Assembly (NCBI GenBank): GCA_029565675.1
Contig: JAKQNP010000032.1
Location: 124,001-188,000, forward strand
Direction of reading: 5' to 3'
Origin: a bacterium
GTDB taxonomy: Bacteria > Zhuqueibacterota > Zhuqueibacteria > Residuimicrobiales > Oceaniaggregativiventaceae
Length of the DNA: 64,000 nucleotides
In this document: positions 1 to 64,000 of the stretch, piece by piece
How the letters are laid out: the number at the start of each line of letters is the position of its first letter
How positions within the stretch are numbered: position 1 is the stretch's first letter
The notes under the pieces: generated by a model
Database searches by the model: none
Seen by the model: the letters and a program-made list of their open reading frames with translations, nothing else
Told to the model about the DNA's origin: nothing
Made by a program: the position numbers and the translations under genes

Positions 1-398
1 TTGTTGCGATAATCGCGGGTGGTGGTGCCGATCGTTACGACATAGGTGCGATCCGGCAGCAAACCGTCGATCACCCGCAAACGCAGAGTTCTGCCGCGCC
101 AGGAGGTGTGGACTCCCTGTGCAGGAAAGGGCGTGATAAAAAGAGAGGCCACACAAGAGTTGTGATCCACCCGCTCACTGAAAGTAATCTCGACATCGGT
201 GGAGAGCGGGACGCGAGTCGACGATTGCTCAGGAACGGTGCGAACCACGGCAGGCGGCGTTTTGTCTACTGGCCCACCAGACGGGAAACCCTGATTGGCG
301 CAAGTCGACAAAACCACCAGTCCCACCATGAGTAAAATCGGGATCAGAAAGTGCGGTTTTTCACCCTCAGACCGCGAACCGGGTGTCGGACGATCCAT
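1..398 (-). CDS. Ig-like (Big_5-type) exported protein, lipoprotein-like, 3' part cut by window edge
   Basis: A minus-strand frame opens at an ATG at 398-396 and stays open to the left edge, giving 132 visible codons. After a charged N-terminus (1-16) there is a hydrophobic stretch (18-31) ending in LSTC at Cys33. This is a lipobox-like site, but Thr at -1 is not the usual Gly/Ala/Ser. It is followed by 'GGPVDKTPPAVVRTVPEQ' (41-58), the typical lead into an Ig-like domain (Big_5 type) of FCB-group exported proteins. Residues 62-125 look like that domain: alternating beta strands with 'SERVD' and 'PDRTYVVTIG'. Family knowledge suggests a surface or periplasmic protein, often adhesive or structural; the C-terminal part that would define its role lies outside. 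It is divergent from the LD-carboxypeptidase gene. Ligand and function are unknown. Confidence 0.75.
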   Translation of the reverse strand, partial: MDRPTPGSRSEGEKPHFLIPILLMVGLVVLSTCANQGFPSGGPVDKTPPAVVRTVPEQSSTRVPLSTDVEITFSERVDHNSCVASLFITPFPAQGVHTSWRGRTLRLRVIDGLLPDRTYVVTIGTTTRDYRN

Positions 399-433
399 TT
401 TATTGCCTCGAAAAGAGTTGGTTAAATCGCAAA

Positions 434-462
434 AATTTATTTAATTGTTGCCCCAATCGCAA
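434..462 (-). promoter_or_regulatory. candidate sigma-70-type promoter for the Ig-like lipoprotein gene
   Basis: On the minus strand, TTGCGA (462-457), a 17-bp spacer and TAAATT (439-434) stand 35 bp before the ATG at 398. The surrounding 399-623 stretch has no gene and separates two divergent genes. I could not settle on a matching promoter for the plus-strand gene. The call is by eye, and the A/T-rich context makes chance matches possible. Confidence 0.35.
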
Positions 463-623
463 GGACTTTCTGGATATTGGCTGCATGCGGATAAACCGCG
501 AGCAGCAAAGCACCCGATTAGATGAATTCTGTTCCCGCACCAAATCGGCTGTTCAGTGGCGTTTGCCGCTGACGAATCAGCCCTTGCGGGGGAAAAAACC
601 AGCACAAGCACAGGGAGGTAGAG

Positions 624-1661
624 GTGAATTCACAAACCTTTTCCCGGCGTGAATTTATCGGCGGCTTGGCGATCGCTGGTGCGACCGCACCGCTCATGGC
701 CAAAGCAGCAGCGCGAGAAGTGGTCAAACCAAAAGCTCTGCGGCAAGGAGACACCGTCGGTCTGGTCGCTCCGGCCAGTCCAGTCTTTGAGGCAAGAGAG
801 GTGGATGAAGGGATTCGAGCGTTGGAAAATCTGGGATTTCGGGTCAAAAAGGGCGACCACCTCCATTCCCGGCGCGGATATCTGGCCGGCAGCGATGAAG
901 AACGGGCGCAAGATCTGCACGGCTTTTTTCAAGACCCGGAGGTCAGGGCGATCGTCGCTTTGCGCGGCGGCTATGGGACATTGCGCCTGCTGCCCCTGCT
1001 TGATTACGAACTCATTCGGCGACATCCGAAAATTGTTCTCGGATACAGCGACCTGACCAGCCTGCATTTGGCCATCCATCGCCAGGCCGGCATCGTGACG
1101 TTTCACGGCGCTGTGGCGTTGTCGACTTTTAACGACTATTCCAAACGCTATCTCTATCGCACCCTGGGAAGTGCATCACCCTGCGGTCAGATTGAAAACC
1201 CGCCGGATATGGTGGTTCGGCTTCTCGGGCGAAGCAACCGACGCGTTCAGGGACCGTTGGTTGGCGGCAACCTAACTTTGGTTTGCGCATCGCTGGGAAC
1301 GCCGCATGAAATCGAAACAGCCGGTAAAATTTTGTTCCTCGAAGAAGTGGGAGAAGAGCCCTACAGCATCGATCGCATGCTCAGCCAGCTGCGCCAGGCC
1401 GGCAAGCTCGAGCAGGCGGCCGGAATTCTGGTCGACCGCTGTGCGCGCTGCAAACCTGCAGATTACAAGCCCGCATTCTACAACAGCCTGAGTGTCGAAG
1501 AGGTGCTCGAAGACTTGCTGGGCGATCTCGATTGTCCGGTGCTGATCGATCTATCGATAGGCCATGTGGCTGATAAGCCGGTTTTACCGCTCGGAATTCG
1601 CGCCGAAATCGATCCGCAGTCGCGCACCTTTTCGCTCGTCGAAGGCGCTGTTTTGGAATAA
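624..1661 (+). CDS. Tat-exported LD-carboxypeptidase, peptidase family S66 (LdcA/MccF type)
   Basis: Serine peptidase that removes the terminal D-Ala from muropeptide tetrapeptides in the LdcA branch of S66; MccF relatives instead detoxify microcin C. The S66 signatures are 'RGGYGT' (114-119), the nucleophile Ser142 in 'GYSDLT', Glu240 in 'LFLEEVGEEPY' and His314 in 'IGHVADKPVLPLG', giving the expected Ser-Glu-His triad. The 345 aa length is normal for the family plus a leader. Residues 6-30 read as a twin-arginine signal ('SRREFIGG', then Ala-rich), so export to the periplasm is predicted, whereas the E. coli enzyme is cytoplasmic. The start is GTG at 624 with GGGAGGT just upstream (613-619). 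A role in peptidoglycan turnover is inferred from the family. Confidence 0.9.
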   Translation: MNSQTFSRREFIGGLAIAGATAPLMAKAAAREVVKPKALRQGDTVGLVAPASPVFEAREVDEGIRALENLGFRVKKGDHLHSRRGYLAGSDEERAQDLHGFFQDPEVRAIVALRGGYGTLRLLPLLDYELIRRHPKIVLGYSDLTSLHLAIHRQAGIVTFHGAVALSTFNDYSKRYLYRTLGSASPCGQIENPPDMVVRLLGRSNRRVQGPLVGGNLTLVCASLGTPHEIETAGKILFLEEVGEEPYSIDRMLSQLRQAGKLEQAAGILVDRCARCKPADYKPAFYNSLSVEEVLEDLLGDLDCPVLIDLSIGHVADKPVLPLGIRAEIDPQSRTFSLVEGAVLE

Positions 1662-1801
1662 ATTTACGCAAACAGACGGTTTTTCTCGTACAGTAGACAG
1701 GAGGTTTGGTGTCCGGTTGAATTGTCATCAGACTCGAGAATCTAAATTAAGAAAAATCTTGCCATTATCGATTTGCTGCGCGATAAAACTGACGAGAAAA
1801 T

Positions 1802-2779
1802 ATGTTCAATTTGGCTTCCTTATCCTTTTTCACGATGGTCTATTTCTGGATCGCTTTCACCCTGCCGACGGCCTTGCTGGCCGACACATTGCGCCTCAGC
1901 TGGCAAGCGGTGACCCAGGACACCTCCGGGCAGGCTGAAAGCGCACCGATCTATTACGCGATCTATGGCGACACCCTGCCGACGTTCATCCCGGATGAAG
2001 AAACCCTGATTGCCGCCACCACCGCCACGAATTTCGAGATGCAGGCGCAGAGCAATAAAAATTATTACTTTACCATCCAGGTTTTTGACAGTTGGGGAAA
2101 CGGGTCAAGTTTTTCACCGCTGGTCGGAACCGCGCCATGGGTAATCGGCGAGCTGTGCCTGATCCTCGAAGGCGCATACGACGCCGCCGGCGACACCATG
2201 CGCACCGTGCTGCAGAAGCGCGGTTTGATCCCCCTGCGATCGCCGTACACGGCGGCGCCGCGAGAAACCCCGGCGCTGCCAGATGACGTGGTCGACTGGA
2301 TTGAGGTGCAACTCCGGGATGGCGAAAATCCGTCGCTGGTGCGGATGCGGCAGTCCTTTCTGCTGCGCAAGGACGGCCGGGTCATCGAACTGGATGGCAC
2401 CCTCAAGCTCGGTCTGGTCGGCGTGGACGCAGGAAACCACTATGTCGCCGCATCGCATCGCAACCATCTGGCGGTCATGTCCGCGCAACCGCTGGCCTTG
2501 AATTCTTCGACCATCGAATTTTACGATTTCAGCGATTCGGCGGAGCGCTTTTACCAAAACGGCGGCTTGCTGCTCGAATCCGGTGTCTATGGCCTGATCA
2601 GCAGCGACGCCAACCACAACGGTCAGGTGCAAAACGACGACAAGAACGACTATTGGCGGTTGCAGGTCGGTTTGAGCGGTTATCGGGAAGCGGATTTTAA
2701 CCTCAACGCCGAAGTGCAGAACGATGACAAGAACGATTTTTGGCGCCGGCACGTCGGCAAAGGGAGCCAGGTTCCCTGA
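1802..2779 (+). CDS. exported FN3-like protein with C-terminal dockerin-like repeats
   Basis: 325 aa. A hydrophobic leader (about 1-26, ending 'ALLAD') predicts secretion. Residues 28-105 resemble a fibronectin type III fold ('YYFTIQVFDSWGNGSSFS'). Residues 118-240 match a domain often seen in FCB exported proteins, with 'LEGAYDAAGDTM', 'VVDWIEVQLRD' and 'HRNHLAVMSAQPLAL'. The end (267-325) holds two near-identical segments, each with a dockerin/EF-hand-like calcium loop starting at Asp269 and Asp298 (D-x-N-x-N-x-...-DD) and followed by 'KNDYW' or 'KNDFW'. No enzyme motif is visible. It lies 65 bp before a T9SS-sorted protein, so the two may be co-expressed cell-surface components. The start ATG has only a weak ribosome site (GACGAGAA). 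Function unknown. Confidence 0.75.
   Translation: MFNLASLSFFTMVYFWIAFTLPTALLADTLRLSWQAVTQDTSGQAESAPIYYAIYGDTLPTFIPDEETLIAATTATNFEMQAQSNKNYYFTIQVFDSWGNGSSFSPLVGTAPWVIGELCLILEGAYDAAGDTMRTVLQKRGLIPLRSPYTAAPRETPALPDDVVDWIEVQLRDGENPSLVRMRQSFLLRKDGRVIELDGTLKLGLVGVDAGNHYVAASHRNHLAVMSAQPLALNSSTIEFYDFSDSAERFYQNGGLLLESGVYGLISSDANHNGQVQNDDKNDYWRLQVGLSGYREADFNLNAEVQNDDKNDFWRRHVGKGSQVP
2627..2745 (+). repeat. pair of imperfect 32-bp direct repeats coding the dockerin-like loops
   Basis: Copies at 2627-2658 and 2714-2745 are 87 bp (29 codons) apart and in frame. Both encode V-Q-N-D-D-K-N-D-[YF]-W-R, with mostly synonymous differences. This points to an old internal duplication kept by protein-level selection rather than a mobile repeat. 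Confidence 0.85.
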
Positions 2780-2844
2780 ACAGGTGGGTGCCTCTGTTTA
2801 TAACAGATGCAACACACGCAAAGCGAAAAACAAGAGGATTTTGT

Positions 2845-3987
2845 ATGCGTTCGATCCACCGTTTTATGGCAGTTTTGCTGATAGCCCTGGCGGGCTGCAC
2901 CTGGGCGACCGGCATCACTTTCACCTTTGGCAATATACGCGTCACCGGCTCGGCGCCGAAGGTGATCGAATTCGATGTGCTGGCGCAGGCCAGTGAAAAC
3001 GGCACGTTTCTCGGCGACACCCAGGTCTATATCAATTACAACACCCTGGGATTTGGCGAATACATCGCCGCCAACAGCAAAGTGACGGTAATTAAAGGAG
3101 TGTTGCTGCAAGGAGAAGTGCCAATTGTAGGTCCAAAATATGAATTAATAAATACTCTTGATAATACAATCGACCGATTTTCTGTCGCTGCAAATTACCG
3201 TTTTGACGGATCATTAGAAGGTGCCAATCCCCTGACCACAGCTCCCCAGAGCCTTTTCAGTGTCGCCATCGAGATTCTCGATCCGCTGCAAACCGCCGGG
3301 CTCAGCTTTGCAGAGGATTTGATGGTGGGACAGCAATACCAATATGACAACACCGCCAAGTACGACCCGGTGAACGCCGATGATCAAGACGACAGTTCGC
3401 TGCCGGTGCAGCTGAACTCTTTCAGCGCCACCCGCCAGGCGCACGGCATCGAACTGGTTTGGACCACCGAAAGCGAAATCGACAATCTGGGCTTTAACCT
3501 TTTCCGCAGCGACAGCGGTCCGTGGATACAGATCAACGGCGCCCTGATCCCGGGCGCTGGCCGTTCGTCCGAACCGATCGACTATATCTTTTTCGACAAT
3601 CGGGTGGAAAACGATCGCATCTATTGCTACCAGTTGGAAGATCTCAGCGCCACCGGGCTGCGCCAGGTGCACGGGCCTGTGGCGGTCGATGCCGGAGCAT
3701 TTATTCCCGCAGATTACCTCCTCGAACAGAACTACCCCAATCCCTTCAATCCGCAGACCACGCTTTCCTATGGCCTGCCGGAGCAGAGCCGGGTGATCCT
3801 CGACATCTTCAACCTGCGCGGCGAACGGGTCGCGCGTCTGATCGATGTAGAGCAAACAGCCGGCATGCACACTGTGCTGTGGAAAGCAGAGAACGATTTG
3901 GGTACACCGGTCTCGTCGGGCGTCTATTTTTACAGCCTGAGGGCGAACAAATACCACGCCGTCGGCAAGATGGTTCTGACCCGCTGA
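2845..3987 (+). CDS. exported protein with cohesin-like N-terminal domain and C-terminal T9SS (Por) sorting domain
   Basis: The ATG at 2845 is chosen over an upstream ATG at 2740 because it has AGAGGA 7 bp upstream and begins directly with a signal peptide ('FMAVLLIALAGC'). Cys18 sits in a good lipobox (LAGC), although a signal peptidase I site just after is also possible. Residues about 24-180 form a beta-rich domain reminiscent of cohesin-type modules. Residues 195-280 include 'GIELVWTTESEIDNLGF', a segment common before the sorting domain. Residues 287-380 are a type A T9SS C-terminal domain: 'NYPNPFNPQTTLSYGLPE', then an FlgD-like Ig fold with 'GVYFYSL' and a short basic end. Translocation across the outer membrane by a type IX system is expected from the family; no such machinery lies in this window. 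Confidence 0.85.
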   Translation: MRSIHRFMAVLLIALAGCTWATGITFTFGNIRVTGSAPKVIEFDVLAQASENGTFLGDTQVYINYNTLGFGEYIAANSKVTVIKGVLLQGEVPIVGPKYELINTLDNTIDRFSVAANYRFDGSLEGANPLTTAPQSLFSVAIEILDPLQTAGLSFAEDLMVGQQYQYDNTAKYDPVNADDQDDSSLPVQLNSFSATRQAHGIELVWTTESEIDNLGFNLFRSDSGPWIQINGALIPGAGRSSEPIDYIFFDNRVENDRIYCYQLEDLSATGLRQVHGPVAVDAGAFIPADYLLEQNYPNPFNPQTTLSYGLPEQSRVILDIFNLRGERVARLIDVEQTAGMHTVLWKAENDLGTPVSSGVYFYSLRANKYHAVGKMVLTR

Positions 3988-4136
3988 TTCCATTCCGCCG
4001 GGTGCGCAATTATCTGTGCCATCTTTGCTTGCATTTGCGCGCAAAAATCGATATTTTGCAGCAGATCGACAGCAGCCGATCGAGTTCTATCATTTGGCAA
4101 CCCCCCACACCCCCAAATTCCGAAAGGCCTTTGCCT

Positions 4137-4526
4137 ATGGAAAATCGCAAAGTGGAAAGCGTGAACGATCTCGTGGTCTGGCAAAAGAGCCATGAGCTGG
4201 TTCAACAGGTTTATTCTCTGACCGCCAAATTTCCCAAAAGAGAGCTCGCCTCTCTGGCGGAGAGTTTGCGACAAGCGGTCCTGCCGCTGCCCATCCAGAT
4301 TGCACAAGGTTTCAACAAGCACGGCAAGAGGAACAAAATCCATTTCTATCAACAAGCGCTCAATTGCATCGAAGAGGTACGGTATCGGGTGCTTCTCGCC
4401 CAGGATCTCGGTTTCATGAAAAAACAAGCCGATCTGGCAGAGACGGTCAATTCGATCGAGCGAATGCTCAAGCGCCTCATCCGCTCTGTCGCATCATCAT
4501 CACCATCTCAGGACAGAGGAGAATGA
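4137..4526 (+). CDS. four-helix bundle protein (23S rRNA intervening-sequence family)
   Basis: 129 aa, starting at the ATG at 4137 with CGAAAGG upstream. A longer in-frame opening from 3522 is rejected because it overlaps the preceding gene. The family pattern is clear: 'NDLVVWQKSHELVQQVYSLT' near the N-terminus, 'LRQAVLPLPIQIAQG' in the middle and 'FYQQALNCIEEVRYRVLLA' in the third helix. Such proteins were first seen in rRNA intervening sequences but are now common as free-standing genes in FCB and other genomes, often near glycan or exported-protein genes. The molecular function is not established, and nothing here adds to it. The gene ends 3 bp before the M24 peptidase start, so the two are probably co-translated. 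Confidence 0.85.
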   Translation: MENRKVESVNDLVVWQKSHELVQQVYSLTAKFPKRELASLAESLRQAVLPLPIQIAQGFNKHGKRNKIHFYQQALNCIEEVRYRVLLAQDLGFMKKQADLAETVNSIERMLKRLIRSVASSSPSQDRGE

Positions 4527-4529
4527 TCC

Positions 4530-5714
4530 ATGGATCTGGTCGAAATTCAATCCGCTCTGCAACAGGCTGGTGTTGACGGCTGGCTGTTTTACGATTTCCG
4601 CAGCCGCGATGCGATCGGCCAGCGCATCTTGGGCATGGACCCAACGCGCCACCTGACCCGGCGTTGGTATTACTTTATTCCGGCACGGGGCACAGCACAA
4701 AAGATCGTGCATCGCATCGAACCCTGGAGCTGTGATCAGCTGCCTGGCGACAAACAGATCTACCTCGCCTGGCAGGAACAACACGCCATGCTGCGCCAGG
4801 CGCTCGGCAACAGCAAAAAAATCGCCATGCAGTATTCGCCGAACAATGCCATTCCCTATGTCTCGATGGTCGACGGTGGCACGTTGGAGCTGATTCGCAG
4901 TTGGGGCATCGAGGTGGTTTCAAGCGCCGACCTGGTTGGTCAATTCGAGGCGCATCTCAGCGAGGCGGACTGGCAGACCCATCGGCAGGCCGGCAAAATC
5001 GTCCAAATGATCAAAGATGAGGCTTTCGCACGGGTGGGTGAACAGATCAAAGCCGGGAAAAAGCCGACCGAGATTGAGATTCAGCGCTTTATGCAGGCGC
5101 GGATGCGCGAAGAGGGATTGGAATGGGACAGCGGTCCGATTGTGGCGATCAACGAACATGCCGCCGATCCCCATTACGAACCGACCGCTGAATCATCGCT
5201 GGAGATGCAAGAAGGAGACCTGTTGTTGATCGATGTCTGGGCAAAACTGAAGCAGCCGCGCAGCATCTATTACGACATCACCTGGATGGGTTATATCGGC
5301 AAAACCATACCGGATAAATTGGAAACGATTTTTCAGGTCATCCGCACGGCCAGGGACGCTGCGGTCGACCTGGTGCGCAAGCGCTTTAGCGTTAACGAGC
5401 CGGTCTTCGGCTGGCAGGTTGATGAGATTTGCCGGCAAATCATTGTCGAGGCCGGTTATGGGGATGCTTTCACCCATCGCACCGGACACAACATCGGCGA
5501 GCAGGTGCATGGCAACGGAGTCAATATCGACAATCTCGAGACCAAAGATGAGCGCCGCATCCTGCCGGGCGTCTGTTTTTCAGTCGAGCCCGGCATCTAT
5601 TTGCCTGAGCAAAAAATCGGTTTCCGCACCGAAATCGATGTGTTCGTGACCGATGCGGGCGAAATCAACATCACCGGCGAAATCCAGCAAAGCCTCCGGC
5701 CGCTGTTGGCCTGA
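4530..5714 (+). CDS. M24-family metallopeptidase (Xaa-Pro aminopeptidase/prolidase-like)
   Basis: 394 aa, in the pita-bread fold family that removes N-terminal residues before proline using two metal ions. The five metal ligands are in place: Asp235 ('LLIDVW'), Asp249 ('YYDITW'), His320 ('HRTGHNIG'), Glu353 ('SVEPGIYL') and Glu368 ('RTEIDVFV'). The N-terminal half (1-145) is a creatinase-like domain. There is no signal peptide, so it acts in the cytoplasm. The substrate cannot be decided: members include aminopeptidase P, dipeptidases and relatives without proline specificity. The gene follows the four-helix bundle gene by 3 bp. GGAGA lies upstream of the start. Transcription probably ends at the palindrome just downstream. 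Confidence 0.9.
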   Translation: MDLVEIQSALQQAGVDGWLFYDFRSRDAIGQRILGMDPTRHLTRRWYYFIPARGTAQKIVHRIEPWSCDQLPGDKQIYLAWQEQHAMLRQALGNSKKIAMQYSPNNAIPYVSMVDGGTLELIRSWGIEVVSSADLVGQFEAHLSEADWQTHRQAGKIVQMIKDEAFARVGEQIKAGKKPTEIEIQRFMQARMREEGLEWDSGPIVAINEHAADPHYEPTAESSLEMQEGDLLLIDVWAKLKQPRSIYYDITWMGYIGKTIPDKLETIFQVIRTARDAAVDLVRKRFSVNEPVFGWQVDEICRQIIVEAGYGDAFTHRTGHNIGEQVHGNGVNIDNLETKDERRILPGVCFSVEPGIYLPEQKIGFRTEIDVFVTDAGEINITGEIQQSLRPLLA

Positions 5715-5716
5715 AA

Positions 5717-5750
5717 AAAAGGCCTGTCCGGCTAGCCGGACAGGCCTTTT
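5717..5750. terminator. perfect 34-bp palindrome, bidirectional rho-independent terminator
   Basis: The sequence is exactly self-complementary around 5733/5734: a GGCCTGTCCGG arm, a CTAG turn, and A-tract and T-tract flanks. It lies between the convergent M24 peptidase (+) and the SLBB export gene (-). T runs follow on both strands (TTTT then TTTTT on plus, seven T on minus), so it can stop both transcripts. Confidence 0.9.
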
Positions 5751-5767
5751 CGCTTTTTGCACACTCC

Positions 5768-7501
5768 CTAGTTGGAACTGCTGTCGTCTGTCGCGGTAAA
5801 GACGATGAGGAGCACGGTAGCGACCTGGGAAGCCACCGCGATCACCTCCTTGGTGATATCCCACCACTCGCGCTTTGGCCCCTTTTCCGGCACAAAAATC
5901 CGATCGCCATCCTGCATCAGCATGCGGTTATCGGGTTTGAGCCATTCTCCGCCGATGTCCCGAATAACCCGCATTTGCTTTTTATTGGCCCGATAATTGT
6001 AGCCGCCCGCCAGATTGATGTAATCCTGCACAGAGAAATCGCGGTTATAGCGATAATAGCCAGGATTGATGACCTGGCCAAAGACCGCAATCGATTTTTC
6101 CGCCACCGGCAAAACGATCACATCGCCGTCCTGCAGCAGCAAATCTAGGCGCTTATCTCCTCCCTGCAGCAACGCATGTAAATCCAGTGGGATCAATCCC
6201 TGGCCCTGGCGCATGTGAAATTTGTAGTATTCGCGGTCGATTTCGGTAAAACCCTGGGGTTGCATCCTCTCCAGGCGGGTGAGTTCAGGATCGTTCCCCT
6301 GCCCCAGCGATGGGCGGCGAAGATAGGCGCAGTTCAGGCAAGCATTGGCGGTTGGGCCGCCGGCATTTTCCAGAATTTGCGACAACCAGCGCCGATCGAC
6401 ATCGATGGCGTAAATGCCAGGTCTGGCGATTTCGCCCTCTACCGTCACGTGATAGCGAAGATGATAATTGGCCTGCGGACGCACCCAGATCCGATCATCG
6501 CTGGTCAAGGGCATGGCGAGCGTCTTGGCGTACGTTGCGCTGTTCGGATCGCCAAGAGGCAAAACCATCTGTTCCACCTGGCTTGTGCGGCCGACAAATC
6601 GAGCCAAAATCAGGTGGCTGGTATCCGCATCTGCGGCCAATCCGTGTCCGAGAGCGAGCAGATCGCCGACCGTATCGCCGCTCAGGTACTCGAAAACTCC
6701 TGGTGCCCGTACGGCGCCGTCGACAGCAACTTTGCCAGCTTGAAGATTCTGGTAGGGAACCACGATCCGATCGCCATCGAGTAAAATCGGGTTGCTTTGC
6801 AAATCGCCGGTGCGGTCAAATTTATCCAGATCAGCATAGAGGACCTGGCCATTGTGTCTGTTGATGGCAATTTTTCGCCGAGAGGCGAACAAGCGCCCGG
6901 GCTTGTTGGCCGACTGCGCGGCGATAATCTCCTGCGGTTGTTGCGAGACGTTGAGCTGGCGGCGATCCGGCGGCGTTGTTGCAGAAACGGTACCGGTTTC
7001 GGGATTGTTGAGCAACCCGCCAGCGGCCAACAGAGCATCGGTCAAGCGGCTGACTGCATCCACGACCACCAGTTGTGGATTGGCAACCGCACCGCTGACG
7101 CTGACGCGGAATTTCCGCAATTCGCTCAGCGATAGGTCGATCCGATCGATGCGATAGACTTCACGCAACCGTTCGATGACCCGTTCACGGCCGGCTTGCA
7201 GAGTAAGATTGGCAAGCAAAATGCGCCCAACCGATGGGATAACAATATCGCCTTCAGGCCCGATGAGGGCGGAGATGTTCTGATCCGTGCGCCCGACGAT
7301 CAGGATCTGCAACCGATCTCCCGGACCTAGAACATATTCAGCCGGATCGATCGGGCGTTCCAGGATGGGACCCTGTACTGCGGGTGGTGTTTCAGCTACA
7401 GGCAATGTGCCCTGGAGCTCTTTCAGTTGTGACAGAGTAGAGGGCATCTGGGCAAAAGCTGGCGCCCACATGATCAGGAGCGATAAACAGAACTTGCGCA
7501 T
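5768..7501 (-). CDS. outer-membrane polysaccharide export protein with four SLBB domains (Wza/OPX family)
   Basis: 577 aa. The leader (1-18, ending 'APAFAQ') predicts export; no lipobox Cys is seen. A Poly_export domain ('YVLGPGDRLQILIVG', 56-70; 'GPEGDIVIPSVGRI', 81-94) is followed by four SLBB motifs at about 132-163, 257-287, 350-382 and 469-500, each with the pattern 'V-x-G-x-V-x-x-P-G'. The C-terminus (552-570) has a hydrophobic helix that could span the outer membrane as in Wza, then a Ser-rich tail. The family forms the channel through which capsule or exopolysaccharide leaves the cell. It is the third gene of a minus-strand set with WecB and RfbB, supporting a glycan role. No Wzc-type kinase or Wzx/Wzy is present in the window. 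Confidence 0.9.
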   Translation of the reverse strand: MRKFCLSLLIMWAPAFAQMPSTLSQLKELQGTLPVAETPPAVQGPILERPIDPAEYVLGPGDRLQILIVGRTDQNISALIGPEGDIVIPSVGRILLANLTLQAGRERVIERLREVYRIDRIDLSLSELRKFRVSVSGAVANPQLVVVDAVSRLTDALLAAGGLLNNPETGTVSATTPPDRRQLNVSQQPQEIIAAQSANKPGRLFASRRKIAINRHNGQVLYADLDKFDRTGDLQSNPILLDGDRIVVPYQNLQAGKVAVDGAVRAPGVFEYLSGDTVGDLLALGHGLAADADTSHLILARFVGRTSQVEQMVLPLGDPNSATYAKTLAMPLTSDDRIWVRPQANYHLRYHVTVEGEIARPGIYAIDVDRRWLSQILENAGGPTANACLNCAYLRRPSLGQGNDPELTRLERMQPQGFTEIDREYYKFHMRQGQGLIPLDLHALLQGGDKRLDLLLQDGDVIVLPVAEKSIAVFGQVINPGYYRYNRDFSVQDYINLAGGYNYRANKKQMRVIRDIGGEWLKPDNRMLMQDGDRIFVPEKGPKREWWDITKEVIAVASQVATVLLIVFTATDDSSSN

Positions 7502-7600
7502 GTGTTCATTCCATCACTTGGTTGTCAAAACAGCGGTTGGATTCACCCTGCCGGAAAACAGTTGGCCCGCCCGGTTTTGTTGTCATTACAGCCTTTGGGT

Positions 7601-8695
7601 TCAGTTCAAAGCAGCAAAGATCTCGACAATTCGCTGGCTGGCTTGACCATCCCACAGGGGTGGAATTTGGAATTGAGCAGTGCCGCCATTGAGAAAGGGT
7701 TGTGAAGCGGCAACAATGGCTGCTGTATTGGATCCGACCAGGCGGTTGGTGCCCATTTCGATGGTAATCGGCCGTTCGGTGTTTTCGCGCAGAGTCAGAC
7801 ATGGCACACCAAAGAAAGTCGTTTCTTCCTGCACACCGCCGGAATCGGTCAACATGAGCCGGGCATTTTTCATCAATCTGACAAAAGGCAGATAACCCAG
7901 AGGCGGAAGCAATCGCAGGTTGTTCATTTTTTGCAGCCTTGCAAGCAGACCGAATTGACCAGCCATCTTTTCGGTTCGCGGATGAATCGGAAAAACCAGT
8001 TCGATTTGTTGCTGCAATAGATCCAGAGCCTCAACGATCGCCGCAAAGACTTGCGGGTCATCGACATTGGATGGACGATGCAGAGTCAACAGAGCAAACG
8101 ATGCGGGACGCAATCCCATGGATTCGAGAATCGGGTCTTGCTCGATGAAAGGAAGCTGTTCGACCAATGAATCGATCATCACATTGCCGACCAGATGCAC
8201 ACCAGCGCCGTGCCGGCCTTCCGCACACAGATGATCGAGACCACTTTTTTCCGTGACAAACAGCAGATCGGCGATCGAGTCGGTCAAGATCCGATTGATC
8301 TCTTCAGGCATTTGGCGATCGCCGCTTCGCAATCCGGCTTCGACATGGGCAATGGGAATGTGCAGTTTCACCGCCGCCAAGGCAGCCGCCAGAGTCGAAT
8401 TCACATCTCCGACTACCACGACCCAGTCCGGGCGAAATTCAAGCAAAACTTTTTCCATGTCGACCATCACCTGGGCGGTCTGCACGGCATGGGAACCCGA
8501 CCCGACACCTAGATAACGATCGGGTTCAGGCATGCCGAGATCGCGAAAAAATGAGCGCGACAGCCGGTCATCGTAATGCTGGCCGGTATGAATCAAAAGC
8601 GGGGCAAACTCATTCGAGTGTTGCATTCGCCGATGGATCGGCGCCATTTTCATAAAGTTTGGTCGAGCACCCACAACATTGACAATCTTGAGCAT
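7601..8695 (-). CDS. wecB: UDP-N-acetylglucosamine 2-epimerase, non-hydrolysing
   Basis: Interconverts UDP-GlcNAc and UDP-ManNAc in the cytoplasm, supplying ManNAc-type sugars for surface glycans. The 364 aa length and whole-length pattern fit: 'GARPNFMKMAPI' (9-20), Asp97 in 'GDVNSTLAA', Glu119 in 'HVEAGLRSGDRQMPEE', Glu131, His206 in 'LTLHRPSNVD', and the nucleotide-binding 'GGVQEETTFFGVPCLT'. No hydrolysing-type N-terminal extension is seen. It lies between rfbB (upstream) and the SLBB export gene (downstream, about 100 bp), all on the minus strand, forming a glycan operon. The ribosome site is weak (GGATAG). Assignment is firm; which polysaccharide receives the sugar is unknown. Confidence 0.93.
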   Translation of the reverse strand: MLKIVNVVGARPNFMKMAPIHRRMQHSNEFAPLLIHTGQHYDDRLSRSFFRDLGMPEPDRYLGVGSGSHAVQTAQVMVDMEKVLLEFRPDWVVVVGDVNSTLAAALAAVKLHIPIAHVEAGLRSGDRQMPEEINRILTDSIADLLFVTEKSGLDHLCAEGRHGAGVHLVGNVMIDSLVEQLPFIEQDPILESMGLRPASFALLTLHRPSNVDDPQVFAAIVEALDLLQQQIELVFPIHPRTEKMAGQFGLLARLQKMNNLRLLPPLGYLPFVRLMKNARLMLTDSGGVQEETTFFGVPCLTLRENTERPITIEMGTNRLVGSNTAAIVAASQPFLNGGTAQFQIPPLWDGQASQRIVEIFAALN

Positions 8696-8796
8696 TTCAG
8701 ACTATCCTTGGCTGCTTGAGGTTTTCAGGTCGCAGAGTGGTATCGGCGCACATAAAACATGGCAGTCGCCTTTGACTTCGTCCTCCTCTGGCAATG

Positions 8797-9804
8797 CTAA
8801 AAATCGCGTTTATAGTTTTTTTTGTAGAATTCCCGATATTCACCCGTTTTGAGCTTCTTCCACCACCATTCGTTGTTGACATACCAATCGACTGTTTCGC
8901 GCATGGCTTTTTCAAAAGAGTACCGGGGCTGCCAACCGAGCGAGCGAATTTTTTCCGTATCGACAGAATAACGGCGATCGTGACCGGGACGGTCGGCGAT
9001 GAACGTCTTGAGATTCTCCGGTTTGCCCAATGCCCGCAGAATATAATCGGTGATCTCCAGATTGGTCCTTTCGTTGCCGCCGCCGATGTTGTAGACCTGT
9101 CCGATCTGCCCTTGGGTTAGCAAAAAATCGATGGCATCGCAATGATCGAGAACGTAAATCCAGTCGCGCACATTTTTGCCATCGCCGTAAATCGGCAAAG
9201 ACTTGTTTTCGATGGCATGCGTGACGAAGAGAGGAATCAATTTTTCCGGATACTGATAAGGTCCATAATTGTTGGAACAGCGCGTGACGATAACCGGCAG
9301 ATCATAGGTTTTGAAATAGGAATAGGCGAGGCGATCGGCACCCGCTTTTGAGGCGGAATAGGGGCTCGAGGGTTCCAGAATATCGGTTTCGCGAAAGGAG
9401 CCGCGCAGGATGCTGCCGTACACTTCATCTGTGCTGATCTGCACAAACCGTTCGACGCCGAATCGGCGAGCGGCCTCGAGCAGAACAAATGCGCCGTAGA
9501 TATCGGTTTTGATAAAGTCATCCGGTGCACCGATCGACCGGTCGACATGGCTTTCGGCGGCGAAATTGACGACTCGGTTGACGCCGGCCATCGCTGAATC
9601 GACCAGTTTTGCATTGCAAATATCGCCTTTGATGAAGCGATAATTCGGGCGATCGCTGATATCCTTGAGATTATCGAGATTGCCGGCATAGGTCAATTTG
9701 TCGACATTGACCACCTCAACACCATCACCGTATTTATCGAATAAATAGCGAATAAAATTGCTGCCGATAAAACCAGCGCCTCCGGTTACCAAATAACGCA
9801 TCAT
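8797..9804 (-). CDS. rfbB: dTDP-glucose 4,6-dehydratase
   Basis: Converts dTDP-glucose to dTDP-4-keto-6-deoxyglucose, the entry to rhamnose and other deoxysugars. It is an extended short-chain dehydrogenase: the NAD-binding 'TGGAGFIGSN' (7-16), catalytic 'STDEVYGS' (124-131), and 'YSASK' (149-153) with the Tyr/Lys pair. 335 aa is normal. Two consecutive ATG codons open the gene, with AGGAG a few bases upstream; either could be used. RmlA, RmlC and RmlD are not in the window, so the pathway must be completed elsewhere. It is the first gene of the minus-strand set rfbB-wecB-SLBB, preceded by a plausible promoter. Confidence 0.93.
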   Translation of the reverse strand: MMRYLVTGGAGFIGSNFIRYLFDKYGDGVEVVNVDKLTYAGNLDNLKDISDRPNYRFIKGDICNAKLVDSAMAGVNRVVNFAAESHVDRSIGAPDDFIKTDIYGAFVLLEAARRFGVERFVQISTDEVYGSILRGSFRETDILEPSSPYSASKAGADRLAYSYFKTYDLPVIVTRCSNNYGPYQYPEKLIPLFVTHAIENKSLPIYGDGKNVRDWIYVLDHCDAIDFLLTQGQIGQVYNIGGGNERTNLEITDYILRALGKPENLKTFIADRPGHDRRYSVDTEKIRSLGWQPRYSFEKAMRETVDWYVNNEWWWKKLKTGEYREFYKKNYKRDF

Positions 9805-9864
9805 GTTTTCTCCTGAATTGATCTATCGCGGTTGATTGTTGCGGGTGTCCTTGCCGCGTCGGTT

Positions 9865-9893
9865 AAAATAGAAAGACAAACGGTAAAAAGCAA
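9865..9893 (-). promoter_or_regulatory. candidate sigma-70-type promoter for the rfbB-wecB-SLBB set
   Basis: On the minus strand, TTGCTT (9893-9888), a 17-bp spacer and TATTTT (9870-9865) lie about 60 bp before the rfbB start. Spacing is ideal and -10 matches four of six consensus bases. Found by eye. Confidence 0.45.
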
Positions 9894-10025
9894 TTTTAAA
9901 ATCTGCTCTTTTTATCTGGCACTATACAGGCGCAGTCGGTCGTTTGCAGACGATAAAACACTTATCTGCGCGGCCGTGATGACTGCTTGGCATGGCGGCA
10001 AAACCGCCACCGGTCGAGCTTTTCG

Positions 10026-10054
10026 TTGTAATTGACATGAAAAACCGATATATT
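10026..10054 (+). promoter_or_regulatory. candidate sigma-70-type promoter for nadE
   Basis: TTGTAA (10026-10031), a 17-bp spacer and TATATT (10049-10054; five of six consensus bases) precede nadE by about 100 bp. An overlapping TTGACA at 10032 is a better -35 hexamer but has no -10 at workable spacing. Confidence 0.45.
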
Positions 10055-10157
10055 TCAGCGCATTAAAGCTCATCCGAATCTGCTGCGAACGGTTCAGTGC
10101 TCATGCACATGATCAGCCGGCGGATGAGTTGTCGTGAACCAGAAATCGAGCGGAACC

Positions 10158-11897
10158 ATGGATCCTTTACGCATCGCCTTGGGGCAAATCAACTGCACAG
10201 TGGGAGATCTCGAAGGCAATCGGCAGCGGATTCTCGCTGCCATCGAGAGGGCAAAAGATCAGGAATGCGATTTGATCGCCTTTCCTGAGCTGGCGATCAC
10301 CGGATACCCGCCGGAAGATCTGTTGCTGCGCCAGCAGTTTGTCGCGGATCAAGACCGTCTGGTCAGTGACATTGCTCGGCGGGTACAGGGTCTTATCTGC
10401 ATCCTAGGCCATGTCGATCTCGATCACGCCGCCCTGCACAATTCCGCGGCGGTCATCACCGAAGGCCGTCTGGTCGACACCTATCACAAAATCAATTTGC
10501 CCAACTATAGCGTTTTCGATGAGGAGCGTTATTTTGAAGCCGGTTCGCGGCCATTGATACTCGATTTAAGCGGTGTGCGCATCGGCTTGAATATTTGCGA
10601 GGACATCTGGATCGACAACAATGTCACCGAAGCCGAAGCGCTTCTTGGTGGAGCCGATCTGTTGCTCAATCTGTCTGCATCGCCGTATTATGTGCACAAG
10701 GAAAAGGAGCGCCTTGAGCTGTTGCGCAAACGAGCGCAATTTACCGGTGCAGCGGTGGCGTATGTCAACTTGATCGGTGGACAGGACGAACTGATCTTTG
10801 ACGGCCACAGTTTGATTGTCCACCCGAACGGCAGCGTACTGGCCGCCGGTGCTGGTTTTGCTGAGGATTTTATTGTTGCCGATATCGACATCGACGCCTT
10901 GCGGCAATGGCGACAGCAGCAGTCGGATCGCGAAAGCCGCAGCAAAAGTTTCTTTTCGCCCTTTGGTCAATTTTCCTATGTGCAAATGCGACAATCGATT
11001 CGCGAAAAACATATCGATCTTACTGAAAACAAACCACAGACCGAAGCGGATGTCGAAGAGCAAATCTATCGAGCTCTTTGTCTCGGGATCCGCGACTATG
11101 TTGGTAAAAATGGATTCAAAGACGTCGCGCTTGGCTTAAGCGGCGGGGTTGACTCCGCGCTGGTCGCCGCTTTGGCAAGCGACGCGCTGGGGCCGGATCA
11201 TGTCGTCGGGATCGGTATGCCCTCGCAATATTCCTCCCACGGCAGCATCGTCGATGCAGAACAATTGGCAAAAAATCTCGGCATCGCCTTCCACATCCTG
11301 CCGATCCAAACCACATTTGATGAGACCTTGGCGCAATTAAAACCGCTATTTCAAGATCTGCCCAGCGATGTGACTGAAGAAAATTTGCAGGCAAGGATTC
11401 GCGGCAATCTGTTGATGGCGCTCTCCAACAAGTTTTCCTGGTTGATCATGGCGACCGGCAACAAGAGCGAAACCAGCGTGGGTTATTCCACCCTTTATGG
11501 CGACATGGTAGGCGCCTTGATGCCGCTCAAGGATGTGTTTAAAACCATGGTCTATCGCTTGTGCCGATATCGCAACCGCATTGCTGGATACGATCTGATT
11601 CCGGAGGCGACACTCAACAAACCGCCTTCAGCTGAATTGCGCCCCGACCAGACCGACCAGGACTCTTTGCCCCCTTATGATGTTTTGGATGCGATTCTCG
11701 AGCTCTATGTGGTAAATGAAAAAAGCATTCAGGAAATTGTCGAACGAGGATTTGACAGAGATATCGTGCGTAAAATTGTTCGGTGGGTGTACAACAGTGA
11801 ATACAAACGCCGGCAAGCACCTCCGGGGATTAAAATCACACCGCGAGCTTATGGCAAAGATCGGCGGATGCCGATCACCAATCGCTACCGCGAATGA
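10158..11897 (+). CDS. nadE: glutamine-dependent NAD+ synthetase
   Basis: Last step of NAD biosynthesis: deamido-NAD + ATP + glutamine to NAD. The N-terminal nitrilase-type amidase domain has the triad Glu44 ('FPELAITGYPPEDLLL'), Lys111 ('HKINLPNYSVFDE') and Cys147 ('NICEDIW'). The C-terminal ATP-pyrophosphatase domain has the PP-loop 'SGGVDSA' (328-334), 'GNKSETSVGYSTLYGD' and the basic end 'KRRQAPPG'. The 579 aa length suits the two-domain form, so it can use glutamine and not only ammonia. The ATG at 10158 is preferred to a GTG at 10134 because the family starts right before 'LRIALGQIN'; the GTG would add eight unconserved residues. It is a single-gene unit between a promoter and a terminator. 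Confidence 0.95.
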   Translation: MDPLRIALGQINCTVGDLEGNRQRILAAIERAKDQECDLIAFPELAITGYPPEDLLLRQQFVADQDRLVSDIARRVQGLICILGHVDLDHAALHNSAAVITEGRLVDTYHKINLPNYSVFDEERYFEAGSRPLILDLSGVRIGLNICEDIWIDNNVTEAEALLGGADLLLNLSASPYYVHKEKERLELLRKRAQFTGAAVAYVNLIGGQDELIFDGHSLIVHPNGSVLAAGAGFAEDFIVADIDIDALRQWRQQQSDRESRSKSFFSPFGQFSYVQMRQSIREKHIDLTENKPQTEADVEEQIYRALCLGIRDYVGKNGFKDVALGLSGGVDSALVAALASDALGPDHVVGIGMPSQYSSHGSIVDAEQLAKNLGIAFHILPIQTTFDETLAQLKPLFQDLPSDVTEENLQARIRGNLLMALSNKFSWLIMATGNKSETSVGYSTLYGDMVGALMPLKDVFKTMVYRLCRYRNRIAGYDLIPEATLNKPPSAELRPDQTDQDSLPPYDVLDAILELYVVNEKSIQEIVERGFDRDIVRKIVRWVYNSEYKRRQAPPGIKITPRAYGKDRRMPITNRYRE

Positions 11898-12049
11898 TGA
11901 TCTTGAGAAATGGTTAAATCTTGCCGAATCCTCAGATCCCGCAAAAAGCGTGAAAAGCCCTAACTCTTAAATTTAACTTGACTTTTACAAAAAAAGTAAC
12001 TATCCTTTTTGTGATACCCAGTCACTCACTGGTGTTATCCCACCGTTGG

Positions 12050-12094
12050 AAAAGCTGTAATTCCACCCCTGCCCGGAATTACAGCTTTTTTTTT
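12050..12094. terminator. rho-independent terminator after nadE, overlapping the end of the GT2 gene
   Basis: A 15-bp perfect stem (12050-12064 with 12075-12089; GCTGTAATTCC core) and 10-nt loop are followed by T on the plus strand (nine T, 12086-12094). The T tract runs into the stop codon of the convergent glycosyltransferase gene (12093-12095). On the minus strand the stem ends in four T, so weaker stopping there is possible. Confidence 0.88.
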
Positions 12095-12995
12095 ATGCCT
12101 GCCCGGATACAATCGCTTTTCTACCCTTGGCAAACCCTGCTGCATAGACGACCAATACAGCCAGGGCCAGTGGCGAGAGCAACAAAAATTTGATAAATTC
12201 CACGAACCGGTTGCGCAGCAGGCGCCAGGCAATTGCTGTGTATTTGACAATCGGCAACAGCGGAATCAGGATGGGATAACGGACAAAAGCTTTCCCCTGT
12301 AAATCATATTTATACCGATTGATCGCCGCGCCGGTGCCCAGTTCGAATTGGTTGCGGAATATCTTGCGCAAGCGGGTTCTGTTGCGATGCCAGATGATGG
12401 CAGAGGGCTGGTGAAAGAGCTTCTCCCCTTTGGAAATCAGCAAACGCGTATAGATGCTGTCGCTGCCTTTGATCTGATCAGCAAAAAGGCCGTGTTGATC
12501 GAATACATCTCGATCAAAAGAGACGTTGCAGGTTCCGAAATGCGACTTGTCCTTGGTGGGATAAGGGGTGATCAAGTCACTGAATTCCAACAAGTAATCC
12601 AGAGTGCCGATCAGATTGTGAGGTGTGCCATTGCGCACCATTCCGCCCACAATGCGAAATCCTTGTCGATGTGCTTCCAGCAGGGATGACAGCCATTTTT
12701 TATCGACGATACAGTCGGTATCTGTAAAAGCCAAATAGCGGCCTTTAGCTGTCTGAATGCCGGCGTTCCGCGCTGTGCCGGGAAACGCCCGCTGCGGCAA
12801 CTCAATCACCCTGACCTGCGGAAAACGCTGCTGCACCAATTCCGCGGTATCGTCGCCGGACGATTCCACCACGATTACTTCAAAGGAACAATCGATTTCT
12901 TGCTTGTAAACGGATTCGAGGGCATCGAAAATCACTGCTTTCTGCCGATAAGATGGCAGGATAATCGATGCTTCAATGTCGAAGCTGGTGCCCAT
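12093..12995 (-). CDS. family 2 glycosyltransferase (GT-A fold) with C-terminal membrane segments
   Basis: 300 aa. The N-terminal 1-220 is a GT2 domain: 'ASIILPSYRQK' (9-19), 'VIVVESSGDDT' (40-50), the metal/sugar-nucleotide motif Asp92-Thr-Asp94 in 'LAFTDTDCIVD', and an acceptor region 'GTCNVSFDRDVF'. It transfers an activated sugar to a lipid or glycan acceptor at the cytoplasmic face. Near the C-terminus are hydrophobic stretches (about 238-258 and 268-292) that should anchor it in the inner membrane. The specific sugar cannot be inferred. It stands alone between nadE and the tRNA genes but close to the glycan block, so a role in the same surface polysaccharide is plausible but unproven. 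Confidence 0.85.
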   Translation of the reverse strand: MGTSFDIEASIILPSYRQKAVIFDALESVYKQEIDCSFEVIVVESSGDDTAELVQQRFPQVRVIELPQRAFPGTARNAGIQTAKGRYLAFTDTDCIVDKKWLSSLLEAHRQGFRIVGGMVRNGTPHNLIGTLDYLLEFSDLITPYPTKDKSHFGTCNVSFDRDVFDQHGLFADQIKGSDSIYTRLLISKGEKLFHQPSAIIWHRNRTRLRKIFRNQFELGTGAAINRYKYDLQGKAFVRYPILIPLLPIVKYTAIAWRLLRNRFVEFIKFLLLSPLALAVLVVYAAGFAKGRKAIVSGQA

Positions 12996-13234
12996 TCATG
13001 TTCCAGATATTTTGCGTCAAAGTGCAGATGAGTTAGATCAGAAATCGACAACAGAGGAAAACCAGAAAAGAGTGTCTGCAAATCGATCGATGATGGCAAA
13101 AAGCGGTTGTCGCTGATGCGCAGAGTGAAAAAATCCCTAATTTTGATTGACGCGGCTGCAGCATTTTACACTGCTGCGGCAGTACTGACAGAAAATCGAA
13201 CCTCACTCCTGGGCATCGGAGATGCCCAGCATCG

Positions 13235-13307
<73 letters not shown>

Positions 13308-13314
13308 TGATGGG

Positions 13315-13387
13315 TGAGGGCGGCGGGAATCGAACCCACGACCGACGGCTTAAAAGGCCGCTGCTCTACCAGCTGAGCTACGCCCTC
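13315..13387 (-). tRNA. tRNA-Lys (anticodon TTT)
   Basis: A 73-nt cloverleaf: acceptor GAGGGCG/CGCCCTC with discriminator A; anticodon stem GCGGC/GCCGT with loop CTTTTAA (anticodon TTT, reading AAA and AAG); T-stem GTGGG/CCCGC with TTCGATT loop. CCA is not encoded. It is transcribed with the CTT isoacceptor. Confidence 0.96.
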
Positions 13388-13399
13388 ATGACAGACGTG

Positions 13400-13428
13400 A
13401 AATTAGCATTTTATTGATAAATATGCAA
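13400..13428 (-). promoter_or_regulatory. candidate promoter for the tRNA-Lys pair
   Basis: On the minus strand, TTGCAT (13428-13423), a 17-bp spacer and TAATTT (13405-13400) would start transcription a few bases before the first tRNA. It lies between pgsB-like and the tRNAs, so the tRNAs need not depend on read-through. Confidence 0.45.
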
Positions 13429-13490
13429 CAAAAATTTCGCCTTACTGCAAACACTTACAGGATGGCGTGCTGCCGTGACCGAGGTCGCCT

Positions 13491-14687
13491 CTAAATTGCT
13501 GACCTCGTTGCTTCTGCAGACGGTTCGTTCTTTTCAGCCAGCCACCCCAACAATTGATGGCCGACACCTTCAATGTTGCCCATCCCGAACAGACAGACAT
13601 CATGGCCGAGTGGTTTCAGCACCTGAACAAGCTGTTCAAGAGTCTGCAAAAACAGCGAGTTGGCATTGGGACGCAGATCTTGCCGCAAATGGCGAAGCAA
13701 GCGGTTGCTGTCATTGCCCGCCAGCAAGATCAGGTCGGCGGCAATGGTGTGGTTGAGCAGTTCGGCCATTTGTCGGGTGCGATCGGCGCGATCGGCTCTC
13801 GTGTTGACCAATACGACAGTCGGGTGGTTGCGATGCAAAAATTCGACTGCAGGCAAATTCCAGATCTTGGCGATCGACTGCGGATCATTGGCTGCAAAAG
13901 CATGGATATAGGAAATCTTCAGTCCAGAGACGGCAGCGTGAACAATCCGCAGCGCTCCGCTATCAGGTTGTGCATCTGTGAATCCTTTTAGCGCCTGTTC
14001 CTCGTCAAGTCCGACACAGCGACATACAGCGAGCGCAAGAGCGTAATTGTCCGGGTGTTCGATGTACACACAGGTTGTCGATTCTGCCGGTATCGACTCT
14101 TGTGGTCTGACGAGAATCAGGGATGCAGTCGCTTTTTCACAAGCTTTCTGAACAATGGACTGATAATTGTCAGTTAATGCAAAAACGTGGGAGGCGGAGC
14201 AAAGAGAATCGCCATAAACAGCCGCAACACTTTCCGGATCAGGTCCCATGATATCGAGATGGTCGGGACCAATCCTGGCCAATACCGTGATGTGGGGTTT
14301 AATGATTTGCTGCGATTCGACGCGCTGCAATTGTGGGCGCAAGGACATCCCTTCGATCACCAGGGCTTCGGCGCCTTCTCTGGAGGCCTGTCTGATGACT
14401 GCCAACTGTTCGCGCAAATCGGCGCGCGTCTTTCGCGCGACAACGGTTTCGCGTCCGTCGGGATGAATATAACAGGTGGCACTGCCGCTCGTCTTTGCGG
14501 TTGTGCGGATATCCCCTGCCCGCAGACCGGCGCTGATCAGACGGGTAATGGAAGATTTGCCGCGCGTGCCCGTTACCAGTATTCGCAAAGGAATGCGGTT
14601 CAGATGGCGTTCATGGCGCGCTTTTTCCCACCCAAAGTACGCCAACAGCAGAACCAGCCCGCCAGTCGGTATTAGAATTGAAAACAT
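13491..14687 (-). CDS. PgsB/CapB-like poly-gamma-glutamate synthase (Mur-ligase superfamily)
   Basis: 398 aa. It resembles PgsB/CapB, the ATP-dependent amide ligase that polymerises glutamate through gamma links. An N-terminal membrane helix (1-20) is followed by 'RIPLRILVTGTRGKSSITRL' (31-50) with P-loop GTRGKSS, 'DHLDIMGP', 'PDSGALRI', 'HAFAANDPQSIAKIW', 'NTRADRADRTRQMAELL' and 'GMGNIEGVG', all in family order. The PgsC and PgsA partners are not adjacent: upstream is a DUF4097-like gene 14 bp away and downstream are tRNAs. It might make a glutamate-type polymer with partners elsewhere, or it may be a divergent ligase with another substrate. AAAAGG lies upstream of the ATG. Confidence 0.8.
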   Translation of the reverse strand: MFSILIPTGGLVLLLAYFGWEKARHERHLNRIPLRILVTGTRGKSSITRLISAGLRAGDIRTTAKTSGSATCYIHPDGRETVVARKTRADLREQLAVIRQASREGAEALVIEGMSLRPQLQRVESQQIIKPHITVLARIGPDHLDIMGPDPESVAAVYGDSLCSASHVFALTDNYQSIVQKACEKATASLILVRPQESIPAESTTCVYIEHPDNYALALAVCRCVGLDEEQALKGFTDAQPDSGALRIVHAAVSGLKISYIHAFAANDPQSIAKIWNLPAVEFLHRNHPTVVLVNTRADRADRTRQMAELLNHTIAADLILLAGNDSNRLLRHLRQDLRPNANSLFLQTLEQLVQVLKPLGHDVCLFGMGNIEGVGHQLLGWLAEKNEPSAEATRSAI

Positions 14688-14701
14688 TGGTCGGCTGCCT
14701 T

Positions 14702-15565
14702 TTAGGGGGCCATCTGCACAGCCAACTTCCCCACACCCAGGGAAATCACCAGATAGATCGATCGGCCGCTGTCAGAATAATTGCTGGAGTAATAGTAACT
14801 GCCTTTCTGGATCAGATCTGAAGGATATTCGAACTGGGATAGAAATAAAGACTTGGCAACTTTAAGCTTGACACCGATAGCCGCAGGCAGAACCAATGTC
14901 GTTTCGCCTACATCGAGATCGATGTGCGCCATGCAAGGATCGCGATATTCGCCGTCGAAATTGGCCAGCAGTGAACCCATGCCGCCGTTGATGTCGGCTT
15001 GTTTGAAATTCGCATTGCCAAGATGGTGCAATTTAACCTCACCCACTTGAACATTGACATCGAGATTTTCCATCTGTGCGCGATTGGGTTGAGAAAAATC
15101 GAGGTTAACTCGGCCGGCAATGCTGTAGACTTCAAGATTGGTGATTCGCAAATCGCCGAGGTCGCAATCCAGTTCGCCGGCTTTGATCTTGCTGAAAACA
15201 TCAATTTGCGGTTTTTTCGGCAGCCGAATTTCGATATCGGCGTATTTTTTTTCATCGTTATTTTCGATCAGTTGCCAGTGATCATGATCGATTTGTATCG
15301 ACAAACGGTTTTCTTTTTCATCGAACTCGACTTGTGCATCGCAAACTGTTTTGTTGTAGACGACGCGGAAAAAAAGTTCATCGCTCTTTTCGTTTTTGTT
15401 TATACGGACCTGTGCGCCATCCACATCAATATCTACTACCAGCTGATCGCGATCGATGCGAAAAGTTTCTTCCAACTGAACGCGGTCATCCGACAAGGCT
15501 GTTCGCGGGCCCAGCAAAAACGACAGGATAATCGCACCTCTCAACAATCGCAAGGTAAAATTCAT
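14702..15565 (-). CDS. exported beta-helical protein, DUF4097/LiaF-C-like
   Basis: 287 aa from the ATG at 15565, chosen because AGGAAAG precedes it and the protein then begins with a signal peptide ('NFTLRLLRGAIILSFLLG'). The longer frame from 15703 would run into rluD. After cleavage the chain is a regular run of beta strands with short repeats ('VDIDVDGAQVRI', 'LSIQIDHDHW', 'DIEIRLPKKPQIDV', 'GELDCDLGDLRITNLEV', 'GEVKLHHLGNANF', 'GETTLVLPAAIGVKL'), the usual look of DUF4097-like or cell-wall-active antibiotic response domains. Relatives act at the envelope, and no enzymatic function is known. It sits between rluD (70 bp upstream) and the PgsB-like gene (14 bp downstream), so co-expression with the latter is likely. 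Confidence 0.7.
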   Translation of the reverse strand: MNFTLRLLRGAIILSFLLGPRTALSDDRVQLEETFRIDRDQLVVDIDVDGAQVRINKNEKSDELFFRVVYNKTVCDAQVEFDEKENRLSIQIDHDHWQLIENNDEKKYADIEIRLPKKPQIDVFSKIKAGELDCDLGDLRITNLEVYSIAGRVNLDFSQPNRAQMENLDVNVQVGEVKLHHLGNANFKQADINGGMGSLLANFDGEYRDPCMAHIDLDVGETTLVLPAAIGVKLKVAKSLFLSQFEYPSDLIQKGSYYYSSNYSDSGRSIYLVISLGVGKLAVQMAP

Positions 15566-15635
15566 GATTTCTTTCCTTTCCATGACAAACAGAGACCAGA
15601 AATTGTTGCCTTCCGTCTTTCGATCGTTCGACAGC

Positions 15636-16628
15636 TCAGCGATCGACGTCGGCGGCAAGGTCAGCCAAAAGCGCTTGCATATCATCTGGCAAGGGTGAAT
15701 CAAAAGTCATGTTTTCACGCCGCACCGGATGAAAAAAAGTCAAAGTTTTGGCATGCAGCATTTGGCGATCGTATTTTTTTAACAGTGCCAGGCCAAGCTG
15801 AGTACGGCTCTGGTTCAGCCCGGCCAACTGTTTGGAGCGGCCGCCATATGTCGCATCGGCAAATACAGGATGGCCGATCGATGACATATGAACCCGGATC
15901 TGATGAGTGCGGCCGGTCTCCAGATTGAGACGGACAAAACTCATAAAATCGAATTCTTGTAAAACTTCATAATGGGTAACCGCCGTTTTGCCGGCAGGGT
16001 TGACCACCATGCGCGTGCGCTCGCGATGATGGCGGGCCATTGCGGCTGATATGGTGCCCTTTTTCTGTCGCAAATGTCCCCAGACAAGGGCACGGTATTC
16101 GCGTTTGATCAGGCGGTCGGATAATTGACGTGCCAATGCGGCGTGAACCGGATCGGTCTTGGCGACAACCAACAATCCCGAGGTATCTTTATCCAGGCGG
16201 TGGATGAGGCCGGGGCGTGTTTCACCACCCAGCCTGGACAGTTCGCAGCAGTGATAGATCAAAGCATTGACCAAAGTACCTGACATGTTGCCAAAGGCCG
16301 GGTGGACAACTCGTCCTGCCGATTTATTGACCACCAGCAGATCATCGTCCTCATAAACGATGTTCAGGGGGATGTTCTCCCCTTCAACAGTCGATTTGGC
16401 CGGCCGTGGAAAATGGACACACAGTTCTTCCCCCGGCCGCACCAGATGATTCGACTTGACCCCCTGACCGTCAATCGTGACATGACCAGCTTCAATCAGT
16501 TTTTGAATTTTGGAGCGGGTGACCGACGGCAATTGTTGGGTTAAAAATTTATCCAGCCGTTCTTTGTTTTTACCTTCAGGCACCAATAGAATCAGGTGTT
16601 GGCTGTTTTGCATCTCATCAGGAGTCAT
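15636..16628 (-). CDS. rluD: RluD-family 23S rRNA pseudouridine synthase
   Basis: 330 aa. The N-terminal S4 RNA-binding domain (about 22-75, 'RLDKFLTQQLP...TRSKIQKLIEAGHV') is followed by the RluA-type catalytic domain. The catalytic Asp146 is in 'LIHRLDKDTSGLLVVAK' (141-157). 'DDLLVVNKSAGRVVHP' and 'GRTHQIRVHMSSIGHPV' are diagnostic. The enzyme isomerises uridines in helix 69 of 23S rRNA (RluD) or, in paralogues, other 23S sites; sequence alone does not separate these completely. Cytoplasmic. It lies 20 bp after the alpha-2-macroglobulin gene on the same strand. Confidence 0.9.
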   Translation of the reverse strand: MTPDEMQNSQHLILLVPEGKNKERLDKFLTQQLPSVTRSKIQKLIEAGHVTIDGQGVKSNHLVRPGEELCVHFPRPAKSTVEGENIPLNIVYEDDDLLVVNKSAGRVVHPAFGNMSGTLVNALIYHCCELSRLGGETRPGLIHRLDKDTSGLLVVAKTDPVHAALARQLSDRLIKREYRALVWGHLRQKKGTISAAMARHHRERTRMVVNPAGKTAVTHYEVLQEFDFMSFVRLNLETGRTHQIRVHMSSIGHPVFADATYGGRSKQLAGLNQSRTQLGLALLKKYDRQMLHAKTLTFFHPVRRENMTFDSPLPDDMQALLADLAADVDR

Positions 16629-16648
16629 TCATCCGCTCTAAAACAGAT

Positions 16649-19600
16649 CTAGTGAATTACGATGGTTTTGTTTGTCGATCGGCCATAGATCTCCGGGTGG
16701 TACATTTCTTCGGTAGTGGTTTCCGGCATTGAAAAGGTGCCTCTGCTGGTTGCACGGGCAAAATAGGTATAGCGATGCACTCCAGCCGGCAAGCGGTCAG
16801 CAAAGATCAGTACCCGATCGGAATGCATTTCCACATGTTCAAACACATAGGCATTGGTGCCTGCATCATCAGCGGCATCGCGGGCGGCCTGATCTGTGGT
16901 GGCAAATGAAAGCTGGATAGCCTCAAGGCCGGCGGGCAATGGGTCTTGCACCACGACATATCGACGTTCCTGACCAGCGACAACGGTCAGTTCGACCTGC
17001 ACCAAATCGCCAAGCTGAAATTCGCGGTTAGCCGCTGGAACCGGGGTCATCGCTTTCAATACCATCAGACCCTCATCGCGCGGTTCAACCGCTTGGCGTG
17101 GATAGGTGGTCATTCGAAGGCTATAGTAGAGAGAACCAGCGCCTTGCTTGTCGATGTTGGCATCGATCGATTTTCCTGCCAGTTTGGCCAACGGCAATCG
17201 GCTCTGCATCAAAGCTTGCCGCCGCCGGTCGAAAAGCTGATCGATTAGAGTCTGGCCGGCGATGCGGATACGAGTGGTAAAATTTGGTGGGGTTTTTTCA
17301 AAACGCTGATAATAAGCGGCCATCGCATCCAATGCATAGACATTTTCTTGGGTGGTGGCCCAATGGCCGTTTTGTTGTTGTTCCATCAGCCAGGTGATCA
17401 CTTGTTCATAGAGAGGAAAATCCGTTCCGATTTCCACAAGTGTCTGCAGGATCAATGCGGTAGACCGCACATTTGAATGATAAATCCAATCCATCTGGCC
17501 GATCTCATCATCGGCGAAATAGGCTGTGGTGGGAGAGACACGCACCGAATTGACGATTTCCTGGCGCAGCACCTCAACGCGGCTATCCTTTGGATTCATG
17601 ATGTGCACTATTTTTAACAGATAGGCACGGCCGAGGAGCGGCAAGCTTTGGCGCATCGGGTAGAAACGCTCTACATACCCGGCGTCGGGTCGACCGTTCA
17701 GGGTCAGGACATAGAGAGCAAAAAGCTCGGTGCTTTTCCAGGCCAGATGGTCATAGGGATAGATCTGTCGATCGATGCGCTCGGTCAGCACATCGCGGAT
17801 ATAATCCAGCAAATTTTGCAGCACTTGATTCGGTATCTGGAATCCTTTTTCAGCGGCTCGGGTCATTGCATAAGCGGTATAGACCGATACAAACGGAGAT
17901 GAACGGTCGCCGTCCTGCCAAAACCGCATGCCACCATCACCGGATTGAAAAAGCGCCAGGTTGTCCAGCCATTCCTGTATTGCTCGTCGATAGTCGTTTG
18001 GCAACAACTCGAATTCCCGCAACAAGTCACCGGCCACAATCAACGGTAACTGGCGAGACACCTGTTGTTCTAGGCATTCATAGGGATAGTTTGCCAGATA
18101 GGACAAGGGGCCGCTGATACGGCTCAAGGCGCTGGCCGAGGCTGTCACAGTGATAGTTGATAAATCGGCAAATATGCTGTCCGGTACATTGATTTTTTCC
18201 TGCCGCGATTCCTCGGTGCGCTGAAATAAGGCAACGGTTTCTGAGCGCCGCGATTCGAGCACCTGAATCTTGTTTTCCACGGCATCTTGCGATTCACCCA
18301 GACGGCAGAAAAATCGCATCGTGGCGTCACCCAGGTTTTGAGCCGAAACGTTAAAGAAGACCTGTCGGTTCTCGCCCGGCGCCAGGGAAAACTGTTGCTG
18401 TCGCTGGCTATGGATCACCAGGTTTTCAGCCTCGGCCTCGACAGTGATGATCCCTTGCTTGCCGGTGTAGTTGAACACGACCACCCCAGCTTCACAGCGA
18501 TCGCCGGCTCGCAGAAACCGCGGCATGGCAAGCTGCATCAACAAAGGCTTGCTGGTGCGAAACTCAGCCTCTCCCCGGCCAAAGCGGTGATCGCGGCTGT
18601 GCGCCGCCGCCATCAGAGCAAAAGTCGTCAGGTTATCCGGAGCGACAAACGATACCCTTGCGTGACCATCCGACCCGGTTTTCACCGATGGGTTCCAGTA
18701 TGCTGAAGCGACAAAATCCCGGCGCAATCCGGCACCCGAAAAACCTTGATCAGCGCCGCCCCCGCCGCGATTTTCGCCTTTTTCGCCATAGTTGCGCTGT
18801 TCGACAATGTGAAGGCGGGTTTCGGAGGTCTGCACCGAAAGCGGACGCATACCATAAAACGCATCAAAAGGATCCGGCAGACGATAGCCAATCAAACTGA
18901 GAACTCCGGCATCCGCTGCAGAAAAAGCGACTTCGGCATCTACCGGTGCCCCGCGCTTATCCCTTACCCGGATAACCACAGCCACGGAATCGCCGGGCTG
19001 ATAGCTTTCTTTTTCCGGCTCGATTTGCACCTGCAACCTTTTGCTCTCCGGGCTAACCGGCAGATTGACATAGCCAATTTTAAAGGCAGGTTTGCCGACA
19101 TCCTGACCCTCGTCGCTAAACATCTGATCCGCACTGCGGCCCTTAAGCAGAATAACCGAGACAAAAACGTTGGGCAGAAAGCCCTCCTCGATCGGCAGAG
19201 TGATGGTCGGTGTGCTGCCCTCCAGAGTCAGAATTTTTTGCGCCAGAATTTTTTCTCGCTCAACCGTGACCAGAGCTTGAGCGCTCTCGAACGGAGATTT
19301 GACCATGATTGAGGCGACCTCACCCGGAGCATAGAGTTTTCGGTCGGCGATCAAATCCATCCGGTCGTCATCGCTGCGTTCCCAGGGCACATAGTCACCT
19401 CCTGAAACATAAAAGCTAACATCGCTGGAAGTCCGATTGCCGCGTTCATCGACAGCATCGGCGCGAATAAAATAGAGACCTGCGCGTTCAGGGGAAAAGG
19501 CCTGTTCGACATCTTGCTGTTTGGTGGTGACGACAGCCGAATCCACTTGCACATCAACCGTTTTGTTGAGCCATTGATAACGACCTCCGATACCGGCCTT

Positions 19601-22222
19601 GCGCACCGCATGCCATTCGCGGCGGATCAGCTGCAAAGAGACCGATTTGCCGGAGATTCGTTTGCCGTCCGGCTGGATGGTCATCACTTGGCATTGCACC
19701 GGTCGGTTGTGGGCAATAAAAAACTCGCTTTGCTTCAGCCCGATATAAAACGATGCCGGATGGACCTGGACTTGTTCAACTGTGCCGATCACTTGCTGGT
19801 TTGGTCCTTCGACATCAGCAGACACGAACAGCTGCAGCGGAAAGTCGCATTTCAAAGCGCTGAGCAGGGTCGCCGACTGATATCGGCCCAGGGAGTCGAG
19901 ACGGCCATTTCCTTGCAAGATCACGGTGCTGGTCAACTCGCTTTGCTCGCCAGGTCCCCAGCCCAGCGGACCGAACTGATAATCCGCAAAGCTCTCGGGA
20001 GAAAAGGACCCGCGGGTCAACAAAAAGCGATAAGATATCGGTTGAGCGGCCATAGGTGCACCAAAAAGATAGGAAGCAAGAAAATCGGCGCGCAGGCTGT
20101 CGCCGAGCACATAATTTTTCGCTGGAACATGTGCGGAGACTTTGAATTCGGCGGAGCGAAAGGCTTCCACTTGAAAATTGGACCAAAGAAATTCACGCCA
20201 TGAAGAGGTGTCACTTGGGGTGGCGAGCGTTTCAGCCGCAACCCAATAATATCCCAGACGGGCGTTGTTGTTCAGTTGAATTTTTGCATCGAACGAGCCC
20301 CACCTGGAAAGATTGACCTTGGGCATCTGCACAGTTTCGCCCTGACTGTCGCGAATCGACAAACGGATTGGTTTTGCTGCCGGGACAACCCAGGAGTCAA
20401 CTTTTTTCTGGCGCACGATTCCCTTGATAAAGACGGCCTCCCCGGCGCGATAGAGACCACGATCGGTAAACATCAATCCCTGGCAAAAGTCCGGCTGCGG
20501 ATTCCATTCATAATCGATGCCGAAGCGATACGGAAAGATACCGGTTCCCCAATCCGATGCAGTATAGGCAAAATCGCCCTGGTGGCTCACAAAAATCCAT
20601 TGTCGCGGTCGACTCCATTCATTCTCAGCCATGAGGCTGAGCGTTTTCCAACCTGGAGTCTCAACCAGACCTGATTTATCGGTCGTGCCTTGCCAGAGAA
20701 GGCGATTCTGATCATCGCGAATCTCTACCTTTGCATCGACCACCGGTTGAGTGTTATCAAGCCGGGTCACCCAAATGGCATTGTTATGCGGTGAAAATTT
20801 GGCGGAAATACCGAGATTGGTAACTTGCAGCAGGAGACGTTGGGCAGAATGTTTGTCGGCTGCGTCGCTGATTTCAGCCAGGACAAGCCCGAATGGTTGC
20901 TTTGCCAACAACCAATCGACTTGCAACGCGGAAATGGCTCTTTTGTTATGCGGAGCGTCGTTTCTCCATGGTCGGTCTATTAGAAACCACTCCTCCGGCA
21001 CTTGTGTTTTTGCAGAAAAAATCGATTTTTCGCTCGTCAGCAACTCGATCAGCTTGTCTTTGGGAACATGCCCCATTTTCAGCCGGACCATGGATTTGTT
21101 GACGAAAAAAACCGGAAAGCGCCTGTCCCCCAGGGCTTCCAAAACTCCAGGGCCACTGCTTATCGTCACCCGTTCGGGATAAGAATCGGTACGAAACGAA
21201 TCGGTTTGTGCAACTGCGAGCCGATTGCCAAAGATATCGATCATGTCGGCATCGATCTGCACACGGTACAGAGTGTCCGGCTGCAAATCAACGGCGAGAA
21301 ATATTTCATTCTGACCCCAATCCCGATCGCGATAATAGTCCGGGATCTCGACAGCAGGAACAAAACGCAGTCTGTCAACCAGGTCGGCAGGCCGAACAGG
21401 ATTGTTGAACTTGAACACGATTCCTGAAGTCGGATCAACAATGGCATCCGGAGTATCTTTTCTGGAAGACCATCCGAGGTAACGCAAAGGGCTGTAGGTT
21501 TCATACTGCAATGCGGTCGATTTTGTGCTGCCGAGGTCGCCCTCACCGCTCAGAAGACCCTGGTTAATCTTCAGCACGTACCTGCGAGCGAGGGTCAAAG
21601 CCTTCACAGGCCTGACCTGAAGAATCCGCGTTGTATCCTCTCCCATAGACCACATATCGGCAATGGTTTCCCTCCGCGGCCGTTGAAACTCCAGGGGCAG
21701 CGAAGTGTTTTTTTCCTGATCGACCAACGCAATAGATTTGCCGACCCGCCGTGGATCCATCGGTTGATCAAATCGGAGCAAAAAAGTCTGATCAGGTTCC
21801 ACATGGGAAAAGCGATCCTCCGGGTGGCTGGCTAGCAACCGCGGCCTTGGAGTGGTAAAGCTCCACTGAACTGGCTTCTGCAACCGATTGCCTGACAGTG
21901 AACGCACGCCTGCCGGCACGGTGACCACAAACTGTGATGCATAGGGCAAGGTGTCGGCCGGGGTAAAGGAGAGGGTGCGGGTTCCCAACCAGCGAAACTT
22001 GCCATCGACAGGCGGATCGATTTGCAGCGGTCCATCTCCCTTGCCTTCCGGAGCGATGGAGAGAGGCACCATGGCTTCGCGAAAAGTGACCACAATAGCC
22101 CCGGCATCGTTCAGATTCAGCAGTTCTCCTTTCGGTGAAACAGAAACGACCAGGTCAGAGTCTGCGGGGGCAACGGTCCAGATCATGAGGCAACAAAAAA
22201 TCGACAGCAGCAGGTTTTTCAT
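16649..22222 (-). CDS. bacterial alpha-2-macroglobulin with intact thioester motif
   Basis: 1857 aa, a periplasmic pan-protease inhibitor family thought to protect the envelope by trapping proteases. The ATG at 22222 is chosen because the protein then opens with a leader ('MKNLLLSIFCCLMIWTVAPA'); a longer frame from 22387 would overlap glgC by about 100 bp. No lipobox is evident although two Cys lie in the leader. The N-terminal half is a chain of MG-type beta domains. The thioester motif CLEQ is at Cys1383 ('NYPYECLEQQVSRQLP'), followed by the alpha/alpha toroid ('GDGGMRFW', 'AYAMTRAAEKGF'). Most bacterial A2M genes of this type sit beside pbpC; here the neighbours are glgC and rluD. 'GGGGADQGF' before the thioester domain may be the flexible bait-like segment. 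Confidence 0.9.
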   Translation of the reverse strand: MKNLLLSIFCCLMIWTVAPADSDLVVSVSPKGELLNLNDAGAIVVTFREAMVPLSIAPEGKGDGPLQIDPPVDGKFRWLGTRTLSFTPADTLPYASQFVVTVPAGVRSLSGNRLQKPVQWSFTTPRPRLLASHPEDRFSHVEPDQTFLLRFDQPMDPRRVGKSIALVDQEKNTSLPLEFQRPRRETIADMWSMGEDTTRILQVRPVKALTLARRYVLKINQGLLSGEGDLGSTKSTALQYETYSPLRYLGWSSRKDTPDAIVDPTSGIVFKFNNPVRPADLVDRLRFVPAVEIPDYYRDRDWGQNEIFLAVDLQPDTLYRVQIDADMIDIFGNRLAVAQTDSFRTDSYPERVTISSGPGVLEALGDRRFPVFFVNKSMVRLKMGHVPKDKLIELLTSEKSIFSAKTQVPEEWFLIDRPWRNDAPHNKRAISALQVDWLLAKQPFGLVLAEISDAADKHSAQRLLLQVTNLGISAKFSPHNNAIWVTRLDNTQPVVDAKVEIRDDQNRLLWQGTTDKSGLVETPGWKTLSLMAENEWSRPRQWIFVSHQGDFAYTASDWGTGIFPYRFGIDYEWNPQPDFCQGLMFTDRGLYRAGEAVFIKGIVRQKKVDSWVVPAAKPIRLSIRDSQGETVQMPKVNLSRWGSFDAKIQLNNNARLGYYWVAAETLATPSDTSSWREFLWSNFQVEAFRSAEFKVSAHVPAKNYVLGDSLRADFLASYLFGAPMAAQPISYRFLLTRGSFSPESFADYQFGPLGWGPGEQSELTSTVILQGNGRLDSLGRYQSATLLSALKCDFPLQLFVSADVEGPNQQVIGTVEQVQVHPASFYIGLKQSEFFIAHNRPVQCQVMTIQPDGKRISGKSVSLQLIRREWHAVRKAGIGGRYQWLNKTVDVQVDSAVVTTKQQDVEQAFSPERAGLYFIRADAVDERGNRTSSDVSFYVSGGDYVPWERSDDDRMDLIADRKLYAPGEVASIMVKSPFESAQALVTVEREKILAQKILTLEGSTPTITLPIEEGFLPNVFVSVILLKGRSADQMFSDEGQDVGKPAFKIGYVNLPVSPESKRLQVQIEPEKESYQPGDSVAVVIRVRDKRGAPVDAEVAFSAADAGVLSLIGYRLPDPFDAFYGMRPLSVQTSETRLHIVEQRNYGEKGENRGGGGADQGFSGAGLRRDFVASAYWNPSVKTGSDGHARVSFVAPDNLTTFALMAAAHSRDHRFGRGEAEFRTSKPLLMQLAMPRFLRAGDRCEAGVVVFNYTGKQGIITVEAEAENLVIHSQRQQQFSLAPGENRQVFFNVSAQNLGDATMRFFCRLGESQDAVENKIQVLESRRSETVALFQRTEESRQEKINVPDSIFADLSTITVTASASALSRISGPLSYLANYPYECLEQQVSRQLPLIVAGDLLREFELLPNDYRRAIQEWLDNLALFQSGDGGMRFWQDGDRSSPFVSVYTAYAMTRAAEKGFQIPNQVLQNLLDYIRDVLTERIDRQIYPYDHLAWKSTELFALYVLTLNGRPDAGYVERFYPMRQSLPLLGRAYLLKIVHIMNPKDSRVEVLRQEIVNSVRVSPTTAYFADDEIGQMDWIYHSNVRSTALILQTLVEIGTDFPLYEQVITWLMEQQQNGHWATTQENVYALDAMAAYYQRFEKTPPNFTTRIRIAGQTLIDQLFDRRRQALMQSRLPLAKLAGKSIDANIDKQGAGSLYYSLRMTTYPRQAVEPRDEGLMVLKAMTPVPAANREFQLGDLVQVELTVVAGQERRYVVVQDPLPAGLEAIQLSFATTDQAARDAADDAGTNAYVFEHVEMHSDRVLIFADRLPAGVHRYTYFARATSRGTFSMPETTTEEMYHPEIYGRSTNKTIVIH

Positions 22223-22289
22223 TTTCGTTCTCACAATAAAATGGGTCTCAGCAATGCCCCGCCTGACGATGAGACACTGCCGAATGGGT

Positions 22290-23552
22290 CTATGCATGAT
22301 TGGCGATGGTGCTGCCTTCTGAATAGATTTCCTGGGTTGCACAGTCTGGTTTGACCTGTGGCTCAACAATCGAGTTTTTTCCCACAACGATATTATCTGG
22401 CAGGGCAGCTTCTTTGCCGATAACTGTTAAGCCGGAAAACAGATGATCCGGAAATTGGCGGTTTGGGATATGAGAGTCGCCCACACCGATCTGCGCATGT
22501 GCACCTATCCGGCTGCGTTTATCAGCAATGACCGAGTACAGGCAAGCTCCGTGCTCCGCCAGGCAATCCTGCATCAAAATGGAATCGTGTACACACGTCT
22601 GTTTTTTGATATGAACACCAGGCGACAAAATGGAATTGATCACCGTCCCCTCGACCACACAGCCATTGGAAATCAGCGAATTGCGAATAAGTGCAGTTTT
22701 ACCCACCCGAAAAGGCGGACGATCACCAATCATGCCGCGCTCTTGCATATTGGTATGGACTTTCCACTGTTGCAGATGTAAGCCTGAGCGGCTGTCAAGG
22801 ATATCCATACTGGTCTGCCAATAGGAGTGCAGAGTGCCGACGTCCGCCCAATAGCCCTGAAAACGGAATGCGAAAACTCGTTGGTTGTCGAGTGCGGCAG
22901 GGATGATGTGTTTGCCAAAATCGTGTCCGGAGCGAACTTCCAAAGCAGAGCGCAAAAAGTCGATATCAAAAACATAGATACCCATTGAGGCCAGATTGTT
23001 GCGCGCTTTTTTGGGTTTCTCTTCCCAATCGATGATGCGGTTTTTTTCATCAACAATGCCGATACCAAAGTGATGGGTATCTTCCCAGGGCACCTGCATC
23101 ATAGCGATGGTGACCAGAGCCTTTTTTTTCTTATGGAATTCGACCATGGGAGTATAGTCCATCTTGTAGATGTGATCTCCGGAGAGAACCAGGATGCGTT
23201 CGGCGTTGTATTTTTCAGCAAAATTCATATTTTGCGCCACCGAGTCCGCGGTGCCCCGGTACCAATCCTGATCCTTGATGCCGGTAGACGGCGGGAGAAT
23301 CGTCGCCGTCCGGGTCCGGCCGATCAGATCCCAGGCAGATCCATCGCCGATATGATCCATCAGGGAGTGGGGGCGATATTGAGTCAAAATGCCAACCGCA
23401 TTGATCTGCGAGTGCATGATGTTACTCAGGGTAAAATCGATGATGCGATAGTTGCCGCCGAACGGCACAGCTGGTTTGGCACGCAACCAGCCGAGAATAT
23501 TCAATCGGCTGCCCATCCCTCCTGCCAATAAAAACGCAACAGTTCGCCTCAT
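22290..23552 (-). CDS. glgC: glucose-1-phosphate adenylyltransferase (GlgC family), copy 1
   Basis: Makes ADP-glucose from ATP and glucose-1-phosphate for glycogen synthesis. 420 aa with a complete N-terminal nucleotidyltransferase: 'LLAGGMGSRLNILGWLRAKP' (8-27) keeps the G-x-G-x-R-L loop and the conserved Lys, then 'AVPFGGNYRIIDFTLSN', 'WYRGTADSV', 'ILVLSGDHIYKMDY' and 'EEKPKKA'. The C-terminal half is a left-handed beta helix with hexapeptide repeats, usual for allosteric control. The gene begins inside the last codons of the second copy (ATGA-type 4-bp overlap), so the two are translationally coupled and may form a mixed tetramer. Allosteric effectors cannot be read from sequence. No glycogen synthase or branching enzyme is in the window. 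Confidence 0.9.
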   Translation of the reverse strand: MRRTVAFLLAGGMGSRLNILGWLRAKPAVPFGGNYRIIDFTLSNIMHSQINAVGILTQYRPHSLMDHIGDGSAWDLIGRTRTATILPPSTGIKDQDWYRGTADSVAQNMNFAEKYNAERILVLSGDHIYKMDYTPMVEFHKKKKALVTIAMMQVPWEDTHHFGIGIVDEKNRIIDWEEKPKKARNNLASMGIYVFDIDFLRSALEVRSGHDFGKHIIPAALDNQRVFAFRFQGYWADVGTLHSYWQTSMDILDSRSGLHLQQWKVHTNMQERGMIGDRPPFRVGKTALIRNSLISNGCVVEGTVINSILSPGVHIKKQTCVHDSILMQDCLAEHGACLYSVIADKRSRIGAHAQIGVGDSHIPNRQFPDHLFSGLTVIGKEAALPDNIVVGKNSIVEPQVKPDCATQEIYSEGSTIANHA

Positions 23553-24817
23553 TGCAAAATCCTTTTAGCTGGCATGGACTGACTCGGAAAATCCGTTTCG
23601 ACTTTATTGGGATAAATCACACAGCCCGAACCGATGTGATAATGGGAAGGAACCCGGCTATTTCTGCCGATAATGGTGATGTCGGGAGAGGATGCACTTC
23701 CATCCGCGACCTGGCTGCCATTTGCCGTTCGGCCTACATGTGCGCCTTCGCCGATTTCAACCTCCACATCGGTGATCGTTTTATCGACCACGGCACCCGA
23801 ATGTACCACGGTGTCGTACATCAAAATGGAATCACGCACCGTGCTTCCGGCGCCAATCCGCACACCTGGAAATAAAATGCTGTTCTCCACTGAGCCCTCG
23901 ATGATACAGCCATTATAAACCAGTGAATTCAACAGCAGAGCGGAAGAACCGACCAATGATGGCGCGCGTTCATGCAGGTTTTCATTGAACAAATTGGTGC
24001 GCACATTCCATTGTTCGATTTGCAGAGGAGAGGATTCAGTCAACAGCTCCATATTTGCTTGCCAATACTCCTCGATGGTGCGGGAATATCCCCAGTAGCC
24101 TCTGAATTTATAGCCGACGATATGGTAGCGATCGAGGATATGGGGAAAGAGATCGCGGCCAAAGTGATCGCATCCGCGCTTCATTTCGCTTTCAAGCACC
24201 TGATTGAGCACCCGGCGGTTGAACAAATAAATCGTCATCGAGACCCAATCTGAGATCGTCTCATTCGGTTTTTCGACATAGTGCAGCAGTCGACCACCGT
24301 ACTTTGAGGTGTTGTCGATGACGCCTTGCCCAAAACGATCAAGTGAAGGTTCGTTCATCTGCACGAAAGCCAGCGAAATCTGCGCTTTTTGCTCTTCGTG
24401 AAATTGAATAAGCTTTTGGTAATCCATTTGATAGATATGATCGCCGGAAAGAATGAGAACATAATCCGAATCGTTGCGGTTTATAAATTCGAGATTCTGA
24501 TAAACCGCATCGGCGGTACCGGTATACCAATCCGAACTCCTTGTGCCTTTCATCGGCGGCAAAAGGCTGATGCCGCGTTGGCTGCCGACCATATCCCAGC
24601 TGGCGCCGGAGCCGATATGGTTGATCAACGAATCAGATCGATACTGCGACAGGATACCGACTCGTTCGATCCCGGAGTTCATCAAGTTGCTCAGGGGAAA
24701 ATCGATGATGCGATAGAGGCCGCCAAAAGGCATAGCAGACTTGGGGCGGTGGATGGTGAAGACGCTCAATTCATCCACACGACCGCCGGCCAAAACCATT
24801 GCGATCGTCTTTTTCAT
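23549..24817 (-). CDS. GlgC-family nucleotidyltransferase paralogue with altered N-terminal loop, copy 2
   Basis: 422 aa, homologous over its whole length to the following gene (for example 'YRIIDFPLSNLMNSGIERVG', 'WYTGTADAVYQNLEFI', 'ILSGDHIYQMDY', 'VEKP', and the hexapeptide-repeat C-terminus). It differs where it matters: the glycine-rich loop reads 'LAGGRVDELSVFTIHRPKSA' (9-28), without the canonical G-x-G-x-R-L spacing, although Lys26 aligns with the conserved Lys. Either it is a functional ADP- or NDP-glucose pyrophosphorylase of a divergent subfamily, or it is a regulatory partner of copy 1, as GlgD is of GlgC in Firmicutes. I favour a heteromer because of the 4-bp overlap and order, but catalytic activity is not excluded. 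It begins about 50 bp after the giant CHAT-like gene. Confidence 0.85.
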   Translation of the reverse strand: MKKTIAMVLAGGRVDELSVFTIHRPKSAMPFGGLYRIIDFPLSNLMNSGIERVGILSQYRSDSLINHIGSGASWDMVGSQRGISLLPPMKGTRSSDWYTGTADAVYQNLEFINRNDSDYVLILSGDHIYQMDYQKLIQFHEEQKAQISLAFVQMNEPSLDRFGQGVIDNTSKYGGRLLHYVEKPNETISDWVSMTIYLFNRRVLNQVLESEMKRGCDHFGRDLFPHILDRYHIVGYKFRGYWGYSRTIEEYWQANMELLTESSPLQIEQWNVRTNLFNENLHERAPSLVGSSALLLNSLVYNGCIIEGSVENSILFPGVRIGAGSTVRDSILMYDTVVHSGAVVDKTITDVEVEIGEGAHVGRTANGSQVADGSASSPDITIIGRNSRVPSHYHIGSGCVIYPNKVETDFPSQSMPAKRILQ

Positions 24818-24869
24818 ATTCTCTCCTCAATCACACGGCACCAGAGATGGAGAGCGAGAAACGATTATT

Positions 24870-27800
24870 CTAGATTGAAGAATTCCATACCCTAAAGCGG
24901 CTCCATTCGCTCGGATGGCCATTCACATCCAGGCGGATGATGCGCTGAGCCCGCATACATGCTTGAGCGGCAGAATTTCCTTCTGCCAAAAACTGGAAAA
25001 ATCGCTTGGCAAAAATATAGGATGACATCGGATCATTCGATTTTTCGCCCAGGATCAACGAAGCAACACCTCCAGCAGCGAGTGAGCGCAACCACACCGA
25101 TTGAGCAAACCCACCGATTCCATCGGCAGCAGGCAAAACCACAACAGGCGCCGCTGATCCCTGCCTGATTGCCTCATAGGCGGATAGACCAACCTCTCCG
25201 GAAGGACCCGGGAGCGGAACGACACTTAAAAATGGATTGAACTTGTCGCCTGACACGGTATTCCAGGACAAATAAAAAGCTCCTTTTATCTCCGGCAAAG
25301 AGAAATCATCCTGCGACCGAATCTCGACGACTGGATAGTGGTTCTCGATGGCGGCGATCGCCTGTACCTGGTAACGATTGCGCATCGCATCAGCCGATAG
25401 CTGAATGGTATTATCGATGAGCAGAACCATCGGTTGTTCACCGATTTCTGCAGTCGATCCTTCGGAAGCAACGAGGCGTTCGAACAAAAGCGGCAAACTG
25501 GTATAATAGTTAATGGCCAATCGTTCGCCCAGTGACGGCCCGGCAGGAAGCGGCAGCGCAGTCAGGGGCAGGTTGGCAAGTGATCCATTCGTTACCACCA
25601 ACAGCTGATCGAATTCTTCCCATTGCAAATTCAGGGGCTGCAACAACCTGGCCGACCAATCGGTCAGGTCGCTGTCTACATTTTCCTGATGGTCCAGCTT
25701 GCGACCGAGTTCCAACAACAGCGAGTCGCGTTCTCCTGGAGCAAACCGCAGCCAGACTCCGCGGATAGATGGCTTGGCCAAAGCCCAAACGAACACATCA
25801 TCCTGCAAGGCATCGAGTTTCAAAAGCACCGTTCGCTCGGGAAGGTGTTCTTGCAGCATGGCCACGTCAGGTGAAGCGCCGCCACCCAGTTCCGCCCAAG
25901 CAGGCTGCTGGCGAGAAAAATCGCGGCCGGCTTGATCGACTTTTTGTCTCTGCTGAACGAGCGCGGTCGACTCGCGGTCTGACGGCAGGAGATTGCTGTT
26001 GCGGGAAACATTCTGAAGGATTTGGAACTGCATGCGATTGAAAGACTGTTGTGCTTGGATCAGAGTTTGCCAACTTTTTGCCGCCAGGGAATCGGCAAAC
26101 ACAAAAGGCCGGCTGCCGAGCTGGTGCTTGAAGCCGATTGCCATCGCTCGGTCGCTGAGCGTCCAAGCCAATTTCATTTCATTGCGGCTGATCAATTCGC
26201 CGATCCTTTGATGGAGCAATTTCTCAGCGGGCTCCAATTCGCGCAGGATCCAAAGAGCCGGCAAAGCTTCCTCAGAGGATTCGAGAAGAGAAAAGGCTTG
26301 ATCATAAAGATCGGCAGTGGCAACGCCTGAACCGGACAGAGACAAAGCTGTTTTGAGTTTGCTGCGCCAGGCGATTTCGGGTATCCAAAGAGCAGTTGCC
26401 TGCTCAGCCACTCTTCGCCACTCTTGCGCCGTTTGGTGAGGATCGCGATTTTTTTCCTCAACATGGAGGACGACGAAATCAGCGATCAAGTTCTGGAGCG
26501 GATCCTGAGTAATCCGGGCCCGTTCCTGGCAAAAGTTAGCTGCTTGACTCGCTGTTTTTAAATCCGAAAGCGATTTGGCCAAACACGCGAGATTGACGAG
26601 GCGATCAAAGCGATCAGCGCCGGCAATTGAATCAGCGTCAACCGCTCGTTGAAGGCTCAAGAGTGCCTGTTGGACAAAACCTTGGCGAAGCTGAATCTGG
26701 GCCTCCAGTTCGGACAAATCGCCCGTTCCAAAGCCGGACAGACGTTGGCGCAGAGCTCGAACCCGTTCGGCTGCGCTGACGTAGTCGTGTTGCTGAAGAT
26801 CGATCTTGGCAAATAAAAATTCGGCTTTGAGTTGAATGTTTTCATCACCCAACTGCAACGCTTTCTGCAGATAGTCGACGCGAATATCCTTCATCTTGTA
26901 ATGCTGATGCGCCAGGTCGAAATAGGTGGCGGCCAATTGATCCGGCAAACTCTTTTTCTCCAGCAGCAGCAAAGCGTTTTGTCTATCGGTGAGAGCAGCA
27001 TGGAGATTGCCGAGATTCTCATTTGCCTGCGCTCGCAACCGCAGCGCGCGCACTTGCATCGACGTATCTTTTAAAACCGCAGATTCTTTTAGTGCAACGG
27101 TCAAGGGATCGATTGCGATTTCAGAGTCGTGATATCTTTCCATAGCGATGCGCGCCAACTCTATCTGACATCGCAACACGCCATGGCGGTCGCCGCTTGC
27201 ACGAAAGCGGGACTGTGCTTGTTCAAACCACTCAACCGCCAGGCTGCCATCGCGGTCACAATCCGCTGTTTGGGCGAGATTAAAATAGGCTTCTCCGGCT
27301 TTTGAATGCAATCCATAGCGAACGGCGAACTGGCGATACTTCTCTTCCGCTGCTTTAGCTGCGGCAGCATCGCCATGGGAGCGGTGAAGAACAGCCAGGC
27401 TCATCCATGCCGATGCAATGGCCGCGCGGTTATGCGATTGTTGCGCTCGCTGCAGCAAGGCATTTTGACTTTCGACAGCGGTCCGCCAGTTGCGGCTGAT
27501 GATTGCAGCCTTGCGCAAGCCGTTCAAAATGCCAACCTGCTGTTCCGGTGTCGTTTCCTCATTGGCCAGCGCCTGTTCAAAGACAATGACCGCCTCGTTC
27601 CATCTATGTTCTCGGCTCAGCTGTTCAGCTCTTTCCAGAGCGGACAATATTTGGCTGGTGGACAATCTCTCCAACTCTTGTTGTCGAGATGAGAAAAAAC
27701 CGTACAATTGCCCGATACCAACACCTCTTTGTTCGACTGCTTGATCAAAAGCCTGAGCAGGTGGAAGATCCTGATATGCCTGATAGAAGTGATATAAAAA

Positions 27801-30800
27801 TTCATCTGCTTCCTTGCCGGCTTGCGGAACGACCAGCAGGCCGCTGACACCGCTAAAATAAAGTGCCCTCTCGAGCAACAAAAATGCATCGGCTGCCTTT
27901 AATGCGACAGGCGATTGCTCAAATTGCAAAACTGCCAAGCCAGCATTGGAGCGAAAGGATAAAAATGCCGTCGGTTCGAATACAGCGGGCAGTGAATTGC
28001 GAATAAAAAAGCCCAGTTTGCTCACTGTGGGATTTAGAACATTCCACTCGGTTTGCAAGGAGAGATGAAAAATGTCGGCATTGCGCAGATACTCAAGTTG
28101 ATCGACAAAACTGTTCTGGTCGGGGTTTTGCACTGGCAGATAGGGTGTATAGCCAAGAGAAGCGATGCGGTCAGCCATGGTCTGGCTGGTGATATAGATA
28201 TGCTTCCCCGCTTGTTTGCGATTTTCCATGGAAGCTTGCAAGGAAGACAGGCTTGAAAGCAGAAAGAGGGGCCGATGCAGACTATCGGCTTGCCGCCATA
28301 TGTTTGTCCACGGGTAGAGCAAAAATGCAGGATCCGGGATCAACACCAGTTGTTGCACTTTAGATCGCTGCAAAACAGGGGCAAAAAGTTCACGCAGCGA
28401 TTGCTGTGACTGAGCGTCGTCGGCTGCAAACGCTTCTTCGATCTGTCGACGGCTCAATGAGAGCGGCCGAGCTATCACTTCATCGGCTGTAACGAGCCAG
28501 CTCAGCATAAGACGTTCGAGGTCATAAAAGCAGAGCACCGCGTCGCCGGGGTCGAGAAGTTGCTGCACGGTCGCAACCGATGTTGGTGTTTTGCTCAGCA
28601 AGGATTCCAAGCGCGGTGCGTCACGGCGCATCACCGCCATAAGCTTTTCAAAGGTATCGAGTTGATTGTTCAGCTCTTGCCGCAGTTCCGCACGATTTTT
28701 CGTGACCAGCTCGGTTTGCAAAATTTTTAGCTGCAAGCGATGGATCTCATTTTGTTGATTGCGCGCTGTCTGCAACAATTCATCACTGCGTTTATCCGCA
28801 AGTTGCAGATCTGTGGCGAACAGCAAATCGCGAAACCGGCTCTGATGCAGTCGTTCTATGGCATCCAAAGCGCTGTCATCCAACCCCATTTCCCAGAGGT
28901 ATTGTGCCTCGCGGAAAAAGGGCGTTTTTCGGGTTTGCCTAAGTTCGACACCCAACAGACCGTCAGCTTCAACTGCTTGTGTTTCGAGGACCTCGATAGC
29001 TTCGGCATAGTATTCAAGCGGATGAACGGATATGCCGAGTTCCTTCTGCTGCTGCCAACCGATTTGGTCGATCAAATCACCAAGAAAACAATCGACCCGC
29101 CATAAAATATCAAAATAGCCATAATTAAGCGCCAGCCATCGGCTACGCAGAAAAAGTTGATAGGCTTCGGGAAGGTCACCGATCGCACCGGAGATGCGGC
29201 CGAGGGTAAAATTTGCCGTGCATTCTTCGCGGCTCATGCCTCGACGCAAACTTGTGGTCAGCGCCTGTTGCACCACCTGTCTTGCGTCGGTGAATTGTTG
29301 CAGAGCGCGTTGTGCCGGTGCCAAATCGCCGGAAGCTGACTGCAAAATCTTGTCTTGTGCGGCTGTCAAAAGGAGTTCACCCAACTCCAGCTGAGCGCGC
29401 ACGACCTCTTCCTGAAGCCCAATCATCCCTTGAATGGCTCCGATGGCCTCCCGTAGTTCTGCAACCGCCTCCATTTCATAAGTAATCCATGACGCATCTG
29501 ACCGGCTGTCGAGCCAGCGCTGGTTCTTTTCACTTTGGATCAGGCGGCACAGATTGACACAATTGGTGATCCAACCGTAGTTGAGTTTGTTCTCTTTGCA
29601 TAAAGACAAAGATCTTTCGAAATTGATGCGGGCTTGCGAAAAATTGCCGTCGAGAAAATGGAGATATCCCAGGTTATTGAAAAACGTCGCCCGCACCTGG
29701 GGGTCCTGGTTTTTGTCGTTGAGCTGTAATTTTTTCTGCATATAATCGATTGCAGCCGCATAGGTCTTTAACTCGCGGTAACTCGAACCCAAAATAGAAT
29801 AGATCAGCGCGCGTTCATCGCGGGTCGAAAAGCCATTTACACTGGCTGCCCCGGCCGGCGTCAAATCGATAAAGGGCAGCGGCGCGTACAAGCCGAGAAA
29901 ACCGAGTTTGATGCGCTTGGGTTTATAATCAACATTTTGCACATGGCCGGAATCGATCAAATCCAATGCGCGCTGTGCGGAATCGATGGCTGAATTGACT
30001 TTTCCAGCGAGCAAATAGTTGTAGGCGATGCTGCGCAAGCTCATCATCTGTTCATTGAAGAACCGATGTTTTTCTTCAAACTCAGCCGCCTGAGAAAAAC
30101 AGTTGATCGCTTGCAGCGGTTGATTGGAGTCCTGATAAAGCAGCGCCAGCCTTTTCGTGCATATATAGTGTTCATCTTCCATTTCGAGATCGCGATAGAG
30201 GTCGATGGCGTGCTGCAGATACCGTGGCCCGAGCTGGTAGTCTTCGGCAATCAGAGATGCATGCCCCAGCCGTTCATAGACCAGAGCTTCACGACGTCGA
30301 TCGATAAATGTCGAATCGTATTTCAGTTTGACCAGATAATATTCATAAGCCCTTTCCAGACCATATTCTCCAAGTTGGTAATAATTATTGGCCAGGTTCA
30401 AGGCTATGGTCGCTTCGAGAGTGGGATTCTTTCTCTCATCGTTCAAGGCCAGCGCTTTGGTCAACTCGTGAATGGCGCGTTCAGCATAGCGCGGCGGTTT
30501 TCCTGCACGATAGAAGGTGATGGTTCGATAGAGAGAAAGCGGTGGAGCAACAATGCTTTCATACAAACGGGATAAAATGGATTTAGGCTTGGATTCTTGC
30601 TGCGTAAGGTAGTGCTCCATCATCTCATAGTTATAGGCGATGGTCAGGTATCCTTCGACGAGGGCATAATCGAAAGAAAGTGCCCTGGCGATGGTCGCGC
30701 TCGATTCGGCCAAAAGCTTGGGGTTAAAGCCATCCGGATCGCCGCCCAATTCAGCCTTTGCAGTTGCCTGATAGGACAACGCCAGACCAAGGGCATAGAT

Positions 30801-33158
30801 CAGAACATTGTCTCTGCTGTTAGCGGCCGCGATTCTGCGATACTCTGCAACGATCTGGTCGATCTGGTACAACCGATATGAAGATTCGATATATCCTCGG
30901 TGACCGTGCAAACAATGTGGATCCACTTCGATCGCCCGCTGATAGCGTGCTCGGGCGAGGTCGAATTCCTGCAAAGCTTTGAACTCGTCAGCAGCTGCAA
31001 GGAGCGACTGAACAAGAGCTGTTCTTGCTTGCTCGGCAAAAGCCAGCCTTGCTGATTTGTTGCTGTCGATGACCTTTATCAGATGTTCATAGCCCTGATC
31101 CGTTTTGTTCAATTTGAACAGGCACTGTGCCTGAGCGATCTGGGCGATCAAGGACTCCTCGTAGCCAGGGAAATCTTGTTCGATAGAGCGATAAGCGGTC
31201 AGGGCTTGATCAAACGCGTGCTGCTGAAAGGTCAAATCAGCCAATTGCAGCCGTGCTCTTGCCACCAACAGGGTGTCATTGGGGTAGGTTTGGATCAATG
31301 CGCGCAATTTCTTTTGTTGCTCTGGCACAGGCTGGTCGCTGTCGACCCAAAAAGCCAATATCGCTTGCCGTGCGGCTTTGGCCCACTGATCCTGGTCAGG
31401 ATATTCTTTCAGCACACGGCGATAAGCCTCGATAGTTGTCTGGCGCCCGCCCTGCTGTTGCAGCGATTGCGCGATGCGAAAAAGACTTTCGGCACAATGA
31501 CCCCGCAATTGGGGGAAATTCGCACATACCGCGCTGTAATACTTGCGCGCATCATCCATTTGGCCTTCGCTTCGGTAGAGTTCACCGATTGCAATGCGGG
31601 CTTCTGCTGAAGGTCTTTCTTGATCGGCAAAAGTTCGCGAAATAGAGGCCAATCCCTGGCGCAACAGCGAATTGCGTTTTTGTTCGTCGGCACCGAGCGT
31701 ACGGATGCGCAAAAGCGCCAACTCGGCATACGCGGCAATCGAGCGATTGTTGCCAGAGCGCTGCAAAGTCATCTGCAAACCGCTCGACGCCTCTTCGTAA
31801 TGGCCGAGCAACAACAGACAAACGCTTTCTTCATAAAGGGCGTTAACCGCAAGCGCATGATTGAGGCCATGAAAATCGATAACCCGACGAAAAGCCAGGG
31901 CACGATCCCACAATTGTTTTTGTTCGTCGGTGCTCAGCGACTCTGCGTCGATAGCGAGAAAAAGCGGGCCCAGGACGTCCCGTGAAAGCGCAGCCGGCAA
32001 CCTGACATCTTGCGCAACTGAAAATTGTTCTTCATGGGAATCCGCGCGGGGCACTCTGCCATGTATGGGGATAGACCAAACATCAAAATTACCCTGTTCA
32101 TCAGAAGAGTAATAGACACGCCCATCGCTTCCGCCCCAAGGTTGGATTTGTTGTGCAACAGACCAGGCGAGAGGATAAGCGTTTTTGACCATCCGCAGGT
32201 TAAAAGAACGGCGCAAATCCGGCGACAAAGAATCTTGGTGGGTGACAGCCTGGGGAGTTCGGTTCACCGCAGCAAGCCAGATCACCCCTCTATCAGCCGG
32301 GCTGACTGTGCCGTCGCTGTTGGTATCGGTGTCATAGCGCAAAAATACCACAGCAGTTGCATCCGAAGACCAACTTGGAAAGCCGTCGAGAGCCTGACCA
32401 TGGGTCAATCGATAGGTCGGGTATTCTCTATCGTCGCTGACCGGGGCATCCGCGGGCGTAGGACGTGATCCCTTGAGGTGGATGATATAGATATCGCCCT
32501 GATTGCCGGCTGGACCGCGGAAAGAGGAAAACGCGATCAGATCCTGCAGCGGGCTCCACACCGGATGCGTTCCCCCGAGGTAGGTCAATTGGAGAGTTTT
32601 TCCGGTATTGTAATTGAAAAACCAGATTTCGTCTTGGCCAGAACGGTCTGACACCCAGGCGATTTTTTTGCCGTCCGGTGACATGGTCGGATAGCTGTCA
32701 TAACCGCGGTAGGTGGTGATCTGCTCGGGTTGACCTTTTGGAATCAGCTGGTCGCCGGCCTCGCGCAATTTGAGAAGATAAATATCGCCAGCGGCGTCAC
32801 TGCGTTGTGAGACAAAAACAAGGGTTCGGCTGTCCGGCCCCCAAGTCGGGTAGAGATCATCGGCTTTATTGAAGGTAATCTGATAGGATCGCCCGCCTTT
32901 GACATTGGTCACCCAAATATCGTAATTGGCAGCCTGTCGGTTGACATAAGCTACCCATTTGCCGTCCGGTGAAACTCTGGGGGACAAGTCGATGTCAGGG
33001 TGAGTGGTTACCTGCAGTCCAGCAAGCAGCGCGGCTGGGGCGGGGACCGATAACGCAAAAGCAAAGAGCCACAAAATCAGCACAGTGGTCAGCAAACGGT
33101 TTCTGCCGGCAAGAAACCCTCTCGAACAATCGCGATTGTAGTTGGTCGGCTTTTGCAC
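24870..33158 (-). CDS. giant exported protein: PD40 propeller, two TPR superhelices, two CHAT-like domains lacking catalytic residues
   Basis: 2762 aa, the longest gene here. A basic N-terminus and h-region (22-42) ending 'APAALLA' predict a signal peptide. Residues about 55-390 form a TolB/PD40-type beta-propeller with at least five repeats ('PRVSPDGKWVAYV', 'YPTMSPDGKKIAWVS' type). Then comes a long TPR array (about 400-1500). Residues about 1530-1815 have a CHAT-like fold ('VLIPDPAFLLYPW'), a second TPR array follows (about 1830-2400), and a second CHAT-like domain (about 2440-2762, 'LLVVTNGSLANLPLTALPLP') closes the protein. Neither CHAT copy keeps the protease dyad: the first has 'IFHLSLQTEW' at His1698 where H-x-x-x-H-G is usual and no Ser-Ala-Cys; the second has 'AFYLSW' and 'VVVLPAADG'. 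A scaffold rather than a protease is inferred. GTG start, TAGTG overlap with the upstream DUF1318 gene. Confidence 0.85.
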   Translation of the reverse strand: MQKPTNYNRDCSRGFLAGRNRLLTTVLILWLFAFALSVPAPAALLAGLQVTTHPDIDLSPRVSPDGKWVAYVNRQAANYDIWVTNVKGGRSYQITFNKADDLYPTWGPDSRTLVFVSQRSDAAGDIYLLKLREAGDQLIPKGQPEQITTYRGYDSYPTMSPDGKKIAWVSDRSGQDEIWFFNYNTGKTLQLTYLGGTHPVWSPLQDLIAFSSFRGPAGNQGDIYIIHLKGSRPTPADAPVSDDREYPTYRLTHGQALDGFPSWSSDATAVVFLRYDTDTNSDGTVSPADRGVIWLAAVNRTPQAVTHQDSLSPDLRRSFNLRMVKNAYPLAWSVAQQIQPWGGSDGRVYYSSDEQGNFDVWSIPIHGRVPRADSHEEQFSVAQDVRLPAALSRDVLGPLFLAIDAESLSTDEQKQLWDRALAFRRVIDFHGLNHALAVNALYEESVCLLLLGHYEEASSGLQMTLQRSGNNRSIAAYAELALLRIRTLGADEQKRNSLLRQGLASISRTFADQERPSAEARIAIGELYRSEGQMDDARKYYSAVCANFPQLRGHCAESLFRIAQSLQQQGGRQTTIEAYRRVLKEYPDQDQWAKAARQAILAFWVDSDQPVPEQQKKLRALIQTYPNDTLLVARARLQLADLTFQQHAFDQALTAYRSIEQDFPGYEESLIAQIAQAQCLFKLNKTDQGYEHLIKVIDSNKSARLAFAEQARTALVQSLLAAADEFKALQEFDLARARYQRAIEVDPHCLHGHRGYIESSYRLYQIDQIVAEYRRIAAANSRDNVLIYALGLALSYQATAKAELGGDPDGFNPKLLAESSATIARALSFDYALVEGYLTIAYNYEMMEHYLTQQESKPKSILSRLYESIVAPPLSLYRTITFYRAGKPPRYAERAIHELTKALALNDERKNPTLEATIALNLANNYYQLGEYGLERAYEYYLVKLKYDSTFIDRRREALVYERLGHASLIAEDYQLGPRYLQHAIDLYRDLEMEDEHYICTKRLALLYQDSNQPLQAINCFSQAAEFEEKHRFFNEQMMSLRSIAYNYLLAGKVNSAIDSAQRALDLIDSGHVQNVDYKPKRIKLGFLGLYAPLPFIDLTPAGAASVNGFSTRDERALIYSILGSSYRELKTYAAAIDYMQKKLQLNDKNQDPQVRATFFNNLGYLHFLDGNFSQARINFERSLSLCKENKLNYGWITNCVNLCRLIQSEKNQRWLDSRSDASWITYEMEAVAELREAIGAIQGMIGLQEEVVRAQLELGELLLTAAQDKILQSASGDLAPAQRALQQFTDARQVVQQALTTSLRRGMSREECTANFTLGRISGAIGDLPEAYQLFLRSRWLALNYGYFDILWRVDCFLGDLIDQIGWQQQKELGISVHPLEYYAEAIEVLETQAVEADGLLGVELRQTRKTPFFREAQYLWEMGLDDSALDAIERLHQSRFRDLLFATDLQLADKRSDELLQTARNQQNEIHRLQLKILQTELVTKNRAELRQELNNQLDTFEKLMAVMRRDAPRLESLLSKTPTSVATVQQLLDPGDAVLCFYDLERLMLSWLVTADEVIARPLSLSRRQIEEAFAADDAQSQQSLRELFAPVLQRSKVQQLVLIPDPAFLLYPWTNIWRQADSLHRPLFLLSSLSSLQASMENRKQAGKHIYITSQTMADRIASLGYTPYLPVQNPDQNSFVDQLEYLRNADIFHLSLQTEWNVLNPTVSKLGFFIRNSLPAVFEPTAFLSFRSNAGLAVLQFEQSPVALKAADAFLLLERALYFSGVSGLLVVPQAGKEADEFLYHFYQAYQDLPPAQAFDQAVEQRGVGIGQLYGFFSSRQQELERLSTSQILSALERAEQLSREHRWNEAVIVFEQALANEETTPEQQVGILNGLRKAAIISRNWRTAVESQNALLQRAQQSHNRAAIASAWMSLAVLHRSHGDAAAAKAAEEKYRQFAVRYGLHSKAGEAYFNLAQTADCDRDGSLAVEWFEQAQSRFRASGDRHGVLRCQIELARIAMERYHDSEIAIDPLTVALKESAVLKDTSMQVRALRLRAQANENLGNLHAALTDRQNALLLLEKKSLPDQLAATYFDLAHQHYKMKDIRVDYLQKALQLGDENIQLKAEFLFAKIDLQQHDYVSAAERVRALRQRLSGFGTGDLSELEAQIQLRQGFVQQALLSLQRAVDADSIAGADRFDRLVNLACLAKSLSDLKTASQAANFCQERARITQDPLQNLIADFVVLHVEEKNRDPHQTAQEWRRVAEQATALWIPEIAWRSKLKTALSLSGSGVATADLYDQAFSLLESSEEALPALWILRELEPAEKLLHQRIGELISRNEMKLAWTLSDRAMAIGFKHQLGSRPFVFADSLAAKSWQTLIQAQQSFNRMQFQILQNVSRNSNLLPSDRESTALVQQRQKVDQAGRDFSRQQPAWAELGGGASPDVAMLQEHLPERTVLLKLDALQDDVFVWALAKPSIRGVWLRFAPGERDSLLLELGRKLDHQENVDSDLTDWSARLLQPLNLQWEEFDQLLVVTNGSLANLPLTALPLPAGPSLGERLAINYYTSLPLLFERLVASEGSTAEIGEQPMVLLIDNTIQLSADAMRNRYQVQAIAAIENHYPVVEIRSQDDFSLPEIKGAFYLSWNTVSGDKFNPFLSVVPLPGPSGEVGLSAYEAIRQGSAAPVVVLPAADGIGGFAQSVWLRSLAAGGVASLILGEKSNDPMSSYIFAKRFFQFLAEGNSAAQACMRAQRIIRLDVNGHPSEWSRFRVWNSSI

Positions 33159-33718
33159 TACTGGCGGTCCTTTTCAACCCATTCGCCGTTGGGCTTTTGA
33201 ATCATGACCCCGGGTTCGGAATCATCGGCGTTCATTTTTGCCAATTTCACACGGGCGATGGAGTCGCTCGCCGCCTCGGCTGTTGTGGAAAAGAGCAGCA
33301 ATTGGTTGTAGATCGTCCGGCGGTCTAAATTTTCATCCTGTACCAAACGATCGACTCTTTCACGATAAGCAGATTCCTGGCGATAGCGATCGTTTGGCAA
33401 AATGGCCAAATATCCATCATTGCCTTCACCCGCTACCTTTTCGTGCTTGAGTTCGTTGATTTCGTCGCGACGAAATCTTTGGCTGGAAACGGCATCGAGG
33501 GAATTGCCAACAGTTTCTTTTGCAGGAAGAGGATCGATGGAACGGGTTGAAGCAATGACACTGTTTTCATCAGCAAGATGTTGAAACTGGCCGATCGCCT
33601 GATTTTCGAGAGCGGTTTTTTCGCCGGTTACCACGATTTGTGGAGCCTTGATGCTGCAAGCGAAAAGAAGCATGGTCAATCCGCATTGCAAGAGAATCGA
33701 TATTCTGTTTTTCGTCAT
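33158..33718 (-). CDS. lipoprotein with DUF1318 (YdbL-like) domain
   Basis: 186 aa. The signal 'TMLLFAC' places the lipid anchor on Cys21, followed by 'SIKAPQIVVTGEKTALENQ' (22-40), a short conserved-looking segment that loosely recalls YnbE-type lipoproteins. The C-terminal domain (about 98-183) matches DUF1318: 'GNDGYLAIL', 'VDRLVQDENLDRRTIYNQLL', an Ala-rich helix, then 'EPGVMIQKPNGEWVEK'. In E. coli YdbL acts with the AsmA-like YdbH and lipoprotein YnbE in phospholipid movement between the membranes. Here the AsmA-like gene ends 7 bp upstream, and this protein could combine the YnbE and YdbL roles in one chain (inference). Its stop overlaps the GTG of the giant CHAT-like gene. Confidence 0.8.
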   Translation of the reverse strand: MTKNRISILLQCGLTMLLFACSIKAPQIVVTGEKTALENQAIGQFQHLADENSVIASTRSIDPLPAKETVGNSLDAVSSQRFRRDEINELKHEKVAGEGNDGYLAILPNDRYRQESAYRERVDRLVQDENLDRRTIYNQLLLFSTTAEAASDSIARVKLAKMNADDSEPGVMIQKPNGEWVEKDRQ

Positions 33719-33725
33719 CTCAGCC

Positions 33726-36700
33726 TCATCTCTTTACCATTTGTCCTGGTGGTTGGAGAGCTGTTTGCAGGAAAAACTGAACCGGCACTCGCGACAGTTC
33801 GACTTTTCCTTCGCTCAGACGAACCGGAAAGTACCAGGGTTGGTCAAAATAGATCGCTGGATAAAAATAGCCATGGCGGATCAAAAAGCTGACCAAACTG
33901 GGTTTGAATCCCAACCCGATCAATTGTTGGGTCAAACTGACGCCCGTATCGGTTCCGCGAGGGTCCAAAGCTCGCAACAAGTTGGAGACCACCCGTGGTC
34001 CGATTTCCGTGATATAGAAATAACCGCCGACCATCATTTCATGCTGCGGATCAAGACCTTTTCCATCCAGGGTCAAATTGCCATTGATGATGCCGCGGCC
34101 TTGTTCTTTGTTGTCTGCCGGCAGCAGCAGTTCGGAATTGACCTCATTGAAATGCGCCGAGATGGTGTAGTTTGCATTGCGCAGGTCACCAGCAGCCAAA
34201 TCAACAGCAAAACGGCTGAGGATCGTCCCCCCATAGCTCTGTGCTTGCAGAAATGGTATCTCTACCCACCCTTCCCCAAGGTACATTTCGGCGTTCACAT
34301 TGCTCACCGCATAACCGGCTGCCTCGATTGCGCCAACAGAAAGGGTGGAGCGTTTTTTCACTGAAGCTCGGTAATAGTCCCGCAGAATCGTATAGTCGAG
34401 AGCGGCATTTGAGGGAGTAAGGATCGGCGATTCATTCCTCATGATCAATTTTCCAGCATGCAAATCAACGCTCTGTTCGAGATCAAGGTGGGCATTGATA
34501 TCGCGCACGCGGATTTCGCCTGGCAAGGAGACATCCAAATGCTCAGCGTCATAAAAGGTCCGTAGATGAATCGTGAACTGATCTCCGCTGAAATTGGCGG
34601 ATAAGCGCTGGTCACCGCGCAATCCTACCAGGTCCGCCAAAACTATCGTGTCCGGCATGACTTGATCCAGCTCCAACTGGCCGCTGAATTGCGGATTTGT
34701 GGGCAAATCATCCAAAATGGCGGCGAAACGACCTGTGGCACAAAGATCTGGCAATTCGAGTTGGCCATCGTTCAGCTGAAATTCAGATCCATCGCGTGAC
34801 TCTAGGTTAAAAGAAAAATGGTTATCCAGATATCGCATCTTTTGTTTGAGGTCAACAAGAATTTCATCGATTGTCAATGCGGCTGCAAGACGATACAATT
34901 GGTCTGATCGGGAACGCAGATCGAGATCGAGATGAATTCCATCGAAAACCAGGCCCTTGCTTGGGTAGTCGATGCGCATATCCACTGTGCGAATTTTTCC
35001 GTCCATTCGATATGTCAGAAGTGAATCCTTTTTACTGCCGCTGGCAGTCGCTTGCAGGCGAGTTGATCCACCGAGGCGCAGATCATACAGCTGGTCTCGA
35101 ATTTCGCGCGGCACCATCCGATAGAGAGGCTGATGCCTGATTTCCAACTGTGAAACCTGGACCTGGATCTGATCGTCTGAGAGGCTCGCAAAGGCCATTG
35201 CGTAGAGAATATCGTTCAACTGCAATTGCAGGGAATCGATGCGGAAACTCTGCGCCAGCAGATCGATATCCCCTTGCCAACGGCCAGTAAAAGTGAGCGG
35301 CGGAAATCCATAGGTTTCTTTTTGATAGTAAAACAGGGAATCACTGTGAATGGTCAGGGCGCCATCGATTTGATGCAGGGAATGAACATCAATTTCGAGA
35401 TTGGCATTTAGCACTGTGGAGAGCGGCATGTTCGGCAGCACTTGAGTTTGCAGACGGCTCACCGATACATTTGCAGTACCGGCAAGATCCTCGAAGCGAT
35501 CGCCGGACAGGTCGATTTTGGCGTTGGCCTGCGCGTTGAGCAAATTTTCGGCTGTCCATTCAACCGACAACAGAGTTGGCAGATTGGCTGAATCCAGCTT
35601 TGCATGGACCTGCAGATGCAAGGGACCGCTGAAGAGAACAAAGTTGTTCTGCATCACTGCAGACAGAGAATCCAATGACATCTGTGCATCGGCGGAGATT
35701 TGGTTCACCCCGTTGTCGTTCAATCTTCCATTCACCAATGCAGAAATGTTCAGCTGTTCGATTTCATATTCGCCCTGGTTTATCGTTGCACCGAGGTTTT
35801 TACACTTGAAGTTGGTTTGAAATTCGACAACTGGTTTCATTTCAGTTTTAGAAAGGGTCCCACGGAACCAGGTGTCCTGCAAAGAGAGCTCACCCTTTTG
35901 ATCATGCCAAACAACCGCCCATCCTGCCGGCAAAAAATCTCGGCTCAAGCCATCGAGCTGTGTAAAAGGGATTCGGCTTTCGATAACCCGGCCATCGAAC
36001 GACAAACCAGAGCTCTGTTGTGCCAGTTTGGCTTCGAGCTGCAACCAGGTTACCCGGTCGACTAGAAAAGCGGCACTTTGCACATTCACAAGCGTATCCA
36101 AAAGATTCGCTTCGCCTTTCAGATCCAGATGCAAGGTATAAGGCGATAAAGCATCGATTTGATGGGTTGCATTCTGGAAAGAAAAATCGGTTTGCTGCAG
36201 ATCCAATTGCAAAGCAACGCCGATGTCTTGCACCCTATTGATATCCACCTCGATTTTGCTGTTGACCTGGCTATGCAGCAGCAGCGTCTGCATAGCAGGG
36301 GACTGCACATGGTGCAGCAAAAACAGGCGTGAAGCATCAGCGGAAAGATGCAATTTCCCGCGCAGATCCGTTGAATCAGAAATCAGCGCGCCGTGCGGCA
36401 GATGAATATCGTTTAGATCCAGGGTGATATGATCCAGCTGAAGCTGAGAATGACCGTTTTGACCGCGGGCAGTAACGTCGACTTTCCCATTGCGAATCGA
36501 GATCTCATTTAAATGGATTTTTATCGGCAGAACAATGTTCTCCGATCCTTGCAGCGTCACCGAATCCATGGAAGAAATCTGCTCATCAGCAAGATCTGAA
36601 TCGAATTCCAAGACTAATTCGGGATCATCAATCACAAGACTCTGCAGAACAAATTGTTTTTTTAAAAGGCCGAGCAATGAATAGTTCATGCTGATGCGGC

Positions 36701-37016
36701 GGATTGAGGCTGATTGAACTGGAAAAGTATCGATTCCGGCAACAGAATCAGGCGAGGTGAGAACGATATCCTGGAGTTGGAAACCCTTAAACAGATTCAG
36801 AGAGGCCTGTCCGATGGATAGATTTTTGCCCAATTCCTGATTTACGGTTTTGATCGCAATTTCTTTGACCTGTTCCGGCGGGAGAAAGATATGAACAACC
36901 AGAAACAGCGCCAAAAAAAACAACACCACGGCTAAAATCAGACCAAAACCGATCCTGAATAGGATCCGCAAACTTTTTCGTCTAAACCCGCGTTGTTTGT
37001 TCTTTAATTTGGCCAT
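33726..37016 (-). CDS. AsmA/YdbH-like inner-membrane-anchored lipid-transport protein
   Basis: 1096 aa. A short basic cytoplasmic start and one transmembrane helix (about 16-46) are followed by a long periplasmic chain of beta strands. 'INQELGKNLSIG'-like text at the start ('TVNQELGKNLSIGQASLNLF', 63-82) is the AsmA-type opening. The C-terminal region has 'GRGIINGNLTLDGKGLDPQ', 'ITEIGPRVVSNLLRALDPRG' and 'SFLIRHGYFYPAIYFDQPW', as in YdbH/DUF748-type proteins. Members are repeating-beta-groove bridges carrying phospholipids to the outer membrane. The adjacent DUF1318 lipoprotein supports a YdbH-type assignment over AsmA or TamB. It is longer than E. coli YdbH (about 880 aa). The UDPGP-type gene lies about 50 bp upstream on the same strand. 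Confidence 0.8.
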   Translation of the reverse strand: MAKLKNKQRGFRRKSLRILFRIGFGLILAVVLFFLALFLVVHIFLPPEQVKEIAIKTVNQELGKNLSIGQASLNLFKGFQLQDIVLTSPDSVAGIDTFPVQSASIRRISMNYSLLGLLKKQFVLQSLVIDDPELVLEFDSDLADEQISSMDSVTLQGSENIVLPIKIHLNEISIRNGKVDVTARGQNGHSQLQLDHITLDLNDIHLPHGALISDSTDLRGKLHLSADASRLFLLHHVQSPAMQTLLLHSQVNSKIEVDINRVQDIGVALQLDLQQTDFSFQNATHQIDALSPYTLHLDLKGEANLLDTLVNVQSAAFLVDRVTWLQLEAKLAQQSSGLSFDGRVIESRIPFTQLDGLSRDFLPAGWAVVWHDQKGELSLQDTWFRGTLSKTEMKPVVEFQTNFKCKNLGATINQGEYEIEQLNISALVNGRLNDNGVNQISADAQMSLDSLSAVMQNNFVLFSGPLHLQVHAKLDSANLPTLLSVEWTAENLLNAQANAKIDLSGDRFEDLAGTANVSVSRLQTQVLPNMPLSTVLNANLEIDVHSLHQIDGALTIHSDSLFYYQKETYGFPPLTFTGRWQGDIDLLAQSFRIDSLQLQLNDILYAMAFASLSDDQIQVQVSQLEIRHQPLYRMVPREIRDQLYDLRLGGSTRLQATASGSKKDSLLTYRMDGKIRTVDMRIDYPSKGLVFDGIHLDLDLRSRSDQLYRLAAALTIDEILVDLKQKMRYLDNHFSFNLESRDGSEFQLNDGQLELPDLCATGRFAAILDDLPTNPQFSGQLELDQVMPDTIVLADLVGLRGDQRLSANFSGDQFTIHLRTFYDAEHLDVSLPGEIRVRDINAHLDLEQSVDLHAGKLIMRNESPILTPSNAALDYTILRDYYRASVKKRSTLSVGAIEAAGYAVSNVNAEMYLGEGWVEIPFLQAQSYGGTILSRFAVDLAAGDLRNANYTISAHFNEVNSELLLPADNKEQGRGIINGNLTLDGKGLDPQHEMMVGGYFYITEIGPRVVSNLLRALDPRGTDTGVSLTQQLIGLGFKPSLVSFLIRHGYFYPAIYFDQPWYFPVRLSEGKVELSRVPVQFFLQTALQPPGQMVKR

Positions 37017-37063
37017 AGATGCTCAAAACAAAATACACGTTGCCAAGATAGCCAATCTGCTGT

Positions 37064-38482
37064 TCATTCGAATAGATAATCTTTGCTCGGCAGAGGCCGA
37101 GCAATTTTTTTGCACAGCATATCAGGGCGGTCAGCGAACAGAGGACTGATCTCCACCGGGACACGGCTATTGCCGTTTTTGTCAAATGGGAGATCGACAC
37201 CGCAGTCATGCAGCCAAGAGGCGAAAAAATTGGTAAGATCCCGCCTGGCGGTAATTGGCGAATCGTTGCCGTCGGCATTCTTGATCGGGCTGAATTCCTT
37301 TTTTCGGTCGGTTTCGACAACCATAACCTTTTCAGCGAAATGGAAAGCGTCGAAAATGAATTGCTCGATCTTGTAACCATTGGGTTGTGTCGGTTCCACT
37401 GCACGACCCGATTCATCCACACAGGAAATTTTTTTAAACGCCAGATGGTAGGGAAGCCGGCGATTGCCATCGATCAGCGATTGCAAAAAGGAGACGCGAA
37501 AAACATGCAGGGCAATACTTCCCTGCTCAAAAACCAGCCGTCCATCGGATCGGCGCCGTGTTTTTTGTTGTTCGGACAATTCCGAATATTCGATCACACA
37601 ATAGCGCCCGTCAAGGGTGCCGATATTGCCCAAATTTTCAAACGGATCGCGTTTGGCGATTGTTTTTGCTGAAATATCCGCCCCTGCTTGTCGATGCAAA
37701 CCGAGATAGAGGGGATCAGCAATCTGAGTCAACACATTGTCGACCTGAAAATAATACAAGCATTCGATCCCTTGCTCCGCCATCGATGTGAGAACTCCAT
37801 GGTGATTTAGGGCGTTTAGAATACCGCCATGTCCATCAGGAGAGCAGCTGATCCGCCATTTCTTTTCCAGCAGAATCTTACCGTCAGGAGAAAAAGTCGG
37901 CAACGTTCCCTGGACAAAAAAATAAATCGAACTTTCATCCTTGCCAAAGCATTTGTTTTTCTGAAAAAACTTTCGTGTTTCCCGATCGGTCGCCTCACTG
38001 GTCATGATACAAAAGGGAATCACGTGACCATACCGCATTTCAAGGGCGCGGATTTTCTCGACATGATACTGAAAGAGGCTGCGTTTGGTTATTGGGCCGA
38101 TCGGGAAAAGTCCTTTCGGACGTATAGAACCGAGGCGGGTACCTTGACCGCCTGCCACCACCACAACGGCAACCTTTCCCTGGGTCAGCGCCTCTTCGCC
38201 AGACTGCAATGCCTGTTTTTTGCGCAACTCATCGCGCTGCAGATCTTGCAGCAGAAGAGTATCGGCCGGGCGCAAGTTGCTTTTGTCCTGAGAGGATGAG
38301 TTGACTGTTCCCCGGACCAATTCGCTGAGCTGAGGAATCAAGTTTTCGTCAAGTCCGACAATTTGTCGGGTCAACTCTTTTCTTTGCGGGCAAGTCAATT
38401 CGCCCCAGAAATTCAACAAATGTCCTTGTCCGATCTTGTCCAACTTGTCGCGCAAATCGCCGATTTTCCAGCTCATTTTCAT
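37064..38482 (-). CDS. UDPGP-family nucleotidyltransferase (UDP-N-acetylhexosamine/UDP-sugar pyrophosphorylase)
   Basis: 472 aa. The core motif 'VVAGGQGTRLGSIRPKGLFP' (108-127) and 'DPFENLGNIGTLDGRYCVIE' are typical of the UAP1/AGX-like branch of the UDPGP family, which makes UDP-GlcNAc or UDP-GalNAc (some members UDP-glucose) from UTP and sugar-1-phosphate. 'CSPDGHGGILNALNHHGVL' and 'YFQVDNVL' fit the active site. This type is eukaryote-like and unrelated to bacterial GlmU or GalU; it occurs in FCB and other bacteria. Cytoplasmic. The start is ATG at 38482 or two codons on, with a weak ribosome site. It may feed UDP-GlcNAc to WecB, encoded elsewhere in the window. Exact substrate undecided. 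Confidence 0.85.
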   Translation of the reverse strand: MKMSWKIGDLRDKLDKIGQGHLLNFWGELTCPQRKELTRQIVGLDENLIPQLSELVRGTVNSSSQDKSNLRPADTLLLQDLQRDELRKKQALQSGEEALTQGKVAVVVVAGGQGTRLGSIRPKGLFPIGPITKRSLFQYHVEKIRALEMRYGHVIPFCIMTSEATDRETRKFFQKNKCFGKDESSIYFFVQGTLPTFSPDGKILLEKKWRISCSPDGHGGILNALNHHGVLTSMAEQGIECLYYFQVDNVLTQIADPLYLGLHRQAGADISAKTIAKRDPFENLGNIGTLDGRYCVIEYSELSEQQKTRRRSDGRLVFEQGSIALHVFRVSFLQSLIDGNRRLPYHLAFKKISCVDESGRAVEPTQPNGYKIEQFIFDAFHFAEKVMVVETDRKKEFSPIKNADGNDSPITARRDLTNFFASWLHDCGVDLPFDKNGNSRVPVEISPLFADRPDMLCKKIARPLPSKDYLFE

Positions 38483-38505
38483 GATTTCGATTGCGGGTTC
38501 TAATT

Positions 38506-40875
38506 TTATTCCTTTTTCAGCGAACGTTTTCTGACCGCCAGGTTGAAAACCTCGTTGAGATGTTCGACAAAATAAAAGGTCATATTCTTTTTGGCATTTT
38601 CCGGCACTTCCTCGAGATCGTCGCGATTTTTTTCCGGCATGACAATCTTGTTGATCCCTGAGCGCCGCGCTGCGAGGACTTTTTCTTTGATGCCACCAAC
38701 CGGTAAGACCTTGCCGCGCAAGGTGATTTCGCCGGTCATTGCGATATCGTGGCGAACCGGTCTTTGGGTAAATAGCGAATAGAGAGCGGTTGCCATGGTG
38801 ACCCCAGCCGAAGGGCCGTCCTTGGGAATTGCGCCGGCCGGCACATGAACATGCACATCGAGCTGCTCAAAAAAAGCCGGATTGATTCCCAGGTTTTCGG
38901 CGTTGGTGCGAATAAAAGACAGAGCTGCCTGTACAGACTCTTTCATCACATCGCCGAGTTGGCCGGTGAGCATCAATCCTTTGTTGCCTTTCATCTGAGT
39001 GGCCTCGACAAACAGAATGTCACCGCCAGTAGGTGTCCACGCGAGCCCGGTGACAATACCGGGTTCATCTCTCTGCTCGGCGATCTCTGAGTAGTACTTG
39101 GCCGGGCCTAAAAAATCACGCAAGTTTTGTTTGTCGATCTTGTGCAGGCTCGTATCACCTGCCGCCACGTCGCGTGCAACTTTGCGGCAGATTGCGGCGA
39201 TCTGCCGTTCGAGATTTCGAACGCCGGCTTCGCGCGTATAGCTTTGAATGATGGCGCGGATCACCGGCCGGTTGAATCGAATGTGTTTGCGCTTCAGGCC
39301 ATTCTCTTCGATTTGCCGGGGGATTAGATACTTGATCGCAATCTCGACCTTATCATCTTCGATATAGCCCGGCAATTCCAGCACTTCGAGTCGATCCCGC
39401 AAGGCGCTTGGAATCGTATGCAAAACGTTCGCAGTGGTGATGAACATAACCCGAGAGAGATCGAACTGCACATCGAGATAATGATCGGAAAAAGAAAAGT
39501 TTTGTTGCGGATCGAGCACTTCGAGAAGAGCGGAAGATGGGTCACCGCGAAAATCTTGCCCAATTTTATCCACTTCATCAAGCATAAAGACCGGGTTGTT
39601 GCTGCCCGCGACCTTGAGGCTTTGAATGATGCGACCAGGCAGCGCACCGATATAGGTCCGCCGATGGCCGCGAATTTCAGCTTCGTCATGCACACCGCCC
39701 AGAGAAATGCGGACAAATTTCCGGTTCATAGCACGGGCAATGGATTGCCCAAGCGAGGTTTTCCCCACTCCAGGAGGCCCGACAAAACAAAGAATCGGCC
39801 CTTTGGTGTCCTTCTTGAGTCGGCGAACCGCCAAATATTCGAGAATGCGCTCCTTAACCATTTTGAGATTGTAATGATCTTCATCGAGAATCTGACGAGC
39901 GCGTTCAATATCCAGATTATCGACCGTCGATATCGACCATGGGAGAGCAATCATCCAATCGATATAGGTACGAGAGACTGTATATTCAGCTGCCCCGGGT
40001 TGCATTTTGGCCAACCGATCCAACTCGCGCAGAGCTTCGGCTTCCACCTGCTCGGGCATGTTTGTGGTGATGATTTTCTGCCGCAGTTCTTCGATTTCAG
40101 CCGATCGATCATCGCCGACGCCCAGCTCTTTTTGAATCGCGCGCAGCTGCTCGCGCAGAAAATATTCGCGTTGATTTTTACCCAACTCGGTCTGAACTTT
40201 ATCCTGAATCTTGGATCCCATTTCGAGAACCTGCAGTTCTCGATTGAGATAGAGGGTCAATTTTTCCAGCCGCTTGCGCACATCCAAGAGTTCGAGTATC
40301 TGTTGTTTCTCGACAATCGAGAGGGTCAAGTTGGTCGCGATCAAATCAGCCAATTTCCCCGGATCATTGGTATTGACCACCACGACCTGCAGCTCATCCG
40401 GCAACTGCGGAACCAGAGAGACTATCTTTTGAAATTGAATGACCAGGTTGCGTTTTAGAGCTTCGATTTCAGTCGATTGCTTCAACTCTTCATGCAAAAG
40501 ATCGATTTGGGCCACGAAAAACGGTTCGGTCTGGATTACCTTGCTCAATCGCACCCGAGACAAACCCTGGACCAGCACCCGCAACGATCCATCCGGGAAT
40601 TTGAGCATGCGCAAAATGATCGCCGCGACACCGACCGGATAGAGATCTTCGGCGTTGGGATCCTCAACTTCTGCCTGGCGTTGTGCAACCAGCCCCAACA
40701 TCCGATTGCCTGATATGACCTGATTGATCAGATTGACGGATTTGTCCCTGGCCACCACCAGGGGGGTGACGATATTGGGGAAAACCACTGTATCTCGCAA
40801 GGGCAATATCGGCAATTCATTCGGAATCTTTTCGCGGATGTCATTGGCCTCAAAAGCACCTGATAGTTCATCCAT
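38506..40875 (-). CDS. lon: ATP-dependent protease Lon
   Basis: 789 aa, the cytoplasmic AAA+ serine protease for misfolded and regulatory proteins. Domains in order: N-terminal LAN domain (about 20-215, 'LPILPLRDTVVFPN'), coiled coil, AAA+ module with Walker A 'GPPGVGKTS' (about 366-374) and Walker B 'VFMLDEVDKI', and the protease domain with Ser689 in 'PKDGPSAGVTMA' and the Lys partner in 'GGIKEKVLAARRSG' (about 730). TTGGAGAA lies upstream of the ATG. The small heat-shock gene lies 58 bp upstream in the same direction, a quality-control pairing. Everything is intact. Confidence 0.96.
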   Translation of the reverse strand: MDELSGAFEANDIREKIPNELPILPLRDTVVFPNIVTPLVVARDKSVNLINQVISGNRMLGLVAQRQAEVEDPNAEDLYPVGVAAIILRMLKFPDGSLRVLVQGLSRVRLSKVIQTEPFFVAQIDLLHEELKQSTEIEALKRNLVIQFQKIVSLVPQLPDELQVVVVNTNDPGKLADLIATNLTLSIVEKQQILELLDVRKRLEKLTLYLNRELQVLEMGSKIQDKVQTELGKNQREYFLREQLRAIQKELGVGDDRSAEIEELRQKIITTNMPEQVEAEALRELDRLAKMQPGAAEYTVSRTYIDWMIALPWSISTVDNLDIERARQILDEDHYNLKMVKERILEYLAVRRLKKDTKGPILCFVGPPGVGKTSLGQSIARAMNRKFVRISLGGVHDEAEIRGHRRTYIGALPGRIIQSLKVAGSNNPVFMLDEVDKIGQDFRGDPSSALLEVLDPQQNFSFSDHYLDVQFDLSRVMFITTANVLHTIPSALRDRLEVLELPGYIEDDKVEIAIKYLIPRQIEENGLKRKHIRFNRPVIRAIIQSYTREAGVRNLERQIAAICRKVARDVAAGDTSLHKIDKQNLRDFLGPAKYYSEIAEQRDEPGIVTGLAWTPTGGDILFVEATQMKGNKGLMLTGQLGDVMKESVQAALSFIRTNAENLGINPAFFEQLDVHVHVPAGAIPKDGPSAGVTMATALYSLFTQRPVRHDIAMTGEITLRGKVLPVGGIKEKVLAARRSGINKIVMPEKNRDDLEEVPENAKKNMTFYFVEHLNEVFNLAVRKRSLKKE

Positions 40876-40933
40876 TTATTTCTCCAAGAAACACTTCTGT
40901 ACCATCCCCGCAACTCATGATTTATCGGCTGTG

Positions 40934-41356
40934 CTATTGCGTAATCGGAATTTCAATCGCTTTGGTTTTTTTCGAAATCTCTATTTCCAGTACGCCTTGC
41001 TTAAAACAAGCCTGGATTGGATTATGTTCCAGATTATCAGGAATCGGTATCATTTTACAAAAAGGGCCATACCGCAATTCCAATTGATGGAACCAAACAG
41101 TCTGCGATGGTCGGCATTCCTTGCGTTCGCCATTGATGAGCAATTGGCCGTTTTTTAGCTTCACGCAAAGGTCATCTGGATCAACCCCGGCCAGTTCCAA
41201 ACGGATCAAGACTGCATCTTCACTTTCCAGGATATCGGTATTCGGTTCCCACATTGAATTGCTGACGTTCCGACAAAATACCACATGAGGCATTCGTCTG
41301 GCCTGTTGGCCGGTATCGGTCAGCTCGCGGATGACTTGGATAACATGTAAAGACAT
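40934..41356 (-). CDS. small heat-shock protein (Hsp20/alpha-crystallin)
   Basis: 140 aa. The alpha-crystallin domain runs from about 40 to 135: 'PNTDILESEDAVLIRLELAGVD' split over strands, 'LLINGERKE', the bulky 'LELRYGPFCKMIPIPDNLE' and 'ACFKQGVLEIEISKK' with the conserved G-V-L. It is an ATP-independent holdase chaperone. The C-terminal 'IEIPI' is the I-x-I-type anchor used in oligomer assembly. The start at 41356 (ATG) is favoured over an ATG three codons earlier because GAGGAA lies at a proper distance only from the later one. lon follows by 58 bp; holding and degrading damaged proteins together makes sense. Confidence 0.9.
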   Translation of the reverse strand: MSLHVIQVIRELTDTGQQARRMPHVVFCRNVSNSMWEPNTDILESEDAVLIRLELAGVDPDDLCVKLKNGQLLINGERKECRPSQTVWFHQLELRYGPFCKMIPIPDNLEHNPIQACFKQGVLEIEISKKTKAIEIPITQ

Positions 41357-41424
41357 GACAATCATTTCCTCGCGATTTTTGAACCGTTGGACCCAACATG
41401 TTTTCTTTTAACCTTCTGTCACCT

Positions 41425-41802
41425 TTAACGCCGAACTCGGCCATAAATATTCAACATTTTTAACATCGCCTGGGATTGTTTTGTTGGGTTGTAGCGGCGC
41501 ATTGTCTTTTTATTTGCCAAATCGCCAACAATTGTCGACAAAGCCAATACATCACAACCCGAAAACAGCTGCCCACTCGTCCAGTTCGGATTGGCAATTC
41601 CCTTTGCATCCGCCAGGATCGGGGGAAAAGATCTGATTGGACAAGAAAGGGGGACGCGGCTGGCGGTTTTGGGGATGGGAAAGCGATCGGCGACTGCAAA
41701 AAACAAAGATTGGCCATTGCGCGGTCGGTTAATCGGCCTTTGCCGCGAAAGGCCGAGCCGTGCAAAGTCGGCATCACAAATCTGCACAACCAATCCGATC
41801 AA
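41425..41802 (-). CDS. unrecognised small protein (possible gene)
   Basis: 125 codons from a TTG at 41802, in the gap between the GYF-MinD gene and hsp20 and in the same direction. The frame is open a further 12 codons upstream with 'VILYTTPLILIG', so the real start could be a rare codon (ATA or ATT) giving a short hydrophobic N-terminus. Residues look protein-like ('FFAVADRFPIPKTASRVP', 'DVLALSTIVGDLANKKTMRR') and codon choice resembles neighbouring genes, but there is no good ribosome site and I recognise no family. It may be a real small gene, a decayed gene or chance. No function is proposed. Confidence 0.35.
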   Translation of the reverse strand: MIGLVVQICDADFARLGLSRQRPINRPRNGQSLFFAVADRFPIPKTASRVPLSCPIRSFPPILADAKGIANPNWTSGQLFSGCDVLALSTIVGDLANKKTMRRYNPTKQSQAMLKMLNIYGRVRR

Positions 41803-41828
41803 AATGAGTGGTGTCGTGTAGAGAATGA

Positions 41829-43115
41829 CTATTTTTTAAAGATTGGATCCAACCGCCGCACAGGACAGGGATATCCCCCATTTTGGAAATCGCAATCACC
41901 CCAATAAAAGCAATTGACTGAACAAATCACATCGCTTTCTTTGAGTTGATTGGTGGGGTAAGACTGTGCATCGTCTGTTGCCTGTTGTATCAATTTGCGT
42001 CTTTCGCGAAAACCTTGCCAACCGGTTTTCTTGAGCAAGCCGACAGAAATCAGTTTGGCCAGACTTCGCGCCGCTTTTGAGCGCGGGTTGCTGATCATGA
42101 AAGGTTTGAGTTCCTTGACTGAAAAACGGACGCTATCGTCATATTCGATAACGCCCAAAAACTCCATCTGCAAACCAAGGAGCTCGGAGACGGCAGTTTT
42201 CAGCGCCACACCTTCCTTGACCTCGTCACTGCTGTGCACCATATTGAGAATCAATCGGGGATGAAAAGTGTCGAACAGATTTTCAACAATATCAGCCGCA
42301 TCTTTATCGATCTGCTTGATTTGGTTGTACAATTGTGGCAGAGTCGTATTCATTCGACTTGGGTCACCAGACATATCGCTCATCAGCAGAGCCAATATTT
42401 CCGGTTTGCCTTGCATTAGACGGTGGAATTTGCGAAAAATCGCAATCTTGATAAAATTAAAAGCTTCCTGAATCGAGGTCGGCTCAGGCGCAGCTATGAC
42501 AATGTGTTCATCTGCCGCCAGGAAGAAATCGATGGTATTGTGCGACGAACCTGCACCCAAATCCAGCAATATGTAATCTGCATTGACTTTTTTAAGGTGT
42601 GAGATGAATCGCTGCTTCTGCGCATACCGGGGATTTGCCAGGCCAAGTGTTCCACAACTGCCGCTGATCATTTTCAAATTCTCGACCGGGGTGTCGATCA
42701 TAATGTCCGACAGAGTTTCCCGTTGCAGAGTATAAAAATGGTAAAAAGTATATTTAGGTTCGAGAATGCCCATACAGGTATGCAGATTGGCACCACCCAA
42801 ATCCGCATCGACCAACACAACTTGATGACCAAGGCTGGCAAGACCCACACCCAGCGAGGCGGTGATCACGGTCTTGCCGACTCCGCCTTTACCTCCACCG
42901 ACAGCAAAAACGATTCGCTTGGACTCGGGTTGTTGTTCAGGTGCAAAAAGCGTTCGATATTCCTTGTGGTCTTGCGCGTGGATCCATTCTTGTAAATCTT
43001 CATTAAAAATCAGGTCATCGCTTTTAAACTGACCACTTTGAACCATTTTTTCCAGATCGGTTACCGAATAAGGCCCCAATTGCTCGTCTTTTATTTTGAC
43101 GAATACTTCTGCCAT
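41829..43115 (-). CDS. GYF_2 domain fused to MinD/FlhG-like P-loop ATPase with C-terminal Cys cluster
   Basis: 428 aa. Residues 3-56 form a GYF_2 domain ('EQLGPYSVTDLEKMVQSGQF', then 'W44'), a module that binds peptides, often in polarity or membrane-associated systems. Residues 68-330 are a SIMIBI ATPase of MinD/ParA/FlhG type: deviant Walker A 'GKGGVGKT' (75-82), 'VLVDADLGGANLHTCMG' and 'YILLDLGAGSSHNTIDFF'. The tail holds Cys398, 402, 408 and 417, spaced C-x3-C-x5-C-x8-C, a possible zinc or iron-sulphur site. Such ATPases place machines such as flagella or gliding complexes, or deliver membrane cargo. No flagellar genes lie nearby. TTGAGGA precedes the ATG. Role in this cell unknown. Confidence 0.85.
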   Translation of the reverse strand: MAEVFVKIKDEQLGPYSVTDLEKMVQSGQFKSDDLIFNEDLQEWIHAQDHKEYRTLFAPEQQPESKRIVFAVGGGKGGVGKTVITASLGVGLASLGHQVVLVDADLGGANLHTCMGILEPKYTFYHFYTLQRETLSDIMIDTPVENLKMISGSCGTLGLANPRYAQKQRFISHLKKVNADYILLDLGAGSSHNTIDFFLAADEHIVIAAPEPTSIQEAFNFIKIAIFRKFHRLMQGKPEILALLMSDMSGDPSRMNTTLPQLYNQIKQIDKDAADIVENLFDTFHPRLILNMVHSSDEVKEGVALKTAVSELLGLQMEFLGVIEYDDSVRFSVKELKPFMISNPRSKAARSLAKLISVGLLKKTGWQGFRERRKLIQQATDDAQSYPTNQLKESDVICSVNCFYWGDCDFQNGGYPCPVRRLDPIFKK

Positions 43116-43217
43116 TTCTAATCCTCAATTCCAACCACGGGTTCCGTGCTAAAAGCGATCCCTTCTCGTCCTTGTTGGGGTTCTTTTTTCCGTTTTGGCA
43201 GTGTCGATCAATTTGGT

Positions 43218-43421
43218 TTACGCCTTGCGAACACGAATCGCTTTGTCACCTCGCAACTCGCCGCGAATATCAAAACGCACGCGCAATCCAGCACAGATTG
43301 CATTGGGTGCAAGTGTGGCCTCGAGTTCTGAGACATGCAAAAAGAGCTCGTCACCTTCATCGGTTGCAATAAACCCATAGCCTTTTCCAGGATCCCAATA
43401 TCTGATACTGCCATTTTTCAT
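43218..43421 (-). CDS. cold-shock domain protein (CspA family, divergent)
   Basis: 67 aa, a single OB-fold that binds single-stranded RNA. RNP-1-like 'KGYGFIAT' (13-20) and RNP-2-like 'LFLHVSEL' (26-33) are at the usual places, and the length equals typical Csp proteins. It diverges from the classic 'GFGFI...VFVH' by Tyr for Phe and Leu for Val, so it may be a constitutive member rather than a cold-induced one. The coding frame overlaps a minor frame at 43208-43414 that has no homology. A T-rich leader upstream (43435-43500) could carry regulation, but I see no defined element. Confidence 0.85.
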   Translation of the reverse strand: MKNGSIRYWDPGKGYGFIATDEGDELFLHVSELEATLAPNAICAGLRVRFDIRGELRGDKAIRVRKA

Positions 43422-43525
43422 GAGATAAATACTCTCATTCGGGGAAATTGCGTAAAAAAATCGAAAAAAAGAAAACGGAACCCGGATTGTTGTTGATGCA
43501 AGAGTGAGGCAGACAAATCAAAAAA

Positions 43526-44704
43526 TCAAACCTCATTCGATGGTGCTTTTTCACTCGTTTCGCCGGCTTTGTCTTCGTCGGATTCCGGCTCCTCTGTCTC
43601 TTCTTCGCGATCCTTGCGCTCCAGGAGATTTTCGCCATCTTTATGTTTGCGCATGACCAGGTATGTCAGGGTTTGTCCGACTGTAAAGGTGACCAATCCG
43701 TACGAAAGGATCCATGCCAGGATAAACAGCAGACCGAACGCAAAAAAATAGGAAGAAAAAGCAACTGATGAACCGCTGAGTTCAGCGGCAGCAACCGCAT
43801 GATGTGGCCGGGCAAAGAAGAACCATGGATGAAGATTTCCGAGCAACCGTTCTACAAGCGGTTGGACAGAAAGCAACCAGTTTTGCAGCAAAGCCTGGGC
43901 GTTGTTGGCGAGATGGACATAGTCCTTGCCCATTGAAAATGCGAACAGGCCATTCATCCAAACCAATGCTTTTTTGGCAATCGCGGCAAAGACCAGCAAA
44001 CTGAAAAGCGCGAGTATGCAATTGACGACCGAAAAAATCAACAAGCGCCAAGGTTGCGACCAAACAAGAGAAAACGTTTGAAAAATTGCCTCAAAGGCAT
44101 CTTCATCGGTCGTGGCAACAATCGCAGGAACCAGGAAAAAGGAGACAAACAGGGCTAAAGCAAAAAAGAGCACGAGCAATGCGCCAACGAACCAAAAAAC
44201 GATCGTTAGAGCAATGCCGAATTCACCGACATAAGGAATCCGTCCCAAAAATCCGAGCAACAAACCACCCAAGAGCATCAAACCGAGCAGGATCGCCAGA
44301 GAAACAGGAGTAAAAATAACCGAACCAGCCTTGTGGAAAGCAAAGTTATAGGCCTCACGCCATGAATAAAAATGGTTGCCTTTTGCGCTCATATAGACGG
44401 CCCGCGCAACAGCGGTGCTGGAGATCAGAAATGCGATCAGCAAAACCAGATGACCGAGGATAAAAAACGTCCACGAGTACCAATTCACCGATAAGCCGGT
44501 CGAAAAAATGCAGATCCCAAAGCCAAACTGCTGCCAAAGGTTAGCCAATGAATATCCGCTGACAGCATAGCCTGCATACATCAGTACGAGATAGATCACA
44601 AAACCGATGCCCAACCCGACCAGCTGAATCCACATGCGCTGTAAACTCAGAGCCAAACGCGGAGCGCGAAACAAATCCCGAAAAGTGAAATTCAACGTTA
44701 ACAT
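43526..44704 (-). CDS. multi-pass inner-membrane protein of unknown function
   Basis: 392 aa with about six to seven hydrophobic segments (near 27-50, 74-100, 127-152, 160-192, 218-241, 312-345). The N-terminus 'LNFTFRDLFRAPRLALSLQR' resembles the amphipathic start of DUF4013/YIP1-like membrane proteins, but I cannot name a family with confidence. The C-terminal 45 residues are a highly charged, Glu-rich cytoplasmic tail ('EEETEEPESDEDKAGE'). GGAGGGCAGAG gives a strong ribosome site. It lies between the cnnM-like gene (upstream, 41 bp) and the cold-shock gene. There is no catalytic motif; a role in envelope stress or transport would be guesswork. Confidence 0.8.
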   Translation of the reverse strand: MLTLNFTFRDLFRAPRLALSLQRMWIQLVGLGIGFVIYLVLMYAGYAVSGYSLANLWQQFGFGICIFSTGLSVNWYSWTFFILGHLVLLIAFLISSTAVARAVYMSAKGNHFYSWREAYNFAFHKAGSVIFTPVSLAILLGLMLLGGLLLGFLGRIPYVGEFGIALTIVFWFVGALLVLFFALALFVSFFLVPAIVATTDEDAFEAIFQTFSLVWSQPWRLLIFSVVNCILALFSLLVFAAIAKKALVWMNGLFAFSMGKDYVHLANNAQALLQNWLLSVQPLVERLLGNLHPWFFFARPHHAVAAAELSGSSVAFSSYFFAFGLLFILAWILSYGLVTFTVGQTLTYLVMRKHKDGENLLERKDREEETEEPESDEDKAGETSEKAPSNEV

Positions 44705-44745
44705 CTCTGCCCTCCTAACTCAACTCGCGACCTGAGGTTGTTCGA

Positions 44746-46050
44746 TCAGGTTTTCTGTTCCTTGAATTCGATAGCTGGATCGATTCTTCTTATTTTTACT
44801 TTGACAATTCTGTTTCTTTCGACCTTTACGGTCACCATTTCGAGTTTCTCATAGGTGATCACTTCATCCTCTTGTGGAACAGCGCCTGTTAATTCAAATA
44901 TAAATCCCCCCAGGGTGTCGTATTCATCTTTTTCCGGTATCGCAACTCCGAGCAATTCGTTCAATGTATAAATATCAATTTTTGCATCCACCAGATAGGT
45001 GTTTTCATCCAATTGTTTATGGAGAGCCACCTCTTGGTCATATTCATCGCGAATTTCACCAACAATCTCTTCCAGCACGTCTTCCAAAGTGACCAATCCA
45101 GCTGTACCGCCATATTCATCGACGACAATTGCCATGTGCTGCCGCTCCTTTTGAAAGAGGCGCAGAAGGTCATCGATCTTTTTGCTCTCTGGCACGAACA
45201 AGGCAGGACGGGCCAGGCGAATCAGATTGATGTTGTTGCGCTTGTTCAATACCGATGGCAGCAGATCTTTGGCGTTGATAATCCCGCGGATCTGATCGAT
45301 CGTTTCTTCATAAACAGGAATCCGCGTATGTCCTTTTTCTTTGATCAGCAAAATCAGATCATCTGTTGAGGTGTCATTGGACACACAAACCATGTCGGTT
45401 CGCGGAATCATTATTTCTCGTACAATGGTATCGCCAAACTCGAATATCGAATGGATCATCTCTTTTTCATCGGCTTCGAGTTCACCTTGCTCCTGTCCAA
45501 GTTCCAGCAGTGCATTGATTTCGCTGGACTGCAACAGTTTGTCTTCTTCTCTCTCTCTGATTTTTAGAATCCCGATCAACCAATTCATGCCCTTGTCGAT
45601 CAGTATTGAGAAGGGCAAAAACAGAAAATAGATCAAAGTCACAAAAGGAACAAGATACAGAGCCAGGGATTCCGGTTTTTTGGCCGCCAAAATTTTCGGA
45701 GAGATCTCACTGAGCAGAAGGATCAAAAAAGTAACCAAAACAATATTGACCACCATCGCAATATGAGGATCAAAGCGATTGATCCTAGCCCAATGGGTCA
45801 CCAGCAGAGCAGCAAGTGATGAAACAGTAACATTGACCAATGTGTTGCCGATCAAGATCGCGATCAAGAGTTTGCGTGGGCTGGATAGCAGTCTGGCGAC
45901 ACGCTTGCTTTTCTTGTCCATTCGAGCAGCAAGCTTATCAATCATCAAGCTGTTCAAGGAAAAAAAAGCTGTTTCAGTGGCCGAAAAAAGAGCCGACAAT
46001 AGAAGCAAGAAAGGAATCAGCAAGAGAAATAGGGATGGATCGGGTTCCAA
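44746..46050 (-). CDS. CNNM/CorC-type membrane protein (DUF21 - CBS pair - CorC_HlyC)
   Basis: 434 aa. A DUF21 transmembrane domain (about 1-185, four helices; 'ALFSATETAFFSLNSL' is diagnostic) is followed by a CBS pair (about 205-335, 'VREIMIPRTDMVCVS', 'GGTAGLVTLEDVLEEIVGEI') and a C-terminal CorC_HlyC domain (about 348-425). The family is linked to Mg2+ or Co2+ efflux and is often annotated as hemolysin; the transport role is the better supported one. The start is TTG with TGGAGG about 10 bp upstream. It follows ybeY by about 37 bp in the widely conserved phoH-pgpH-ybeY-cnnM order. Confidence 0.9.
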   Translation of the reverse strand: MEPDPSLFLLLIPFLLLLSALFSATETAFFSLNSLMIDKLAARMDKKSKRVARLLSSPRKLLIAILIGNTLVNVTVSSLAALLVTHWARINRFDPHIAMVVNIVLVTFLILLLSEISPKILAAKKPESLALYLVPFVTLIYFLFLPFSILIDKGMNWLIGILKIREREEDKLLQSSEINALLELGQEQGELEADEKEMIHSIFEFGDTIVREIMIPRTDMVCVSNDTSTDDLILLIKEKGHTRIPVYEETIDQIRGIINAKDLLPSVLNKRNNINLIRLARPALFVPESKKIDDLLRLFQKERQHMAIVVDEYGGTAGLVTLEDVLEEIVGEIRDEYDQEVALHKQLDENTYLVDAKIDIYTLNELLGVAIPEKDEYDTLGGFIFELTGAVPQEDEVITYEKLEMVTVKVERNRIVKVKIRRIDPAIEFKEQKT

Positions 46051-46087
46051 AAGGGATTAACCTCCATTATTAAGCCAAAAACCAGGA

Positions 46088-46573
46088 TCAGCCAAGCTTG
46101 TCTGTTTGCTTTGGCCGTTGGAGATGGGCATCGTCGATGGCTTGATTTTCCAAGGCAGCCATGATCTTCTGTTGGGCCTCGTTTTGATCGTCATAGCCGA
46201 GCAAATGCAGCGTACCATGGGCAACCAACCGAAGCAGTTCGTCACGATGATTGGCCTTGAATTCAAGTGCCTGCCGCTTGGCTTGCATCACATTGATATA
46301 GACTTCACCTTCGAGCCTATCGGCGGATTCGCTTAAATCAAAAGCCATCACATCCGTATTTTCGTCTGTCTGCAGATAGCGGCGATGTAAATCGATCATA
46401 TAAACATCATCTATAAATATAATAGTTAATAAACAATCTTGAAAGAAATTTTCGCGATCGAGAATGGCGCCAACCATTTGTTTTAGTGTTGCGATGTCGA
46501 GAGCGTCGAAGCCAAAGCTGCTTTCAAGAGTCAGATTAAGAACTCTTTTCTTTCTTTTCACTGCTTTCCCCAT
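46088..46573 (-). CDS. ybeY: YbeY endoribonuclease (rRNA maturation), third metal ligand His replaced by Asp
   Basis: 161 aa from the ATG at 46573. The frame extends to 46612, but that part overlaps pgpH more and lacks homology; a GTG four codons later is another option. The metal site is 'VAHGTLHLLGYDD': His119 and His123 are kept, while position 129, normally His, is Asp. Asp can bind zinc and is seen at this place in Bacteroidetes relatives. The enzyme trims the 16S rRNA 3' end and takes part in ribosome quality control. 'VMAFDLSESADRLEGEVYIN' is the usual central segment. The start overlaps the end of pgpH by about 38 bp, implying coupling. Confidence 0.9.
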   Translation of the reverse strand: MGKAVKRKKRVLNLTLESSFGFDALDIATLKQMVGAILDRENFFQDCLLTIIFIDDVYMIDLHRRYLQTDENTDVMAFDLSESADRLEGEVYINVMQAKRQALEFKANHRDELLRLVAHGTLHLLGYDDQNEAQQKIMAALENQAIDDAHLQRPKQTDKLG

Positions 46574-48851
46574 TGCTGGAGGGATAATCGATACGGCTGT
46601 GAAAAATGCCATTGAGTATTTTTTGAAAAGCTTCGGATATTTTGGTGAGATCCTGGAGAGTCAAAGGAGATTCGTCCAGTTCTCCGCTTTTGAACCGCTC
46701 ATCGATAAAACTTTCCACCATATTTTTGATCCGGCTGGGGCTTGGATCCTTCAAGGTTCGAGAGGTCGCCTCGATAGCATCAGCGAGCATAACAATTGCT
46801 GTCTCTTTGCTATGCGGTTTTGGACCGGGATAGCGAAATTCATTTTGCGAAACATTTGCGCCATCATTCTGTTCTAGAGCTTTTTGATAAAAATAGTTCA
46901 TCAAGCTGGTGCCGTGGTGTTGATTGATAAAATCGTCGATCTCTTTTGGCAACCCATGGGAATGGGCCATTTCAGCCCCTTTGCGCACATGATTCAGGAG
47001 AATCAACGAGCTCATGGTTGGCGTCAATTTTTCCTGTGGATTGTGGCCTTTGTTTTGGTTTTCGATAAAGTATTCCGGTTTTTCAATTTTGCCGATATCA
47101 TGATAATAGGACCCAACGCGGGCCAAGAGTGCATTGCCGCCGATCGCTTCAGCCGCGGCTTCAGCAAGATTTCCGACCACAATGCTGTGGTGATAGGTGC
47201 CGGGTGCTCGCATGGCCAGTTGGCGCAACAAAGGTTGATTCAGATCCGAGAGTTCAAGCAAGGTCATGTCGGTGGTCAGATCGAAGATAAATTCAAAGAT
47301 GACGACCAAGCCATAGGCAAAGATGGGTGTAAAGAATCCATTGATGATTCCAAAAAGCCAGTTTTTCGCCATATCCGAAAAGGAGAGGTAGCTAACCACA
47401 TCGTGCACGGTATTGGCCAACAAATAGGCTCCAATGGTGGCGGCCATCGCGTGGAGAACCCAATTTCTTGTCCGCACTTTGCTGACAGTCAGAATGACGA
47501 TGGTTGAGGCAAAGATGGAGATCAACGAGATCGCGTACTCGTTGCCACGCATGGCGCCGACCAACAAGCTCAACACAACCGCTGTGACCAGTCCCACATC
47601 GGCATCGAAAAAAATGGTGACAATAACCGCCGCCATGGCGACCGGAATCAGATAGGCAGACAGATCAAAACGATTGACGATAAAAGTGAATAGAGACATC
47701 AACAGGATAATCAGCGCGATCAACAACATTCTCTTGGTGTCAAAAATGATGCTCCGCCGTGCCCGCCAGAGATAGATAACCAGAATACTGAGAATTAAAA
47801 GGGTTAAAAAGAATTTGCCGACCGCCGGCAACAAACGTTTCCAAAAATAGGAGACTTCACCGCGTTCGGCTTTGGCAACGGCGAAGGAATTGAGTTTTTC
47901 GATATGCTGTTGGGTGATGCGCTGATGGCCATCGATGATTCGTTCGCCGGCCAACACCTGGTCTTTGGCGAGAGGAACGATGGCAACGGCATCCTCGATT
48001 CGTTTCTGGTGTTCATCCTGAGCGTAAAACACATTGGGCTGGAGAAAATTTACAGCAATTTGATAGGCAACTTTTATTTTATGTTCTTCGCGCAGATCGC
48101 TCTTGCGCAACAACTCCAGCAGAGTGTTCTGCGCTTCTGGGACACTCTGATAATAATTGATCTCCTCGAGCTCTTCGACCCCGCCGTCCTGTTTGCGGCT
48201 TATGGAGAGCTTGGTAATAGTGGGGGAAAAAATGTTTTTTTCCACATTCAACACTCCGGCCTTGTAGATTTCGCGCAAGCTGACCAGGGCCGCCTGGGCA
48301 ATATCTTCAAAAGCCGCCAACCGTTTTTGCACAATCGCCTGAGTGGCAGTATCTGCGGCGCGTTCGACCTTCTCTGGAAATCCGAATAAAACAAGCAGAA
48401 TCGCTTCATCGGAGATGACAACACCTGACTCGCGCATCAGGACTTGCATATCCTGCGTCGTCGTCTCAGGCGAACGCAACAGCTTGTCGATTTGGCCGAT
48501 TACGCCGACCATGGAATCTTTTTGGTGTTGCACGACACTGTCGGAAACAACAAAAACAGGTGGAACGCTGTCATGTGCGCGACGGCGATCCGCTTCATAC
48601 TCTTCGGAGCTTTTGTTGATAGGAAAAGTAAAAGGAGCAATTATTTCGGGACCGACATAGACCCGGCCCTCCTTGAGATCTGCAAATTGAAACGACCTGC
48701 CGCGCGGAAACAGAAAAGTGATGATAAACGCCAAGATAAAAACGCCGGCAATTTGCTTGCGATACTCTTGAAAACGAAAGGGGTTCTGTTTGCTCGTGTT
48801 TTTCACGGCCTCAGGAAATCGTTTGACGGATTTTGCTCGCAAAGGTCTCAT
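46536..48851 (-). CDS. 7TM-HD family c-di-AMP phosphodiesterase (PgpH/YqfF-like)
   Basis: 771 aa. After an N-terminal membrane helix (about 35-50) comes a large extracytoplasmic domain (50-330), then a 7TM block (about 335-530) and a cytoplasmic HD domain with 'GTYHHSIVVGNLAEAAA' and 'YYHDIGKIEKPEYFIENQ', both carrying metal-binding His/Asp. In Listeria PgpH this domain hydrolyses cyclic di-AMP to pApA. A c-di-AMP synthase is not in the window. The ATG overlaps the stop of phoH (ATGA), and the 3' end overlaps ybeY, so three genes are coupled. C-di-AMP usually controls potassium and turgor. Confidence 0.92.
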   Translation of the reverse strand: MRPLRAKSVKRFPEAVKNTSKQNPFRFQEYRKQIAGVFILAFIITFLFPRGRSFQFADLKEGRVYVGPEIIAPFTFPINKSSEEYEADRRRAHDSVPPVFVVSDSVVQHQKDSMVGVIGQIDKLLRSPETTTQDMQVLMRESGVVISDEAILLVLFGFPEKVERAADTATQAIVQKRLAAFEDIAQAALVSLREIYKAGVLNVEKNIFSPTITKLSISRKQDGGVEELEEINYYQSVPEAQNTLLELLRKSDLREEHKIKVAYQIAVNFLQPNVFYAQDEHQKRIEDAVAIVPLAKDQVLAGERIIDGHQRITQQHIEKLNSFAVAKAERGEVSYFWKRLLPAVGKFFLTLLILSILVIYLWRARRSIIFDTKRMLLIALIILLMSLFTFIVNRFDLSAYLIPVAMAAVIVTIFFDADVGLVTAVVLSLLVGAMRGNEYAISLISIFASTIVILTVSKVRTRNWVLHAMAATIGAYLLANTVHDVVSYLSFSDMAKNWLFGIINGFFTPIFAYGLVVIFEFIFDLTTDMTLLELSDLNQPLLRQLAMRAPGTYHHSIVVGNLAEAAAEAIGGNALLARVGSYYHDIGKIEKPEYFIENQNKGHNPQEKLTPTMSSLILLNHVRKGAEMAHSHGLPKEIDDFINQHHGTSLMNYFYQKALEQNDGANVSQNEFRYPGPKPHSKETAIVMLADAIEATSRTLKDPSPSRIKNMVESFIDERFKSGELDESPLTLQDLTKISEAFQKILNGIFHSRIDYPSSNGESSEKKEKSS

Positions 48852-49867
48852 TCCACCTCGGTAGTGTCCGATTCATCGCTTTTGGCATACTTTTCATATG
48901 CACGGATGATTTTCCTGACCAAATGGTGGCGCACCGCGTCTTTATCGGTCAAATAGACAAAATCGATCCCATCGATATTTTTCAAGATATGCTGGATCTG
49001 GACCAGCCCAGACTCGGTGTTTCCCGGTAAATCGATTTGGGTGATGTCGCCGGTGATGATGGCTTTGGAATTGGCTCCCAATCGGGTCAAAAACATTTTC
49101 ATCTGCGCAGTAGTTGTATTTTGGGCTTCGTCTAAAATCACAAAACTGTTGTGCAGGGTGCGGCCGCGCATATAGGCAAGCGGGACGATTTCGATCACCC
49201 GAGTTTCCACAAACCGTTTCAATTTATCCAGAGGAACCATTTCGTGCAAGGCATCATAGAGAGGCCGCAAATATGGATCGATTTTTTCGCGAAAATCTCC
49301 GGGCAAAAATCCCAGATTTTCGCCGGCTTCCACAGCAGGACGGCAGAGGACGATGCGATCCACTTGATGATCGCGCAAATGCGCAACTGAAACCGCCACC
49401 GCCAGGTAGGTCTTGCCGGTTCCGGCCGGACCGATAGCGACGACAATGTCATTCTTTTTTGTCGATTGAAAATAGGCGATTTGGCCAGGAGTTTTCGGTT
49501 TGATTGTTCCGCCTTTGGTATAGAGAACAATCGAATTCAGGTCGTGTTCCTCAGCCTTGCGATCTGGTTGTTGGCTGAGTCGAAAAACCGTTTCGATATC
49601 ATCAGGCGCAAGCGATCCGTTCTTGTTCAACATATAGATCAATTCGGAAATCACTCGTTCCGCTTGCTCGACCAGCTTTTCATCGCCGCGCAAGATCAAA
49701 TCCTGACCCCGGCCGATCAGTTTGATTTCAAAGAGATGTTCAAGAATGCGCAAATTTTCATCCTGCAAGCCATAAAAGGCGATCGGATCAATTCCACGCA
49801 GTTGGATACGTTTTTCATCTGCCAATTTTTTCGTCACCTCAATCGACTGTTGATCTCGACAAATCAT
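48848..49867 (-). CDS. phoH: PhoH-like ATPase/RNA helicase
   Basis: 339 aa from the ATG at 49867, chosen over one at 49966 because GAGGGC lies at a normal distance and the upstream 33 residues are unconserved and hydrophobic. A PhoH domain with Walker A 'GPAGTGKTYLAVA' and Walker B 'VILDEAQNTT' is preceded by a KH-like N-terminal part. PhoH proteins are ATPases linked to RNA handling and, in this gene order, to YbeY and ribosome maturation. It is the first gene of a coupled set with pgpH, ybeY and cnnM. An upstream terminator separates it from the LysM gene. Confidence 0.92.
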   Translation of the reverse strand: MICRDQQSIEVTKKLADEKRIQLRGIDPIAFYGLQDENLRILEHLFEIKLIGRGQDLILRGDEKLVEQAERVISELIYMLNKNGSLAPDDIETVFRLSQQPDRKAEEHDLNSIVLYTKGGTIKPKTPGQIAYFQSTKKNDIVVAIGPAGTGKTYLAVAVSVAHLRDHQVDRIVLCRPAVEAGENLGFLPGDFREKIDPYLRPLYDALHEMVPLDKLKRFVETRVIEIVPLAYMRGRTLHNSFVILDEAQNTTTAQMKMFLTRLGANSKAIITGDITQIDLPGNTESGLVQIQHILKNIDGIDFVYLTDKDAVRHHLVRKIIRAYEKYAKSDESDTTEVE

Positions 49868-49913
49868 CGCAAAACATCGCCCTCTTTGGCCAACCGTGAA
49901 GGCGATCAGGTAA

Positions 49914-49953
49914 AAAAATAAAAAAACTCTCGGCCCGCAAGAGACCGAGAGTT
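49914..49953 (-). terminator. rho-independent terminator of the lipoprotein-LysM unit
   Basis: On the minus strand, the stem AACTCTCGG/CCGAGAGTT (49953-49945 with 49933-49925; 9 bp) and an 11-nt loop are followed by a long T-rich run interrupted by one A. It lies about 78 bp after the LysM gene stop and before phoH. Confidence 0.88.
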
Positions 49954-50030
49954 GCAATTTGATCAACGCTTGAGCGATCGCGGGATCGACATTACTTCAA
50001 ATCCAAATCATCCCGTCTCGCCCCTTGCGA

Positions 50031-50885
50031 TCAGTTGGCCGGAATAACCAGAACCGTATAAGGAAAGATCATATTGGCATTGCCACCAATAACGTCCTTG
50101 TTCCTTTCATAGATCTTTGCCCAACTGCCTGGGTCGCCCAAAACATCGGCATTCCCGGCAATCTTGGACAGAAAATCACCTTTCTGCACGAGGTATTCAT
50201 CCGGACCGACTTCGCGTTGAATCTTGAGAATCTGTTGCGGATAGATCAGATCGGGATCCTTGATTTGATCTTTGTTGTAGCTATAGATGCGCATCCATTG
50301 CATCGGATCTGCATAGATATCTCGTTTGCCGGAGATTTTCCACAGATAGTCGCCCACAACAACGGAATACTCATCATAAATCGCCTTGGGCATTTTGTTT
50401 TTGATCTGCGTCAATTTGCCCTCAATCCCGGCAACCAGATTTTGCATCTCGGTCAGCGCAAAGATGGGATTCTGTTTCAGCGCTGCCAGTTTGGCCTCTG
50501 CATCTTTAATCTCTTCGCGTTTCTTGAAAAGCTCTTCTGGGGAAAGAGCCAAAAGACCGGCAACCTGAGCATCCAAATCTTTCAAGCTCTGGCGATAGGC
50601 ATCGACCGCATCGGCATCGACGCCGATCTCTTCATAGATCGCCTTCCAGGTCTCATCGACTTGGCCTTGCATTGCCTCAATTTCTTTCTTCACTTCTTCG
50701 CTGGCTTTGGCACAAGCGTCGAGTGCCTGTTTGGCTACAGTTTCACGCCCTTGCCATTGCGCCAATTGAGCGTTATAATCTTCCATACTCATCTTCTCTT
50801 GGGCCAGGGAAACAGAAGCACCAAAGATCAATGAGAAGGAAAGCAGAAGCGCAAGGCGAAATACATTTCGTATAGACAAACTCAT
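50031..50885 (-). CDS. exported coiled-coil protein with two LysM domains
   Basis: 284 aa. A signal peptide (about 1-28, ending 'ASVSLAQ') is followed by a long helical coiled-coil region (30-165, rich in Glu, Lys and Ala), then two LysM modules: 'YSVVVGDYLWKISGKRDIYA' with 'IYPQQILKI', and 'YLVQKGDFLSKIAGNADVLG' with 'IFPYTVLVIP'. LysM binds peptidoglycan N-acetylglucosamine, so this is probably a periplasmic wall-associated structural protein. No hydrolase domain is visible. The ATG at 50885 is preferred to a GTG just before it because GGAGGGAAGG is better spaced. It shares a transcript with the small lipoprotein gene 32 bp upstream. Confidence 0.88.
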   Translation of the reverse strand: MSLSIRNVFRLALLLSFSLIFGASVSLAQEKMSMEDYNAQLAQWQGRETVAKQALDACAKASEEVKKEIEAMQGQVDETWKAIYEEIGVDADAVDAYRQSLKDLDAQVAGLLALSPEELFKKREEIKDAEAKLAALKQNPIFALTEMQNLVAGIEGKLTQIKNKMPKAIYDEYSVVVGDYLWKISGKRDIYADPMQWMRIYSYNKDQIKDPDLIYPQQILKIQREVGPDEYLVQKGDFLSKIAGNADVLGDPGSWAKIYERNKDVIGGNANMIFPYTVLVIPAN

Positions 50886-50917
50886 CACCTTCCCTCCAAT
50901 GATTTGGGGTTAGATCG

Positions 50918-51193
50918 TTATTGTCCCATGGCCGCAAGACGACTGATTACATCGGATTGTTCTTGCTGAACGTTCGTCAATTCCTGTTTCTTGTCAGCGA
51001 GTTGACTCTTAACTTCAGCCTGGGCTTTTTCACAATCCGCAAGTTCTTGTTCAGCTGCTAATGCGGCTTGTTTGGTTTCCTCCAACAGCTGCAGTTGCTC
51101 CTGGTTCGGATGCTTGCTACATCCCGTCATGAAAACCGATGCCATCAGGGCAACCAACGAGAGGGTCACAATAATCCGGATCGCCTTTGTCAT
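50918..51193 (-). CDS. small coiled-coil lipoprotein
   Basis: 91 aa from the ATG at 51193, with AAGGAGGT 10 bp upstream. The leader 'SLVALMASVFMTGC' gives a good lipobox (MTGC, Cys25). The rest (30-91) is one long helix with heptad-like spacing ('LLEETKQAALAAEQELADCE', 'SQLADKKQELTNVQQEQSDV') and a second Cys at about 52. It resembles Lpp-like or OprI-like outer-membrane lipoproteins in layout but has no C-terminal Lys-Tyr-Arg-type wall link. Together with the LysM gene it could tie the outer membrane to the cell wall (inference from context). Confidence 0.85.
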   Translation of the reverse strand: MTKAIRIIVTLSLVALMASVFMTGCSKHPNQEQLQLLEETKQAALAAEQELADCEKAQAEVKSQLADKKQELTNVQQEQSDVISRLAAMGQ

Positions 51194-51284
51194 CAATTGT
51201 ACACCTCCTTTCAAGGACTGCGAGATTAATGTACTAGATGCTTCATTCTAAACAGCATGTTTTAAACACATTCGCACTTTAAAT

Positions 51285-51313
51285 ATGTTAGTGAAAAATA
51301 GGTTAAGAGTCAA
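51285..51313 (-). promoter_or_regulatory. candidate strong sigma-70-type promoter for the lipoprotein-LysM unit
   Basis: On the minus strand, TTGACT (51313-51308; five of six -35 bases), a 17-bp spacer and TAACAT (51290-51285) lie in an AT-rich gap after aspS. A start near 51278 gives an untranslated leader of about 85 nt. This is the best promoter match in the window, consistent with a highly expressed outer-membrane lipoprotein. Confidence 0.6.
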
Positions 51314-51390
51314 GTAATAATTCATATATTAAAAGACTCTTCTCCGGCATCTTTACTAACCATTGATATGCAACCAAATAATGGTTATCC

Positions 51391-53187
51391 TTATTCCGCA
51401 TTTTCGCTGCTTGGCTTGTGAAGTTCCTGCACAAACTGCAACCCGAGTTCTTGCAGTTGTCTTTCGCTCACCTGTGCCGGTGCGCCGTCCATCAACGACA
51501 TGGCGCTGGCTGTTTTGGGAAAAGCGATCACCTCGCGGATGGATGACGAATCGGTCAAAACCATCACCAGACGATCGAATCCAAAAGCAATTCCTCCATG
51601 CGGTGGAGTGCCATAGGTCAATGCCTCGAGCAAATAGCCAAATTTGTCATGCGCTTCTTGATGGGAAATGCCCAAAACCTGAAACATTTTGCTTTGAATT
51701 TTTTCATCTGAGATTCGAATGCTGCCACCAGCAATCTCGCTGCCATTCAAGACCAGGTCATAGGCTCGCGCATGGACATCCTGGGGATGCGCTTGCAGCT
51801 TGTCCAGATCTGCCAGGTTGGGTGAAGTGAATGGGTGGTGACGGGCAACATAGCGCTGTTCTTCCTTGCTGTATTCGAACAATGGAAAGTCGACAATCCA
51901 GGTAAATTCGTAGCGATCCGATGGGACCCAATTTTCTTCTCGCGCCAGCGCGAGCCGCAGCTGTCCAAGGGTATCAAGAACGATATCCTGTTGATCGGCG
52001 ACGATGAGGATCAGGTCACCGTCACTTGCTGCCAATTCTCCAATGATGGCCTGACGTTGCGCATCGCCAAAGTATTTGTTCAGGGTGCTTTCCCAATCGC
52101 TGTCCTTGATTTTTATGGCGACCAGACCTTTGGCGCCGAAACTTTTCGCTTGTTCTGTCAGAGAATCGATTTGCTTTCGCGAATAGGCGGCACAACCTTT
52201 TGCACAGATGCCGGCAACCAGCCCCCCGCTTTCGATGGTTTGGCGAAAAATTTGAAAATCGCTCTCTTTCGCCAGCGCAGAGAGATTGTGAATTTTTGCG
52301 CCAAAGCGCAAATCGGGTTTGTCTGAACCGTAGTTCATCATCGCCTCTTCATAGCTGAGGCGTTGAAAGGGCAAGTTCAACTGGACACCGATGATCTCGG
52401 TAAAAATTTTCTGTACCAACCGCTCGACAATGGCAAAAATATCCTCTTCGTCGATAAATGACATTTCAACGTCGATTTGGGTGAATTCCGGTTGACGGTC
52501 GGCGCGCAAATCTTCATCCCGAAAGCAGCGCACAATCTGAAAATAGCGATCAAATCCCGACATCATCAACAGCTGTTTGTAGGTCTGTGGAGATTGCGGC
52601 AAAGCATAAAATCGACCGTTCCATACCCGACTGGGAACGAGAAAATCGCGAGCGCCTTCGGGAGTGCTCTTCATCAAAAACGGTGTTTCGATTTCGATAA
52701 AGCCATTTTCGCTAAAGTAGTTGCGCACGAGCTGTGCGGTCTGGTGACGTATCATCAGATTGCGCTGCATGTTGCGATTGCGCAGATCCAGATAGCGGTA
52801 CTTTAAACGCAAATCTTCTGAAGAAGAGATCTTGCCAGAGATCTGAAATGGCGGGGTTTGGGCTATGCTCATCAGATCGATATCTTCAGCGACCAACTCT
52901 ACTTCGCCGGTGGATAGATTTTTATTCTCCATATTGTCTGGCCGGCGTTCGACTCGGCCTTGAAATCCAGCCACGTATTCAGAACGGAGTTTTTTCGCGT
53001 CTTCATACACTTTGCACGCGGGATCGATACGAATCTGGGTGATGCCATAGCGATCGCGCAAATCGATAAAAATCAAACCACCATGATCGCGGCGTTTTTC
53101 AACCCAACCCATCAAAACAGCTTTCTTGCCAATGTCACTGCTGCGCAGATCACCACACGTGTGTGTTCGTTTCCATTTCATAGACAT
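51391..53187 (-). CDS. aspS: aspartyl-tRNA synthetase
   Basis: 598 aa, bacterial-type AspRS with the GAD insertion. An N-terminal OB-fold anticodon-binding domain (about 1-110) is followed by class II catalytic motifs 'FRDEDLRADRQPEFTQIDVE' (motif 2) and 'GIAFGFDRLVMVL' (motif 3), and 'TPEGARDFLVPSR' between them. The GAD domain spans about 290-420. It charges tRNA-Asp; whether it is discriminating or also charges tRNA-Asn cannot be read safely from the sequence. It is on the same strand as the AgmX/PglI-like gene, whose stop is 145 bp upstream behind a weak terminator. Confidence 0.96.
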   Translation of the reverse strand: MSMKWKRTHTCGDLRSSDIGKKAVLMGWVEKRRDHGGLIFIDLRDRYGITQIRIDPACKVYEDAKKLRSEYVAGFQGRVERRPDNMENKNLSTGEVELVAEDIDLMSIAQTPPFQISGKISSSEDLRLKYRYLDLRNRNMQRNLMIRHQTAQLVRNYFSENGFIEIETPFLMKSTPEGARDFLVPSRVWNGRFYALPQSPQTYKQLLMMSGFDRYFQIVRCFRDEDLRADRQPEFTQIDVEMSFIDEEDIFAIVERLVQKIFTEIIGVQLNLPFQRLSYEEAMMNYGSDKPDLRFGAKIHNLSALAKESDFQIFRQTIESGGLVAGICAKGCAAYSRKQIDSLTEQAKSFGAKGLVAIKIKDSDWESTLNKYFGDAQRQAIIGELAASDGDLILIVADQQDIVLDTLGQLRLALAREENWVPSDRYEFTWIVDFPLFEYSKEEQRYVARHHPFTSPNLADLDKLQAHPQDVHARAYDLVLNGSEIAGGSIRISDEKIQSKMFQVLGISHQEAHDKFGYLLEALTYGTPPHGGIAFGFDRLVMVLTDSSSIREVIAFPKTASAMSLMDGAPAQVSERQLQELGLQFVQELHKPSSENAE

Positions 53188-53264
53188 TTCCTTTGGTTCA
53201 TGCTAATATCTTTGCTTGATGCATCTGAAGACAAATATGGCTGATCCAAATGGCGAGCAGACAC

Positions 53265-53296
53265 AAAAAGCCGGTGCGCTGCACCAAGGTCAGCGC
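53265..53296 (-). terminator. possible terminator after the ExbB/ExbD/AgmX-like gene set
   Basis: On the minus strand, GCGCTG (53296-53291) pairs with CAGCGC (53281-53276), and ACC with GGT extends the stem after a one-base bulge. A CTTTTT tract follows after a few bases. The T run is short, so termination may be partial. Confidence 0.45.
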
Positions 53297-53332
53297 TCGC
53301 AACCATCAGATAGCAAAATAGATCAAAATGGA

Positions 53333-54457
53333 TTAAAAACCAAAAGTATAGACTTGGCGGAAGGTCGCGTTGCCCATCTCGGTATCGATCTGTCCAAAAT
53401 CGTCCCACCGGCTGACACGCGACAGGATGCAGCGTTCGACGCTCTCGCTCTTGAGTGTGGACGAAATGATGTGAGGATTAATCACTTTTCCTTCAGGGGT
53501 TATAGTAAATCGGACGACCACTTTTCCTTTAAGATTTGGAAAACGCTTGAGTTCCCGTTCATAGCAATATTGAATCGCGGCGCTGTGGGCGTAGACAATC
53601 GATGAGACCTCGTTGATGTCGCGTCCGGCCAAACGACCGCCAGAGGGTTGAATTTCTTGCCCTTCGTCGCTCAACGGCGCCAAAGGCGATACGTCAAAGT
53701 CAGATGTCCTGGTAAAAGCTGCGGTTTCAGCGCTGCCAAGGCCGGTAACCACTCCATCCAGACTGCCACCTTCGGTTCTCCGCCCGCTGGTAATCGCTTG
53801 ACGTCCCATTCCACCGCTGCCCGATGTACCCTCGGCGCTGCCCCCACCACCAGAAGTCGCTTGCCCTCTGGAAGCGAGTCGATCCATATTGCGCATGGCT
53901 TTGTCATAGTCCTGTTCAGCGACTCCGCCTTGGCCGAGAACATCTTGTAGCGTTCCATCGACCCGATCGCCGCTGGGGCTGGTGAGAATTCCCAACAGTC
54001 CCTGGTTGGCAACATTGGGATCACCCGCCGTTGAAGTACCACCGCCAGTTCCAACCCCTCTGCTGGCTGTACCAGAACCACCTGGACCACTGGCGCTGCT
54101 CGCTGCAGTGGAGCCGTCGCCTTTTGGCGGCAGTATGGAAGATGACGGTGCGGTTCTCGACGTGCCGCTGGAAGGAACAAAGCTTTCGAGCTCTTTCTGG
54201 ACGGCCTGCGGCAATGTCAACATGTTGCCGATAAAGTCAGAAGGAGTCGTTTCAAGCACAGCTTCGGCATAGTCTGCCTGAACGCGCTTGATCGCCTCCT
54301 TGTCTACAGAGCTGGCGGCAGGCAGAGGGTTAAAGACAAAATAGAGCACCGTCGCGAAATGCATAAAAAAGGAAATCGCTAAAATAATCAGAAACGTCCG
54401 ATCCAGATCTTCAAACGGCCGCTTCTTAAATTCAGGTGATAGGGCAAAAGCAGAAAT
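53333..54457 (-). CDS. TonB-like trans-envelope protein with AgmX/PglI-type C-terminal domain
   Basis: 374 aa if started at ATT 54457. 'EFKKRPFEDLDRT' is cytoplasmic, one membrane helix (21-43) follows, then a long Gly/Ser/Thr-rich linker (about 90-230) that can cross the periplasm, and a C-terminal domain (274-374) with 'HSAAIQYCYERELKRFPNLK', 'VVVRFTITPEGKVINPHI' and 'VERCILSRVSRW'. The two Cys (298, 343) and the 'F-T-I-x-P-x-G-x-V' pattern are typical of AgmX/PglI (GltJ/GltG) tails, which take the place of TonB in energised envelope machines. It lies downstream of the ExbB and both ExbD genes. The proposed ATT start rests on the ribosome site described separately; a GTG at 54490 is the alternative and would add 11 residues. 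Confidence 0.82.
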   Translation of the reverse strand: MSAFALSPEFKKRPFEDLDRTFLIILAISFFMHFATVLYFVFNPLPAASSVDKEAIKRVQADYAEAVLETTPSDFIGNMLTLPQAVQKELESFVPSSGTSRTAPSSSILPPKGDGSTAASSASGPGGSGTASRGVGTGGGTSTAGDPNVANQGLLGILTSPSGDRVDGTLQDVLGQGGVAEQDYDKAMRNMDRLASRGQATSGGGGSAEGTSGSGGMGRQAITSGRRTEGGSLDGVVTGLGSAETAAFTRTSDFDVSPLAPLSDEGQEIQPSGGRLAGRDINEVSSIVYAHSAAIQYCYERELKRFPNLKGKVVVRFTITPEGKVINPHIISSTLKSESVERCILSRVSRWDDFGQIDTEMGNATFRQVYTFGF

Positions 54458-54468
54458 AGTACACCTCC
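54455..54468 (-). promoter_or_regulatory. ribosome-binding site pointing to an ATT start codon
   Basis: On the minus strand, GGAGGT (54468-54463) is followed after 5 bases by ATT (54457-54455). No ATG, GTG or TTG lies at that distance. The upstream GTG (54490) has its only purine run touching the start codon, too close to work well. Confidence 0.5.
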
Positions 54469-54587
54469 GTACCAAGCACTTGTAAATCACTCCTGCCTGC
54501 GTCGTTCGAGTTGAGTCTCATGAGTTTGAGATGGCGCATGAATGACGAAGGCAACACAATCCCTTGTTCTGGGCCTCGCAGCCTAAC

Positions 54588-55082
54588 TCAGGCCTCCTTT
54601 TGGTAGACGACCAATCTCATGTTGGGATATTCGGAACGACCACAAGTTGCCATAACCTTGATCAAGGTTCGAAAAGGAAGCTCTTTATCGCCCTGGATGG
54701 TGACTTTGCCCGAAAACTTGACTCCATACATCTCTTCCATCCGTCGAGATTCAGAAGCATAGCGCTGCAATTCTCTACTCAAAGGCTCGATGATCAAGCC
54801 TGGTTGCTGCACCACTTCACTGACGTTGGCAACCGGTTGGTTGTTGACCATGATCCATTCCTTTGAGACCACTACATCCAAGGCGATTTCCGGAGGATTT
54901 TTAACCGTCGACGAGGGCAGAGTCAAATTTTGTGAAGGCTGAATGAGTTGTCCTTCAGTCGAATAGGTTTTGAGCATGAAGACCAGGATAATTGTAAACA
55001 TGTCCATCATCGAGGTCAAATTGAGACTCACGCCTCTGGGGCTGGTGTCGTGCTTTTTTATTCGTGACGGTATGAATGCCAT
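54588..55082 (-). CDS. ExbD/TolR-family proton-channel protein (Asp present)
   Basis: 164 aa. A short cytoplasmic start, one transmembrane helix with the proton-carrying Asp27 ('LNLTSMMDMFTIILVFMLKT', 20-39), then a periplasmic domain (55-164) with 'VTIQGDKELPFRTLIKVMAT', where the last strand-helix unit matches the ExbD/TolR dimer fold. With ExbB it converts proton flow into movement of the TonB-like partner. It is the second of two ExbD genes; the first, 28 bp upstream, lacks the Asp. The TonB-like gene follows after about 130 bp. Confidence 0.9.
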   Translation of the reverse strand: MAFIPSRIKKHDTSPRGVSLNLTSMMDMFTIILVFMLKTYSTEGQLIQPSQNLTLPSSTVKNPPEIALDVVVSKEWIMVNNQPVANVSEVVQQPGLIIEPLSRELQRYASESRRMEEMYGVKFSGKVTIQGDKELPFRTLIKVMATCGRSEYPNMRLVVYQKEA

Positions 55083-55110
55083 TGCGAGATTCCTTTAACA
55101 AACAATAGGC

Positions 55111-55647
55111 TTACAATATCCCGGCGCTGATCGATACCTCGGGAAAAAGCTCATGGTCGATATCATCGATTTTGAACGAGCGTGCTGCATCCATCGCGCT
55201 CACCAGAATCTGGTAGCCTATATCGCCTTCTGCTTGCATGATAATTCGTTTGGTGTCCAGCGGACCGCCGGCAATTTTGGTCTTGATATCGACCAGCATC
55301 TCGTTTAACCGGCTAAAGTTATAACTGCCATCCTCGTTCTTGGGAATGGTCGGTCCCCCGGAAACGGGATTGTGCAAAATTGCCTGCGCGCTCGACAGAT
55401 AGATCCCTTCTGAAGTGATCGTGACCGTCAAGTCGATGTTCTGTCGCGATTCTTTGGGCAATTGCATTCCAGCGGTCGCGCCTCCAGCCGCTTGCGGCAA
55501 GTTCAGCTCGATGATGCCGATCTGAATTGCAGTAGCGGTCGACAGAAGCAACGGAATCAGCACCACCATCAAGTTCATCATTGGAAACATATTGATTTCA
55601 ACAGGTTGAGGGGTGTGACTGCTGCGTTTGGAAGGTTGATAGGCCAT
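55111..55647 (-). CDS. ExbD/TolR-like protein with the channel Asp replaced by Asn
   Basis: 178 aa from the ATG at 55647; a TTG at 55653 overlapping the exbB stop is an alternative and would add two residues. The helix reads 'VEINMFPMMNLMVVLIPLLL' (17-36). The family motif N-x-x-P-x-x-D is present except that the last position is Asn25 (codon AAC), not Asp. The Asp is needed for proton flow in ExbD and TolR, so this subunit alone should not conduct. The periplasmic part (about 60-178) has 'PLDTKRIIMQAEGDIGYQIL' and 'VSAMDAARSFKIDDID', as in ExbD. A mixed dimer with the Asp-containing paralogue is the simplest idea. It directly follows exbB. Confidence 0.88.
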   Translation of the reverse strand: MAYQPSKRSSHTPQPVEINMFPMMNLMVVLIPLLLSTATAIQIGIIELNLPQAAGGATAGMQLPKESRQNIDLTVTITSEGIYLSSAQAILHNPVSGGPTIPKNEDGSYNFSRLNEMLVDIKTKIAGGPLDTKRIIMQAEGDIGYQILVSAMDAARSFKIDDIDHELFPEVSISAGIL

Positions 55648-55649
55648 AC

Positions 55650-56303
55650 TCAACGATTCCCGGTCAGAAGGTTGATCAATTTAACCGAATGCTCATCAAT
55701 TTCATCGATGATTTTTTTTGTCCTGCTCTGCAGGTAACTATAGAAAAGCGTAGAAGGTACAGCGATCAGTAAACCCGCCAGAGTCGTATTCATGGCAGTT
55801 GAAATACCTGCGGCCAAAAGCCTTGCTTTTTCAGTCGGGTCGATGCCAGGAGCAGAAACAGCGCGAAAAGCGAGAATCAGGCCATAAATCGTGCCCATCA
55901 GACCGATTAAAGTTGCCACATTGGCCAGCATGGCGAGATAATGGGTGCGCTGTTCAAGCTTGGGTATGACTTCCAGCATTCCCTCATCGACCGAGTTTTG
56001 GATCGTGCGGAAATCGGCATCAGAGTCCTTTTTCACCACTGCGCGCAAACCAGAGCCGATCACTTTGGGCAAAGCCCGATCACCAGCGCTCTGACAAAGC
56101 TCAAGGGCATCAGAGGCCTTGTTCGCCTTGATCAGTTTGTGTATCTCTTGCATAAATTTGCTGGCATTGATATCGCTTTTAATCAATATGTAGATAAATC
56201 GTTCCACGGCAATGGCAACGGCAAAAACGGCAGGAATGAGCAAGATCCACATAAACTGCCAACCTGCAACATCTGGACTGAAATTTCTCAAGAGTTCCGA
56301 CAT
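55650..56303 (-). CDS. ExbB/TolQ/MotA-family proton-channel protein
   Basis: 217 aa with three transmembrane segments (about 15-38, 118-145, 160-190). 'LAMLANVATLIGLMGTIYGL' and 'AGISTAMNTTLAGLLIAVPS' are the conserved pore-lining stretches. ExbB-type pentamers surround the ExbD dimer to form the stator. It is a TolQ-like member with a normal cytoplasmic loop between helices 1 and 2. AGGGAGGT lies upstream of the ATG. Its stop overlaps or abuts the start of the first ExbD gene. The protein partners are the two ExbD proteins and the TonB-like protein. Confidence 0.92.
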   Translation of the reverse strand: MSELLRNFSPDVAGWQFMWILLIPAVFAVAIAVERFIYILIKSDINASKFMQEIHKLIKANKASDALELCQSAGDRALPKVIGSGLRAVVKKDSDADFRTIQNSVDEGMLEVIPKLEQRTHYLAMLANVATLIGLMGTIYGLILAFRAVSAPGIDPTEKARLLAAGISTAMNTTLAGLLIAVPSTLFYSYLQSRTKKIIDEIDEHSVKLINLLTGNR

Positions 56304-56495
56304 TCAAACCTCCCTTTCTCAGTGACACCAAAAGCAAAACCACCGTTACCCATCAGCCTGACGATCAGCTGTGTCCTACAACAAATCGTCCTTTGATTCG
56401 GTTATAGGTACAACATCATTCTTGGGACCAAATCCACGTTTGCATTCACGCAGCGGCAACTGATACCCAAGACATTTTTACAAAAAAATATATTT

Positions 56496-56855
56496 TTATT
56501 TGTCCTCTTTAGCAAGAAGTTTTTTGAGTTTTTTGATTCGTTTGCCCCCTTCCAGCTCTTGCCCATAATCCAAAACCGTTTCAGGCTTTTGGCGCATTTC
56601 ATTAAGAAAGGAACGGCGTTCCAACGGTAATGTCCCGACTGCGGTTTCCGCTCTTTTGGGCACAAAGGTGACACTGGGCTTTTCGATGATCGCCTCGATA
56701 TTAATCGTCTGCAACACTTGTTCATCGTATTCGCTGGACCGCGAAACAGCGGAGATCACCGCCGGCACGGTTTGAGCAGTATCCGGCGGCGCCGTTTGTT
56801 GTGCCCATATGGCGCCAAACATGAGACAGATTAGTAGAACACTCTGTTTTGGCAC
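56496..56855 (-). CDS. small exported protein of unknown family in the ExbB/ExbD locus
   Basis: 119 aa. GTG start with AAAAGGAG 7 bp upstream. The leader (1-18, ending 'FGAIWAQ') predicts a periplasmic location. Residues 20-55 are Thr/Ala/Ser-rich; 60-95 hold 'PSVTFVPKRAETAVGTLPLE' and 'RRSFLNEMRQKPETVLDYGQ', and the end is a Lys/Leu-rich helix ('GGKRIKKLKKLLAKED'). I do not recognise a family. Its place, 21 bp after the 1524-residue TPR gene and before exbB, suggests it is an undescribed part of the same envelope machine, perhaps a link between TPR scaffold and stator (inference). Confidence 0.75.
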   Translation of the reverse strand: MPKQSVLLICLMFGAIWAQQTAPPDTAQTVPAVISAVSRSSEYDEQVLQTINIEAIIEKPSVTFVPKRAETAVGTLPLERRSFLNEMRQKPETVLDYGQELEGGKRIKKLKKLLAKEDK

Positions 56856-56876
56856 GATCGCACTCCTTTTCCTGTT

Positions 56877-59800
56877 TTATGGGATTCGCCCTCGTTCGAT
56901 CATCATCTCTTGCTGTGCTTGTTCCCCCGCCATTTCGGGGTTCAACATTTTGACGCGTTGAGCCCAATCCGGCAAACTGCGAACATCGATTTTTGCTGAT
57001 AAAAATCCGGACTCTGCTTCTTGGCTTTTGACCTCAACGGCGAGCAGGTTGTTGCCATCCACCAAAAGCTCAGAGACATCGACAGTCACAAAAGTTTCAT
57101 TTGAAGTTGCATTGGTTATTTTTTTTACCAGATCACCGTTAAAGTAGACATTGATGTTGGCATGCGGAACAAGCGATATGGCGCAGTCGACTGGCAGTCC
57201 TTGCACAGCGATTGATTTGCGATAAAACGCATCGGCTGCAGGTTTGCGAATACTCAAAATGGTGACTGAATCCACGTCGACAGTGAGAACAGAATCTCGC
57301 TCGACATAGGTCCAGATGGTTGGCCAAGATGAGGCATCGCCTGGAGCAACAACTGCAGCTTGTTGCCAGCCGCTGTCGTCGAACTGTGGCAGAGCCCAAC
57401 CCTCAACATATTCGGTACCGGCTCTCCAACTGCTGTCGGTGTAGAAAGAGAAGGAAGAGATGGTCAAATCGATCAATCCGGCAAATTTTTCCGGATCGAA
57501 CCGGACCAGCTGTAAAGTTAAATTCTGCGAATAAAGGTTGCGAATATTGAAATTTTGCGCCATCGCATAGCCAGTCTGGAGTATTTCGCGCTGCAAATCC
57601 CGCAGCGCAAAATAGTTGCTGTTGAACGTAAACAGACCTTCCTCCAGCAACGGCGATTCAGTGCGCAAAAAGCCTTCGCGCGCTTGATTCGCCCATTTTT
57701 TTGCTATACGGCTCAGAGAATCAGCGGCCAATGCCGAGCGATAGGCGGTGAACATCATGGAATCACGGCTGCTGACAACAAAACGATCTTCGACAGCCAT
57801 GGTTTCTGCCAGGTGAATGGCTTCTCCGTATTTGTCAAGGCTGTTGTTGATCGTCGCTAAAGTTAAGTTTGTCGAGTTGGTCACATCATCAGCCAGCAAT
57901 TGCATATCGTAAAAATGATCATCCAAGGTTCCGGAACCGAAAACAAGATCACCATATTTTTGCAGCTTTTTACCGATCAAATCGAACCCCTGGTTAGAGA
58001 GATCGGTGTAATAAAGGGCGGCAAGATGTTTGGTCGACATGAGCTTTTCCAAAGCCAACTGCACCCATTGCGATTCAATCTGCAGGGAATCCGCTTCATT
58101 CAGGCAATTTTGATAGCCAATCAGGGTTTCCTGGATCATTGGCGCAACAACCGAATCGATGACCTGTTTCTGATAGACCAGTGCAGTGAAATCGCCCAGC
58201 CCAGAGGGAATCGGAGCTTGGGCCACGGCCTTTGCTGATTTGAGCAAGATCTCGGCCATTTCATAATTAACCTTCGAGAGCTGTTCTTTGCTGCGTCCCA
58301 ACCAGCTGTCGATGGCTTGGAGAACGGTATCCTGAGCTGTCACAGCCAGAGTATCGATCGGCAGGCTTTGGCTCTCTTTAATTTCCTCCAGCAGGGCGGT
58401 TTGGTACGCATCTTGTAGTCGGTTAAGCGCCTGAATACCGCTGCGATATGCGTCAGCGCTGCGATTGTAAAGCACCCGTGAAGCATCGTTGACTTCTTTT
58501 TGCGCGACGATTCGACGGATAGGCTCATCGATGGCGATATCTTGTTCAGACCAGGTTTGAGCAAACTCCTGGTAAGCCAATCCAATGGTAAAAGTCGCTT
58601 CGTAAATTCGATTCGTTCCGTAAGAGGTGCAATTGCTCAGGTGTCTGACAATTTCGAGCAGCAAATTCTTTTTGCGTTCTTTGTTGATTTCGATCTTGTC
58701 GACGGGCAGTCGGAAGTCAATTTGGTCATATTCCTGATATTTGACCATTGCCAGAGCGAATTCCGCTTCGCCGGCATAAAAATCGTTGCTTGCCATGCCG
58801 CTTTCGACGCGTTCGCGGTTTTTGAGCAAAGCCTTCTGGTATTCGGCGATCGCAGCGTTGGACTGCTGGCGATTGCGATGGTAATCACCTCGTTTAAAGT
58901 ACGCCTCAATGGTGCGCGGGTGAGAAGGAAACCGGTCGATAAAGTCGGCATAAGCCTGGTGCGATTGATCGAGATCGCCAAGCTGGCGAAAAAATCCGGC
59001 GATTTCAAAAGAAAGTTTCGGAGCTTCCTCATCAAGAGGAAAGCGTTGCAGAAACAAGCGGTTAACCTTGACGGCATCCTGCCAGTTTTCAGCACGGGCA
59101 AAATAAAAACTTGCGTTGTAAAGGGCATCACGCGCTTTGCTCTCTTCCGGATGAATGGTAGCCAGACGCTCATATGTCAAAGCCGCATTGCGATAATCGC
59201 GCAACTCGACGTAATCAAACGCCAAATTGTTTTGTGCATCATAGACGTACCCTGAACTGGGTCGAGTTGCCAACAACAAAAGATAGGTCTCAATCGCCCG
59301 CATATATTCACCAGCCTTGTCGTACTCGAGGCCAGCATTGAACAGAGCCAAATCAGCAAAGGAACTCTGTGGGGCTTCTTTGACCATGCGGCGGTATTCG
59401 TTACCCGCCTCAAAGTGCAGAGCTGACTCTGCCAACATCTCGGCATTCAAAAAGATCGATTCGGCCAATCGGCGGTTGGCGCGCGACATGAGCTCAGGAG
59501 AAGCATCCTGATCCAGGAGGATTTTTCTGGCGATAATTTCCGAACTGCGAAAATCAGCTTTGCCAAAATAGCTTTCCAGAATGGCGAATCGCGCATGATT
59601 GACTTGTTCTGAAGTCGGGAAATGGCGCAAAAGGGTTTTAAAGTATTTCAAGGCATTCTTGAACTGGTTATGGCGATAGAACAATGCGCCCGCGTTGGCG
59701 AGAAACAGCGGTGTCTCTTCATCATGGGGAAACAATTTGATATAGTTGTCGTAGGCTTGCGCAAGACGCTCTTCCTCGACGGACAAGGGGGTTTCCAGCA

Positions 59801-61451
59801 GCTGCATCCGTTCGCGGAAATTGATTTTGGCCTGGCCGGTCGCCTCCGCCTCGCTGGCAAGATCGCTGACCGTCGGTTGTTTTTGTTCCTCGAACTGTTT
59901 CGCCAATTGGGCCAAAGTATCTTCGGCAGCTTCACGGGACAACGCCACTGCGTTTTTCGCGGCAAAGCGCTGATATTTGCTGTTCCAATATTTATCGGAA
60001 ATTTTCAAATATTCGTCGAAAGCCTCGATCCTGCGATTGAGCTTGGTGTCGAGCATCAATGCCATATTCCAATGAATCAACGCGGCGCTCGAGTCATTGG
60101 GAAAGGCGCCAAGATAACGACGGCTTTGGACAACAGCCTGGTTGTAGAGATCGAGTCGTTCGTTTTCTTGGGCATTGTTGAACAAAAAGGTGACATTGTC
60201 TCGCAAGGCGCTTTCGGTGAGCAGATAGGCCTGTTCGCGGGTTTGTTTGTCGATATTGGCTTCCCACCAAGCCGATTCCTGGCTATAGCGGGTGAACAAA
60301 AGATCTCGGGACAGGAAAGCCAGCGCATCTTCGCCCATTCGCCGTTGACACTGGATGATATTGCTCTGCACAGAGGGCGCACCCGGATGCATGGGATAGA
60401 GTTCAACAAACAACTCATATGCCCGGATAGCTAAAGCATAGTCTTCTTTTTCCCGCATGTAAGCATCGCCGATTCGCTGCAGTATTGCGGCGCCGTAATC
60501 GCGGTCGCCGATTGATCGCAGATAGTCGGCGGCAGCCTGTGGCCCGCCTCTTTCCAAAAAGCTGAGGCCGATATATTCGACCGCTTCATCCATGAGCGAA
60601 GGGTTGGTATATTTTTGCAGCGGATCATGTGGAACATTGGCATGGATGTCGTCGGCCAAAACAGTGAAATAAGAGATGGCTTTGTCGTATTCGCTCAGAC
60701 GATAATATGACCACCCCAAGCGATAAAGCGCTTCGTCATAGCGCGGGCTTTCTTTATAAACCAAAATTCGGTTGTAATAGTCAATCGCTTCGTAGAGCTG
60801 ATTGCGCGGCGGATTGAAATGGTACTCACCCAAACGCATGAGCACATCAGGCATGAGATTGGATTGCGGATAGTCGTGAATAATGCGTTCGTAGATGGTT
60901 GTTGCGCTGTCGGCGATTTCAGAGTCCTCAAACAAGACGCCGATATTGTACAGAGCGTCGTCGACCAGATCGCTCTGCTGATATCTGGTAACTACAGTTT
61001 CATAGGCGAGCAAAGCCTGAGAAAAATCCTGTTTGGGCTCAGCCGGGGGTTCAGCAATTTGCTCGCGCTCATATAACGAATAGAGTCGGTCGTATTCCTG
61101 CATTCGTTGCGCAAACTCTTCTTGCGCTTGTTCGTAGTAAAGCTCTGCCAGACGCATCAGAATCTTATCGCCAACCTTTGTGCGCGGATTGCGACTGAGG
61201 AAAAGCTCGGCATCGCGAATCCCCTGCTTGCGCAATTCTTCGCGTTCCCATTTGAGCCGTTCACGCTCACGAGAATAGTAGGAGCGAAATCTTTCCAACT
61301 CCTCGATGCTAAAAGCCTGGATCACCGAATCGGTCAACGACAGAGATTGAAGTTTGGGCACAAATTGCCGAGGTTCTTGCGCCTGGGCGCTGAACCCGGT
61401 AAAAAAAAGCAGCCCGCAAAAAAGTGCAACCACTGTTCGAGTTGGATTCAT
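56877..61451 (-). CDS. giant periplasmic TPR protein with C-terminal jelly-roll domain
   Basis: 1524 aa. Signal peptide 1-24 ('LFCGLLFFTGFSAQAQ'). A charged helical start (about 45-110, 'YYSRERERLKWEREELRKQ') leads into a very long TPR array (about 115-1260) of the outer-membrane-lipoprotein type, with repeats such as 'ALYNIGVLFEDSE', 'EALYRLGWSYYRLSEYDKAI' and 'AQNNLAFDYVELRDYRNAAL'. The last part (about 1325-1505) is a beta-sandwich like the galactose-binding or GH2 jelly-roll fold ('FDDSGWQQAA', 'INVYFNGDLVKKITN', 'GNNLLAVEVKS'). TPR arrays with an ExbB/ExbD module and an AgmX-like protein recall GltD (AgmU)/GltE (AglT) of Myxococcus. No lipobox is seen. Binding partners unknown. Confidence 0.85.
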   Translation of the reverse strand: MNPTRTVVALFCGLLFFTGFSAQAQEPRQFVPKLQSLSLTDSVIQAFSIEELERFRSYYSRERERLKWEREELRKQGIRDAELFLSRNPRTKVGDKILMRLAELYYEQAQEEFAQRMQEYDRLYSLYEREQIAEPPAEPKQDFSQALLAYETVVTRYQQSDLVDDALYNIGVLFEDSEIADSATTIYERIIHDYPQSNLMPDVLMRLGEYHFNPPRNQLYEAIDYYNRILVYKESPRYDEALYRLGWSYYRLSEYDKAISYFTVLADDIHANVPHDPLQKYTNPSLMDEAVEYIGLSFLERGGPQAAADYLRSIGDRDYGAAILQRIGDAYMREKEDYALAIRAYELFVELYPMHPGAPSVQSNIIQCQRRMGEDALAFLSRDLLFTRYSQESAWWEANIDKQTREQAYLLTESALRDNVTFLFNNAQENERLDLYNQAVVQSRRYLGAFPNDSSAALIHWNMALMLDTKLNRRIEAFDEYLKISDKYWNSKYQRFAAKNAVALSREAAEDTLAQLAKQFEEQKQPTVSDLASEAEATGQAKINFRERMQLLETPLSVEEERLAQAYDNYIKLFPHDEETPLFLANAGALFYRHNQFKNALKYFKTLLRHFPTSEQVNHARFAILESYFGKADFRSSEIIARKILLDQDASPELMSRANRRLAESIFLNAEMLAESALHFEAGNEYRRMVKEAPQSSFADLALFNAGLEYDKAGEYMRAIETYLLLLATRPSSGYVYDAQNNLAFDYVELRDYRNAALTYERLATIHPEESKARDALYNASFYFARAENWQDAVKVNRLFLQRFPLDEEAPKLSFEIAGFFRQLGDLDQSHQAYADFIDRFPSHPRTIEAYFKRGDYHRNRQQSNAAIAEYQKALLKNRERVESGMASNDFYAGEAEFALAMVKYQEYDQIDFRLPVDKIEINKERKKNLLLEIVRHLSNCTSYGTNRIYEATFTIGLAYQEFAQTWSEQDIAIDEPIRRIVAQKEVNDASRVLYNRSADAYRSGIQALNRLQDAYQTALLEEIKESQSLPIDTLAVTAQDTVLQAIDSWLGRSKEQLSKVNYEMAEILLKSAKAVAQAPIPSGLGDFTALVYQKQVIDSVVAPMIQETLIGYQNCLNEADSLQIESQWVQLALEKLMSTKHLAALYYTDLSNQGFDLIGKKLQKYGDLVFGSGTLDDHFYDMQLLADDVTNSTNLTLATINNSLDKYGEAIHLAETMAVEDRFVVSSRDSMMFTAYRSALAADSLSRIAKKWANQAREGFLRTESPLLEEGLFTFNSNYFALRDLQREILQTGYAMAQNFNIRNLYSQNLTLQLVRFDPEKFAGLIDLTISSFSFYTDSSWRAGTEYVEGWALPQFDDSGWQQAAVVAPGDASSWPTIWTYVERDSVLTVDVDSVTILSIRKPAADAFYRKSIAVQGLPVDCAISLVPHANINVYFNGDLVKKITNATSNETFVTVDVSELLVDGNNLLAVEVKSQEAESGFLSAKIDVRSLPDWAQRVKMLNPEMAGEQAQQEMMIERGRIP

Positions 61452-61545
61452 CGGGACAATCCTGATTGACCGTTCAAATCACCGCTAATACCGCACTGTG
61501 GAGCGACAAGGAGGAGATAGGGCTCTTGCTGAACCTGGTCAGCAC

Positions 61546-64000
61546 TCAGCGTTCGATCAATTCGCGAAGACGGCCTTCCCAGTCCTCTTCCTCTCTCTCC
61601 CGAATATCGAAATACTGTTTATCGAAATATGTCTGTTTTTCTTGTTGTTCGAGAGCAATCTTTCTGGCAAGCCACAGCTGTTGCAGGGCCTCGACCTCGG
61701 CCTCAAAAATCTGCAATCGGTCTTCGATCGCTTGTTTTCGCGCGCGATAGATGTTCTCGATGGTCTGGATTTGGCCGGTATAGTTGGTGATTTGATCGAG
61801 TTTTTCCTTGCGCGTTTGATAGATGATATCTGCGATTTCGAAACCGGAAAAATCGCTCCAGCGATCCAAATCAGACGCCGGAGCGTCTGGCACAGCCTGA
61901 GTCATCCATTTGCGAAATGCGCTCAAGCGGTCCTGCAGACGGACCAGATCTTTTTCCAGCAATTCCAAATCGACCCGAGCGGAAAAGTCTACTTTGCTGG
62001 TTGCTTGTGTCTGTAAAATTTCTATTTCATCGAAATGAATCTCGAGACGTCGTTTTTCCAGCTCCAGATCGCGATAGGTTGAGGCCAAGTTTTCCCGCCT
62101 ATACGCCATGCTTCCTTCCTTGGCGACCAACGGAAAATCGACCAGATAAGCCGTATTGACAACATCTTGATCGGCTTGAAAAGTCTCCAGAACCCGGATC
62201 AAACGAGCGCGTTGTTGCATGGCCTTGGCGGTAATATCGGGGCGGTTCTCCTTCTCAGCCCATTCGAGAATCTCATCGACTTGATCGATGTGGCGCAAAA
62301 GATCCATTCGCTCATCAAAATAATCTTGCAGAAGCAGATTGCCGGTATCGCTTTTTTCCTGTACTTGCAGCAGAAATTCGTTTAACTCACCGCGAACATT
62401 CGAGATGGCAGCGAAGAGATCCTCGCGTCGGGTTTCCAGAGCGTCTTTTTCGAGCTGTCCAAGTTCGCGAATCTGCTCAAGAGCGCCCATGCGTTCGCGG
62501 TCGAAATCCTGTTGCACATCGAGGTGATGGCGTGCACGAACCACATAGCGATATGCGTGCAGGGCGGCATCCGGTTGACCGAGAAGACGCTGACAGTGGG
62601 CAGACATGACCAGCGCTTCATAGGTAAAATTGGAGGCCAGATAATTTCGCAAAAGCGCGTGACTCTTTTCGATGGTTCGGTCATAATCGCCTTGCTCAAG
62701 AGCGATCCACGCCTGCCCCAGCAAGGCTTTGTCCAGGCCCTGATAGCCCTGTGAGACGGCGTCAAAAGCGCTTTGCGCTTTGTAGAACTCACCGTTTTGG
62801 TAATGGATCATTCCCAAGCGAACCAGCGCCGTGTTGCGAATATAGGCGGTGTTCAGGTTCGTCCACGGATAATTGACTTTGTCGCTGAGCATCTCGAGTA
62901 TTGGCACAGCTGATGCAAGCTCATCCAAATTAAGATGGACCACACTGAGCAGGAGTTGGGCCGGCGGGTAGAATTCGCTGCCCGGTCCGATGAGCTGCAG
63001 GATTTCACGCGCACGGTGAAACTGGGCGCTGTCAAAATGGCGGTTCGCCGCCAGATAATGGGCATAGTCGATCAATTGAGGGGTAGCAACCGAATCGATT
63101 GCCAAAAAGCGATCATAATAATTCATAAAATCTAAAGTGCCTTCAAAATCGTTTGCATATTGCATCAATCTGACCAACGATTCGGCGTGATAGATCGACG
63201 GTTGTGGATCATTCAGCACCTGCAGGTAATAATATCGTGCTCCGTCGAGGGCCTGTCGATGATAACGCGCTTCAGCAATATAGTAATTGAGAGAAGTAAA
63301 AAAATCATCCCGTTTGGGCCATGTTTCCATGACATCGAGAAGCTGATATTCGGCGGTCAAATAAAATCCATCGGCATAGTTGAGCATCGCGCTTTTGACG
63401 TGATCGGCAAAAATTCGCTCGCTTTCCGTGGTGTTGCCGGCGGCCAGCAGCTTTTTTCGAATCGCCTGATACTCAGCCAAACGGGTTAAAACGTCAACCA
63501 TTCTCTCATCTTTCCAACTATCGATATAGGTGGAAAGAGTGGGATAAAAGGTGCGGTCATATCCTGAGCGTGATAAAAGATCAAAAACCGATCCATCCAG
63601 CTGGGTCATGAGCCGCTGCTTGATCTGAATCAACTCATTCTCGGGATTGACTTCACCAGGCGGCAGGGTTTTATCGATGTTGCCGACGACCCGTTGGATC
63701 TTTTCTGTCTCGATTTGATAGCGGATATAATCTTCTTCGTTCAGAGGTCCGAGCCCACCCCAGGAACTGAACACACGAACGAGGGCGGCTTGTTGCTCAG
63801 CAATCTGTTGCAGCGCCGCTGCATTGTTGTCAGCTCGAGCCTGGACTTTGAGGAATTCCAACGTGTCGTACATGCCAAGCAGAGTGTCGAGCTCGGCGGT
63901 ATAATCGTCGACCATTCCGCCCACACGCTCAGGCGAATAGATTCCTTTTTTATAAATTTTGCGATCATCGATCGACGCTTTAATGTTATCCCGGGTATCG
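61546..64000 (-). CDS. large TPR/coiled-coil protein, N-terminus beyond the window edge
   Basis: 818 codons are visible and the frame stays open to base 64000, with 'DNIKASIDDRKIYKKGIYSP' read before the apparent GTG at 63924, so the real start lies outside. TPR-like helical pairs fill the first 450 visible residues ('YYIAEARYHRQALDGARYYY', 'AYIRNTALVRLGMIHYQNGE'). The rest is coiled coil, ending in a strongly charged helix ('EREEEDWEGRLRELIER'). It is on the same strand as, and 94 bp upstream of, the 1524-residue TPR gene. It probably belongs to the same scaffold. It is not recognised as a specific family beyond TPR. Confidence 0.8.
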   Translation of the reverse strand, partial: DTRDNIKASIDDRKIYKKGIYSPERVGGMVDDYTAELDTLLGMYDTLEFLKVQARADNNAAALQQIAEQQAALVRVFSSWGGLGPLNEEDYIRYQIETEKIQRVVGNIDKTLPPGEVNPENELIQIKQRLMTQLDGSVFDLLSRSGYDRTFYPTLSTYIDSWKDERMVDVLTRLAEYQAIRKKLLAAGNTTESERIFADHVKSAMLNYADGFYLTAEYQLLDVMETWPKRDDFFTSLNYYIAEARYHRQALDGARYYYLQVLNDPQPSIYHAESLVRLMQYANDFEGTLDFMNYYDRFLAIDSVATPQLIDYAHYLAANRHFDSAQFHRAREILQLIGPGSEFYPPAQLLLSVVHLNLDELASAVPILEMLSDKVNYPWTNLNTAYIRNTALVRLGMIHYQNGEFYKAQSAFDAVSQGYQGLDKALLGQAWIALEQGDYDRTIEKSHALLRNYLASNFTYEALVMSAHCQRLLGQPDAALHAYRYVVRARHHLDVQQDFDRERMGALEQIRELGQLEKDALETRREDLFAAISNVRGELNEFLLQVQEKSDTGNLLLQDYFDERMDLLRHIDQVDEILEWAEKENRPDITAKAMQQRARLIRVLETFQADQDVVNTAYLVDFPLVAKEGSMAYRRENLASTYRDLELEKRRLEIHFDEIEILQTQATSKVDFSARVDLELLEKDLVRLQDRLSAFRKWMTQAVPDAPASDLDRWSDFSGFEIADIIYQTRKEKLDQITNYTGQIQTIENIYRARKQAIEDRLQIFEAEVEALQQLWLARKIALEQQEKQTYFDKQYFDIREREEEDWEGRLRELIER

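Follow-up and report, generated by a model that had tools for sequence, protein, structure and literature searches.

What does a giant, putatively exported bacterial protein do with two caspase-like protease domains that both lack their catalytic residues? The question is raised by a gene in a window of 64,000 nucleotides from a bacterium of the phylum Zhuqueibacterota, whose product was read, in the original prediction, as a double pseudoprotease that serves as a binding scaffold in the periplasm. Comparison with homologues leads to a more differentiated answer: judged from their sequences, most relatives apparently carry one dead and one seemingly intact caspase-like protease domain, and in the window's protein the second is dead as well.

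Architecture and Export Signal

The start of the gene overlaps the stop of the preceding DUF1318 gene (TAGTG); the features of its product and of the neighboring genes are collected in Table 1. Profiles, AlphaFold2 models, and hydropathy bear out the predicted order of the chain, namely a signal-peptide-like segment, propeller, TPR, CHAT, TPR, CHAT. The hydrophobic N-terminal segment is found in all 38 aligned sequences that have an N terminus, and it may mark the family for export across the inner membrane. In some homologues (L059, L019, L060, and L061), a lipobox-like Cys stands close to the N terminus; therefore, the family may include lipoproteins. Conservation is deepest in the propeller together with the first TPR block rather than in the CHAT domains, and the most conserved stretch of the homologue alignment (residues ~790−1120) lies within that block.

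Table 1. Position of the Features in the Window and Evidence for Their Assignment
Feature	Position	Strand	Evidence
Bacterial alpha-2-macroglobulin, 1912 aa	16649..22387	−	CLEQ thioester-type motif at residue 1438
Two tandem nucleotidyltransferase/hexapeptide genes	22290..24817	−	
Giant protein, 2762 aa	24870..33158	−	GTG start; ORF open end to end
N-terminal signal-peptide-like segment, residues ~1−42	33033..33158	−	Hydropathy peak 2.56
TolB-type PD40 beta propeller, residues ~49−385	32004..33014	−	PF07676 5.2e-28; TIGR02800 6.6e-32
First TPR block, residues ~400−1400	28959..31961	−	TPR_12 2.5e-19
CHAT1, residues 1530−1835	27654..28571	−	AF2 model, structure match to TPR-CHAT, PF12770 in relatives
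Q1702, catalytic His position of CHAT1	28053..28055	−	Homologue alignment
E1747, catalytic Cys position of CHAT1	27918..27920	−	Homologue alignment
Second TPR/helical block, residues ~1850−2420	25899..27611	−	Pfam, model, homologue alignment
CHAT2, residues 2426−2762	24873..25883	−	PF12770, AF2 model, structure match to separase/TPR-CHAT
N2633, catalytic His position of CHAT2	25260..25262	−	Homologue alignment
A2678, catalytic Cys position of CHAT2	25125..25127	−	Homologue alignment
DUF1318 (YdbL-like) protein, lipoprotein-type N terminus, 186 aa	33158..33718	−	PF07027 3.8e-10
AsmA/DUF748-like protein, 1096 aa	33726..37016	−	PF05170 9.2e-12
Large TPR protein, 1524 aa	56877..61451	−	
Large TPR protein, 792 aa	61546..63924	−	

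Predicted Fold of the CHAT Domains

Propeller and TPRs scored strongly in the Pfam and NCBIfam scans of the giant protein; with Pfam, no CHAT was detected at E ≤ 10 when the protein was scanned at whole length, and a PF12770 profile scan of the window's genome gave no match. Scanned alone, CHAT2 of the window reached 26.6 bits against PF12770, above the curated cut-off of 24; CHAT1 scanned alone had no Pfam match, and the profile was matched by 36 of 43 homologous CHAT1 domains and by all 38 CHAT2 domains (E ≤ 0.01). The expected kinship with CHAT is thus visible directly for CHAT2 and through its relatives for CHAT1.

The alignments used as AlphaFold2 input, A1 (43 sequences, window residues 1390−1835) and A2 (38 sequences, window residues 2280−2762), are homologous to each other (hhalign probability 100, E 2e-62). 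The model of CHAT1 had a pLDDT of 92 and a pTM of 0.91; that of CHAT2, with 75 and 0.79, respectively, was weak around the active-site part. Both models matched TPR-CHAT/Csx29 and separase (Foldseek, VIA-align) with Z about 23−24, so a caspase/CHAT fold is predicted for the two domains, as anticipated. As for separase, its Peptidase_C50 profile gave weak matches in 15 of 38 CHAT2 homologues; CHAT2 of the window had no sequence match to this family and is not assigned to it.

State of the Catalytic Dyads

The intact CHAT2 motif of the family reads F-(S/A)-C-H-(G/A) ... S-A-C-E-T-G, and it is held by most relatives. In the window, neither CHAT has the His/Cys dyad (H-G/A ... S-A-C), as the original prediction had it: Q1702 and E1747 stand at the catalytic positions of CHAT1, N2633 and A2678 at those of CHAT2. 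An extended alignment of 51 rows, which includes the window, outgroup phyla, and fragments, was used to follow the dyads through the family. In CHAT1, the catalytic Cys occurs in none of the 51 rows, the catalytic His in two, and there is no conserved Cys column; because the Cys is missing in all ~50 aligned homologues, CHAT1 looks like an ancestral, fixed pseudoprotease of the family. In CHAT2, the His is present in 40 of 45 rows and the Cys in 38 of the rows holding the column. With the CHAT2 dyad intact in most of the family, other phyla included, its loss in the window's family (Cys to A2678, His to N2633) and in a neighboring group is, on this alignment, secondary. The survey of homologues therefore agrees with a dead CHAT1 everywhere sampled, and it disagrees with a dead CHAT2 as a property of the family.

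Within the losses there is a gradation. The congener G001 has T-W-H-A at the His site of CHAT2, with His kept and Cys lost, and the Cys is also absent from G002, G006, G016, G017, G019, and G021. That a sequencing error accounts for the missing dyad was considered and rejected, as the Cys loss is common to G001, G002, and the second group. In a quick tree of 51 sequences, the window's family stands apart from the group of G006, G016, G017, and G019; a careful tree of 27 sequences joins the two dyad-lost groups in an unsupported node (47/4.8). Given this disagreement, the dyad losses in the window's order amount to one or two events. In the Delongbacteria homologues L108 and L109, CHAT2 is divergent and shows the motifs P-D-H-T or P-N-H-T and S-G-C-D.

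Distribution of the Family

Homologues are mostly 2500−2880 residues long, have a similar architecture, and occur throughout the phylum and in a few other phyla. A single-sequence search of genome contigs returned no homologues; an alignment-based search of the contigs found them. Named matches belong mostly to candidate division KSB1, which we take to be Zhuqueibacterota, and also to LCP-89, Delongbacteria, and unplaced MAGs; a description of Zhuqueibacterota is available (PMC11683472). Two cyanobacterial loci (L112 and L113), with 24% identity over part of the query, were set aside as general TPR similarity. A search of one literature library found no study of any family member, of a TolB/TPR/CHAT protein, or of a CHAT pseudoprotease; the giant protein apparently belongs to a large family of putatively exported bacterial proteins that is seemingly undescribed.

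Gene Neighborhood

Upstream of the giant gene lie the DUF1318 and AsmA-like genes, neighbors that the original prediction leaves unmentioned. The DUF1318 protein scored 40.6 bits against PF07027 (cut-off 27) and matched Escherichia coli YdbL (hhalign probability 93%, E 2.9e-7); homology of its lipoprotein-type N terminus to YnbE was not found (3%, hhalign). As for the AsmA-like protein, its match to PF05170 is above the cut-off and that to PF05359 (5.6e-12) below; hhalign detected no homology to E. coli YdbH (probability 0.7%), and PF11739 (YdbH) matched nothing in the window's genome at E ≤ 1.

The gene order is conserved. In the 49 genomes with both genes on one contig, the DUF1318 gene precedes that of the giant, directly so in most genomes, with a median gap of 120 bp and within 700 bp in 45 of the 49. 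A DUF1318-type ORF just upstream of the giant is also found in LCP-89 (L103), a Lac Pavin MAG (L104), G104, and L118; none was seen at this place in the Delongbacteria homologue L109.

Regarding the other genes of the window, the tandem nucleotidyltransferase/hexapeptide genes are found downstream of the giant both here and in G003. The alpha-2-macroglobulin, an exported protease trap, is encoded close to the dead exported protease gene. In the two large TPR proteins, Pfam finds little but TPR-type repeats.

Comparison with Known Systems

Separase, an active eukaryotic enzyme, has helical repeats followed by a caspase-like domain, like the giant (VIA Z 22.8 for CHAT1 and 23.9 for CHAT2); it differs in having neither propeller nor export signal and only one unit. 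Separase holds a pseudo-half and an active half, and a dead CHAT beside an intact one may recall this arrangement by analogy, with the difference that the giant family duplicates whole TPR-CHAT units.

Csx29, the TPR-CHAT protein of type III-E CRISPR (PDB 7y85, 8eex, 8d9f), also has TPRs followed by a CHAT fold, with VIA Z of 23.3 for CHAT1 (7y85) and 23.3 for CHAT2 (8d9f). Csx29 is an active endopeptidase (PMC10028731) and contributes one TPR-CHAT unit to the CRISPR complex, whereas the giant has two tandem units behind a propeller and a putative signal peptide, with the dyads lost. DdvA (PDB 8rot, 8rw5), too, is bacterial and membrane-linked and has a CHAT-type domain (VIA Z 19.4 for CHAT1 and 16.7 for CHAT2), but it is titled a transmembrane anti-sigma factor; in the library searched, no relevant paper dealt with its CHAT part.

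The N-terminal half recalls TolB and CpoB of the Tol-Pal system, because a PD40 propeller (TIGR02800, the TolB equivalog, 110.9 bits, under the equivalog cut-off of 343) is followed by a YbgF/CpoB-like TPR (56.9 bits); both scores are under the equivalog cut-offs, and the giant is a single chain and not a TolB.

As for the operon, the E. coli locus has the order ydbH-ynbE-ydbL (PMC8593681), and the window similarly encodes a large AsmA-like protein, a lipoprotein, and a DUF1318 protein in this order. In the window, however, the lipoprotein-type N terminus and DUF1318 are fused in one chain, and the third gene, that of the giant, is without counterpart in the E. coli locus. Since the AsmA-like protein is unmatched to YdbH, the parallel is limited to the layout and to YdbL. 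The neighbors are reminiscent of a bridge that carries lipids from one cell membrane to the other; without YdbH homology, this link draws on the gene order, the match to AsmA, and the homology with YdbL.

Proposed Role and Alternatives

The explanation that we favor, to which we give an even chance of being right as a whole, is that the giant serves an AsmA-DUF1318 envelope module as its propeller/TPR platform; a proteolytic activity of relatives would be lost here. The family would work in the periplasm, with the DUF1318/YdbL-like lipoprotein and the AsmA-like protein as module partners, the latter probably bridging the membranes; the module may serve lipid or outer-membrane upkeep. Propeller and first TPR block would be the working core that binds these partners, the CHAT1 pseudoprotease may hold a partner or a substrate, and CHAT2 in most members would be a cysteine protease cutting a substrate recruited by the platform. 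In the window's lineage, the Cys would have been lost first and the His after; both being gone, the protein would keep the platform or binding role only. Some lineages without CHAT2 or without both CHATs keep the propeller, the TPRs, and the DUF1318 and AsmA-like genes; in G028 and G033 (L048 and L049, family f7), the propeller and TPR core are present and CHAT is not detectable at either place. As the core is conserved and the CHATs are dispensable in these lineages, the propeller/TPR chain is taken as the platform and proteolysis as an extra that most of the family retains.

The weight can instead be placed on proteolysis: a phylum-wide exported protease, made of an ancestral pseudoprotease and an active copy on one propeller/TPR chain, would belong to the core of the AsmA-DUF1318 intermembrane module and control it by cutting, and some lineages, including that of the window, would keep the platform only. 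We regard this version as tentative, somewhat short of an even chance.

More doubtful is that the second half of the protein in the window's lineage is a functionless relic, drifting toward loss, so that at most CHAT1 would remain at work beside the propeller and the first TPR block. G003, of the window's own family, would provide the end point of such a drift, as its protein stops after CHAT1 at 1843 residues with the whole second half missing; that of G068 ends there as well. G074, first counted as a second-half loss, has ORFs that suggest a frameshift near the contig end, so the quick tree may count one change too many. The CHAT2/TPR1 distance ratio is 1.5−2.5 in dyad-lost pairs versus 0.4−1.6 in dyad-intact pairs, and this, like the weak active-site part of the CHAT2 model, fits a relic. 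However, the frame is still open for ~900 codons in several dead-CHAT2 lineages, and CHAT2 of the window still exceeds the CHAT cut-off. In addition, the dN/dS of the dead CHAT2 of G016/G019 is about 0.32, to be compared with 0.09−0.20 for intact CHAT2 in four pairs and 0.17−0.25 for CHAT1, all being pairwise estimates without error bars that leave out the too distant query-G001 pair; constraint on the dead domain is therefore weaker but real in that pair.

It is unlikely that the giant has an exported role of its own and that its place in one operon with the AsmA-like and DUF1318 genes reflects expression only. A conserved operon need not imply that the three proteins interact physically, and the proposed interaction is read from the gene linkage; furthermore, several lineages encode one partner apart from the giant, with the giant adjoining the AsmA-like gene and DUF1318 elsewhere in G030, G044, and G053 (family f11), and the giant adjoining DUF1318 and the AsmA-like gene on another contig in several genomes of families f8, f12, and f13. 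These same split arrangements mean that pairwise links survive rearrangement, which argues against a purely shared expression. Joint presence and absence across 82 genomes of the phylum does so too, with counts of 56/4/2/20 for DUF1318 (Fisher p 3.5e-13) and 58/2/0/22 for the AsmA-like gene (Fisher p 5.4e-18), both p values ignoring phylogeny; the exceptions without DUF1318 are incomplete genomes.

The double pseudoprotease originally proposed has become improbable. The missing dyads and the export signal of the window's protein speak for it, and we infer that a binding scaffold may describe what this protein does; the prediction is contradicted for the family as a whole by the intact CHAT2 dyad of most members, and it stands for the window's lineage only. 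The lower conservation of both CHAT domains relative to the TPR core in this lineage also speaks against it. Finally, that one of the window's domains retains protease activity through a displaced dyad is hardly credible: H1698 is common to 30 of 51 aligned CHAT1 rows, but the sole Cys of residues 1390−1835 is C1543, on the first strand modeled for CHAT1, and that of residues 2400−2762 is C2734, placed by the CHAT2 model in a late helix, both off the nucleophile position, so that sequence and secondary structure reveal neither a regular nor a shifted intact dyad; the same lack of Cys in G001 and G002 and of a Cys column in CHAT1 agrees with this.

Significance

The best-known examples of CHAT proteases come from signal-gated systems of the cytoplasm, the CRISPR Craspase among them. 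If the proposed role is true, caspase-like proteolysis would reach the cell envelope through a conserved, exported CHAT family coupled to an AsmA/DUF1318 envelope module. In addition, the family offers a natural series, from an intact dyad through loss of the Cys alone, loss of both residues, and absence of half of the protein to the lack of any CHAT, in which the change from enzyme to pseudoenzyme may be studied while the chain stays in use.

Follow-up and report, generated by a model that had tools for sequence, protein, structure and literature searches.

A conserved seven-gene operon of KSB1 bacteria as a probable variant of the Agl/Glt core complex

We suggest that seven genes in a 64,000-nucleotide stretch of a KSB1 genome (the window; contig C42) encode a trans-envelope machine that is driven by the proton motive force and is a homologue of the Agl/Glt core complex, a reading to which we assign a probability of about 0.75. 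The link to Agl/Glt had been proposed in a sequence-only reading of this DNA and is borne out by one-to-one profile homology to GltC, GltD, CglF and GltG together with the placement of ExbB in an Agl-like clade. The further claim of an undescribed system was too strong, given that a Group B core outside the myxobacteria was described in 2011 (PMC3169522); the operon appears instead to be a variant form of the Agl/Glt core complex.

Organization and conservation of the operon

The seven open reading frames picked out by the sequence-only reading are all present on the minus strand (Table 1). From upstream to downstream they code for TPR1, TPR2, a small exported protein, ExbB, ExbD1, ExbD2 and a transducer, with gaps of 94, 21, 192, -4, 28 and 97 bases, and a further 145 bases separate the last gene from aspS, beyond which lies a gene for a LysM protein. 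TPR1 is truncated by the window, its gene starting 425 bases past the edge, and further upstream follow genes for a bactofilin, an M23 peptidase, ParB and ParA and, beyond these, for an S46-like peptidase and a DNA ligase. Neighbours conserved across loci are aspS and, in some, parAB-M23-bactofilin. TolB, Pal and a TonB receptor, which had been reported missing from the window, adjoin the operon on neither side, and the absence holds among the upstream neighbours past base 64,000. Scans for promoters and terminators gave results near shuffled expectation.

Table 1. Coordinates of the operon and its downstream neighbour in the window
Feature	Position	Strand	Basis or remark
TPR1, GltC-like periplasmic TPR/coiled-coil protein	61546..64000, continues to 64425 (contig C42:188425)	-	959-aa ORF
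TPR2, GltD-like giant periplasmic TPR protein, 1524 aa	56877..61451	-	passes Pfam TPR cut-offs; hhalign
TPR2 C-terminal jelly-roll domain, sugar-binding type	56994..57461 (residues about 1331-1486)	-	profile and model
Small exported protein, CglF/GltF-like, 119 aa	56496..56855	-	motif and hhalign
ExbB/TolQ-type proton channel subunit, AglR-like	55650..56303	-	PF01618, 87 bits
ExbD1, with Asn in place of the proton Asp (P-M-M-N-L-M)	55111..55653	-	PF02472
ExbD2, with proton-position Asp27 (S-M-M-D-M-F)	54588..55082	-	PF02472
GltG-like force transducer	53333..54490	-	NF033768 match, alignment, hhalign, TM survey
aspS	51391..53187	-	conserved downstream neighbour, outside the machine; adjoins the operon in 36/53 loci with room

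Whether this order is unique to one genome had been set as a test beforehand. In each of 21 loci taken from across the phylum the order is identical, and it recurs in 57 of the 77 genome loci found by sequence, a set that takes in Calditrichota and a five-genome sister phylum and in which most of the remaining loci end at contig edges; conservation on this scale excludes chance. Full-length TPR1 homologues occur in most genomes of the phylum, and a TPR1 scan of viral contigs gave no match. TPR1, TPR2 and the operon-type ExbD1 are jointly absent from genomes G035-G038, G042, G044 and G051-G053, and the losses include near-complete KSB1 genomes. The cassette is strictly ordered and mostly vertically kept, and two KSB1 lineages have lost it as one unit.

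The putative periplasmic scaffold

In an hhalign matrix of the operon against the Myxococcota Glt proteins, the pairs TPR1-GltC, TPR2-GltD, small protein-CglF and transducer-GltG score far above all off-diagonal combinations. TPR similarity inflates profile scores, though the matrix is strongly diagonal. The Myxococcota loci have the same order of gltC, gltD, the small gene and gltG, plus gltE.

TPR1 matches Myxococcota GltC at 99.6% in the profile-profile comparison and is the top match of the Myxococcota GltC profile in 21/21 loci (40-98 bits); the NCBIfam GltC model gave no match to it. The position of its gene upstream of the gltD-like gene agrees with GltC, and its predicted model is all-helical with a TPR core at residues 297-617 and pLDDT mostly above 85. 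TPR2 matches Myxococcota GltD at 100% over 907 columns, and the two are reciprocal top matches in 21/21 loci. The sequence-only reading had equated the TPR pair with GltD and GltE. The profile matrix rules this out in favour of GltC and GltD and leaves GltE without a counterpart: the GltE profile reaches at most 25.5 bits, scattered over TPR1 and TPR2, and the operon has no third TPR gene. A consistent lipobox was found in neither TPR protein.

The jelly roll at the C-terminus of TPR2 matches rhamnosidase and lectin structures in profile searches (E 3e-11 and 2e-10), and its model (mean pLDDT 86) finds GH2 enzymes with Foldseek (E 6e-5). By census, neither Myxococcota GltD nor the paralogue from another operon of this genome (C46) has this domain; the C46 operon is architecturally nearer to Glt.

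The small exported protein carries the motif IEKPxVxxxPKR...RSFxxE, conserved in 20 loci. It matches CglF at 92.9% and all other Glt families at <1%; the reciprocal match is weak and found in 15/21 loci. Outside the profile-profile comparison the similarity to CglF is weak, and the protein is proposed with less assurance as the counterpart of CglF.

The putative motor and transducer

ExbB passes the PF01618 Pfam cut-off, retains the conserved pore Thr positions and falls in an Agl-like motor clade with the Myxococcota motors, apart from the sampled TolQ/ExbB proteins, with 100/100 support in the tree. Both ExbD proteins pass the PF02472 Pfam cut-off (48.8 and 47.9 bits) and differ at the proton position: in the alignment column, ExbD1 has Asn in 21/21 phylum loci and in 63/63 of a wider set, and ExbD2 has Asp in 21/21 and 62/62, respectively. 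AglQ and AglS of Myxococcus are both described with the conserved proton Asp in PMC9389320, which leaves undecided whether Agl motors pair their two ExbD-like proteins as homodimers or as heterodimers. Some Myxococcota motors have the same Asn/Asp split, so a proton Asp in both ExbD proteins is not uniform among Agl-type motors. The split bears on the dimer question because an ExbD1 homodimer would have no proton carrier; since only ExbD2 could carry the proton, the residues predict an axle that is most likely an ExbD1/ExbD2 heterodimer. Because the split also occurs in some Myxococcota motors, culturable bacteria could be used to test the dimer question.

The transducer consists of a short segment, an N-terminal TM helix with S-x-x-x-H, a Gly-rich linker bearing a GLLGxLTS motif and a TonB-like AgmX/PglI C-terminal domain with two Cys that are invariant in the alignment. 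In the TM survey the S-x-x-x-H motif, as in TonB/TolA, is present in the KSB1 class, and the histidine is missing in Calditrichota and other distant members. Of the earlier description of an AgmX/PglI-tailed TonB-like protein, the tail stands (83.6 bits against NF033768, cut-off 40). We do not identify the protein as GltJ/AgmX-like: it scores far better with the GltG model, and the alignment to Myxococcota GltG (99.9%, 301 columns) spans the TM helix and linker. The match to NF033760 (1.8e-19) lies far below the equivalog cut-off of that model, and a Pfam scan found neither an FHA nor a vWA domain.

Discussion

From the genes present and their order, their conservation, homology and joint loss, the intact motor residues and the domain architecture, we infer how the machine is assembled and in what stoichiometry, how force passes through it, and what its cargo and biological role are, as follows: (i) ExbB with ExbD1 and ExbD2 would form an inner-membrane channel motor, the working axle being one ExbD1/ExbD2 heterodimer within an ExbB pentamer, (ii) the TM helix of the transducer would anchor it at the motor, its flexible Gly-rich linker would span the periplasm and its TonB-like AgmX tail would be presented to a periplasmic scaffold, (iii) this scaffold would comprise TPR2 as a GltD-like rod with a jelly-roll end, the GltC-like TPR1 and the small CglF-like protein, and (iv) cyclic pulling would be passed on to a cargo that is encoded elsewhere and lies in the outer membrane or is bound to glycan, the operon itself holding no gene for an outer-membrane partner. 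By analogy with Agl-Glt and Agl-Nfs, the role would most likely be to move or grip surface glycan or adhesin complexes, possibly in gliding. More tentatively, such motors may be widespread proton motors in which an asymmetric axle, made of a proton-carrying and a proton-inert ExbD, drives a glycan-binding GltD rod. If so, KSB1, Calditrichota and their relatives would have a distinct traction machine acting on glycans of the surface or the wall, and its stepping mechanism would differ from that of symmetric ExbD/TolR/MotB dimers.

The homology to GltC, GltD, CglF and GltG and the Agl-like motor would also fit a gliding engine in the strict Myxococcus sense, in which cell movement comes from surface adhesins that the operon drives. 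We consider this unlikely: besides the absence of GltE, no GltJ-type tail is found among the five AgmX tails of the genome, whose open frames reach at most 481 aa compared with 674 aa for GltJ, the TIGR04565 model for the GltA/GltB outer-membrane barrels has no match in this genome, and the core complex is not regarded as enough for gliding by itself (PMC3169522).

Alternatively, the operon could provide a Tol-Pal-like or CpoB-like tether that maintains the integrity or constriction of the outer membrane where a lineage has no classical tol-pal operon. TPR2 scores above the cut-off of the tol_pal_ybgF model, the remaining ExbB loci of the genome have no TolB-Pal nearby and Pal matches remain under the curated cut-off. 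However, any long TPR protein matches tol_pal_ybgF, and we reject a Tol-Pal reading of TPR2 because Myxococcota GltD matches likewise. The operon also lacks Pal and TolB, the tail is of the AgmX type with a sub-cut-off match to Pfam TonB_C, and loss from near-complete genomes is unexpected for basic envelope upkeep, all of which makes a tether rather improbable. Least of all do we expect energised nutrient uptake, with the transducer opening TonB-dependent receptors, e.g. for oligosaccharides, as proposed for a Fibrobacter cluster with genes raised on cellulose (PMC6851124). The TonB-like tail domain would suit this role, but no receptor adjoins the operon, separate conventional ExbB/ExbD/TonB sets exist in the same genome and a GltC/GltD-homologous TPR scaffold is foreign to Ton systems.

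The Myxococcus xanthus Agl-Glt gliding and Agl-Nfs sporulation machines share homologous GltC, GltD, CglF/GltF, GltG and motor proteins with the KSB1 operon. In Myxococcus, GltC is a periplasmic protein that binds barrels of the outer membrane (PMC4488436), and AglRQS moves a sugar polymer through Nfs (PMC3858216). The KSB1 machine, which is not known to drive motility, differs in that its motor genes lie inside the same single operon, that GltE is absent and that GltJ and the GltA/B barrels were not found with the models used.

The Group B core, i.e. GltC, D, E and G with AglRQS in one cluster, occurs in Gamma-, Beta- and Deltaproteobacteria and in Fibrobacter (PMC3169522). Shared with the KSB1 operon are the GltC-, GltD- and GltG-like proteins and the ExbB/ExbD/ExbD motor in one cluster, as well as an extra small gene noted for the non-delta members (PMC3169522). 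What makes the KSB1 operon a variant is the absence of GltE and of the transducer FHA domain, the jelly roll added to the GltD-like protein and the Asn that replaces Asp in ExbD1. PVC-group operons (PMC12204202) likewise have a TPR protein, one TolQ-like and two unlike TolR-like genes and an SHLS-type TM motif, with a vWA domain where the KSB1 transducer has its AgmX/PglI tail.

Our literature search for such a machine in KSB1 or Calditrichota found nothing relevant. The operon adds three phyla to the range of the Agl/Glt core machine, two of them major and uncultured and the third one small. Compared through locus tags and masses published in proteomic papers, the Fibrobacter succinogenes cluster FSU_2397-FSU_2403 (TPR 84 kDa, TPR 147 kDa, one gene, ExbB, ExbD, ExbD, TonB-like 32 kDa; PMC6851124, PMC4619616) matches the KSB1 operon in order. 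The Fibrobacter TPR proteins are somewhat smaller than TPR1 and TPR2, and the TonB-like protein, at 32 kDa, is too small to be the FHA form. FSU_2397-2403 are raised on cellulose, interpreted as transport, and FSU_2397 was found with cellulases in an outer-membrane-vesicle complex (PMC6851124). This cluster offers a cultured candidate for functional testing.

Results

The window spans C42:124001-188000 in a 4.43-Mb genome, whose closest named relatives belong to candidate division KSB1. Each of the genes named in the sequence-only reading is present on the minus strand, namely those for TPR1, TPR2, a small exported protein, ExbB, ExbD1, ExbD2 and the transducer (a TonB-like protein whose tail is of the AgmX/PglI type), with gaps of 94, 21, 192, -4, 28 and 97 bases between them and 145 more before aspS. 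The TPR1 gene is interrupted by the window edge, and its complete product has 959 aa. Past the edge lie genes for a bactofilin, an M23 peptidase, ParB and ParA, and thereafter unrelated genes; this neighborhood beyond TPR1, like the window itself in the earlier reading, showed neither TolB or Pal nor a TonB receptor. The parA-parB-M23-bactofilin quartet also precedes the operon in KSB1 loci L051, L055, L061, L066 and L094, and L110 has M23 and bactofilin only; a link to the cytoskeleton is possible.

Features in the genome outside the operon
Feature	Location	Remarks
Second Glt-like operon	contig C46, about 148790-156816 (L009:3791-11817)	paralogous to the window operon
Solitary third transducer paralogue	contig C39 (L162:8880-10043)	387 aa; TM S-x-x-x-H; AgmX tail; 219 bits to operon family; near thiL- and ffh-like genes; no adjoining motor genes
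Three further ExbB/ExbD sets with TonB-like proteins (L007, L008, L010)	C42:3525, C62:664546, C56:325056	a GH3 xylosidase-type gene adjoins one set; none has a classical TolB-Pal cluster alongside
parA-parB-M23 peptidase-bactofilin	L006:11778-14804	immediately upstream of TPR1, just outside window end
LysM protein with coiled-coil N-terminus and small Lpp-like coiled-coil lipoprotein	window 50031-51214	past aspS; envelope proteins

For comparison we used a phylum labeled Myxococcota from its gene content, in which GltG loci are numerous and those fetched are ordered gltC-gltD-gltE-small-gltG. The proteins of one such locus (L124) match the NCBIfam gliding models GltC, GltE, CglF and GltG, all below equivalog cut-offs. 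Immediately upstream of gltC-gltG in L124, L158 and L161 are TonB-dependent-receptor-like and TonB-like proteins. Along the diagonal of the profile-profile score matrix, TPR1 pairs with GltC (99.6%, score 214 versus 126 for GltD and 69 for GltE), TPR2 with GltD (100%, 792 versus 54 and 76), the small protein with CglF (92.9%, every other Glt family below 1%) and the transducer with GltG (99.9%). Reverse searches with GltC, GltD and GltG returned the same partner in 21/21 loci, and those with CglF did so, by weak matches, in 15/21; by neither approach did GltE find a partner among the operon proteins. In the ExbB tree, the operon family shares one clade (100/100 support) with the C46 paralogue and with the Agl-like motors of Myxococcota; the sampled TolQ/ExbB proteins sit outside it. 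The proposed kinship with Agl/Glt is thus borne out by matrix and tree, whereas the TPR pair, previously read as GltD/GltE, corresponds to GltC/GltD.

At the proton-Asp column, ExbD1 has Asn in 63/63 loci and ExbD2 Asp in 62/62. Myxococcota motors L170-L173 and L175 show this split too, as does L180; both ExbD proteins carry Asp in L176-L179 and L181-L183. Because this Asp/Asp form is spread over two clades of the ExbB tree, the state at this column has changed at least twice or has reverted. Two copies of ExbD1 would leave the motor without a proton carrier, and we therefore infer a heterodimer of ExbD1 and ExbD2.

The C-terminal jelly roll of TPR2, related to rhamnosidase and lectin by profile and to GH2-type domains by fold, is a putative sugar-binding-type domain; our census did not find it in Myxococcota GltD or C46-type paralogues.

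The gene order is identical in 21/21 fetched loci and is therefore not unique to this genome, and a full-length or nearly full-length TPR1 homologue occurs in most of the 82 genomes searched across the phylum. Scanning genome contigs with a TPR2 alignment gave 77 loci, chiefly from KSB1 and Calditrichota; 57 have the complete order, including three (L125-L127) of the paralogous, FHA-like type, and the majority of the remainder end at contig ends. TPR2 is also found in 5/5 genomes of a small separate phylum. That aspS lies downstream in 36 of the 53 loci with room speaks for mostly vertical inheritance. Full-length TPR1, operon-type TPR2 and operon-type ExbD1 are all missing from genomes G035-G038, G042, G044 and G051-G053, many of them >90% complete. 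In the sets tested, a genome that has any of these proteins has the other two as well, except in the KSB1 genus g38 (G068:C8, G069:C52), where the operon is divergent (TPR2 of 1364-1387 aa, ExbD1 at 174-180 bits) and TPR1, too diverged to find, is undetectable by search. The operon thus behaves as a single cassette, and a dispensable one.

The C46 operon encodes TPR proteins of 501 and 960 aa, a small protein, ExbB, ExbD(Asn), ExbD(Asp) and a GltG-like protein of 459 aa. The 501-aa protein weakly matches the GltC model (22.8 bits), and the N-terminus of the GltG-like protein is FHA-like by eye, with no Pfam match. Its architecture is closer to Glt than that of the window operon, and its TPR2-type protein is retained in most genomes that lost the window-type operon. 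Just upstream is a 356-aa exported protein, possibly of the outer membrane.

Discussion

The operon keeps its channel residues intact, its transducer and scaffold proteins have homologues in the Agl/Glt machine, and its genes stay linked and are lost together. We suggest that a motor of five ExbB subunits and one ExbD1/ExbD2 heterodimer would drive the transducer to pull on the GltD/GltC-like scaffolds, and that the cargo would be a glycan or an outer-membrane component encoded elsewhere. Given that Myxococcus GltC, a periplasmic protein, binds outer-membrane barrels (PMC4488436) and that AglRQS also powers Nfs, which distributes spore-coat polymer (PMC3858216), we favor by analogy a glycan- or adhesin-moving role over plain motility. 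Genes for polysaccharide export of the Wzz/Wza type adjoin the distant Glt-like clusters L120 and L122, which fits a role of the core machine on surface polymers.

The Agl/Glt core has GltE, whereas the operon lacks it; likewise, standard GltG carries an FHA domain, whereas the transducer has none and its TM helix lies almost at the start. This helix has S-x-x-x-H in the KSB1 class, as in TonB and TolA, and not in Calditrichota. The GLLGLL-type motif of the Gly-rich linker is shared with GltG and paralogues; a docking function for it would be pure speculation. Since searches for GltE and for the FHA domain found neither, we file the operon as a variant homologous to the Agl/Glt core and working like it, rather than as a standard member. 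A Group B core in one region with an additional small gene has been known outside myxobacteria since 2011 (PMC3169522), and the Fibrobacter cluster FSU_2397-2403, as described in the papers, shares the gene order of the window operon, with proteins of similar mass (PMC4619616, PMC6851124).

Follow-up and report, generated by a model that had tools for sequence, protein, structure and literature searches.

The membrane aspartate in the N-terminal helix is the functional hallmark of the ExbD/TolR family (PF02472). The locus described here raises the question of how an ExbD without this residue can stand directly beside an ExbD that has it, and what kind of motor such a pair would build. Both genes belong to one tight run on the minus strand of a 64,000-nucleotide stretch of bacterial DNA (hereafter, the window), in which two TPR proteins and a small protein precede ExbB, the two ExbDs and a TonB/GltG-like transducer (Table 1). 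The spacing between exbB and the first exbD is 2 bases.

Table 1. Genes of the ExbB-ExbD run in the window, in order of transcription.
Feature	Coordinates	Strand	Remarks
TPR protein, 792 aa as read	61546..63924	-	Pfam TPR_6 30.4 bits; same gene run
Long TPR protein, 1524 aa	56877..61451	-	Pfam TPR_6 71.1 bits; same gene run
Small protein, no known family	56496..56855	-	Upstream of exbB; no Pfam/NCBIfam match
ExbB/TolQ/AglR-like ring subunit	55650..56303	-	Thr138 and Thr174 kept; canonical ExbB Glu replaced by Thr169
First ExbD, acid-less	55111..55647	-	Asn25, codon at 55573-55575; Pfam ExbD 47.9 bits
Second ExbD	54588..55082	-	Asp27, codon at 55002-55004; Lys 11 residues after Asp; 48.8 bits
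TonB/GltG-like transducer, AgmX/PglI C-terminal domain	53333..54490	-	NF033768 83.6 bits, cut-off 40

Two of the accompanying genes deserve a remark. The small gene of a paralogous operon in the same genome (L004, 265-705) resembles that of the window: it also precedes exbB, has no NCBIfam match, and its product shares the stretch EKPxxxFxxP...RSF. This small protein is possibly the extra gene, left unnamed, that Luciano et al. 2011 mention for the core complex. In addition, the 1524-aa TPR protein weakly matches an alpha-L-rhamnosidase model near its C-terminus (22.3 bits, residues 1335-1380), perhaps a carbohydrate-binding fold.

The first ExbD is an open frame running from 55647 down to 55111. 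An alternative TTG start lies at 55653; the ATG at 55647 is favoured because almost all relatives share its methionine (M3 of alignment A2). Counted from this ATG, residue 25 is an asparagine, encoded by AAC (gtt on the plus strand). Both ExbDs pass the Pfam ExbD/TolR cut-off of 25.4, and a profile of the first-type family puts the Asn opposite the Asp of the solved ExbD/TolR chains 7ajq, 6tyi and 9ddm. The hallmark Asp is absent from the first ExbD and present in the second, where its codon is GAC (gtc on the plus strand). Codon reading and profile alignment confirm the Asn that the original prediction had placed at the position of the essential Asp, and the codon of the neighbour confirms Asp27. 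The neighbour departs from the motif N-x-x-P-x-x-D in one place, having a Ser for the Pro (NLTSMMD).

The same genome has 8 ExbD genes in total. A paralogous operon on another contig (C46, 154 kb) carries ExbB, ExbD(Asn) and ExbD(Asp) in that order, and the remaining four ExbDs all have the Asp, including a separate tandem pair on contig C56. Loss of the Asp is therefore tied to this operon type and not to tandem ExbDs generally. Ordinary ExbDs of other genomes have the Asp in all 17 read. The nearest named record to the second ExbD is a metagenome-assembled genome of candidate division KSB1 (88 percent identity), and a match to the first ExbD was found in 57 of 60 genomes comprising its own and relatives. 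In the KSB1-class relatives and the genome itself, the first-type ExbD has Asn in 91/91 cases and the second-type ExbD has Asp in 90/90; two places with a second operon (G032:C18 and G051:C184) were left out of the loci read from the 60-genome search. These uniform residues, together with the second Asn/Asp operon on C46, rule out a sequencing error, a local mutation or chance.

How far does the pair extend beyond this class? An alignment of the second ExbD served as query, on named genomes and then on whole phyla, so that loci were not picked by their Asn. At E 0.001, matches were obtained in 77 of 80 genomes of a Fibrobacterota-like phylum (that of G060), in 4 of 64 Latescibacterota (the phylum of G064; strong in 2), and in 28 of 198 genomes of a deltaproteobacterial phylum (that of G067; 14 strong by hand count from the listing). 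The phylum-wide matches were read in part, as 30 loci given by the tool and 54 stretches chosen by us. Altogether, 333 loci yielded 226 distinct second-type ExbDs, distinct meaning different over the last 120 residues, each scoring 80 bits or more with the second-type profile. The Asp is present in 226/226 of them, the profile having been made from Asp-bearing sequences and its score threshold carrying no Asp requirement.

The residue of the first-type partner could be read in 220 distinct operons, which span KSB1, Fibrobacterota with Raymondbacteria, Latescibacterota and the one deltaproteobacterial phylum (group labels here and below follow our own locus lists). It is Asn in 186, Gly in 15, Ser in 11, Cys in 4, Ala in 3 and Asp in 1; for L287 (Gly) and L238 (Asn) it was read by eye. 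Outside these 220 stand L156, L167, L305 and L325, which lie at contig edges, L177, whose partner is cut before the residue, and L327, in which no ExbD was found upstream of the second-type ExbD. The local mutation that would have undone the original prediction is not seen, since orthologues lack the Asp and the position is non-acidic in 219/220. The absence of the essential Asp is the one point in favour of a duplicate in decay that lost it neutrally, or of a local mutation or assembly error. The other invariant positions of the chain are kept, however, and the Asn is constant throughout the class. This conservation refutes such an explanation, whose probability is practically negligible.

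Three loci whose records are titled Actinomycetota, Bacteroidota and Bacteroidetes (L101, L120 and L126) hold KSB1-typical operons, their second ExbDs showing 59-75 percent identity; the titles are probably wrong. Plasmids searched with ExbB as query yielded distant ExbBs only, at 26-32 percent identity among the matches listed.

We then asked whether an acid elsewhere in the pore could stand in for the missing one. Among 177 distinct first-type sequences, the helix contains no acid from position -5 to +13 relative to the neutral residue, except for L221 at position 0, which rules out an acid shifted within this helix. A Glu occurs at +14, at the outer end, in 38/177, and a Pro at +7, mid membrane helix, in 173/177. 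In the second-type helix, the Asp is the sole acid from -7 to +10 (222 sequences). A Lys or Arg at +11 (191/221) and a Ser in place of the usual Pro at -3 (211/222) look like marks of the second-type chain. Because Gly, Ala, Ser and Cys occupy the same place as Asn in the first type, a post-translational conversion of Asn to Asp is argued against, and the occurrence of Gly and Ala suggests that neutrality, rather than the amide, is what is kept.

On the ring side, both Thr of ExbB are kept in 226/226. The place equivalent to Glu176 of E. coli ExbB, the canonical channel glutamate, is non-acidic in 220/226. The six ExbBs with Glu are those of L158, which looks like an ordinary ExbB, of L221, and of operons L206, L320, L322 and L323. 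An Asp is found in a column after the second helix in 43/226. An acid supplied by ExbB is ruled out: most of these ExbBs lack the canonical Glu, and a scan of the two pore helices found no common replacement. With one of each ExbD in the ring, the membrane core of most such motors would contain just one carboxylate. As to the periplasmic part, a model of the first-type domain resembles ExbD: its best PDB match in Foldseek was 8pek, an ExbD periplasmic domain (E 1.9e-3, probability 1.00), although no match reached E 0.001.

Trees were used to place the two chains relative to ordinary ExbDs. A 66-row tree built with the careful method has three groups, one each for first-type, second-type and ordinary ExbDs (support 98/90, 98/90 and 99/96), and the acid state changes once on it. 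A quick tree of 133 rows agrees, the first and second types each being one clade (91 and 92). According to these trees, a single ancient duplication gave rise to the two ExbDs. The first lost its membrane Asp once and has been neutral ever since, and the second kept it. L221 is the sole operon with Asp in both chains, and its ExbB has the Glu too; the single-acid state is hence not universal. It branches at the base of both groups, with a second chain on a long branch whose exact place is less sure than the grouping itself. Its basal position and its full set of acids are as expected of the ancestral state.

The two ExbDs occur side by side. A second-type ExbD adjoins 190 of 192 distinct first-type ExbDs, and the remaining two lie at contig ends; the pair co-occurs, as the original prediction needed. 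Loci were mostly found via the second ExbD, so that lone first-type genes would be under-seen; none was present in the loci read from searches that used the first type as query. This constancy bears on the idea of two interchangeable rings, in which the Asp homodimer is active and an acid-less homodimer or mixed dimer acts as a brake or dominant-negative form according to expression level. Single substitutions lend it some plausibility: ExbD D25N is called inactive (in the available text of PMC11658791), and in M. xanthus the D28N form of AglQ reportedly loses both proton conductance and motility (likewise for PMC3858216), which means that the Asp of at least one chain matters there; the AglQ result also counts in favour of the heterodimeric axle proposed below. 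Yet a tight gene run with the two genes as neighbours in nearly every operon suits fixed ratios rather than tuned ones, and a poison permanently kept across phyla is unlikely. We regard such rings as very improbable.

Natural gene fusions carry the argument further. In 18 distinct operons, 16 in Fibrobacterota-Raymondbacteria and 2 in the phylum of G067, a full ExbB and the acid-less ExbD are the N-terminal and C-terminal halves of one protein. The three fusions tested score 83-88 bits with Pfam MotA_ExbB and 29-42 bits with Pfam ExbD, and the residue in the fused ExbD is Asn in 13, Gly in 3 and Ser in 2. A separate ExbB lies upstream of the fusion in all 12 operons with enough sequence, the other six being cut. 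ExbB ends and ExbD begins in the cytoplasm, and the topology of the fusion fits. In a single-chain model (mean pLDDT 73.9, pTM 0.48), a long ExbB helix (154-211) is followed by a linker of about 27 residues and a separate ExbD helix (239-262). Following the 5:2 rule, the simplest arrangement would be four free ExbBs, one fused ExbB and one Asp-bearing ExbD. The fusion is the strongest sign, though an indirect one, favouring 1:1 co-assembly of both ExbDs in one ring.

The separate ExbBs of fusion operons (L139 1869-2636, L140 1893-2666 and L148 1868-2644) have a conserved C-terminal extension, THKYHI...GVGxHVTHNNIKIFTDNKLxKEI, which is absent from the fused ExbB.

The fusions also bear on a reading in which the two ExbDs form separate homodimers. 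There, the Asp pair would drive the motor in the ExbB ring, and the acid-less ExbD would be an accessory outside that pore, such as a peptidoglycan anchor, a transducer clamp or an assembly factor. The divergence of the ExbDs into separate clades is compatible with this, and an accessory could tolerate Asn, Gly, Ser, Cys or Ala as the acid-less chain does. On the other hand, that chain has a full pore-type helix with the +7 Pro and an uncharged core, and the 18 operons in which it is joined to a whole ExbB, next to another ExbB, place it at a ring. Separate homodimers are in our view unlikely.

Overall, the window holds the operon of an AglRQS-like proton motor. Its axle is probably a heterodimer of both ExbDs inside a single ExbB pentamer, with one proton site. 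In such a 5:1:1 complex, proton binding and release would fall to the second chain alone, which would come past every one of the five ring subunits once in each turn. About 5 protons would thus be used per turn in 72-degree repeats, versus ten and 36 degrees. The neutral chain, whether it has Asn, Ser, Gly, Cys or Ala, would be a constant partner resembling a protonated one and would allow the axle to move past the ring; its periplasmic domain may have a special task, such as anchoring or holding the transducer. The asymmetric stator of the original prediction, with one conducting and one non-conducting ExbD, gains support from the conservation of the Asn, the co-occurrence and the fusion; the physical heterodimer, the 5:1:1 stoichiometry and the split of conduction are inferred. 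"Non-conducting" is not the sole reading of the first chain either: as the Asn of MotB D22N is said to mimic protonation (available text of PMC9389320), this chain may be a permanently "protonated" partner. Several points count against the heterodimeric axle, among them the under-seeing of lone first-type genes noted above. The ring-to-axle fusion would need a swivel if the axle turns endlessly. L206, L320, L322 and L323, plus L221, keep the ExbB Glu, and L221 has Asp in both chains. The experimentally studied relative in M. xanthus may differ, both of its chains reportedly having the Asp, and five ions per turn would call for a new model (see below).

AglRQS-Glt of M. xanthus is among the closest known systems. 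One ExbB-like and two ExbD-like genes are adjacent in it (Luciano et al. 2011, PMC3169522, as far as its available text goes), and it has a GltG-like transducer with an AgmX/PglI C-terminal domain (NF033768) as well as TPR proteins. That study already lists a member from Fibrobacteres. The window transducer does not reach the GltG equivalog (NF033760, 69.8 bits vs 650). Unlike the pair described here, whose first ExbD lacks the Asp except in L221, AglQ and AglS of M. xanthus are both reported to have it (in the available text of PMC9389320), and the available text of Luciano et al. 2011 mentions no ExbB::ExbD fusion. AglRQS-Glt is a gliding motor in M. xanthus; the window system is not known to drive gliding. 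A heterologous axle pair in one ring is also predicted for TolQ-like rings with paired transpore-helix vWA proteins (Mol Biol Evol 2025, PMC12204202, available text); both of those chains have the Asp, and their periplasmic domains are different.

The ExbB-ExbD (Ton) and TolQ-TolR motors share the Pfam families and, by profile, aligned pore positions with the window proteins. Their axle, however, is a homodimer with two Asp (5:2), and the ExbB Glu is mostly lost here. The window proteins stay below the cut-offs of the NCBIfam equivalogs for ExbD, TolR, ExbB and TolQ; ExbD scores 27 against TIGR02804 (cut-off 123.45) and 24.9 against TIGR02801 (cut-off 127.3). The MotA-MotB flagellar stator works on the same five-to-two proton motor principle, with a ring that has no channel Glu, like most rings here. 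It differs in its identical MotB chains, each with an Asp.

The kind of motor, AglRQS-like with two ExbD-like chains, was already known (PMC3169522, available text). In the literature searched, whose scope leaves the key 2011 AglRQS papers outside, we found neither a pair in which one chain has consistently lost the acid nor an ExbB::ExbD fusion. The chances are about even that these operons define half-sited proton motors as a widespread class, with a ring of five or, in some Fibrobacterota and deltaproteobacterial genomes, of four plus one fused, a heterodimeric axle, one ionisable carboxylate in the entire membrane core, about 5 protons per turn and a symmetry lost once with no regain seen. 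In the turnstile model of 5:2 motors, two equal sites alternate in 36-degree steps and ten ions pass per turn; "an entirely new model" is said to be required for a 5:2 motor with five ions per turn, and it is stated as not known if AglQ pairs with AglS or each with itself (all from the available text of PMC9389320). A natural family in which one site is kept makes both the number of ions per turn and the choice between hetero- and homodimer directly testable, and the natural fusion of ring and axle is a ready-made construct to fix the stoichiometry.
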